From Verrucomicrobiales bacterium (lineage in GTDB: Bacteria > Verrucomicrobiota > Verrucomicrobiia > Verrucomicrobiales > DEV007): 32,723 nt of DNA. Position 1 is the first letter of the stretch, and the number at the start of each line of letters is the position of its first letter. The position numbers and the translations under genes were made by a program. Below are positions 1-32,723 of this stretch, in pieces. The notes beneath the pieces are model-generated. The model had not been told where the DNA came from. It searched no databases and saw only the letters and a program-made list of their open reading frames with translations. The stretch spans positions 1 to 32,723 of the forward strand of contig JARGOP010000050.1 of the NCBI GenBank assembly GCA_029233965.1, written 5' to 3'.

Positions 1-55
1 GGATCCCGGCGATCCCCGGGACGAGGCGAAATACATCACCAACTGGGGAAACTAG
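1..55 (+). CDS. 3' end of an unidentified gene (partial)
   Basis: Frame 2 is open from the window edge to a TAG at 53-55 and gives a hydrophilic C-terminus ending in YITNWGN. The composition is protein-like, but 17 residues are too few to assign a family. The gene would lie almost entirely outside the window. This could also be a chance open frame. Confidence 0.35.
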   Translation, partial: DPGDPRDEAKYITNWGN

Positions 56-149
56 CCCCAGGTCTCACTTCTTTTGATTCGCTCTGTTGATGTAAATCGG
101 TCTCGTATAACGCCACACTTAAAACAGGTGGTATTTATGGTTTTTCGAC

Positions 150-515
150 TTGTACTTGCTGGAGTTGGGTATCTTGTATCGGAAGCCCAGGAAATATCGC
201 ATCGAATTAACCCAATCGGAACGCGAACAGCTTGAATCGGTTTGTCGCAAGCAGCGCGTCTCCGCGCAGAGGAAACTGCGAGCAAGAGTGTTCCTGCGCA
301 GTGACGGGAATCGCGAGGGAGGCCCGCTCAGGGATATCGATATCGCCGGGAAAACCGGCATGGCAGTCAGTGCCATCGAGCGCTTGCGCAAGCAATGCCA
401 CGAGCAGGGAGCACTGGAGTCTCTTGAGCGAAAAAAGCGTCTTGTCCCACCTCGCGAGATCAAGGTAGACGGGAAGTTGGAAGCTGAAATCACCGCACTT
501 GCCTGCTCGGTTCCG
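150..515 (+). mobile_element. IS630-family transposase remnant (N-terminal part only)
   Basis: The translated frame from about 180 onward matches the start of IS630-type transposases as I know them: LTQSEREQLE, a run of basic residues, a helix-turn-helix region around AGKTGMAVSAIERLRKQ, then the linker LVPPREIKVDGKLEAEITALAC. Homology stops near 512, just before the usual PPEGRARWT block, and the whole DDE catalytic domain is missing. The frame continues to 863 but beyond about 515 it is only antisense to an IS1380 fragment. It is therefore a dead fragment. No terminal inverted repeat was identified. Confidence 0.75.
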
Positions 516-850
516 GCCAAGCGGATCGGGCTTGCCCACGCCGAGGGCCATCATGGGATCGCGTCTGAGAGTGTCATGATCGTTGAGGTCCTCGTAACCC
601 ATCGCCATGCCGAGGATGCGCTGACGCAGCAGTTCGGGCACGGAGTGCTCAATGAGGCGGCTGTCGCGGTAGTCGGTGAAGCAGGTCGCGAGCTGATCCA
701 TCATGCCGGTGCGCTGATCGATCTCGCGCAACAGGAGCACGCCGCCGTCGGCACTGAGATTGCCGCCCTTGAAATCGGCCTCCACTTTGCGGCTACCAAG
801 GTCTTGAAAAGCGAAGGTTTGCTGAATACACTCTGTCGTACGGCGCTTTG
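508..850 (-). mobile_element. IS1380-family transposase remnant (N-terminal part only)
   Basis: On the minus strand the frame reads TECIQQTFAFQDLGSRK, then VEADFKGGNLSADGGVLLLR, then an EHSVPELLRQRILG block and GYEDLNDHDTLRRDPMMA, the conserved N-terminal blocks of IS1380 transposases. Homology ends at GKPDPLGRNR near 515, where it abuts the oppositely oriented IS630 remnant. The frame is open upstream only to a stop at 888-890 and has no ATG before TECIQQ, so the original start seems lost. The only good start is a GTG at 785, inside the conserved region. About three quarters of the transposase is absent. Confidence 0.75.
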
Positions 851-958
851 GTTTTGTGTGTGAGGCATTGTATTGAACACCAATACTTTACACCAAAATC
901 CAAGCCGTCCGCATTTTCACGTATGAGAAATGCGGGTTAGACCGGAAGCATAGGTCAA

Positions 959-1120
959 TCAGACGCGACGACGTCCTGTGATGGCGTGGATGAGAAAAAC
1001 CACAGCGCCCACGGCGAGGAGGATCCAGCCGATGTTCATTGCGAGACCACCAACGCCGCCGAAGCCGAGAACTACGGCGATAATTCCGATAAGAAGGAAG
1101 GTAATTGCCCGGGAAATCAT
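959..1120 (-). CDS. DUF1328 (YtjA-like) small membrane protein
   Basis: A 53-residue protein starting MISRAITFLLIG and ending HAITGRRRV. It has two hydrophobic helices (about 5-23 and 29-47) joined by a Gly-rich turn (GFGGVGG) and a short basic tail, the layout of the DUF1328/YtjA family of tiny inner-membrane proteins of unknown function. Hydrophobic spacing, the INIGWILL-type second helix and the RRR tail fit the family. There is no good Shine-Dalgarno. The sequence TATAAT directly precedes the ATG, so promoter and start placement are unclear. The gene stands alone between the transposase scar and a non-coding stretch. Confidence 0.8.
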   Translation of the reverse strand: MISRAITFLLIGIIAVVLGFGGVGGLAMNIGWILLAVGAVVFLIHAITGRRRV

Positions 1121-1550
1121 ATTATATAGTCTTGTGATTGTTTAGTTCGAAGCGCTCATCGCTTCATTCACTACCTTAGAGGCGCAAGGTCTCTGCCAGA
1201 CGGAGTCAGGATTCTGCAACGTAATGGCAATCAATGGTTTATGAGAATTATTGAGATGGCTTGAGATCATCTCCAGAGAGAAAACTGACGATTCCTGCTC
1301 GATCTGAATCGACAGTTTGCAAGGGTGAATCACCGATGTGGTGGAAGTTTTCAGCCTTCCGGAGGGAGGGGGAAGCGCATGCTGTGCCGGGATTCAGGCC
1401 CGGAAGGAGGTCGCTTGTCCGGGGATGACCTGAAGCCACCTTTTCCCGTGCTCCGCTCCCATCCGGGGCGGAGGAGAGCGGAAGCACGGAGTAGGTTCGA
1501 TATGCGTTGGGAGGCCGTCGAGCCGCTTTGTCACAGGCTTGGGTAAGGGC
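1121..1550. other. non-coding stretch with dyad symmetries
   Basis: No convincing gene was found in these 430 bases. There are two stem-loops: TTCAGGCCCGGA at 1393-1404 pairs with TCCGGG (1418-1423) and CCTGAA (1429-1434) around a five-base bulge, and CCGTGCTCCGCTC at 1446-1458 pairs with GAGCGGAAGCACGG at 1476-1489 with one bulged base. A 24-base segment at 1254-1277 is repeated in inverted orientation at 1418-1441 with 19 of 24 positions identical. The stretch lies just downstream of nspC, so the hairpins could end that transcript, belong to a dispersed repeat or be part of an RNA. Confidence 0.45.
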
Positions 1551-2792
1551 TCACCCCAGACGCATTTTGTAATCCGCGTAGCCGAATTCACGCACCATCT
1601 CGATCTGGCCGTCTTCCTGCAAGATCGCGATGCTGGGAAGGCGCACGCCGTTGAAGGTCGTGTTTTTCACCATGGTGTAGTGTGACATGTCCTGAAATAC
1701 GATCTGGTCTCCGATCTCGAGGGGCTTGTCGAAGCTGTAATCGCCAATGACGTCGCCGGAGAGACAGGTCGGGGCACCGAGTCGGTAGCTGTGAGCTTTC
1801 TCGCCGGGCGTTCCTCCGTTCTCCACGTCGGGACGGTAGGGCATTTCGAGCACGTCGGGCATGTGAGCGGTCGCGGAGACGTCGAGGACAGCGATGTCGA
1901 TGCCGTTAGTAACGAGGTCGATGACGCTGCCGACGAGGACTCCGGTGCCGGTGGAAATGGCTTCACCGGGCTCGAGGTAGATCTGGAGATGGGGGAAGCG
2001 GGCCTGGACTTCACGGATCACGCGAATGAGACGCGGGACGTCGTAGCCAGCGGTCGTGATGAGATGGCCGCCGCCGAAATTGAGCCACTTCATGCGCTCA
2101 AGGTGCGTGCCGAATTTGGCGATGACGTGCTCGAGAGTACGCTCGAGGGCGTCGGAACCCTGCTCACAGAGCGTGTGGAAATGGAGTCCATCGATCCCGA
2201 GGAGATCGTCCTCAGTGAGGTCTTTGGCAAGGACGCCGAAACGGGATCCAAAGGCGCAGGGGTTGTAGATCTCGGCGACGGACTCGGCGTACTCAGGATT
2301 GATGCGGAGACCGGCGGAAACAGGACGCTCCGCCGCGAGGACTTCCTCACGGTAGCGATTCCACTGGCTCAGGGAGTTGAAGACAATGTGGTCCGCAATT
2401 TTGATGAGATCGGTCATCTCCTTCGGCGTGTAGGCAGGGGAGAACACGTGGACTTCTCCGCCAAATTCCTCCGCACCGAGGCGGGCCTCGTGAATTCCGC
2501 TCGCGGTCGTGCCGGCGAGGTAGTTGCGGAGGGTCGGGTAGAGGTTGAAACAGGCGAAGGCCTTTTGAGCGAGGAGGATCTTCGCTCCGGTCTCTTCCTG
2601 GACGTGCTTGAGGATGCGGCCGTTCCGGTGGAACGCGGCGTGGTCCATGAGATAGCAGGGAGTCTCGAGTTTGGCCGAGGCGGCTGCGTTGCTAAGACGG
2701 GTGAACGTTTCCTGCGCGGCAAAGCTTTGCGCATCGTCGGAGGCGATCCGGGATTCGGAGGAAACGTTGGAAACAGAGGTGACAGATTTCAT
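1551..2792 (-). CDS. nspC: carboxynorspermidine/carboxyspermidine decarboxylase
   Basis: A 413-residue PLP-dependent decarboxylase of the alanine-racemase fold (group IV). It removes CO2 from carboxynorspermidine or carboxyspermidine to give norspermidine or spermidine in the cytoplasm. Visible features are the PLP lysine in LLAQKAF (K77), GLHFHTLCE near 202-210, the phosphate-binding Gly loop NFGGGH near 238-243, EPGEA at 274-278, and the catalytic-type cysteine in PTCLSGD (C343). About 35 extra residues precede the first conserved block (ETPCYLMD), but no better start exists. It follows the carboxynorspermidine synthase gene with a 166-base gap holding a hairpin, and the pair forms the last two steps of one pathway. 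Substrate chain length cannot be read from sequence. Confidence 0.92.
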   Translation of the reverse strand: MKSVTSVSNVSSESRIASDDAQSFAAQETFTRLSNAAASAKLETPCYLMDHAAFHRNGRILKHVQEETGAKILLAQKAFACFNLYPTLRNYLAGTTASGIHEARLGAEEFGGEVHVFSPAYTPKEMTDLIKIADHIVFNSLSQWNRYREEVLAAERPVSAGLRINPEYAESVAEIYNPCAFGSRFGVLAKDLTEDDLLGIDGLHFHTLCEQGSDALERTLEHVIAKFGTHLERMKWLNFGGGHLITTAGYDVPRLIRVIREVQARFPHLQIYLEPGEAISTGTGVLVGSVIDLVTNGIDIAVLDVSATAHMPDVLEMPYRPDVENGGTPGEKAHSYRLGAPTCLSGDVIGDYSFDKPLEIGDQIVFQDMSHYTMVKNTTFNGVRLPSIAILQEDGQIEMVREFGYADYKMRLG

Positions 2793-2905
2793 GTCGTAAA
2801 AATGGATAGAGATAAGATGGAATAGTTCGTTAGAAAGACGGCGAGCCGGTCGCCGGACCGTGTGGCAGACAGGAGAGCGTGTCTGGACGCGAGTCCCCGT
2901 AGTTC

Positions 2906-2960
2906 TCCGGACCGGAGGCGGGGAGTCGGAAGAGGCGCGGACGGAAAGACCGCCGCGCCT
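2906..2960. repeat. intergenic hairpins, REP-like
   Basis: AGGCGCGG at 2933-2940 pairs perfectly with CCGCGCCT at 2953-2960, extended inward by CGG/CCG around the loop AAAGA. Just upstream lies the small palindrome CTCCGGACCGGAG. The large stem reaches into the stop codon of the upstream synthase gene. There is no T tract for a classic terminator in either direction. GC-rich hairpins like this are often dispersed intergenic repeats; copy number cannot be judged here. Confidence 0.5.
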
Positions 2961-4176
2961 ACAGTTCTAACGATTGATTCGCTTCACGGACATGCCAGGG
3001 GAGCCCCCAGGCATTCAGATCGTCCATGAAGGAATCGGGATCCAGCTGCTCGAGATTCCACACGCCGGGTCGCAGCCACGCCCCGGACATGAGTTGACGG
3101 GCACCAATCATCGCGGGTACTCCCGCCGTATAACTGATGGCCTGACTTTTTACTTCGGCATAACACTCTTCGTGATCACAGAGGTTGTAGATGAAGCGCG
3201 TCGCCTTCTCCCCGCTCTCTTTGAGAGTTCCGGTGATAAGGCAGCCGATGAAAGTTTTTCCCTTGGTGAGGGGTCCCAGAGAGGCAGGATCAGGCAGGAC
3301 TGCCTTGAGAAACTGCAGGGGGACGATCTCCTGTCCTTCGTAGTGGATCGGCTCGACCGAGGTCATGCCGATATTTTCAAGGACGCGAAGGTGATTGATG
3401 TAATTCTCCGAAAATGTCATCCAGAAACGGATGCGCTGAAGGCCGGGGAGGTTCTTCGCGAGGCTCTCCAACTCCTCATGATAGAGCAGATAGATTGACC
3501 GGGTGCCCACATCGGGGTGCTGAAAATCGAACTCCTGCTTCACGGAAAGGGCGGGGACTTCTTTCCACTCACCTTTTTCCCAGTAACGACCGTTTGCGGT
3601 GATCTCGCGAATGTTGATCTCGGGATTGAAATTGGTGGCGAAAGGAAGGCCATGATCGCCGGCGTTGGCATCGATGATATCGACCGTTTCGACCTCGCTG
3701 AAAATATGCTTCAGGGCGTAAGCGCAGAAAACATTTGTCACGCCGGGGTCGAATCCGGAACCGAGCAGGGCGGTGAGCCCCGCTTTTTCAAAACGGTCCT
3801 GATATTCCCACTGCCAGCGGTATTCAAAATGGGGATCGTCGAGCGGCTCGTAGTTCGCCGTGTCGAGGTAGTGAACGCCGGCTTCGAGACAGGCGTCCAT
3901 GAGGGTGAGATCCTGATAGGGAAGGGCAATGTTGAGCAGAACCTTCGGCTGGATCTCTTTCAGAAAGGCGGCAGTTTCAGCGACATTGTCGGCGTCAATG
4001 ACAGCAGTTTTGATTTTCACGCCGGTGGAGGCCTCGATATCTTTGGCAATCGCCTCACATTTCCCGAGAGTACGGCTCACGAGCCAGATCTCACCGAATG
4101 TCTCGGCGTCCTGGGCGCATTTATGAGCGACGACGTTTCCCACGCCGCCGGCTCCAACTATGACCGTTCTCAGCAT
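2959..4176 (-). CDS. carboxynorspermidine/carboxyspermidine synthase (saccharopine dehydrogenase family)
   Basis: An NAD(P)-dependent enzyme that condenses aspartate semialdehyde with diaminopropane or putrescine and reduces the imine to carboxynorspermidine or carboxyspermidine. The N-terminus MLRTVIVGAGGVGN carries the Rossmann GxGxxG (residues 8-13). NIALPYQDLTLMDACL, YLDTANYEP, GSGFDPGVTNVF and DANAGDHG are blocks I know from this branch of saccharopine dehydrogenase-like proteins. I chose ATG 4176 because it begins right at the Rossmann strand and gives the usual length of about 405 residues; a TTG at 4218 would add 14 residues. An AAAGGAG lies 17 bases upstream. The next gene, nspC, performs the following reaction. 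Confidence 0.9.
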   Translation of the reverse strand: MLRTVIVGAGGVGNVVAHKCAQDAETFGEIWLVSRTLGKCEAIAKDIEASTGVKIKTAVIDADNVAETAAFLKEIQPKVLLNIALPYQDLTLMDACLEAGVHYLDTANYEPLDDPHFEYRWQWEYQDRFEKAGLTALLGSGFDPGVTNVFCAYALKHIFSEVETVDIIDANAGDHGLPFATNFNPEINIREITANGRYWEKGEWKEVPALSVKQEFDFQHPDVGTRSIYLLYHEELESLAKNLPGLQRIRFWMTFSENYINHLRVLENIGMTSVEPIHYEGQEIVPLQFLKAVLPDPASLGPLTKGKTFIGCLITGTLKESGEKATRFIYNLCDHEECYAEVKSQAISYTAGVPAMIGARQLMSGAWLRPGVWNLEQLDPDSFMDDLNAWGLPWHVREANQSLEL

Positions 4177-4419
4177 TACTTTGGGGGGAGAATCTCCTTT
4201 CGTTTGAATCAATGTCAAAGCGAGTTTCTTCCGCTGAGACAGGAAAAAATCAGTGTTCCCCGTGGCCGGACCGGGGCTTGATTCCGGGTTGGGTGCGATT
4301 CGAAAGAAAATTCTGCGTGGTGCAGGCCTTGTATCCCAGTCCTGTGGGCGAGGAAAGCCTGTTTGATCATAGACGAGCGGCCATGGTTCCGGTATTTCAA
4401 AACGGCGACAGAATCGAGC

Positions 4420-4806
4420 TCAGTGCAGAGGCCCTTTCTGATTGATTTTCGGGCTTGGAGCGTGGTAACGAGGTCCGAACCGGGGGCCATACTGGACGAG
4501 GGAGAGGCTTCGCTGCTCCCGGCAATAGAGCACGACGAGAAAGAGCACGACGAGGGCGGTCGCGAGGCTCGCAATCATCATGAGGCTGGTCCTGGAAATG
4601 GATGCTCCGAAGCCTGAGAGAAACCCGTTGAGTACTCTGAGGAGGAGCGCAATCGCGAGGAAGGCGACGGTGCTGAGGGGCACTCCGACGAGCGGGGCAA
4701 ACAAAGCGGAGAGGAACGCCTTGCCCCGGCAACGATGACACCAGCGAAGCACGAAAAGAAAGACGATCGAAACAACGATGATGAGAGCGACTGATCCGGT
4801 GTTCAT
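4420..4806 (-). CDS. small membrane protein of unknown function
   Basis: A 128-residue frame beginning MNTGSVALIIVVSIVFLF, with three hydrophobic helices (about 5-20, 33-60, 74-95) and a basic, proline-rich cytoplasmic-like tail (GPRFGPRYHAPSPK). A cysteine-containing basic stretch, RWCHRCRGK, follows the first helix. I do not recognise a family. It sits on the same strand between the feo genes (gap 86 bases) and the polyamine genes (gap about 240 bases), so it could belong to either transcript. The helix pattern and an ATG close to the end of the open frame support it being real, but no homology evidence is available. Confidence 0.6.
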   Translation of the reverse strand: MNTGSVALIIVVSIVFLFVLRWCHRCRGKAFLSALFAPLVGVPLSTVAFLAIALLLRVLNGFLSGFGASISRTSLMMIASLATALVVLFLVVLYCREQRSLSLVQYGPRFGPRYHAPSPKINQKGPLH

Positions 4807-4892
4807 TCACGAAGCCTCTCATCGGGCGAATGAAGACGCCTTTACAAGCGGAAGCGATTTTTGGAATGCGTGAGGCGTCGCAATCCGGGGGC

Positions 4893-5027
4893 TCAGGAGC
4901 AGCCGTCGTCTTTCCCGCAATTCGAGCATCCCGACGAGTTGGATCGCTTTGCCCGCACCGCGAAGAGAATGACTGTGATCGCGACGATGCCGAGGGCGGT
5001 CCAGGCTTGCCAGTCGGGAGATTCCAT
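4893..5027 (-). CDS. FeoB-associated Cys-rich membrane protein
   Basis: A 44-residue protein starting MESPDWQAWTALG. One transmembrane helix (about 9-24) is followed by a basic stretch and a Cys-rich tail, CSNCGKDDGCS. This is the layout of the FeoB-associated Cys-rich family, thought to play the part of FeoC in some Feo systems, perhaps by holding iron or an Fe-S cluster at the membrane. Its ATG overlaps the feoB stop (TGATG), so translation is almost certainly coupled and the start is secure. The position directly after feoB is as important to the call as the sequence. Confidence 0.85.
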   Translation of the reverse strand: MESPDWQAWTALGIVAITVILFAVRAKRSNSSGCSNCGKDDGCS

Positions 5028-6904
5028 CAGGCGAGTCCGAAGAGTTTGGCCAGCTGGTAAACGATGAGCGAGGCGACCCCGGCGAATACGGTCATGAAAA
5101 TGAACTGACCGATGCCCCATTTCCACGAACCGGTTTCCCGCGCCACAACGGCCGTCGTGGGCAGGCATTGGAGGGCGTAGATGTAGAAGATGAGAAGTGA
5201 AATCACCGCGGCGGGGCTGAACATTTTTCTACCGTCCGGCCAGGTTTCTTTAGCGAGTTGGTCCCGGATGCTGTTTCGCGTTTCGGAGTCCTCGTCGGCT
5301 TCGTCGACGTGGAAAAGCTGGGCCATGGATCCGACGAAGACCTCACGGGCGGCAAAGGAAGTGAGGATCGCGGTTCCGGTGCGGCCATCGAATCCCATCG
5401 GTTTCACGATCGGTTCAATGACATGACTGATCCGGCCGACGATAGTGTGGGAGAGGACTTCGGCGGGATCATCGCTGTCGAGCTTGGGATAGGTCGTCGC
5501 AGCCCAGAGCAGAATCATGATTCCGAGGATGACGGTTCCGGCGTTTTTCAAGAAGGCCCATCCGCGGTCGAGAACGTGGCGGAAGATATACTTCCACTGC
5601 GGGAAACGATACGGGGGAAGTTCGAGGAGGAAATGGGTCGGCACCTCATCGGGTCCCAGCTTTCCCCGGAGAATCCGCGCGACGACAAAAGCGGTGAGGG
5701 TCCCGAGGACGTAAATAGAAAGAAAGATGAGTGCCTGTTTTGCTCCCCCCTCACTGCCGCCGAGGAGCATGGGGACGAGGAGGAGATAAACCGGAAGGCG
5801 CGCCGAACAACTCATCCAGGGCGCGACAAAAATGGTGACGAGGCGTTCCTTCGGCGAATCGATCGTGCGGGTCGCCATAACCCCCGGAATGGCACAGGCG
5901 TAGGAACTGAGCAGGGGAAGGAAGGCTTTGCCGCTGAGGCCGACCCTGGACATGAAGCCATCCATGAGGAAGGCGGCCCGGGACATGTAGCCTGAGCTCT
6001 CCATGAGGCCGATGAAGAAGAAAAGCAGTAAAATCTGGGGAAGGAATATGACCACGGAGCCTACGCCCCCGATAATCCCCTGAGTGATGAGGTCCCGGAG
6101 ATCGCCCTCCGCCATGGCTCCTTCGATGATGCCGGTGGTCCAGTCCTGGAGGCTTTCAATCCAGCCCATGGGAATTCCGGCGAAGGAGAAAATCGACCAG
6201 AACAGGGTGAACATGATGCCGATGAAACAGACCCAGCCCAGAACCGGGTGGAGGAGGATTCGGTCGAGCTTGTCCGACACCGTTGAAGTGTGGGCTTCGG
6301 GGCGGCGTGCCGCGAGGTCCGCCACCTGAAGGCCGAAGGCTCGGCGGGACTCCGCGTCGCCGGTTTCCCAGTGGATTTCCGGTGTCGCCGGAAAGGGGTG
6401 TCCGAGAGATTGCTTCAGTTCTACGAGGCCTTTGCCCTTATCCGCCTGAATCGGCACGACGGGGACACCCAGTTCTTCGGAAAGCTTGACCGGGTCCAGT
6501 CTAAGACCGGCCTTCTCGGCGAGGTCCACCATGTTGAGCGCAACTACGACGGGGATTTCCAGCTCGATGATTTCGAGCGCGATCTGGAGGTGGCGCTCAA
6601 GATTCGAGGCGTCGAGAACGCAGACGACGAGATCAGGTTTCGGAATCTTTGCGTTGTCGCCGCGAAGAACATCGCGAGCAATCTGCTGGTCGGGCGAACC
6701 GCCTTCGAGACTGTAGCAGCCGGGAAGATCAATCAGATCGAGGGCCTTACCGTGAGCACTGCGCATGCCGCCCTGCTTCACCGAAACCGTGACACCGGGA
6801 TAGTTGCCGACCTTTTCAATGGAGCCCGTCAGTGCGTTGAAAAGCGTCGTTTTCCCTGCATTCGGATTTCCCGCGAGGGCGATCAGATCGTTCGATGCCT
6901 CCAT
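5027..6904 (-). CDS. feoB: ferrous iron transporter FeoB
   Basis: A 625-residue inner-membrane Fe(II) transporter with an N-terminal GTPase domain: G1 GNPNAGKT (12-19), switch Thr in PGVTV, G3 DLPG (59-62), G4 NMVD (124-127). A short linker follows, then two Gate domains marked by LLSSYACAIPGVMATR and SCSARLPVY, whose cysteines are typical. The C-terminal half is strongly hydrophobic with about eight or more helices. It is shorter than E. coli FeoB, but all core parts are present. It starts 9 bases after feoA and overlaps the following Cys-rich gene, so feoA-feoB-Cys-rich peptide form one operon. Confidence 0.97.
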   Translation of the reverse strand: MEASNDLIALAGNPNAGKTTLFNALTGSIEKVGNYPGVTVSVKQGGMRSAHGKALDLIDLPGCYSLEGGSPDQQIARDVLRGDNAKIPKPDLVVCVLDASNLERHLQIALEIIELEIPVVVALNMVDLAEKAGLRLDPVKLSEELGVPVVPIQADKGKGLVELKQSLGHPFPATPEIHWETGDAESRRAFGLQVADLAARRPEAHTSTVSDKLDRILLHPVLGWVCFIGIMFTLFWSIFSFAGIPMGWIESLQDWTTGIIEGAMAEGDLRDLITQGIIGGVGSVVIFLPQILLLFFFIGLMESSGYMSRAAFLMDGFMSRVGLSGKAFLPLLSSYACAIPGVMATRTIDSPKERLVTIFVAPWMSCSARLPVYLLLVPMLLGGSEGGAKQALIFLSIYVLGTLTAFVVARILRGKLGPDEVPTHFLLELPPYRFPQWKYIFRHVLDRGWAFLKNAGTVILGIMILLWAATTYPKLDSDDPAEVLSHTIVGRISHVIEPIVKPMGFDGRTGTAILTSFAAREVFVGSMAQLFHVDEADEDSETRNSIRDQLAKETWPDGRKMFSPAAVISLLIFYIYALQCLPTTAVVARETGSWKWGIGQFIFMTVFAGVASLIVYQLAKLFGLA

Positions 6905-6913
6905 GAGATGGAA

Positions 6914-7171
6914 TCAGGAATCGGTAGGCTCAACTTTGACCTGATCAGCAAGATCGCTGCTCAAGGCAACGCGGGTGCCGCAGACCGAACAGATGAGGTT
7001 GCGACCGTTCGCGAGCTTCCGCACCTGGATTGATTCGCAGAAACCCAGATTTCTGAGTTGGTCGCAACCCGGACCCTCAAGACGTCGAATCTGAAAATCA
7101 CACCCCACCTGCGCCTGAGTTAGACTCAGCAGGCTGTCCGATTCGAGATCTTGAACCAAAGAAGGGGGCAT
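6914..7171 (-). CDS. feoA: FeoA, SH3-like partner of FeoB
   Basis: An 85-residue cytoplasmic protein of the FeoA family, needed for Fe(II) uptake by FeoB. The middle shows the typical pattern SLTQAQVGCDFQIRRLEG, LRNLGFCES, VCGTRVALSSDLA, ending KVEP. The family usually has about 75-85 residues. ATG 7171 is the likely start; a GTG directly before it (7174) would add one residue. A weak GAAGGG lies just upstream. A 17-base dyad 20-36 bases before the start may be an iron-responsive operator. Confidence 0.9.
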   Translation of the reverse strand: MPPSLVQDLESDSLLSLTQAQVGCDFQIRRLEGPGCDQLRNLGFCESIQVRKLANGRNLICSVCGTRVALSSDLADQVKVEPTDS

Positions 7172-7190
7172 CACCCTTCAAGTTCCGCAA

Positions 7191-7207
7191 TTGAGACGCA
7201 GTTGCAA
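7191..7207. promoter_or_regulatory. possible Fur-like operator of feoAB
   Basis: The 17-mer TTGAGACGCAGTTGCAA has arms TTGnnAC and GTnnCAA that are inverted repeats around three central bases. Its left half, TTGAGA, resembles Fur-box halves. It lies directly before the feoA start, where a Fur operator would be expected. The match is imperfect and no -10/-35 pair was clearly seen, so this is a positional inference. Confidence 0.35.
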
Positions 7208-7312
7208 CAAGAAAGTAAGACGTGTCGGCGGTTGGCACCTCCCGAGCGACGGTGACGCGGTCACCGATTGTTGTCTCCGTCGTTGGAATTGGCAAAACGC
7301 TCCGTCCGGTTT

Positions 7313-7570
7313 TCATTCCCTGCCGAGGGGGGGGCACTGGATCGTGGAACTCTGAGCAATCCGTGACGAAGCACGCTTCAGATCTCCATGCGTGAGTTCT
7401 TCAAAAAGCCAAAGGCAACCCGGCGTCCCGCGACATGGATATTCCTCAAAACGACCGCCTATGGCTACGCGGATCGTGCCATCGTGAATCACGACACGGC
7501 TTCCAGCCCCGGGATCATCGTTCACGTTCAGAAGAATAGCGATGGAACTTCGCGTATCGTTCCCGGTCAC
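7313..7570 (-). CDS. doubtful small hypothetical protein
   Basis: From a GTG at 7570 the minus-strand frame gives 85 residues, starting VTGNDTRSSIAILLNVND and including SRVVIHDGTIRVAIGG. Codons favour purine-first triplets, as real genes do, but a 65-codon frame on the plus strand (7388-7585) also looks passable. There is no Shine-Dalgarno and no family I recognise. It may be a decayed gene or chance. Confidence 0.22.
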   Translation of the reverse strand: MTGNDTRSSIAILLNVNDDPGAGSRVVIHDGTIRVAIGGRFEEYPCRGTPGCLWLFEELTHGDLKRASSRIAQSSTIQCPPLGRE

Positions 7571-7620
7571 GCGTTTGATTCTTAATCGTTCGTCGCCGGA
7601 GCCCCGGCAAAAACGTGCCC

Positions 7621-7669
7621 CTGGCGTCCGCCAGTGAGAATATAGCAAACGACCGGCGGGACGCCGGTC
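7621..7669. repeat. twin palindromes downstream of oppC (REP-like)
   Basis: CTGGC/GCCAG (7621-7625/7630-7634) is a small hairpin followed by GTGAGA. Sixteen bases later GACCGGCG and CGCCGGTC (7651-7658/7662-7669) form a perfect 8-bp stem with loop GGA, followed by TCAC. The GTGA and TCAC can pair to close the second stem. The doublet sits about 20 bases beyond the oppC stop and could act as the 3' end of that operon as well as being a dispersed repeat. Confidence 0.5.
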
Positions 7670-7688
7670 TCACGTTCCCGGTGGATCC

Positions 7689-8609
7689 TCAATCTTTCGA
7701 ACTCTTCGGGTCGAGCGCATCCCGCAGCCCGTCCCCGAGAAAGTTCAGGCAAAACAGCGTCAGCCCGAAGATGATTGCCGGGTAGATGAGAAGCCCGGGA
7801 TCACTGGCCATGCGGTCGGCACCTTCTTTAATCAATGAGCCCCAGCTCGCGTCGGGGGGCTGCACGCCGAGACCGAGAAAGCTCAGGATCGCCTCCAGTC
7901 TCATCACGGCAGGCACCGTCAGCGTGGTGTAAACGATGACGGGGCCGACTGTGTTCGGAATGAGATGACGGAAAATGATCCGGCGCTGGGAAAGCCCGAG
8001 ACTCCGCGCCGCTTCGACGAATTCCTGATTCTTCAGGGAAATGACCTGTCCCCGCACGATTCGTGACATCGTGAGCCACTCCACGGCTCCGATGCAGACA
8101 AAGAGGAGCCAGAGGTTGTTGCCGAAGTAAGTCGTGAGAATGATCACGATAATCATGAAGGGCAGCGCGTAGAGAATGTCGACAATCCGCATCATCGCCG
8201 CGTCGAGGCGCCCGCCGATGAATCCTGACACGGCACCGTAAACCACACCGATGGTGAGGGAGACGGCGGTCGCGAGAAACCCGACCGCCAGCGAAACCCG
8301 ACCGCCGTGGAGAATGCGTGAAAAGATGTCCCGTCCGAGATGATCGCTTCCGAGGAAATAGAAGACTTCTTCGCCTTCAATCGAGGTTGCTGAAGAAAAC
8401 GGCTTCATCGACTGGAGATCCGGATGGGTAATGTTCGGATTCGGAATACCCGGGACAAAAGGGAGAAAGAAACACATCACGACCACCGCGATGAAAAACC
8501 AGAGGCTCGCCATCGCGACGTGGTTTTTCTTCAGACGCAGCCAGGCGTCGCGACCGAGAGAGGAACCTTTCTCGATCGTGTCGCCCTGGCGATGTGAGGT
8601 GCTTATCAT
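7689..8609 (-). CDS. oppC: peptide ABC transporter permease, OppC/DppC type
   Basis: A 306-residue inner-membrane permease. An N-terminal helix (about 31-50) is followed by a periplasmic loop with the hallmark LGSDHLGRDIFSRILHG. The EAA cytoplasmic loop reads FVEAARSLGLSQRRIIFRHL, and the C-terminus has ILSFLGLGVQPPDASWG and FCLNFLGDGLRDALDP, all standard for OppC/DppC. It pairs with OppB, encoded just upstream. It is the last gene of oppA-oppB-oppC on the minus strand, and 83 bases separate it from oppB. A perfect small hairpin stands directly before its ATG. No ATPase gene follows, so energy must come from subunits encoded elsewhere. Confidence 0.93.
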   Translation of the reverse strand: MISTSHRQGDTIEKGSSLGRDAWLRLKKNHVAMASLWFFIAVVVMCFFLPFVPGIPNPNITHPDLQSMKPFSSATSIEGEEVFYFLGSDHLGRDIFSRILHGGRVSLAVGFLATAVSLTIGVVYGAVSGFIGGRLDAAMMRIVDILYALPFMIIVIILTTYFGNNLWLLFVCIGAVEWLTMSRIVRGQVISLKNQEFVEAARSLGLSQRRIIFRHLIPNTVGPVIVYTTLTVPAVMRLEAILSFLGLGVQPPDASWGSLIKEGADRMASDPGLLIYPAIIFGLTLFCLNFLGDGLRDALDPKSSKD

Positions 8610-8613
8610 GGTT

Positions 8614-8628
8614 TGCCGCGTCGCGGCA
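8614..8628. promoter_or_regulatory. hairpin directly upstream of the oppC start
   Basis: TGCCGC-GTC-GCGGCA is a perfect 6-bp stem with a 3-base loop, ending 4 bases before the oppC ATG. In the mRNA it would occupy the place of a ribosome binding site and none is visible there. It might tune oppC translation relative to oppB; this is inference. Confidence 0.35.
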
Positions 8629-8692
8629 GCGGAAGGTTAAAGGTGGGAAAGTCAGGTCTAGTTTGGGATCCTGGGTCTTGGGGGCTGGTGCC

Positions 8693-9619
8693 TTATTTTG
8701 ATTTCGTTCTCGGGTCGAGCCAGGCCTGGATGACATCGACGAGGAAGTTCATGACGAGGATGAGGACCGCGAAAACAGTCACGGTGCCATTGATGAGCCA
8801 GTAGTCACGGTTCGTGGCGGCTTTGATGAAATGCTGACCGAGGCCGGGGAGGCCGAAGACGGTTTCGACGACGAAGGAACCGCCGATTAAGCCGGCGAGA
8901 GCGGGGCCGAGGTAGGCGACGACAGGAGTGATCCCGCCACGGAAGGCATGTTTGAAAAGCACCTTCACCGGAGCGACGCCTTTGGCATGAGCGGTGCGGA
9001 TGAAGTCCTGACTAAGCACATCGAGCATGCTGCCGCGGGTGAGGCGGGCGATGTAGGCGGAGTAGTAGAGCCCGAGGGTAAGCGCTCCGAGAAACCAGGC
9101 GGAGCTGTTTTCCCACATCGCGACGTCGAACCAGCCTAACCTGAGCGCCAAAAATTCACCGAGGAGCGGAGCGATGACGAAGGTCGGCAGGCAGATTCCG
9201 AGCATCGCGATCGTCATCAAAGTGTAGTCCACGGCGGTGTTTCGCTTCGCGGCGGCAAAGACGCCCACGGGAACTCCGATCATGAGCGCGATGATGAGAC
9301 CGCTGATCCCGAGCATAAAGGAGACCGGAAACCCTTCGGCGATGACTTCATTGACGGTGAACCCTTTGTTTCCGAGCGAGGGGCCGAGGTCGCCGGTGAC
9401 AAGGCGTCCGAGGTAGAGGCCGTATTGGACGACGAGAGGTCTGTCGAACCCGTAGTTTTTGTTCATCTGCTCGATGAGATGCTCCGGCACCGCTTTGTCG
9501 TCGAGAAACGGTCCGCCCGGGGCGAGGCGCGCGAGGAAGAAGGTGATCGTGATGATGCACAGCAGCGCAAAGACGGACTGCCCGAAACGCGAGAGAATGT
9601 AGCGCACCGTATCCATCAT
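8693..9619 (-). CDS. oppB: peptide ABC transporter permease, OppB/DppB type
   Basis: A 308-residue permease beginning MMDTVRYILSRFGQS, with the standard first helix and LARLAPGGPF. About six helices follow. The EAA loop is FIRTAHAKGVAPVKVLFKHAFR, and the C-terminus has GSFVVETVFGLPGLGQ and DVIQAWLDPR, all diagnostic for OppB/DppB. Its ATG overlaps the oppA stop (ATGATG over TGA), so translation is coupled to the binding protein. Function: forms half of the membrane channel for oligopeptide or dipeptide import. Confidence 0.94.
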   Translation of the reverse strand: MMDTVRYILSRFGQSVFALLCIITITFFLARLAPGGPFLDDKAVPEHLIEQMNKNYGFDRPLVVQYGLYLGRLVTGDLGPSLGNKGFTVNEVIAEGFPVSFMLGISGLIIALMIGVPVGVFAAAKRNTAVDYTLMTIAMLGICLPTFVIAPLLGEFLALRLGWFDVAMWENSSAWFLGALTLGLYYSAYIARLTRGSMLDVLSQDFIRTAHAKGVAPVKVLFKHAFRGGITPVVAYLGPALAGLIGGSFVVETVFGLPGLGQHFIKAATNRDYWLINGTVTVFAVLILVMNFLVDVIQAWLDPRTKSK

Positions 9620-11289
9620 TCGCCGGTCCCCCCGCCGCGTTGGAGGTCGATGTGCTTGTAGGGGTGATTGTCGAGGAGGAGAGGGTTCCAGTTCTTCACA
9701 TCGGGGTGAAGGAGGTAAACCCGGGTGTACCAGTAAATCGGCAGTACCGGTACTTCGTCGAGGAGGATGGACTCGGCCTCTGCCAGTTTCGCGTAGCGGG
9801 CGTTCGTGTCACTGAGGAGCGAACTCTCGCGGAGAAGACGGTCATAGTCGGCGTTCCCCCATCCTGTGTTATTGTTAGAGTCTCCGGTGCGCCAGATTCC
9901 GAGAAAAGTGGTCGGGTCGACATAGTCACCGATCCAACCGGCGCGGGCGACATCGTAGTTCATGTCGATGACGGTCTGTTGGTAGACCTTCCATTCCTGG
10001 TTTTCGATTTTGACTTTTTCAATGCCGAGGACCTTTTTCCACATGTCCTGAATCGCCACGGCAATGGACTTGTGGGCGTCGGAGGTGTTGAGGATGATTG
10101 TGAATTCCGGGACGTCGGCCCCGCTCTCGTAGCCTGCCTTCTTCAGATATGCTTTGGCTTTGTCAGGATCGTAGCGGATCAGATCAGGGGGATGATATCC
10201 CGCTTCGGAGGGCGGAGTGAACCCGTAGGCCGGTTGCTGCCCGCCCTGGGTTACGTAGTTCACGATCGTTTCCTGATTGATCGAGTAGGCGAGGGCGCGT
10301 CGGAAATCGACGTTGTCGGTGGGTTCTTCCAGCGTGTTGCAGCGGTAGAAGTAGATGCCGGCGTAGGTTTCGGTGCGCAGGTTGGGATCTTTCTTTGCGG
10401 TGTAGCGGGGAATGAGGTTGGTCGGAACAATGTAGGTGTAATGAAGAAGCCCGCCACGAAAGGCCTTCTCTTCGGTGAACGAATTATCAATCGGATAGAA
10501 ATTGAGCCCGTTGAGTTTCACGTTTTCAGCATCCCAGTATTGAGGGTTCTTCCTCACCTTGATGTAGGCGTTGATTCTCCAGTCGGTGAGTCGGAATGCT
10601 CCGTTGCTGACATGGTTGCCCGGTTTCTGCCAATCGGTGAAGGTTGATGTCATGGTTCCGAATTTCTCGAGGGTCGGTCCGTGCACGGGGAGCCAGGTCG
10701 TGTGCTTGACGACGTCGGGGAAAAAGGGTGTCGGGCTCTCGAGGGTGCAGACGAGTTCGAAATCATTCACCGCTTTCACGCCGACTTCGCGGAAGTCTTC
10801 GATTTCACCCTTGTTGAACTTCTCCGCGTTCTTCAGGAAGTAGAGCATCGACGAGTAGGGCGCCGCAAAGTCGGGGTGGAGGATGCGGTTGTAGGAATAG
10901 ACGAAGTCGTGAGCGGTGAAGGGGGCGCCGTTGGACCAGCGCGCGTCGTTGCGGAGAAAGAACCGCCATTCGGAGAAATCCTCGTTCGCCTCCCAGCGCT
11001 CGGCGACGCCGGGTTCGTTTTTCGTATCGTCTTCAGGGTGATAGGCGACGAGCCCTTCAAAGAGGGCGCGCAGGATGTTGGCATCGCCGACGGCGGAGAC
11101 GAGGTGCGGGTCGAGCGCTTTAGGTTCGCCACCGTTCCCGAGGAGGAGAATTTTGTCCCGGGTCGCGATATCGACCTTGGTTTCCCGCTTGCATCCGGAG
11201 GCCGCAAATCCGATCACGAGGCAGAGACCTAAGAGGGTTAGGTCGCAGAGATAACCCTGTCGGGTCCTGTCGCGAAGCGGGTGAGTCAT
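9616..11289 (-). CDS. oppA: oligopeptide-binding lipoprotein, SBP family 5 (OppA-like)
   Basis: A 557-residue extracytoplasmic solute-binding protein. The N-terminal hydrophobic stretch ends in FAASGC, a plausible lipobox with C33 as the lipidated cysteine. Family 5 blocks follow: GGEPKALDPHL, LFEGLVAYHP, WSNGAPFTAHDFVYSYNRIL, and near the C-terminus NYDVARAGWIGDYVDPTTFL and PVLPIYWYTRVYL. The GWIGDYxDP pattern is typical of oligopeptide binders. It captures peptides for OppBC, and is first in the operon. Its start lies close to that of a divergent gene, so both promoters must fit in the interval near 11290-11396. No Shine-Dalgarno is obvious. Confidence 0.93.
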   Translation of the reverse strand: MTHPLRDRTRQGYLCDLTLLGLCLVIGFAASGCKRETKVDIATRDKILLLGNGGEPKALDPHLVSAVGDANILRALFEGLVAYHPEDDTKNEPGVAERWEANEDFSEWRFFLRNDARWSNGAPFTAHDFVYSYNRILHPDFAAPYSSMLYFLKNAEKFNKGEIEDFREVGVKAVNDFELVCTLESPTPFFPDVVKHTTWLPVHGPTLEKFGTMTSTFTDWQKPGNHVSNGAFRLTDWRINAYIKVRKNPQYWDAENVKLNGLNFYPIDNSFTEEKAFRGGLLHYTYIVPTNLIPRYTAKKDPNLRTETYAGIYFYRCNTLEEPTDNVDFRRALAYSINQETIVNYVTQGGQQPAYGFTPPSEAGYHPPDLIRYDPDKAKAYLKKAGYESGADVPEFTIILNTSDAHKSIAVAIQDMWKKVLGIEKVKIENQEWKVYQQTVIDMNYDVARAGWIGDYVDPTTFLGIWRTGDSNNNTGWGNADYDRLLRESSLLSDTNARYAKLAEAESILLDEVPVLPIYWYTRVYLLHPDVKNWNPLLLDNHPYKHIDLQRGGGTGE

Positions 11290-11396
11290 GAGCGGTCACA
11301 GTCTTTGCCGGATCGCGAAGGCTTTCAATGCGGAAATGTCTCAAGATTCGGGCATTTTCAAGGATGACAAACGGGGAGGGCCAGGCAGATTACCCT

Positions 11397-12497
11397 ATGG
11401 CAATCCGTCTCGCAGAATTTGTTCGTGCCGGAACGATTGATTGTTCCGAGAAGGGCGTGATCACCGGTGAATTGCTGGTCGAGGGCATGTCGAGCCCGAT
11501 GAAGCTGAATCTCAAGGGCACCCCGCACCCGGATATCGCCGGCTGCGTCCTGACGTTCAGCAATCCTGAGGTCGATGTCCTCGATTTCGAGATTGCTGAT
11601 TATCTCGAACTGGAGCAAATGGGATTCGCGGGAGACATGAGCGCGGCTCAAAAGCGTAAGGTCCTTTCAATGCCGCTGGAGGAGTTTTCGCAGGCGACGG
11701 AAGAGGAACGGGAGGCGGCGACAGTTTGGAAAAACACGCTCTACCTCGAGTGGTTCAGCCACTACAACGGACGGGTTGTAGTCGAAGCTGTTGATTACGA
11801 ATGGAATATCGATTTGCCGAGGTGGACGCTGACGGACGAGGATATCGCCGAGCAGGCTGCGCTCGCGAAGGCCGCGATGGATATGCATTTGAATTTCGCG
11901 GTCGAGATTTTTCAAGAGACCAATGAGGAGATTCGCGCTGCGGAGGAGGAAATCGACCCGAAGGCGAATGATGAATTTACCTGGGAGAAACGCCTCCAGG
12001 AGTCGGACAAACGCGCAGAGGCGTTCCATGCCCTGATGGAGGAAGCGCGGACGCCGGAGGAAATGGAGGCGCTCGCGGAGATGGCCTACCCGGATCTCGG
12101 GGAGGACCCGGGACCGGATCCTGCCTATGAGGAGGATGAGGTTGAGATCGAAGGCTACGAGGCGGACGAACTGACTCTGGATTTGTGCAATACGATCCAG
12201 CGGCACTGCAAATCACTGATCGAGGCGTCCTACGAGTCCTTGCTCGGCTTTCCGGAGCAGGGCGAATTTTTAACGCTCATGGTGAAGTCCCAAACCGTTG
12301 CGGACATGGTTTCCTCCGACGGAGGGTGCTTTGAGCGGGGGTTTCTCATCGCGCACGTGAAGCGGGAGATAGCCCGCAGCCAGCGAGTGAACGGGAGCCT
12401 GAAATTTTTCTCCAGCGAATTCGATCCTGCAATTATTGACGACGTCTGGAAGCTTCGGGACCTCCTCATTGAACTGGCAGGAGAACTCCGCAAATAG
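11397..12497 (+). CDS. acidic hypothetical protein, family not recognised
   Basis: About 366 residues, soluble and very acidic in the middle: after [18 protein letters not shown] come Glu-rich helices and a low-complexity acidic run around [17 protein letters not shown]. The first 80 residues look like a small beta-rich domain ([17 protein letters not shown], then GELLVEGM). The last 90 residues (from about [15 protein letters not shown]) form a second, less acidic domain ending [11 protein letters not shown] do not recognise a family. I chose ATG 11397, which starts at the first domain; ATGs at 11364 and 11328 are possible, the latter leaving only 38 bases to the divergent oppA start. The next gene follows after 23 bases and is probably cotranscribed. 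Confidence 0.75.
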
Positions 12498-12520
12498 ATT
12501 CAAGCAAACCCCGACATTCG

Positions 12521-13543
12521 ATGAAAAACTGGCATTACGCATCCGCAACGAACGAGCAGCTTCAAACCACTGAGGCGGAATTGCCCGGTCTCATTCAGAG
12601 CGGGGCGATCACTCCGCAAACCCGCGTCTGGAGCAGCGGGATGGCAAACTGGACGCCTGCGGGAGAAGTGCTTCCGCATCTTTTTGGAGGTGCGGCAACT
12701 CAGGCCGGTCCTCCTCCGATGCAGACGGTTGCGCCGGCGGGGACTCAGCAATCGCACGAAATTGACTACGAAATTTTCGGTGATGACATGCAGATCGTGG
12801 AGATCGAGCTGGACCCGGGCGAGACTGTCGTCGCGGAAGCGGGAGCAATGAACTATGTCGAGGAAGACATTGTCTTTGAAGCAAAGATGGGGGACGGCAG
12901 CACGCCGAACGAGGGAGTCATGGGGAAACTTCTCGCCGTGGGGAAACGGGCGCTCACGGGCGAGTCGATCTTCATGACGCATTTCACCCACATGGGGACT
13001 CAGGGGAAACGTCGCGCCGCTTTTGCGGCGCCCTTCCCGGGCAAGATCGTTCCGGTCGATCTCTCGGAGATTGGCGGCGAGATCACCTGTCAGAAAGACT
13101 CCTTCCTCTGCGCGGCGAAGGGCACGCAGGTGACCATTGCTTTTAACAAGCGGCTCGGGAGCGGGTTCTTTGGCGGGGAGGGGTTCATTCTCCAGAAACT
13201 GAAGGGGGATGGAAAAGCCTTCCTCCATGCCGGTGGAACGATCATCGAGCGCGAGCTCACGGGGCGGAAGCTGCGGGTGGATACCGGTTGTCTCGTCGCG
13301 TTTTCGCCCGGGATCGAATACAACATCGAGCGCGCCGGAAATCTGAAGTCGATGTTCTTCGGTGGAGAAGGACTTTTTGTCGCGACTCTGAGCGGTCACG
13401 GTCGGGTCTGGTTGCAGAGCCTGCCGTTCTCGCGTCTCGCGGATCGAGTCCTTCGGATGGCTCCCTCCGCAGGAGGGAAATCGCAGGGCGAGGGAAGTGT
13501 TCTCGGCGGAATCGGCCGAATGATCGACGGCGACAATTTTTAG
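12521..13543 (+). CDS. GYF_2 domain fused to AIM24/TIGR00266 domain
   Basis: A 340-residue protein. Residues 1-55 form a GYF_2-type module ([11 protein letters not shown], then [14 protein letters not shown] and [11 protein letters not shown]), thought to bind proteins. After a Pro/Gln/Ala linker comes an AIM24-like beta domain (about 80-310): [46 protein letters not shown], and [24 protein letters not shown]24 is a mitochondrial biogenesis factor in yeast; the bacterial role is unknown. The tail [12 protein letters not shown] is typical of the family. It probably shares a transcript with the preceding acidic gene and converges on the SLBB remnant, with only 4 bases between stops. Confidence 0.88.
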
Positions 13544-13547
13544 GGCA

Positions 13548-14296
13548 TCAGGCGCTTCGCGCCCCTGAGCGGAACGAAGATCGTTCTGCTACCCGGGATG
13601 AGCGTCCGCCACCGGCATTGATCGTGACTCCGGTGTCACCTTCGACTCCGGGGATGCCGAGTCCTGCCGGGTCGGCGACGGTCTGGGCCGCCGTGACGAG
13701 GACCGCCTCGGTGTGTTCCTTGAGCTTGGTCCAGGGGCTCGCGGGGACCCGGACAATGTCTCCACCCTGGAGGGTGAGTTCCGACTCTTTTCCGCGCATG
13801 AGGGCGCGGATATAGACCACGGCAACTTTGGGGCGGTGAGTGCCTCCCCGGATAATGAGCGCCTTGGTGACGATCGCATCAGGGCGGGTTCGGCCGGCGA
13901 CAGCCACCGCAGAAAGCAGACTGACGCGTTTTTCGTAAGAGACCGGGCCGGGACGGTTCACGTGACCGGGTGCATAGATTGACCGGGCAAGAGTGAGCTT
14001 CGCCGGCATCTTGCAGCGTCCCCGGTCATTTACTTCGCCAGGCACGTAGATTTCGTTTTTGGTTGCCGAGGCGACACAGATGTAGTCATCGGGTTCGAGA
14101 GATGCGTTCTGACTGAAGTCGCCTTCGTCGCAGAGGCGGGCGAGATCGACGGTGAGCTTCTGTCCTTTCCCGGCAACGAAGGACCGCTCGAGGTCGGCGA
14201 GTTCAAAGGCTGATTGACACGAAGACGATGCTCCTGCGTATCCAGGAAATGACACTGGAAAAAGATGAGGAAAAAGGCCGTGAGAAGGATCTTCAT
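13548..14296 (-). pseudogene. frameshifted, shortened polysaccharide-export (SLBB) protein
   Basis: ATG 14296 begins a good signal peptide, MKILLTAFFLIFF, but the frame then runs into nonsense. If one T is added to the T5 run at 14259-14263 (A5 on the plus strand), it continues PVSFPGYAGASSSC and joins a long open frame that encodes soluble-ligand-binding (SLBB) segments: ELADLERSF, LTVDLARLCDEGDFSQNASL, EIYVPGEVNDRG, then YAPGHVNRPGPVSYEKRVSLL and ELTLQGGDIVRVP. The usual N-terminal export domain (PF02563-like) is missing, and the first SLBB unit seems cut short. No capsule or exopolysaccharide genes are near. This is most simply a decayed gene, though a sequencing error in the homopolymer could explain the shift alone. 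Confidence 0.6.
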
Positions 14297-14425
14297 GAGG
14301 GATCAATTCTGTCCCGGGAGCCCGCCTTGAAATGGGCAAAACCAGCCGTTTTAAAAAATTGCGTTTGGCTTGGCTTGATTTGTGCTATGGTCGGCTTACG
14401 CCCCCGTAAGCCGAGAGCGCTTCCT

Positions 14426-15835
14426 ATGCCCGAACAGCGTTTTGATCAGTCTCAATCGTTGCTTCAGCAGCAAACGATTGCACCCCAGATGCAACAGAGT
14501 TTGCAGTTGTTGCAAACTCCCACTTTGGAGCTCCGCCATCTGGTCCAGCAGGAGATGGAGGGAAATCCCACCCTGGAGGAGGAGTCGACTGATGTCTCGC
14601 TGGACGAAGCATCGACACCGGGAGAAGACGATGAATTTGATAAAGAGTTCGCGGAGCTGTCCCAACTCGATGAGGAGTGGCGTGAATACATGCAGCAATC
14701 GCGCGTTGCGTCGCCCCGACGCGACGATGCCGATGAGCGTTACCAGTTCGTGATGGATTCAATCGTGGAGCCGATCACGCTTCAGGACCATCTCATGAAT
14801 CAGTTGCACTTCACCGACGCGGCGAAGGATCTGCAGGACATCGCCGGGATGCTGATCGGGAACATCGATGAGACGGGCTTTCTCTCGATTGATCTCGAGG
14901 AACTGAGTTTCGACCTGGGAATTCCTTTCGATGATCTCGAGGAGGCGAGAGCTTTGATCCAGTCTTTTGACCCGGTTGGCGTTGGCGCTTCCGATTTGCG
15001 CGACTGTTTGTTGATCCAGTTGGAGAGGTTGGGGAAGCACCACAGTCTGGAGTATCGCATCGTGGATCATCATCTTGACGATCTCGCGAGGAAGCGATAT
15101 CCGCAGATCGGAAAGAAGCTGAGTGTTGCGCCCGAGCAGATCACGAAGTCAGCCGAGTTCATTGCGACGCTGGATCCGCGCCCGGGGAGCCGATTCCGGG
15201 TTGATAACAACACCTATGTAAATCCGGATGTCGCCGTCGAACGGATCGGGGATGAATGGGTTGTCACGATGAATGACGAGCAGATTCCGCGCCTGCGGAT
15301 CAGCAACACCTACAAGGATATGATGGCTGCAGGAAGTGGCCGCGATGCGCGAGCCTACATTCGCGACAAAATCCGGGCCGGAAAATTTCTGATCAAAAGT
15401 ATCCATCAGCGCCAGCAGACGATCAAATCCATCGCAATGGAGATTGTGCAACGGCAGGTGGAATTTCTGGAGCGAGGATCATCCAAGCTCAAGCCGATGA
15501 ACATGGCTCAGATCGCGGAAGTTGTCGGTGTCCACGAAACGACGGTGAGCCGGGCGGTTTCCGGCAAATACATCTCGACGCCTCACGGGGTCTTCGAAAT
15601 GAAATATTTTTTCACGACCGGCTATGAGACCGAGAACGGGGAGACGATGAGCAACACCAGCGTGAAGCGCACCCTCGGTGAACTGATCGGGGCGGAGAAT
15701 CCGAAAAAGCCGCTCAGCGATCAGAAACTGGTCGAGGAGCTTGAAAAAAAGGGGCTCAAGATTGCCCGCCGGACCGTGGCAAAATATCGGGAGGAACTCA
15801 ACATCCTCCCCAGTCACATGCGGCGAAGCTACTGA
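14426..15835 (+). CDS. rpoN: RNA polymerase sigma-54 factor
   Basis: A 469-residue alternative sigma factor that directs RNA polymerase to -24/-12 promoters and needs AAA+ activators. Region I is the Gln-rich start (QSLLQQQTIAPQMQQSLQ, then TPTLELRHLVQQEMEGNP), followed by an acidic region II, a core-binding domain (about 105-300), the helix-turn-helix MAQIAEVVGVHETTVSRAVSG, and the RpoN box ARRTVAKYREEL at 447-458. ATG 14426 was chosen because it begins immediately before region I; the open frame extends 66 codons upstream without homology. Such proteins are usually 450-500 residues. The -10-like TATGGT at about 14393-14398 may belong to its promoter. No sigma-54 activator is encoded in the window. 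Confidence 0.97.
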   Translation: MPEQRFDQSQSLLQQQTIAPQMQQSLQLLQTPTLELRHLVQQEMEGNPTLEEESTDVSLDEASTPGEDDEFDKEFAELSQLDEEWREYMQQSRVASPRRDDADERYQFVMDSIVEPITLQDHLMNQLHFTDAAKDLQDIAGMLIGNIDETGFLSIDLEELSFDLGIPFDDLEEARALIQSFDPVGVGASDLRDCLLIQLERLGKHHSLEYRIVDHHLDDLARKRYPQIGKKLSVAPEQITKSAEFIATLDPRPGSRFRVDNNTYVNPDVAVERIGDEWVVTMNDEQIPRLRISNTYKDMMAAGSGRDARAYIRDKIRAGKFLIKSIHQRQQTIKSIAMEIVQRQVEFLERGSSKLKPMNMAQIAEVVGVHETTVSRAVSGKYISTPHGVFEMKYFFTTGYETENGETMSNTSVKRTLGELIGAENPKKPLSDQKLVEELEKKGLKIARRTVAKYREELNILPSHMRRSY

Positions 15836-15892
15836 AACGAACGTCCGATTTGTTGGCGCGATTGCTACAGAATTGCGATTTGAAAAACATGA

Positions 15893-15909
15893 AAAGGTTA
15901 GCCACCTTT
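15893..15909 (+). promoter_or_regulatory. hairpin holding the only purine-rich leader sequence before the PQQ-like gene
   Basis: AAAGGT (15893-15898) and ACCTTT (15904-15909) form a perfect 6-bp stem with loop TAGCC, ending 5 bases before the ATG at 15915. The AAAGG is the only Shine-Dalgarno-like sequence there and it is 16 bases from the start. It may modulate translation; the evidence is only the symmetry. Confidence 0.3.
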
Positions 15910-15914
15910 CGCGC

Positions 15915-17264
15915 ATGAAAATTTCATGTTTCTCACTCCTCGCTTTTTTCCTGCTGGTTTCCAGTGCCCCGGCCGATGACTGGTCGCAGTTTCAGGGGCC
16001 GACTCGAAACGGGGTCTCCACGGAGACGGGACTGAATCTCTCCGGATGGGATGCCAGGGCTCCCGAGGTCGTTTGGGAAAAGGAGATTAACAATGGTTTC
16101 GGTGGCGCATCGATTCACGGAGATGAAGTCTTCATGGTGGACCGGGATCTTGGTGAGCGGGATCGCCTTCTCTGTCTCTCGCTTGAGACGGGGGAAACGA
16201 AGTGGGAATTCAGCTATGACTTCATAGGAAAACTTTCTTTTCCGGGCTCCCGGGGTGTTCCTCTTGTGGAGGACGATGCGGTTTACTACATCAGTGGATT
16301 CGGTCAAGTCTTCCGGATCAACCGGGGGACACACCAGCCTGACTGGATGGTCCCGCTGCGCGAAAAGTATGGTGCCGAGGAGGGGACGCCGAAGTGGGGA
16401 TGGGCGCAGAGCCCTGTCGTGGTCGGTGACATCCTCGTCGTTCCGGCTCACAGCAGCAGCGCGGGTCTCGTTGGCCTGGATAAGAAAACCGGGGAGGTGA
16501 AATGGGAGACTGAGGGCTTCGGTGATTCGCATTCGACCCCGACGGTGATGACGCTTCAGGGAGTCAAACAAGTTGTCTTCATTGCGACGAAGCGCGGCGA
16601 AGATGGCGACGGTACCGGCACCACGATCAGCGTCGTGCCCGAAACCGGAGAAGTGCTCTGGAAAACCGATGTCTACTTCAACAAGATCCCGATTCCGTTT
16701 CCGAACAAGGTCACCGAGGATCTCGTCTTTCTTACCGGTGGATACGAGAACGGCAGTTGCATGGTCAAGGTCACCAAAAATGACGGCAAACCCTGGGACG
16801 TGGAAAAGGTTTTCGACATGACGCAGGGAACTCAGCTTCACCCGCCCTTTGTAATCGACGATCACATCTATTTCCTCGCCAACGAAAATGCGAACCACAA
16901 GGGTGAGGCGCGCAAGACCGGTGGACTTATGTGCATGGATTTCGACGGCAACATCAAGTGGCAGACGGGCGATGAGCCTTTCATGGGCCGTGGAAACATG
17001 ATTTTTGCCGATGGCCATCTCCTGATTCAGGACGGCGAAGTCGGTTACCTCCGCACCGTAAAGCCCTCCCCGGAAGGGTATCAGGAAGTTGCCTTTCTCG
17101 ATGTCTTCGGAAAAAAAGCGGAAGTCGATGCGGAAATCGCCAAGCAGGCGAACCGTGAGGTGAAGAAACTGCCTGATTTTCAATACTGGTCACCGATGGC
17201 CCTGAGCGACGGGCATCTTATCATGCGGGCTCAGAACATGGTGAAGTGCCTCAATCTGAATTAA
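15915..17264 (+). CDS. secreted PQQ-binding-like beta-propeller protein
   Basis: A 449-residue protein with a clear signal peptide (MKISCFSLLAFFLLVSSAPA, cut before DDW). The mature start DDWSQFQGPTRNGVS is the hallmark of exported WD40/PQQ-like propellers common in Planctomycetes and Verrucomicrobia. Blade motifs recur: LLCLSLETGETKWEF, VGLDKKTGEVKWE, SVVPETGEVLWKTD, and LMCMDFDGNIKWQTGD. It lacks the extra domains of quinoprotein dehydrogenases, so it is likely a binding or scaffold protein rather than a known enzyme. It starts 80 bases after rpoN, on the same strand. ATG 15915 is set by the signal peptide. Confidence 0.9.
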   Translation: MKISCFSLLAFFLLVSSAPADDWSQFQGPTRNGVSTETGLNLSGWDARAPEVVWEKEINNGFGGASIHGDEVFMVDRDLGERDRLLCLSLETGETKWEFSYDFIGKLSFPGSRGVPLVEDDAVYYISGFGQVFRINRGTHQPDWMVPLREKYGAEEGTPKWGWAQSPVVVGDILVVPAHSSSAGLVGLDKKTGEVKWETEGFGDSHSTPTVMTLQGVKQVVFIATKRGEDGDGTGTTISVVPETGEVLWKTDVYFNKIPIPFPNKVTEDLVFLTGGYENGSCMVKVTKNDGKPWDVEKVFDMTQGTQLHPPFVIDDHIYFLANENANHKGEARKTGGLMCMDFDGNIKWQTGDEPFMGRGNMIFADGHLLIQDGEVGYLRTVKPSPEGYQEVAFLDVFGKKAEVDAEIAKQANREVKKLPDFQYWSPMALSDGHLIMRAQNMVKCLNLN

Positions 17265-17284
17265 CCCATTGATTTGAATGCGTT

Positions 17285-17313
17285 CGCTTTGCCAGTCTCG
17301 CATTGGCAAAGCG
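17285..17313. terminator. 10-bp inverted repeat after the PQQ-like gene
   Basis: CGCTTTGCCA (17285-17294) and TGGCAAAGCG (17304-17313) are perfect inverted repeats with a 9-base loop. It lies 21 bases past the PQQ-like stop and just before the transporter operon. There is no T tract, so it could be an intrinsic terminator of weak type or an operator for the downstream operon. A TTG possible start of the next gene lies inside the loop, which argues for the later ATG. Confidence 0.5.
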
Positions 17314-17338
17314 CATAGCCTTGCGTAAGTTCAAAGCC

Positions 17339-19456
17339 ATGTTCTGGCTGCGAACTTTCTTCTATGTGTCGCCTCTGGCGATAGCGTTCGCGGTCGTTCT
17401 TCTCTTCCGCGAAGTCAGTCACCTGCAGCTTCCCGGAGCCGGGGAGGCGCTTACGACCTCGATTCGTGAGCCGATTGGTCTTCTCGATCCGTTGACCCCG
17501 ATCAGCGGGCCGACGCGGGAAGTCCGCGATCTCGTTTTTGATCCGCTTTTGATCCGCGACGACGATCTGAATCTACGGCCTCACATTATTTCGAGCTGGG
17601 ACGCTCAGACCGTCATCGTGATCCGCTGTTTCAGCGAAGAGGCTGCGGGCGAAGCCGAGGCGATGATTCTCTCAGAGGAATATCTCGACGAGGACATGAC
17701 GGTGCTCGGGCTAAATCGTGAAGAGTCCGTTCTTACGGTGGCGCTCGAGGGATTTGCACCGGATTTCGAGCGGCGGCTCATCGGTAATTTTGATCCGGGA
17801 TTGCTTGGTGATTATCTCCTTGTCCGGTTGCGCCTGAAGCATTCGATTCAGGATTCCCTCGCTACCTTCCTGAAATCGTCTGTCGAGAAAGGGCAGATCA
17901 AAATGCTCGATTTCGAGGGGGATCAAATCGCGAACCTTTTTGTGAAAGGGGACACTGATTTGTTTCTCCGGGAGCTCGAACTTTATTACGATTCCAATCT
18001 GAGCCTTGCTCCGGAAATCGAGGTGGTCGGAGAGCAGAGTTTTACGAGTTCGAAGGAGCTTGCCATTCAGATGCGCGGTGACGTGAAGTGGCACGACGGT
18101 CGTGCCGTCACCTCACAGGATCTTCTTTTCAGCTACAACGAGTTAACCCGGGCGGGATCCCCGATGCCGTTACAGGGAACCTTCCGGTTTCTGGAATCGC
18201 TCGAAGCGGTCGACGAGTTTTCCATTAGGGGTATTTGTCAGGATACACCTGCGGTGATGATGGAAAGTTTCGAGGCGCTCCCGCTTCTTCCTGCTCATTT
18301 GCTGAGTGATCAATCGGATTTGGAACGATGGACGAAATTTGCCGAAAGCCCGATTGGCTCCGGTCCTTACCGAATCGAAAAACGACGGGACGATGGCGGC
18401 ATCGTCCTGAGAGCATTCGAGGGCTATTTCGGCGCGAAACCCGAACAGGAGTGGAATGTCTATCGCCGCTTTGACTCGCTGGAGTCCAAGTTGCTGGCTC
18501 TCCGGTCGGGACGTGTTGATTGCCTTGTTCCCGACGAGCGGTTCAGTGACTGGACTCTGCGAAATCCGGGGCGGGTGAGGCAGATTCGTTGTCTCCCGAG
18601 GATTCAGTATCTCGTCGCCTGGAATCTCGACGTCGAGCCGCTCGATCAAAATTCAGTGCGAATGGCTCTCGCAAAATCAGTCGATCTGGATGCGGTGCTG
18701 GCGGAAACGGCGACATCCTATCAGGAGCCTGTCCAGAGTCTGTTTTTTCCGGGGGTGCCCTATGTGAGCAGGGCTCTGCCACTTCCCCTCCTTGATCTCA
18801 AAGGGGCCGAGAAGTTGCTCGAAGAAGCCGGGTATCGATTCGACGAAAGCCAGGGGGCACGGGTGAATGAGGCCGGTGTCGTGCTGACTTTGAAGCTTTC
18901 GGTAAATCAGTCTGCTCCGGAGCATATCCGCCTTGCCAGAGCGTTGCAGAATGAATGGGCGGCGATCGGTGTCGTCATCGAAATTGAGGAGATTTCCTGG
19001 GAGGCTCTTTTGAATCAACGACTTCTCTCGCGCGAGTTTCAGGGCGTTTTGCTGAGTTGGGAAATCCCTTTAAAGAGGGACCGATATGAGGTGTTCCACT
19101 CCAGAGGAGTCGAAGAGGGGGGCGGGAATCTTTTCGGACTGAGAAATCAGATTGTTGATGAATTGCTGACTAATCTCCGGGAGGAGCATCGGCCGGACAT
19201 GATCTCAGTGGTGGCCCATCGATTGCAGGAGGAAATTGTGAACCTCCAGCCCTGCTTCTTTATCGGACAGTCAGGAAGGATCATCACGATTCGCGATGAA
19301 GCAGTGGAAGTCGTCCGACCCTTGACCGGTAGAGAGGCCATACGTTCGCCCGTTGGCATTGGGAAGACCGGGTTGGAGCGATCCCGTCCCTGGTGGGTTC
19401 GCAGCGGAAAAGTGATGACTCCGTCTGCGGTGGTGCCGGAAGGAGGTGGGGAATGA
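17339..19456 (+). CDS. divergent family 5 solute-binding protein, membrane anchored, with large insertion
   Basis: About 705 residues. It has an N-terminal transmembrane anchor (residues about 5-23, no lipobox), then family 5 blocks: IGLLDPLTPISGPTREV, VFDPLLIRDDDLNLRPHI, GDVKWHDGRAVTSQDLLFSYNEL near 247-270, SGPYRIEKR, and NSVRMALAKSVDLDAVL. In the family the last block before WHDG normally follows SW after about 20 residues; here about 155 residues (roughly 90-245) are inserted. The C-terminal part is weakly like OppA. It is first of a four-gene operon, overlapping the next gene by ATGA with a perfect AGGAGGT. Substrate unknown; peptide or nickel-like ligands are possible from the family. 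ATG 17339 was preferred over TTG 17303, which lies within a hairpin. Confidence 0.82.
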   Translation: MFWLRTFFYVSPLAIAFAVVLLFREVSHLQLPGAGEALTTSIREPIGLLDPLTPISGPTREVRDLVFDPLLIRDDDLNLRPHIISSWDAQTVIVIRCFSEEAAGEAEAMILSEEYLDEDMTVLGLNREESVLTVALEGFAPDFERRLIGNFDPGLLGDYLLVRLRLKHSIQDSLATFLKSSVEKGQIKMLDFEGDQIANLFVKGDTDLFLRELELYYDSNLSLAPEIEVVGEQSFTSSKELAIQMRGDVKWHDGRAVTSQDLLFSYNELTRAGSPMPLQGTFRFLESLEAVDEFSIRGICQDTPAVMMESFEALPLLPAHLLSDQSDLERWTKFAESPIGSGPYRIEKRRDDGGIVLRAFEGYFGAKPEQEWNVYRRFDSLESKLLALRSGRVDCLVPDERFSDWTLRNPGRVRQIRCLPRIQYLVAWNLDVEPLDQNSVRMALAKSVDLDAVLAETATSYQEPVQSLFFPGVPYVSRALPLPLLDLKGAEKLLEEAGYRFDESQGARVNEAGVVLTLKLSVNQSAPEHIRLARALQNEWAAIGVVIEIEEISWEALLNQRLLSREFQGVLLSWEIPLKRDRYEVFHSRGVEEGGGNLFGLRNQIVDELLTNLREEHRPDMISVVAHRLQEEIVNLQPCFFIGQSGRIITIRDEAVEVVRPLTGREAIRSPVGIGKTGLERSRPWWVRSGKVMTPSAVVPEGGGE

Positions 19457-20310
19457 TTCGCTTTTTTGCGCGGCGCCTTTTGGTGATGTTCGTCCGCCTT
19501 GTCCTTGTTGCGATCATTTTAGTGATCGCGATCGAGCTCGGATACGGGGTGCTCGGCAATTCTGATGTCCACATCTGGGAAGTCCGTTTTTCTGATCCAG
19601 TGGTTCCCTTGAGTGAATTGTCAGGGGATTCGACCTGGGAGGAGCTCGTTCCTTTGATGAAAAACTCAATGCTCATCGTCGGCCTGGCCTGGGGGACGAC
19701 CTTGCTTGTTGGATACTCCTGGGGCATTCTTGCGGCACGGCTGAGACAATTCAAAGGGCATCATTTCCTGTTGGTTCCCTGGCTGGTTTTGGCCTCCGTC
19801 CCCGGATTCTGGTGGGTCATTCAAGTGGCGATTTATTCCTACTTCGAGTGGGAGCGACCGGGATTTGCAAACGAGGTCGTTGTTGAGTCCGGTCCCGATT
19901 TAATGCAATGGTGGAATGCCGTCGTCGTTGCCATTCCCCTGGGAGTTCTCGGCATCTCAGTGCAGATGCGAAACGTCAGCGACCGGATCCGCGAAGAGGC
20001 GGGTTTGCCGTTTGTCAGGGGACTTCACCGCGCAGGATACTCGAACAGCGACATTTTCTACAAGAACATCCTGCACCGTCTCACCGGTCAGTTGATCCGG
20101 CTTTCCGATGAAACTCTCCCGTTGATTTTGGGCGGCCTGATTTTTGTGGAGGTTGCCTTTCGTTTCGAGGGCATGGGAAACTTTCTGATTCGCTCTCTTC
20201 AAATGAGTTATTTTCCGGGGATCTTTGTCACCGGAATCTGGATGGCAGGAATCATCGGCCTGGCCGCCCTGATCAGGGAGGTAATCGGACACGGTCTTGG
20301 AGATGATTGA
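19453..20310 (+). CDS. divergent ABC permease, OppB/DppB-like
   Basis: A 285-residue inner-membrane protein, MIRFFARRLLVMFVRL at the start, with about five to six helices. The EAA-type loop is recognisable but diverged: IREEAGLPFVRGLHRAGYSNSDIFYKNIL. The C-terminal pattern GGLIFVEVAFRFEGMGNFLIRSLQ corresponds to the GSFVVETVFGLPGLG segment of OppB. ATG 19453 overlaps the stop of the binding-protein gene and follows AGGAGGTG at ideal spacing, so the start is secure. It would form the channel with the next gene product. Confidence 0.85.
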   Translation: MIRFFARRLLVMFVRLVLVAIILVIAIELGYGVLGNSDVHIWEVRFSDPVVPLSELSGDSTWEELVPLMKNSMLIVGLAWGTTLLVGYSWGILAARLRQFKGHHFLLVPWLVLASVPGFWWVIQVAIYSYFEWERPGFANEVVVESGPDLMQWWNAVVVAIPLGVLGISVQMRNVSDRIREEAGLPFVRGLHRAGYSNSDIFYKNILHRLTGQLIRLSDETLPLILGGLIFVEVAFRFEGMGNFLIRSLQMSYFPGIFVTGIWMAGIIGLAALIREVIGHGLGDD

Positions 20311-20313
20311 ACG

Positions 20314-21195
20314 ATGAAAAACCGCAAGCAATCGAAAGCCTCAAGGCACTCGCTCGTCCTGCTCGCGCGTGCGTGGGAAACCCGTTGGGTCATCCTTCTA
20401 GCCCTGGCCTATCTGAGTTCGTTTGGCTGGCTCTTTACCGCCGGGACGGTGGAAGATATCCGACCTTCGGAAATTTTCATCACCCCTGCGGACCCGGAGT
20501 GGAAAGGTCCGGGCAAAGATCATTGGTTCGGAACAACGGGAACCGGCCTTGACCTCTTCAACCTTTGCCGGGTCTCGATGGCTCAGACTATCGCGCTGGC
20601 GGCCCTAGCGAGTGGTCTTGGTCTCGGACTGGCTTTTCTCGAGGTGATGCTCTTCGCCTTTGATCGGCGTGAAAAACGATTTTCGCTCATGAAGTCATTC
20701 GCTCGGATCGGTACCCTGATGCCTTGTGCCTTGATTTTGCTGATCATCCTTGCGGGCAGTGGTGGTGGGATCACGGCCCTGGTCGCGACGGCGGCCTTGC
20801 TCGTGGCATGGCACATCGGGCCGACGCTTGCGATTTGGTTCGAAGAGTCGGAAAATCGTCCGGATATTGTTTCGGCCTACATCCTCGGGCTGTCACGATC
20901 GGAGATTGTCACGAACCGGATCGTTCCGGCAACGATCCGGAAAATGGTTGGTGTCTTTGCCCGCCTGATTCCTCAGATCGCGTTGCTCGAAATGGGACTC
21001 TCGTATCTCGGATTCGGGAGCGAGCGACTCAGCATCGGAGGTCTCGTTGCCTACGGGCAGCAGGTGATTATTGAAGCGCCCTGGCTCGCGGTTTATCCGG
21101 GGCTTTTTGCTGCGGTTGTTCTGACCGTGATGGGCTTGTTAGGCTGGTTGACATCGCGATCACTTAAGACGGGAAGGGTGAGGAGATTTCTCTAG
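20314..21195 (+). CDS. divergent ABC permease, OppC/DppC-like
   Basis: A 293-residue membrane protein. HWFGTTGTGLDLFNLC corresponds to the HPLGTDxxGRDxLSR loop of OppC, with the key Arg replaced by Leu. The cytoplasmic coupling loop reads IVSAYILGLSRSEIVTNRIVPATI. The end, LEMGLSYLGFGSERLSIGG and APWLAVYPGLFAAVVLTVMGLLG, follows the DppC pattern. It starts 3 bases after the previous stop and ends 1 base before the ATPase gene. It is recognisable as a DppC relative but well separated from the canonical oppC at 7689-8609. Confidence 0.85.
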   Translation: MKNRKQSKASRHSLVLLARAWETRWVILLALAYLSSFGWLFTAGTVEDIRPSEIFITPADPEWKGPGKDHWFGTTGTGLDLFNLCRVSMAQTIALAALASGLGLGLAFLEVMLFAFDRREKRFSLMKSFARIGTLMPCALILLIILAGSGGGITALVATAALLVAWHIGPTLAIWFEESENRPDIVSAYILGLSRSEIVTNRIVPATIRKMVGVFARLIPQIALLEMGLSYLGFGSERLSIGGLVAYGQQVIIEAPWLAVYPGLFAAVVLTVMGLLGWLTSRSLKTGRVRRFL

Positions 21196-21196
21196 G

Positions 21197-22093
21197 ATGA
21201 CGGAAGATCAGAACAGTGCATTGATCGAAGTTGCCGACCTCACCGTCGCAGGCGCGGCCGGGATTGACAGTCGAAGGATTCGGCTGCGCCACGTTTCCCT
21301 GTCCATTGGAAGAGGCGAGATCGTCGTTTTCGGTGGGGAGGCCGGTTCCGGCAAGTCACTGCTTTGCGAATTCATCAGTGGGATCACGAGGAGGAGTTTA
21401 CAAGTAACGAACGGATCGGTCAGGGTGGCAGGTCGAGATGCGATGGGAAAGCGTTCGGCGCGACTCGCGCCGCAGGTTTCGTATCTGGGGCGTGAACCCG
21501 AGTCGGCGTTTAATCCTCATCACACCGTGGAGCGTTCTCTCCGGGAGTTCACCCGACTGCTGGCACGGATTTCGAAAAAGCCGAAGGAAATGGACTGGAA
21601 CGAGGCGTTCTATGCCGTCGGCATCGTCGAGCCTGAGCGTGTTCTTCCCCTTGTTATCGGAGATCTCCCGCTCATGATGCTGCAACGTCTCGCCCTGATG
21701 CGGGCCCTCATGTCCTCCTCAAAAGTCATCATTTGCGATGAAGCGACGGCCGCGCTGGACCGCGTTGCCGAGAGCCAGTTCATTGATCTAATCACTCAGA
21801 TTCGCGAGGAGAAAAATGTCACCTTTGTCCTCGGGATGGGGCGGCTCAGGAATGCGGAGCGTTTTGCGGATCGCATTTTCCTGTTTTTTGAAGGAGGAAT
21901 TCTCGAGTCGGGCCGCGCATCGGATCTCGTCACGAAGCCAGCCTGTCGATACACTGCGGAATTCCTCGCGACTTCACCAAAATTGACGCATTTTCCCCAC
22001 GAACTGTCGACCATCAGCGCGGAAGCGATCGCGGAAGCGGAAGCGATCCTTCACGGCGGGGACGGGATTCTGCCGTCGACAGAGGCGGAATAG
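21197..22093 (+). CDS. degenerate ABC ATPase (OppD/F-like, signature motif lost)
   Basis: A 298-residue nucleotide-binding protein. Walker A GEAGSGKS (47-54), Walker B VIICDE (177-182) with the catalytic Glu, and the D-loop ALD (186-188) are intact. The Q-loop Gln is Arg (R99, in YLGREPESAFNP), the SGG of the signature is PLM (158-160, in GDLPLMMLQRLALM), and no His occurs where the switch His belongs (VLGMGRLRN, about 211-219). The rest follows OppD/F, including FNPHHTVERSLREF. A C-terminal extension (from about 262) is weakly acidic. It is the only ATPase of the operon. It may bind ATP without efficient turnover, or act with a canonical partner made elsewhere. Confidence 0.85.
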   Translation: MTEDQNSALIEVADLTVAGAAGIDSRRIRLRHVSLSIGRGEIVVFGGEAGSGKSLLCEFISGITRRSLQVTNGSVRVAGRDAMGKRSARLAPQVSYLGREPESAFNPHHTVERSLREFTRLLARISKKPKEMDWNEAFYAVGIVEPERVLPLVIGDLPLMMLQRLALMRALMSSSKVIICDEATAALDRVAESQFIDLITQIREEKNVTFVLGMGRLRNAERFADRIFLFFEGGILESGRASDLVTKPACRYTAEFLATSPKLTHFPHELSTISAEAIAEAEAILHGGDGILPSTEAE

Positions 22094-22174
22094 TGAAATC
22101 TCTCTCCATCTGGCGTGCCTCCGTGTTGGACTTCTCGCCGTATTGGCCTATCAGACTGGGCCCCGCAAATTGAC

Positions 22175-23227
22175 ATGATTACCGAAGAACTGATTCGAGA
22201 AAAACTGAAAGAGGTGAATTACCCCGGCTTCAGCCGCGACATTGTGTCCTTTGGCCTCGTCCAGGAAGTTCAGGTGCATGGTGCCGACGTCATCGTGAAA
22301 ATCAGCATCGCAACGAAGGATCCCAATGTCCCGCGCGGAATCCATGAGGGGATCGAAAAAGTCATCAGTGCCGTGGAAGGAGTGGGAAAGGTGAATGTCG
22401 ATTTTGATATCAAAGATCCGCCCGATCCGGTCACGGGAGGAAATCCTGCCGCCGGTCAGTCGAGCATTCCCGGAGTGAAGAAAATCATCGCCGTGGCCAG
22501 TGGCAAAGGTGGTGTCGGGAAGTCCACTGTTTCGACCAATCTTGCTATCGCGCTCAGCAAGACCGGCGCAAAAGTCGGTCTCTGCGACTGCGACCTCTAC
22601 GGCCCCAGCATTGCGATGATGCTTGGCGCTGAGGACGAACAGCCCATGGCGACGGAGGAAAATGAGATCGTTCCGATCGAGGCTCATGGAATCAAAGCGA
22701 TCTCGATGGGATTCCTCCTCAGCGATGACTCACCGGTGATTGTCCGCGGACCGCTTGCGACGCGCTACACGCAGCAGTTTTTGCGTCAGTGTCTCTGGGG
22801 AGATCTCGATTACCTCGTTCTCGATCTGCCTCCGGGAACGGGAGACATCCAGCTCACGATTGTCCAGACCGTGGCAGTCGATGCCGCTCTCATTGTCACG
22901 ACTCCTCAGGAAGTCGCCTTGATTGATGCCCGCAAAGCGATCGGAATGTTCAAAAAGGTCAACGTGTCCATCGCCGGGATCGTCGAAAACATGGCCTGGT
23001 TCGAATGCGACCACGGAGAGAAATATTTCATCTTCGGCGAGAATGGCGGTGCCGCCGAGGCTGAAAAACAGGGAGTGCCGCTCATGGGGCAGATTCCGCT
23101 CGATCCGCCGACCCGCCAGGGAGCCGATCAGGGAACGCCGATTGCGACAGCAGATCCGGAGACGAACTCTGTATCGGCCGCCTTCCGCGATCTTGCCGAC
23201 AAGGTGATCGCTTCCGTCGAAAGCTGA
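22175..23227 (+). CDS. mrp: Mrp/NBP35-type P-loop ATPase, Fe-S carrier family
   Basis: A 350-residue cytoplasmic protein. An N-terminal MIP18/DUF59 domain (about 3-80, YPGFSRDIVSFGLV and PRGIHEGIEKV) precedes the MRP-type ATPase with the deviant Walker A SGKGGVGKST (109-118), DCDLYGPSI, and DYLVLDLPPGTGD. Members carry Fe-S clusters for transfer to apoproteins, usually through a CxxC at the dimer interface. Here that region reads FECDHGEKY, keeping only one cysteine (C278). ATG 22175 begins right at the first domain; there is no clear Shine-Dalgarno. It lies 81 bases after the ABC operon on the same strand. Confidence 0.93.
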   Translation: MITEELIREKLKEVNYPGFSRDIVSFGLVQEVQVHGADVIVKISIATKDPNVPRGIHEGIEKVISAVEGVGKVNVDFDIKDPPDPVTGGNPAAGQSSIPGVKKIIAVASGKGGVGKSTVSTNLAIALSKTGAKVGLCDCDLYGPSIAMMLGAEDEQPMATEENEIVPIEAHGIKAISMGFLLSDDSPVIVRGPLATRYTQQFLRQCLWGDLDYLVLDLPPGTGDIQLTIVQTVAVDAALIVTTPQEVALIDARKAIGMFKKVNVSIAGIVENMAWFECDHGEKYFIFGENGGAAEAEKQGVPLMGQIPLDPPTRQGADQGTPIATADPETNSVSAAFRDLADKVIASVES

Positions 23228-23372
23228 CTTTTGGCTTATCGGATGGACGGTTTTAGCCGTTTTGCGATGTGTCTCGCCCGGATTGCCAGGGCCTGAAGGC
23301 CTCACTCCAACTTTTTTCGACGGCGCGTCTGCGAATTTGACGCAACGCTTCAGCCCCGTCATCCTTCCCTGC

Positions 23373-24764
23373 ATGATGAAGAAACCCCTCCTTCTCGCTT
23401 TTGTCCTCGCGGGCGGCCTCTCTTTTTTGATCTCCGCTGCGGAAAAGCCGAACATCATTTACATCCTCCTCGATGATGCCGGCTACGCGGACCTGAGCTG
23501 CTACGGACAGAAGAAGTTTTCGACGCCGAACATTGACCGCCTCGCGACTGAGGGGATGAAGTTCGCGGATCATTATTCGGGAAGCACGGTCTGCGCCCCG
23601 ACCCGATGCTCGCTCCTGACCGGCCTCCATACCGGTCGCACCTTTGTTCGGGGCAACCGGGAGGTGCAACCCGAAGGACAGGCTCCGATGCCGGCAGATA
23701 TTGTGACGATGCCGCGTCTTCTTGCTGAAGCGGGATACACCACCGGTGCCTTCGGGAAGTGGGGACTGGGTGCCCCGGGCTCCGTGAGCGATCCAACCGA
23801 GCATTTTGATATGTTTTACGGTTACAACTGCCAGCGACAGGCGCACGACTACTACCCGACTCACCTGTGGAAAAACAAGGAGCGCATCGAGCTGAACAAG
23901 GAGGTCTACACCCACGATCTTATCATGGATGAGGCCTTCAGCTTCGTTCGGGAAAACAAAGAGGATCCTTTTTTCATTTATCTCGCCGTTGCGATTCCCC
24001 ACGCCGCGATGCAGGTCCCCGAGCCCTACGCGAAGCCCTGGCGGGAAAAATTTCCCCAGTTTGAAGAGAAAATCGGCAGATACGCGGGAACCGAAGTGAA
24101 CAATCCGATCGCCACTTTTGCGGGCATGATGACTCTCCTCGACGACGGCGTCGGTGAGTTGCTCGCTCTCCTCGACGAACTCGATCTCGACGAGAACACG
24201 ATCGTGATGCTGAGTTCGGACAATGGGCCTCACCAGGAGGGCGGACATGAGCCTGACTTTTTCGATAGCAACGGTCCTTTCCGCGGGCACAAACGCGATC
24301 TTTCCGAAGGCGGTATCCGCACGCACATGCTCGCGCGTTGGCCCGGTAAGATTGCGCCCGGTTCCGTGACGGATCATGTCTCCGCCCACTGGGATGTCCT
24401 CCCGACGACGATGGATCTGGCTGGTGCCGGGACGCCCGCCGATATCAGTGGTATTTCTTTTCTCCCGACCTTGCTCGGGGAAGGGGGGCAGAAAGAGCAC
24501 GACTATCTCTACTGGGAGTTCTATGAGCGCGGAGGCAAAAAAGCGGCCCGCTGGGGCGACTGGAAGGCGCTTCAACTCAATGTGAATCAATCCCTCGACA
24601 GTCCGATTGAAATCTACGACCTCTCGAAAGATCCCGGTGAGGAGAACAACCTTGCCGAAGTCCGGCCCGATCTCGTAACACGGGCGAAGGAGATTTTTGC
24701 CGAGGCTCACGTCCCTTCGCCGGACTGGGAGTTCAAGAATCCAAAGCCTAAAAAAAAACAGTAA
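23373..24764 (+). CDS. secreted type I sulfatase (arylsulfatase family)
   Basis: A 463-residue exported enzyme with a signal peptide (MMKKPLLLAFVLAGG, cut near ISAAEK). PNIIYILLDDAGYADLSCYG supplies metal-binding aspartates (D34, D35). The formylglycine motif CAPTRCSLLTG has C74 as the residue oxidised by FGE or anSME. GKWGLG and SSDNGPH (about 278-284) complete the active site. It hydrolyses sulfate esters, probably of polysaccharides; the exact substrate is not readable. The protein ends NPKPKKKQ, where the Lys codons form a run of nine A. ATG 23373 or 23376 is set by the signal peptide. The imelysin-like gene starts 23 bases later. Confidence 0.95.
   Translation: MMKKPLLLAFVLAGGLSFLISAAEKPNIIYILLDDAGYADLSCYGQKKFSTPNIDRLATEGMKFADHYSGSTVCAPTRCSLLTGLHTGRTFVRGNREVQPEGQAPMPADIVTMPRLLAEAGYTTGAFGKWGLGAPGSVSDPTEHFDMFYGYNCQRQAHDYYPTHLWKNKERIELNKEVYTHDLIMDEAFSFVRENKEDPFFIYLAVAIPHAAMQVPEPYAKPWREKFPQFEEKIGRYAGTEVNNPIATFAGMMTLLDDGVGELLALLDELDLDENTIVMLSSDNGPHQEGGHEPDFFDSNGPFRGHKRDLSEGGIRTHMLARWPGKIAPGSVTDHVSAHWDVLPTTMDLAGAGTPADISGISFLPTLLGEGGQKEHDYLYWEFYERGGKKAARWGDWKALQLNVNQSLDSPIEIYDLSKDPGEENNLAEVRPDLVTRAKEIFAEAHVPSPDWEFKNPKPKKKQ
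24750..24758 (+). promoter_or_regulatory. A9 slippery run at the sulfatase 3' end
   Basis: Nine consecutive A encode three Lys codons two codons before the sulfatase stop (CCT AAA AAA AAA CAG TAA). It contains the A-AAA-AAA heptamer. Slipping back by one base enters the imelysin frame, which is open from 24752 (stop TAA at 24749-24751) and would read KKK-TVSPESVLRGV. Runs of nine or more A are known sites of transcriptional slippage in bacteria. Whether slippage occurs here is inference. Confidence 0.4.
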
Positions 24765-24787
24765 GCCCTGAGTCGGTTCTGCGTGGT

Positions 24788-25849
24788 GTGGTGAAACACT
24801 ACGCTGATCTCGTTTATCTCAGCTATGCGGAAGCGCTCCGGGCTGCGGAGTTGCTGGAATTTGTTCTCAAGGAGTTCGTCAATAATCCGACGGCAGAGAC
24901 CTTCGCGGCAGCCAGAGAGGAGTGGATCGCGTCGCGGCGCCCCTACCTTCAGACCGAAGCCTTTCGGTTCTATGCCGGTCCGATCGATGATAAGGACGGG
25001 CCCGAGCCGATGATTAACGGTTGGCCAATGGATGAATATCACATCGACTACATCGATGGCGCTCCCATGGGCGGATTGATCAACACTCCGGAGGATTACC
25101 CTGACATTACCAAAGAGTTGATCGCCAGTCTCAATGAGAAAGCCGGCGAGACGGCGATCACTTCGGGCTATCATGCGATTGAGTTTCTCCTCTGGGGACA
25201 GGACTGGAATGACGACGGTCCCGGCGACCGGCCGGTGACCGACTACACCAGCGCGCCGAATGCGGATCGTCGCGGTGCTTATCTTCTCGCCTGCGCTGAT
25301 CTCCTCACGGATCACCTTTCCGAACTGGTCGCCGAGTGGGCTCCGGACCGCAGTGATAATTACCGGGCTGAGTTTGTGGCCACTGATCCCGCCAAACCGG
25401 TGCGCGCGATTCTCTACGGCTTGCACGCTCTCAGTGGAAAAGAACTTGCAGGGGAGCGCCTACTCGTCGCCTGGGACACGCAGGATCAGGAAGACGAGCA
25501 CAGCTGCTTCAGCGACACGACACATCAGGACGCCTACTACGACGCCATCGGAATCCAGAATGTGTATCGCGGCTCCTATCGGTCCGAGGAAGGGGAGGCG
25601 ATCAGCGGCACCGGCGTCCGCGCTCTTGTGAGGACGTTCTTCCCGGACGAAGTGGAGTCATTCGACGGGAAAATGGTGGAGATCATCCAGCGACTGAAAG
25701 CGATTCCGCAGCCCTTTGATCAGGCGATTATCGGTGATGACGACGCGCCCGGTCGAAAAGCGATCCTCGCCGCAGTAGAGTCACTGGAAGACTTTGCGGC
25801 GATGATCTCCCGGCTCGATCATGCCGTCCTTGCCTTCAGTCAGAACTGA
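24788..25849 (+). CDS. imelysin-like (M75 / ICMP-like) protein lacking a signal peptide
   Basis: A 353-residue protein of the imelysin fold, iron-regulated periplasmic or outer-membrane proteins of uncertain function. The first helix HYADLVYLSYAEALRAA, YLQTEAFRFYAGPIDD and the GxHxIEF motif (GYHAIEFLLWG, 127-137) are clear, as are DRRGAYLLACADLL and GTGVRAL in the second repeat. The start is uncertain: GTG 24788 or 24791 are the only usable codons before the first conserved helix, without Shine-Dalgarno, and no signal peptide precedes it, unlike typical members. The frame stays open upstream to the A9 run at the sulfatase end, -1 to that gene. It may depend on coupling or slippage. It converges with the next minus-strand gene. 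Confidence 0.85.
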   Translation: MVKHYADLVYLSYAEALRAAELLEFVLKEFVNNPTAETFAAAREEWIASRRPYLQTEAFRFYAGPIDDKDGPEPMINGWPMDEYHIDYIDGAPMGGLINTPEDYPDITKELIASLNEKAGETAITSGYHAIEFLLWGQDWNDDGPGDRPVTDYTSAPNADRRGAYLLACADLLTDHLSELVAEWAPDRSDNYRAEFVATDPAKPVRAILYGLHALSGKELAGERLLVAWDTQDQEDEHSCFSDTTHQDAYYDAIGIQNVYRGSYRSEEGEAISGTGVRALVRTFFPDEVESFDGKMVEIIQRLKAIPQPFDQAIIGDDDAPGRKAILAAVESLEDFAAMISRLDHAVLAFSQN

Positions 25850-25859
25850 GGTGGCGCGG

Positions 25860-27059
25860 TCATTGATCCTTTGAGCCGTCGCCGTCCGCATCGACCACTC
25901 CTGAAAAAGGGTGCCCTGTGACGGCTTCCCAGGCGATTTCCCGAAAGACACGATCCAGTTCCGGTCCCGGGAAATCCGACTCCGGCGTAAAGTTGACCTT
26001 CTCTTCGATCAGGGCGGGAGACTTCCCGTACATGGTGGCGTAAAAGACATAGCCTTCGAGCCGGTCAAAACCGGGGCCGAGGTGACCGAGTTGATCGCGC
26101 CACAGCGAACGCTCTTTTCCGCCGATGACGGTGTGGATCCCCTCTACGCCCGGGAGTTCACCCCGGATTTGTCGTTTGGCCGCGAGGACCATCGCATCCG
26201 AGGTCGGGAGAATGAAGACTTTGTCGGGGTAACTTTCTCTCAGAGTATTTGCCAGGGCTGTGTAGAGCTCACGCTTTTCTTTTCCGATCCGGTCGAGAAC
26301 CTCATCGGTGAAAAAATCCTCGGACTCCGGATTCTCTCCCAGCTGAAAAAGCTGAGGCCAGGCATCGGAAAGATAGAACTTCATCGCGGGGTGATACTTC
26401 AGACAGAAATTGATCCAGCAGGAGTAGTATTCCGGGCGGTCGTTGAAATAGGGCCCCCACATCATCGCCTCCCACTCCGCATTCGCGATCGAAGCGAGGA
26501 GCCGGGGAAGAGGGCGGCCGTCAAATTCGAAGATCCCGTTTTCCTGCTCCCACTTGTAGCGGGCGCTTCCGGTGATGCCTCCTCCCGTATGGGTGAAGAG
26601 AGGCTGTTCGAATCCCGCAGCCTTGCAGATCTGGGGAAACGTCCGGTATCCCGGGGCCATGAAGCTGTGACCGGTTCCGACAATGCGTAGCGCTCCGCTT
26701 TCGGGTTTATCAAACGAGGTCACCGGCTCCCATTTGTCGCCGATGCGCCCGGCATAGACGGCGGCGATTTTCTCCGGGGAAAGGTGGGAAACGGCGTGTT
26801 CCGGAAAGCGTTCCTGCTCCCATCCGGGATCGACTTTGAATTCACGGGGAGCGCCCGGGTTGCGCCCCTTTGCCTTTCCTCTCTGAAGCTTATCCCGATA
26901 GGCAAGCGCCTCTTCGACGGTGAGCTTTCCGTCCCTGTTGGTGTCGGCTTCGGGAAACCGTTTCAGCCATGACTCGAGTTGCGCCGGCGATGGTGATTGT
27001 GCCGGTGCGACCTGGGTGATCAGCAAGATACAAAGAAGGAGGAAGGAGCAGCGTTTCAT
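25860..27059 (-). CDS. secreted EF-hand protein with SGNH-like body
   Basis: A 399-residue exported protein with a signal peptide (MKRCSFLLLCILLITQVAPA). An EF-hand loop follows directly (DTNRDGKLTVEE, D39-E50). The main domain begins RIVGTGHSFMAPGYRTFPQI, resembling block I of SGNH hydrolases, with HTGGGITGS, WEAMMWGPYF, and YHPAMKFYLSDAWPQ after it; the match is loose and catalytic residues are not assigned with certainty. The C-terminus has a second Ca-like loop, DADGDGSKD. It follows the DUF1080 gene by 39 bases on the same strand, so the two are probably cotranscribed and may act on the same carbohydrate. Confidence 0.8.
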   Translation of the reverse strand: MKRCSFLLLCILLITQVAPAQSPSPAQLESWLKRFPEADTNRDGKLTVEEALAYRDKLQRGKAKGRNPGAPREFKVDPGWEQERFPEHAVSHLSPEKIAAVYAGRIGDKWEPVTSFDKPESGALRIVGTGHSFMAPGYRTFPQICKAAGFEQPLFTHTGGGITGSARYKWEQENGIFEFDGRPLPRLLASIANAEWEAMMWGPYFNDRPEYYSCWINFCLKYHPAMKFYLSDAWPQLFQLGENPESEDFFTDEVLDRIGKEKRELYTALANTLRESYPDKVFILPTSDAMVLAAKRQIRGELPGVEGIHTVIGGKERSLWRDQLGHLGPGFDRLEGYVFYATMYGKSPALIEEKVNFTPESDFPGPELDRVFREIAWEAVTGHPFSGVVDADGDGSKDQ

Positions 27060-27098
27060 GATTCAGTCAAAGGATGGCGGAAGGTGGAGAAATCCTTC

Positions 27099-27893
27099 TC
27101 ACTCTTCCAGCTCCAAAACCTCAACTTTCCGGAACTCAACGGGATGACTCTCGGACTGGAGCGAGATTGTTCCCGCGGAAAGTTCGATTGTCCCTCCGGC
27201 CTTTTCGATCAATTCCGCTGCCTGCGGGTGTGTCGCGTCGAGTATCGGCTTCTGGTATTCGAGGACGACCTCGCCTCCGGCGATATGCCGGATGACCTCG
27301 TTTCCACGCACTTCGATTTCAACGGTGACCCAGTCGTCTCCAGGAAACGTCTTTGAGCTGGAACTGACGCAATGTTTCCTGATCAGTTCACCCTCCATGA
27401 AGACATGCGTTCCCGGGGTGCAGAGGTTGGCATTGGTGCGCTCCGCCTTGCCGTCGCCGCCGAGAAGTTGAACTTCGATTGAGACGGGGAAGTCCTGATC
27501 CAGTACCATCGTTGCGGGATCCTGACCGTGCACCATGACGCCGCTGTTCCGGAACGCCCAGCCCGGCCCGCCTTTGACCTGATCGCCGATGAAGCGGTAT
27601 TCAAGACGAAGCCGGTAGTTTGAGAAAGGAGTTTCATAGAAGAGGTGGCCGAAGGTTTCTTTGAACTCGTCGTAATTTTCGTAGCCGACTTTCAAGAGTC
27701 CGTCTTCGACCCGGAAGGTTTCACGGGGATCCTCACCGTAATTTTCAAAGCGAATCTTCGGAGTCCAGCCGGAGAGATCCTTTCCATTGAATAGAGGAAT
27801 CCACTTTTCCTCCGCATCGGCGAACGAGAGGAAAATGAAGAGTGCCGGGAAAAAAGAGAGCAGTCGCAGTGGGGGAATCGTAAATGGAACCAT
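27099..27893 (-). CDS. secreted DUF1080 protein (3-keto-disaccharide hydrolase type)
   Basis: A 264-residue exported protein with a signal peptide (MVPFTIPPLRLLSFF, cut near SFADAE). The mature start EKWIPLFNGKDLSGWTPK is the hallmark of DUF1080 (PF06439), a concanavalin-like beta-sandwich. FRVEDGLLKVGYE, YRLRLEYRF, WAFRNSGVMVHGQ and VEIEVRGNEVIRHIAGGEVVLEYQ follow in the family order. Some members cleave 3-keto-glycosides; others only bind. ATG 27893 begins the signal peptide; the frame extends 41 codons further without such character. It is first in a two-gene operon with the EF-hand protein. Confidence 0.9.
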   Translation of the reverse strand: MVPFTIPPLRLLSFFPALFIFLSFADAEEKWIPLFNGKDLSGWTPKIRFENYGEDPRETFRVEDGLLKVGYENYDEFKETFGHLFYETPFSNYRLRLEYRFIGDQVKGGPGWAFRNSGVMVHGQDPATMVLDQDFPVSIEVQLLGGDGKAERTNANLCTPGTHVFMEGELIRKHCVSSSSKTFPGDDWVTVEIEVRGNEVIRHIAGGEVVLEYQKPILDATHPQAAELIEKAGGTIELSAGTISLQSESHPVEFRKVEVLELEE

Positions 27894-28167
27894 CACAGTG
27901 GCTTCGAGTATAGGGTGATTTTTTGCGGTCTTCCAGTCCCGATAAAAGTCCCTGCGCCCCCGTTCGTGCAGCGTCACGATGCAGCCGCTCGTCGCGAAGT
28001 AACTCTCAAGTTTCATTGCGCGAGTAAGCAGGCTGCACGCTCTGGCCGGGTTCTGATTTAACTTCGTTGCTCATTCCGACACTCTGCGGAGGGGCCACGT
28101 GTCGAGTTCATGAAAAGGGTGCATTCCCGATGGTGATGAACCGGACCGGATCTGTCCTCAACTGGAT

Positions 28168-31100
28168 TCAAGATTCCTCGATGAGGAGAGATTTTAGCTG
28201 ATCAACCGTGAGCTTTGTGGCAGCGTCGGTGCCGGACAGGAGCGAGTCGGCGAGTTCTCTTTTCCGGTGATGTAAGGAGACGATCTTTTCCTCGATTGTG
28301 TTTGCGGCGACAATGCGGTAAATCGTGACCGGTCTCGTCTGACCGATGCGGTGGGCGCGGTCACTGGCTTGATCCTCGACAGCCGGATTCCACCAGGGGT
28401 CCATGTGGATGACGTAGTCGGCGGCGGTCAGGTTGAGGCCGAAGCCGCCTGCTTTGAGCGAGATGAGAAAGACATCGCCGTCGCCGGACTGAAAGGCGTC
28501 GATAGCGGTTTTCCGTTTTTTCGGGGAAGTCGATCCGTCGAGATACTGATAGGAGACGCCCTCTTCGTCGAGGTGCTCCCGGAGGAGGGAGAGGTGATCG
28601 ACAAACTGGGAAAAAACGAGGACTTTGTGGTCGTTCGAGAGGAGTTCTTCGAGGGTGTTGCGAAACACTTTCAGCTTGGAACTTGCGGGGGCGTTGACCG
28701 GATCGATCATCGCCGGGTTGCAACAGGCGCGGCGGAGTTTCATGAGTTCGGCAAGAATGCGAACGGCCCCTTTTTCATCGGCGTGAGTGTCCATCATCTC
28801 AACCGCGTTGCGTCGGATCGCTTCGTAGAAGGCAGTCTCTTCATCGGACAGCTCGACTTTCAGCGTGATCTCGGTTTTCTCAGGGAGATCGCGAAGAACG
28901 TCGCTTTTGAGGCGTCGCAGAATGAACGGATTGATGAGACGGCGGAGCCGGTCCCGCGTCTCGGCGTGCTGCTGTTGTTCGATGGGAACGGCGAACTTCT
29001 TTTGAAAGCGGCTCACGTTTCCGAGGAGGCCCGGCTGGATGAAGTGAAAGAGGTTGTAGAGTTCTTCGAGATGGTTCTCGATCGGGGTGCCGGTGGTGAT
29101 GAGTCGGAACCGTGCCCGGAGCCGGATCGCCGCTTTGTAGCGAAGGGTTTCGCGATTTTTGATCGCCTGGGCTTCATCAATGACGACGGTGTTCCACTCG
29201 ATCCCGGCGAAAAGATCGGCTTCACTCTGAAGCAGTCCGTAGGTCACAATGACGAGATCCCGGGGTCCGAGTTCCCCGAGGAGCTCGGAACGGTTCGGAC
29301 CGCGAAACACTTTGAGGTTCAGGGTCGGTGCGAATCGCAGCGTTTCATCGGCCCAGTTCGAGGCCACGGAAACGGGGGCGACAATGAGGGCGGGACCGTC
29401 GGCGGCGCGGCGAAGGAGGAGCGCCAGCGCCTGGACGGTTTTTCCGAGTCCCATGTCATCGGCCAGACAGGCTCCTCCGGTCCAGTGCGCGAGGCGGGCG
29501 AGCCATTCAAATCCTTCGTTCTGATAGGGTCTCAGCTCCGCCTGAAGCGTGGGCGGGATCTTGGGACGGAGGCGGCCGGCTTCCTCCAGTTTTTCGAGCC
29601 GCTTTTTCCAGGCCGGGTTGGTGGTTGCCCCGGCCTCGACCGCGAGATCTTCGATGAGATGAGCGGTGAGCGTCGGCAGTTGGTAGACTCCGTTATCACC
29701 GGTGGGTTCCTCACGTGCGAGGGCACCGATGTCGCGAATTTGTCGACGGAGGCGTTCCGTAAGGGCAAGATACTGCCCGTCGTCGAGCCGGATAAACCGG
29801 GAGGCGATGCTGCTGTCCATGAGCCGGAGGAGATTCTGCATCGTGAGCACGGTGTTCTCATCGACTTGCAATTCTCCACTCGCTTCGAGCCAGTCGCTCT
29901 TGCTGTTGAGGCGGAGGGAAAACGATTCCGCTCCCGCGAGCGCCTTGAGGGTGAGGGCTTCTCCATCGGGCCACTCCACAACGGGCTTCGAATCTGCGGG
30001 CATTTCACGGATCTCGAGGAGAAGCTGAAGGCAGCTCTCGAGGTCAGTGAGGGTCCATACGGTATTATTTTCGTTCCGGCGGGAAGAGAGGATTTCCGAG
30101 TGAGCGACGAGGTTCTTGAGAGACCGGCTTTCTTCTTTGAGGTCTCGAACTGCGCGGACGGGACCGTCGTCGTCTCTGCCGAAGACGGCTTCGCTCCCAT
30201 GGCCCGGAGCGAAGCCCGGGCCATCGGGGCCGAGAGGTTGAACCCTCGCAGTCACGATGAGGCCTTCCCCCTGAGGCATCATTCGCAGGTAGAGCGTTTC
30301 CCCGGCGGCAATTTCACGGGCTCCCTCGGCCGAGGTCGCGGCGGCGTCTCCTTCGACGCGGATCGATCCGGAGAGTGCTCCGAGCACAGCGCCGAGCCGC
30401 TCCCTCGCTTCAACCGGAAACTCCCGCGACCGTGGCGTCGGGAAGGTGAGGCACATGTCGTGAAGGGTTTTGGTGATGACGCAATATTCGAGGACGTCGT
30501 TCTGGAGGGGTGCGAAGTACACTTCGCCTACGTCGAAGGCGGTGGAAAAAGGATGAATCTGAAGTGAGAGGACTCCTTTTTTGCTTTCGGTCAGGGCGAT
30601 GGACGGCTCGATCTCAACGATGCGGGCCGGTCTCGCCAGATTTGGTTTTTCATCAGCCAGATAGACGGCGGGATGATCCACGAGATAGGAAAGGACGCCA
30701 CTGATGCTGGTCGTTATGTCGTCCATCCCATATCCACTCCAGCGGTTTCGGTGGTTGTTTTCAAACGTTTCGATGATCTTCCGGTCAGCCCGGGATAGAT
30801 GTTCCCACCCGCGAAAATGATCGAAGAGACGGTGCAGTGAAACCTTTTTTGGAACGCTCCATTTGCCGGATTTCAGCAGAGTCCGTTCGAAGGGCAGGAG
30901 GTGGTATTCCGAGCCGTAGTAGCTTTTCTCCAGCCCCCAGAGAAATTGCTTATTTCCGCCTCCGGAAGTTGCCGTCGCGACCGCACTTTCTCCGGTCGCG
31001 GCGATGAGCGACTCCAGGGTGGCAATGGACTTTTCCCATGCCGGAACCGGAGTCGCGAGATCAATGAGTGGTACCGGGGCAAAGGAGAGACTGCTCCGGA

Positions 31101-32490
31101 TTTTTTCAGCGAGTTCTCCTGCCTTTGTCGCTTCGTCTTCATTTTGGCTGATCGCGGAGACGAGGTGAGACGCCTCCATTTCGATCCAGGTATAGCCATG
31201 CTCCCCGGCGCGTTTCACGTATTCGAGCAGCGAAGGGACGATCAACTTTTCATTTTCGACGAGAAGTTCGGGAACGGTCCAGTGAACGCTGAGAAGGGAG
31301 AGGAGATCACTGAAAATTTCGTCATAACCTTTGATGAATCGGGCAATCAGGAAACGGCACATTTCCTCGATCCGGGTTTCTTCGTGAAGCGACTGTAGTC
31401 TGAGAAACCCGCTGATCTGATCGAGAGCATAGACACCGAGATCACTCCCCAACTCCTTCCCCCAGGGCAGGAAACGATTGGCTTTCGTCAACGCAGCAGG
31501 ATCTCCTGATCGGATCAAGCCAAGGAGGGCAAAAGGCGAGGAAAGACCGCCCGGGTACGCCTTTTTCTTCCTCGTTCCCTCGACAAGAGCCGCCATCGCC
31601 TGTTCATAGCGGACAAGAACCTCCTTGTCCTCTCCGCGCAGGAAGGCGAGCCATGCTTTGAGTGCCGAGCCGTAGGCTTTGCCGAGCGGGTCATTCTCCG
31701 AGAGAAGGGCCTCCGCGAACCTGTTCGCTTCTTTAAAATTGCCGCGCAGAACTTCCAATTCCCCGCAGTTGCGGAGAGAATGAAGAAAGCGGTCTTGATC
31801 GAGGAAACTGACTAGTTTTGCCGGGTCGTTCAATTCGGATATCGTTTCTTCGAAGGCGACTTTGCTGAGGTATCCTGCGAATTGATCCGAGAAATGGCTG
31901 AAGACCTTCCAGTCAAACTGGTCGACGAGAAAGGTGGCGATGGAGTATTTTAAGTCTGCCACCTTACTCTGATTCATGAACGCTTCGACTTCCCCCCACT
32001 GTTCCGTGAAGCAGTATCCGAAGCAGAGAGAGAGGGTAGAGAGTTCGTTCGTGATCGGATCGTATCCGCCGTAAAAGCGATATCTTCGTTGGCGCGAGTT
32101 CTCGTCGTGCTGAGTCCGGCGGGAGAACACGGCCTTTCGCATTTCTTTCGGGTCGGCTTCGGACCAATCCTTCAAAGTGGCAACCACGAGGGATCGTTTC
32201 ATCCAGACGCCGGAGAGTGATCGGTTGACGGGTGGTTCGACTGCGCCCCATCCTTTGAGACGCTTCATTGCAGCACTGATCCTAATGCCGGTGAGCCGCG
32301 TTCCTTTTTCGTCGGTAATCAGATGCAGGGCGGCCATTTCATCCTGCCAGGCTCTTTGTCCCATCGCAGTGCCGCTGAGTGCCATGGTGCGGGCGAGATT
32401 CAGCGTCTCCTTTGCGGCACTCTTGAGGAGCTCGGGAAAATTGGGAGCCTCGAGTTCACAAAAATCCAGTTCAATACCGTCAGTTCCCAT
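28168..32490 (-). CDS. large SNF2-family DNA-translocase/helicase with unknown N-terminal region
   Basis: About 1440 residues. The C-terminal third is a complete SNF2 motor: AELRPYQNEGFEWL (Q-like motif), ADDMGLGKTVQALAL (Walker A, about 1010-1025), APVSVASNW, VIDEAQAIKN (motif II, about 1105), TGTPIENHLEEL, LILRRLKSDVL-like segment, KVLVFSQF, LISLKAGGFGLNLTAADYV and DRAHRIGQTRPV (motif VI, about 1375). The N-terminal 900 residues hold helical repeats reminiscent of TPR or HEAT (about 150-480) and further mixed regions I cannot assign. It lacks endonuclease motifs I can see. ATG 32490 follows a GTG at 32493. It could remodel nucleoprotein complexes. It stands alone on the minus strand. Confidence 0.92.
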   Translation of the reverse strand: MGTDGIELDFCELEAPNFPELLKSAAKETLNLARTMALSGTAMGQRAWQDEMAALHLITDEKGTRLTGIRISAAMKRLKGWGAVEPPVNRSLSGVWMKRSLVVATLKDWSEADPKEMRKAVFSRRTQHDENSRQRRYRFYGGYDPITNELSTLSLCFGYCFTEQWGEVEAFMNQSKVADLKYSIATFLVDQFDWKVFSHFSDQFAGYLSKVAFEETISELNDPAKLVSFLDQDRFLHSLRNCGELEVLRGNFKEANRFAEALLSENDPLGKAYGSALKAWLAFLRGEDKEVLVRYEQAMAALVEGTRKKKAYPGGLSSPFALLGLIRSGDPAALTKANRFLPWGKELGSDLGVYALDQISGFLRLQSLHEETRIEEMCRFLIARFIKGYDEIFSDLLSLLSVHWTVPELLVENEKLIVPSLLEYVKRAGEHGYTWIEMEASHLVSAISQNEDEATKAGELAEKIRSSLSFAPVPLIDLATPVPAWEKSIATLESLIAATGESAVATATSGGGNKQFLWGLEKSYYGSEYHLLPFERTLLKSGKWSVPKKVSLHRLFDHFRGWEHLSRADRKIIETFENNHRNRWSGYGMDDITTSISGVLSYLVDHPAVYLADEKPNLARPARIVEIEPSIALTESKKGVLSLQIHPFSTAFDVGEVYFAPLQNDVLEYCVITKTLHDMCLTFPTPRSREFPVEARERLGAVLGALSGSIRVEGDAAATSAEGAREIAAGETLYLRMMPQGEGLIVTARVQPLGPDGPGFAPGHGSEAVFGRDDDGPVRAVRDLKEESRSLKNLVAHSEILSSRRNENNTVWTLTDLESCLQLLLEIREMPADSKPVVEWPDGEALTLKALAGAESFSLRLNSKSDWLEASGELQVDENTVLTMQNLLRLMDSSIASRFIRLDDGQYLALTERLRRQIRDIGALAREEPTGDNGVYQLPTLTAHLIEDLAVEAGATTNPAWKKRLEKLEEAGRLRPKIPPTLQAELRPYQNEGFEWLARLAHWTGGACLADDMGLGKTVQALALLLRRAADGPALIVAPVSVASNWADETLRFAPTLNLKVFRGPNRSELLGELGPRDLVIVTYGLLQSEADLFAGIEWNTVVIDEAQAIKNRETLRYKAAIRLRARFRLITTGTPIENHLEELYNLFHFIQPGLLGNVSRFQKKFAVPIEQQQHAETRDRLRRLINPFILRRLKSDVLRDLPEKTEITLKVELSDEETAFYEAIRRNAVEMMDTHADEKGAVRILAELMKLRRACCNPAMIDPVNAPASSKLKVFRNTLEELLSNDHKVLVFSQFVDHLSLLREHLDEEGVSYQYLDGSTSPKKRKTAIDAFQSGDGDVFLISLKAGGFGLNLTAADYVIHMDPWWNPAVEDQASDRAHRIGQTRPVTIYRIVAANTIEEKIVSLHHRKRELADSLLSGTDAATKLTVDQLKSLLIEES

Positions 32491-32493
32491 CAC

Positions 32494-32723
32494 GCGATCT
32501 TGTTTCCATTTTAATCATTGTTCCCATTCATGAAGTTTCCGAGTGGCTTTGCCGCTTTTGGTGGAGAGTAAGGCGGAAAGAGTTCAGGCACACAATCTAT
32601 TCGCTATTATGTTATCAATATCCCGCCTTTGAGAAGATACTTTATATTTTGGTCCTCCTCTAAATTGCGTGGGGTGAAAGGTCGAGTCCACCGCAGTGGA
32701 AGAGGACACGGATCCTCAAAGTG
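32494..32723. other. AT-richer region upstream of the SNF2 gene
   Basis: No gene is supported here. The stretch 32580-32670 is visibly AT-richer than the window average and likely carries the promoter of the minus-strand SNF2 gene, perhaps also one for a gene beyond the edge. TCCAC-CGCA-GTGGA at about 32687-32700 is a small hairpin. Confidence 0.3.

Follow-up and report, generated by a model that had tools for sequence, protein, structure and literature searches.

The gene at positions 21197-22093 of the window, by which we mean the whole stretch of 32,723 nucleotides of Verrucomicrobiales DNA that was analyzed, codes for an ABC ATPase (here called D') that is probably a pseudo-ATPase and, with a second one, part of a complete Opp/Nik-type complex which is vertically inherited and works without ATP hydrolysis. 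We infer a lineage-wide pair of pseudo-ATPases, in which the likely partner of D', an OppF-like protein from a second locus (F'), is itself degenerate. Hydrolysis of ATP at paired sites is what defines ABC transporters, and the well-known exceptions retain one working site. An importer lineage in which the catalytic motifs were lost together in both subunits, yet the proteins were kept under selection, would represent a test of NBD roles beyond hydrolysis, which may consist in holding the permease dimer, gating the permease, or signaling.

The degenerate ATPase D' and its operon

D' is a protein of 298 amino acids that matches the ABC ATPase family PF00005 of Pfam with 68.3 bits (cut-off 25), and its closest NCBIfam model is NikD (116.6 bits vs. 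a cut-off of 318.7). The gene, its motifs and its neighbors in the window are as follows.

14228-15835, plus strand: rpoN, the upstream synteny anchor (Pfam sigma-54 domains)
17303-19456, plus strand: solute-binding protein (SBP) of family 5 with one N-terminal membrane anchor at residues 16-34 (PF00496, 143.8 bits; hydropathy)
19453-20310, plus strand: probable OppB-type permease, coupling-helix Gly retained (PF00528, 23 bits vs. a cut-off of 26.4)
20314-21195, plus strand: probable OppC-type permease (several NCBIfam OppC/NikC models below cut-off; coupling helix recognizable)
21197-22093, plus strand: D', degenerate OppD/NikD-like ABC ATPase and gene of the main finding (Pfam, NCBIfam, alignments)
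21335-21358, plus strand: Walker A motif GEAGSGKS of D', residues 47-54, intact (Lys in 18/24 genus members)
21491-21493, plus strand: Q-loop position of D', Arg99 instead of Gln (Gln in 0/24 genus members)
21665-21688, plus strand: ABC signature of D', LPLMMLQR replacing LSGGMQQR, residues 157-164 (SGG in 0/24 genus members)
21725-21742, plus strand: Walker B motif VIICDE of D', residues 177-182, intact (Glu in 11/23 genus members)
21752-21760, plus strand: D-loop ALD of D', residues 186-188 (Asp invariant, 23/23)
21839-21841, plus strand: switch position of D', Gly215 instead of His (Gly in 20/23 and His in 0/23 genus members)
22010-22054, plus strand: conserved C-terminal tail of D', residues 272-286, consensus ISREAxREAEEAVH, without known catalytic role (alignment)
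22175-23227, plus strand: mrp (NUBPL/ApbC-type), the downstream synteny anchor (PF10609, 316 bits)

The motif positions were assigned by alignment to canonical OppD/DppD-type proteins, and the family profile of D' aligns with DppD and OppD of known structure over almost the entire length, with the Q-loop, signature and switch positions falling where they had been assigned. These alignments bear out the first-pass annotation of the gene, which had read the Walker A, Walker B and ALD motifs as intact, the SGG of the signature as changed to PLM, the Q-loop Gln as changed to Arg, and the switch His as absent. To judge from the aligned sequences, D' lacks the LSGGQ-type signature, the Q-loop Gln and the switch His of catalytically competent ABC ATPases. 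The signature clamps ATP across the dimer, the Q-loop Gln senses ATP, and the switch His supports hydrolysis. The genus set, obtained by whole-genome searches, comprises 24 genomes including that of the window, 23 of which were scored for the switch His. Some of its members have gone further and lost the P-loop Lys (6/24) or the Walker B Glu (12/23). Orthologues with normal motifs, which would have marked D' as a decaying copy, were searched for and not found within the genus; canonical relatives occur only beyond it, in genome G034 of the same family and in other families of the order. In the C-terminal tail, I273, S274, A277, E280, A281, E282 and H286 are invariant or nearly so in the alignment of relatives. 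A single-sequence structure prediction of D' reached a pLDDT of 32.2 and was unusable.

The loss of three motifs had also been called unusual, and the window genome agrees with this: its 36 other ABC ATPase matches, taken as a control, all contain Walker A, the Walker B Asp-Glu and the switch His, and only D' and F' deviate from this full set.

The gene order rpoN, PQQ-repeat protein, SBP, OppB, OppC, D' and mrp is kept wherever the contigs are long enough. No second ATPase was found in the operon at any orthologous locus by locus comparison, which confirms the earlier description of D' as the sole ATPase of its operon. The OppB-type permease was tentatively assigned from weak NCBIfam matches to Opp/Nik permease models and from alignment of the coupling helix, and the OppC-type permease gave zero matches in the Pfam scan. 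SBP orthologues are present in 26 of the 34 genus genomes, and the protein has no recognized domain ahead of residue 251; about 150 residues (roughly 80-240) preceding the family 5 domain match no Pfam family.

Several minor observations concern the same region and its counterparts. In other lineages, the two permeases of the related system apparently form one protein of 520-560 amino acids (L136:9160-10854, L135:7294-8862, L137:8720-10342), and that of L135 shows no Pfam permease match whatsoever. Upstream of rpoN, a minus-strand ORF at 13548-14339 of the window resembles a polysaccharide-export (SLBB-type) protein; because it overlaps the start of rpoN as called, the start of one of these two ORFs is probably misplaced. 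Further minus-strand ORFs of 306, 308 and 557 amino acids at 7689-11289 resemble a second peptide-type set of two permeases and a binding protein, the 557-aa ORF matching the SBP of the window weakly (E 5e-4).

F' and its co-occurrence with the D' cassette

The first-pass annotation had considered that D' might cooperate with a canonical ATPase from outside the operon. F' is indeed a likely second ATPase from another locus, but it is degenerate and not canonical; because its own catalytic motifs are affected, pairing with it would not rescue hydrolysis. F' is an OppF-like ABC ATPase on contig C118, outside the window (match at 39271-39960, minus strand), where it adjoins rodA. It matches PF00005 with 52.1 bits (cut-off 25), and its closest NCBIfam model is OppF for murein tripeptide/oligopeptide (153.9 bits vs. 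a cut-off of 540). In the window genome, it carries the Walker A motif GEENSGKR with the P-loop Ser/Thr changed to Arg, a Ser at the Q-loop position, the signature LDAVERQ, the Walker B motif CDG with Gly in place of Glu, and Asp in place of the switch His. SGG, the Q-loop Gln and the switch His are absent from all F' proteins of the genus (0/23, 0/22 and 0/23, respectively), and their replacements are fixed: the signature Ser is changed to Asp in 22/23, the second Gly to Val in 21/23, the Gln after it to Glu in 23/23, and the switch His to Asp in 23/23. The Walker B Glu is lost in 22/23 and the Walker B Asp in 20/23, the P-loop Lys is retained in 11/22, and the D-loop Asp is present in 23/23.

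An AlphaFold2 model of an F' orthologue (91% identical, built on a 20-sequence alignment) reached a pLDDT of 92.2 and matched OppF of E. coli (8z21_D) over all 260 residues with a Z score of 32.0 at 2.3 Å (VIA-align). The modeled F' is a complete NBD, with its fold preserved. The F' carriers with names are metagenome-assembled Verrucomicrobiales, some labeled Akkermansiaceae, and no cultured organism was seen among these named relatives. An LDAVERQ-type F' was not found outside the group in a scan of 84,980 species genomes that reaches only peptide-pattern matches; the few matches beyond the F' group attained only 21-32%.

The cassette of SBP, OppB, OppC and D' is found together with F' in the genus. 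Of the 25 genus genomes that are at least 85% complete, 20 contain both, five contain neither and none contains only one (Fisher p 1.9e-5, ignoring phylogeny), and the mismatching genomes in the full genus set are all only 53-77% complete. Genomes without the system show clean empty sites, with rpoN, PQQ and mrp lacking the cassette in between and moaA and rodA lacking F'. According to the Mrp tree, whose support is weak in places, the absences fall into at least two lineages (G011/G022 and G025/G030). Outside the genus the co-occurrence is less complete: G078, G080 and G088, which are 89, 83 and 93% complete, contain the SBP, F' was not found in them, and they are possible exceptions. The F matches in these three genomes were rejected as F' orthologues, being canonical OppF-type proteins. 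Pairwise D and F distances correlate with r=0.88 over 33 genomes, a value that is to be read with the reservation that shared phylogeny alone also yields high values.

Selection and origin of the degeneration

Selection on the five genes was estimated as dN/dS by the Nei-Gojobori method from the two closest genomes (G000 vs. G006); dS amounted to about 1.3-1.8, hence the values are approximate. We obtained 0.079 for D', 0.027 for F', 0.059 for the SBP, 0.085 for OppB and 0.048 for OppC. The value of about 0.08 for D' indicates purifying selection rather than decay, and F' is constrained more tightly still. Among the 24 genomes, one D' reading frame is interrupted by a stop close to its C-terminal end, and another is truncated where its contig ends. 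A sequencing error or a lone decayed copy was ruled out by the 24 genus members together with the dN/dS values.

Other families of the order encode a comparable SBP (about 25% identity), with permease genes and a canonical D gene but no F behind it; their canonical F gene is found on its own, directly ahead of the same rodA-type gene. Because canonical D and F genes already occupy separate loci there, the split arrangement appears to be older than the degeneration. In the window's own family, G034 contains canonical D and F, and the six other genera with readable D or F (g18, g19, g21, g24, g26 and g29) contain degenerate forms with a mosaic of Gln and His, SGG never being present. Among these degenerate forms outside the genus, the Q-loop Gln occurs in 3/12 D proteins and the switch His in 3/12 D and 6/12 F proteins; the D counts omit G080, where the match at the SBP locus was an ABC-F protein and D was not found, and G079, where D was not found either. 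In the maximum-likelihood trees of both D (support 99/96) and F (95/66), a single branch splits the canonical from the degenerate forms, and the genera branch in largely the same order. The simplest reading of these sequences would be one origin, with the signature lost early in both subunits and further losses later. The family has preserved graded intermediates, from the canonical G034 via the partly degraded g29 and g26 to the window's genus as the furthest, so that the order of losses can be studied.

Proposed mechanism, alternatives and a possible link to the cell wall

The proposed complex would consist of the membrane-anchored SBP, OppB, OppC and D' from the operon and of F' from the rodA-linked locus, with D' and F' forming a heterodimer under OppBC. 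Because neither subunit has the signature, the Q-loop Gln or the switch His, no composite site should clamp or hydrolyze ATP productively. The invariant D-loops may help to keep a lasting dimer, and ATP may still be bound by the P-loop of D' in a structural or regulatory role. Lacking a productive hydrolysis cycle, such a complex would not perform ATP-powered import; it would be left with a pore through the membrane, a binding protein and an NBD assembly as its base, and may act as a receptor or scaffold for peptides or muropeptides, or else as a ligand-gated permease that works passively. The fixed F' replacements, the invariant D-loops and the preserved NBD fold point to a dimer that was retained and repurposed. 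The sequences leave room for slow or single-site hydrolysis, which is conceivable because D' of the window has full Walker A and Walker B motifs and half of the scored F' proteins keep the P-loop Lys; likewise, since Gln or His is retained in some degenerate forms outside the genus, some residual activity could persist in part of the group. A precedent for a gated passive permease is a D-loop mutant of TAP, which became a nucleotide-gated facilitator without direction, and the conserved degenerate site has been argued to have gained a function (PMC7756269), which fits the fixed residues of F'. No published ABC importer with both sites degenerate was found in a literature search of open-licence papers.

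Among the alternatives, it is unlikely that the complex still hydrolyzes ATP by a divergent mechanism, in which LPLM, LDAVERQ, Gly and Asp substitute functionally for the lost residues. D' of the window has kept Walker A, the Walker B Glu and the D-loop, and the F' replacements are fixed to the degree expected of catalytic residues, but the recurrent losses of the P-loop Lys and the Walker B Glu among the D' proteins of the genus, and of the Walker B Glu and Asp in nearly all F' proteins, argue against such a mechanism. We know of no ABC hydrolase that tolerates such P-loop Lys and Walker B losses in close relatives. We also regard it as quite improbable that D' pairs with a canonical ATPase from elsewhere, such as the intact OppD/OppF-type enzymes on contigs C17 or C27, to give one working site. 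In its favor, the window genome contains canonical OppD/OppF-type ATPases, and pairs of a degenerate and a canonical site are well known from exporters (PMC7756269). On the other side, the ATPases on C17 and C27 already form D-F pairs of their own, and it is F' that co-occurs with the cassette, vanishes with it and mirrors the D' tree. Even with a canonical partner, both composite sites would suffer from a D' subunit that has neither signature nor Gln nor His.

A system that is decaying slowly in the lineage and headed for loss would be consistent with the drift of the D' motifs at several positions, with the faster evolution of D' relative to its neighbors, and with the genomes that lack the cassette. 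Such pseudogenization is nevertheless very unlikely, as the reading frames are open in deeply diverged genomes, the F' replacements are fixed, degenerate forms are present in seven genera of the family, and the low dN/dS values of all five genes already contradict it. It seems most improbable of all that D' and F' come from two separate, unrelated pseudo-ATPase systems and share their distribution merely by phylogeny. The Mrp tree explains the absences with only two changes, which means few independent events, but two or more separate lineages are without both genes, and the canonical forms of other families are likewise split, in that the SBP locus carries D but no F, and F stands by itself at rodA, which argues that D' and F' make up one Opp-type pair.

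The probable pseudo-ATPase complex shares with OppABCDF, DppABCDF and NikABCDE an SBP of family 5, two probable permeases, and D- and F-type ATPases, and the best relatives of D' and F' with solved structures include DppD, OppD and OppF. It differs from these systems because both of its ATPases lack the signature, Q-loop Gln and switch His, because D and F are encoded at two loci, and because no subunit attains an NCBIfam equivalog cut-off, the latter being a weak criterion since even canonical D and F, those of G034, fall short of the cut-offs of their best models. FtsEX-like ABC complexes regulate cell-wall enzymes rather than transport, and their FtsE is a canonical ATPase. A non-transport role at the cell wall may be shared with them, given that F' adjoins rodA, whereas FtsE is not the best model match of either D' or F'. 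Solitary BioY-type transporters are said to work without an ATPase module, which would make them an earlier case of an ABC-type importer part operating independently of ATP, but in our case the ATPase subunits are retained. Heterodimeric exporters with one degenerate site (TAP, TM287/288, MRP1 and CFTR; PMC7756269) likewise keep a conserved degenerate site under selection. They retain one complete site, unlike D' and F' if these are partners: with the signature lost in both, neither composite site would be complete.

The position next to rodA is common to F' in the genus and to canonical F in other families. RodA and MreB are missing from G011, G014 and G022, three genomes without the system, and both proteins are present in all seven tested genomes with the system. 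Against this link stand the small number of independent losses and the exceptions G025 and G030, in which RodA and MreB are present and the system is absent. The RodA/MreB link weakly favors a role at cell-wall elongation. A receptor role is favored by the rodA neighborhood, the murein tripeptide/oligopeptide OppF as best model, and the joint absence of RodA and MreB in G011, G014 and G022. As a tentative and rather doubtful extension, a whole ABC importer might have turned into a hydrolysis-independent receptor for cell-wall peptides, with the RodA/MreB elongation machinery as its target.

Two further observations relate to the rodA locus. The genomes of G011, G014 and G022 have sizes of about 3.5 Mb, and G016 contains a divergent MreB and no RodA (cf. 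L058:8072-9253, G000:C118); the elongation machinery was apparently lost within the genus. Downstream of rodA (L058:2632-8012, G000:C118), there is a genus-conserved block coding for a GldA-like ABC ATPase, a GldG-like protein and a DUF4340-type protein.
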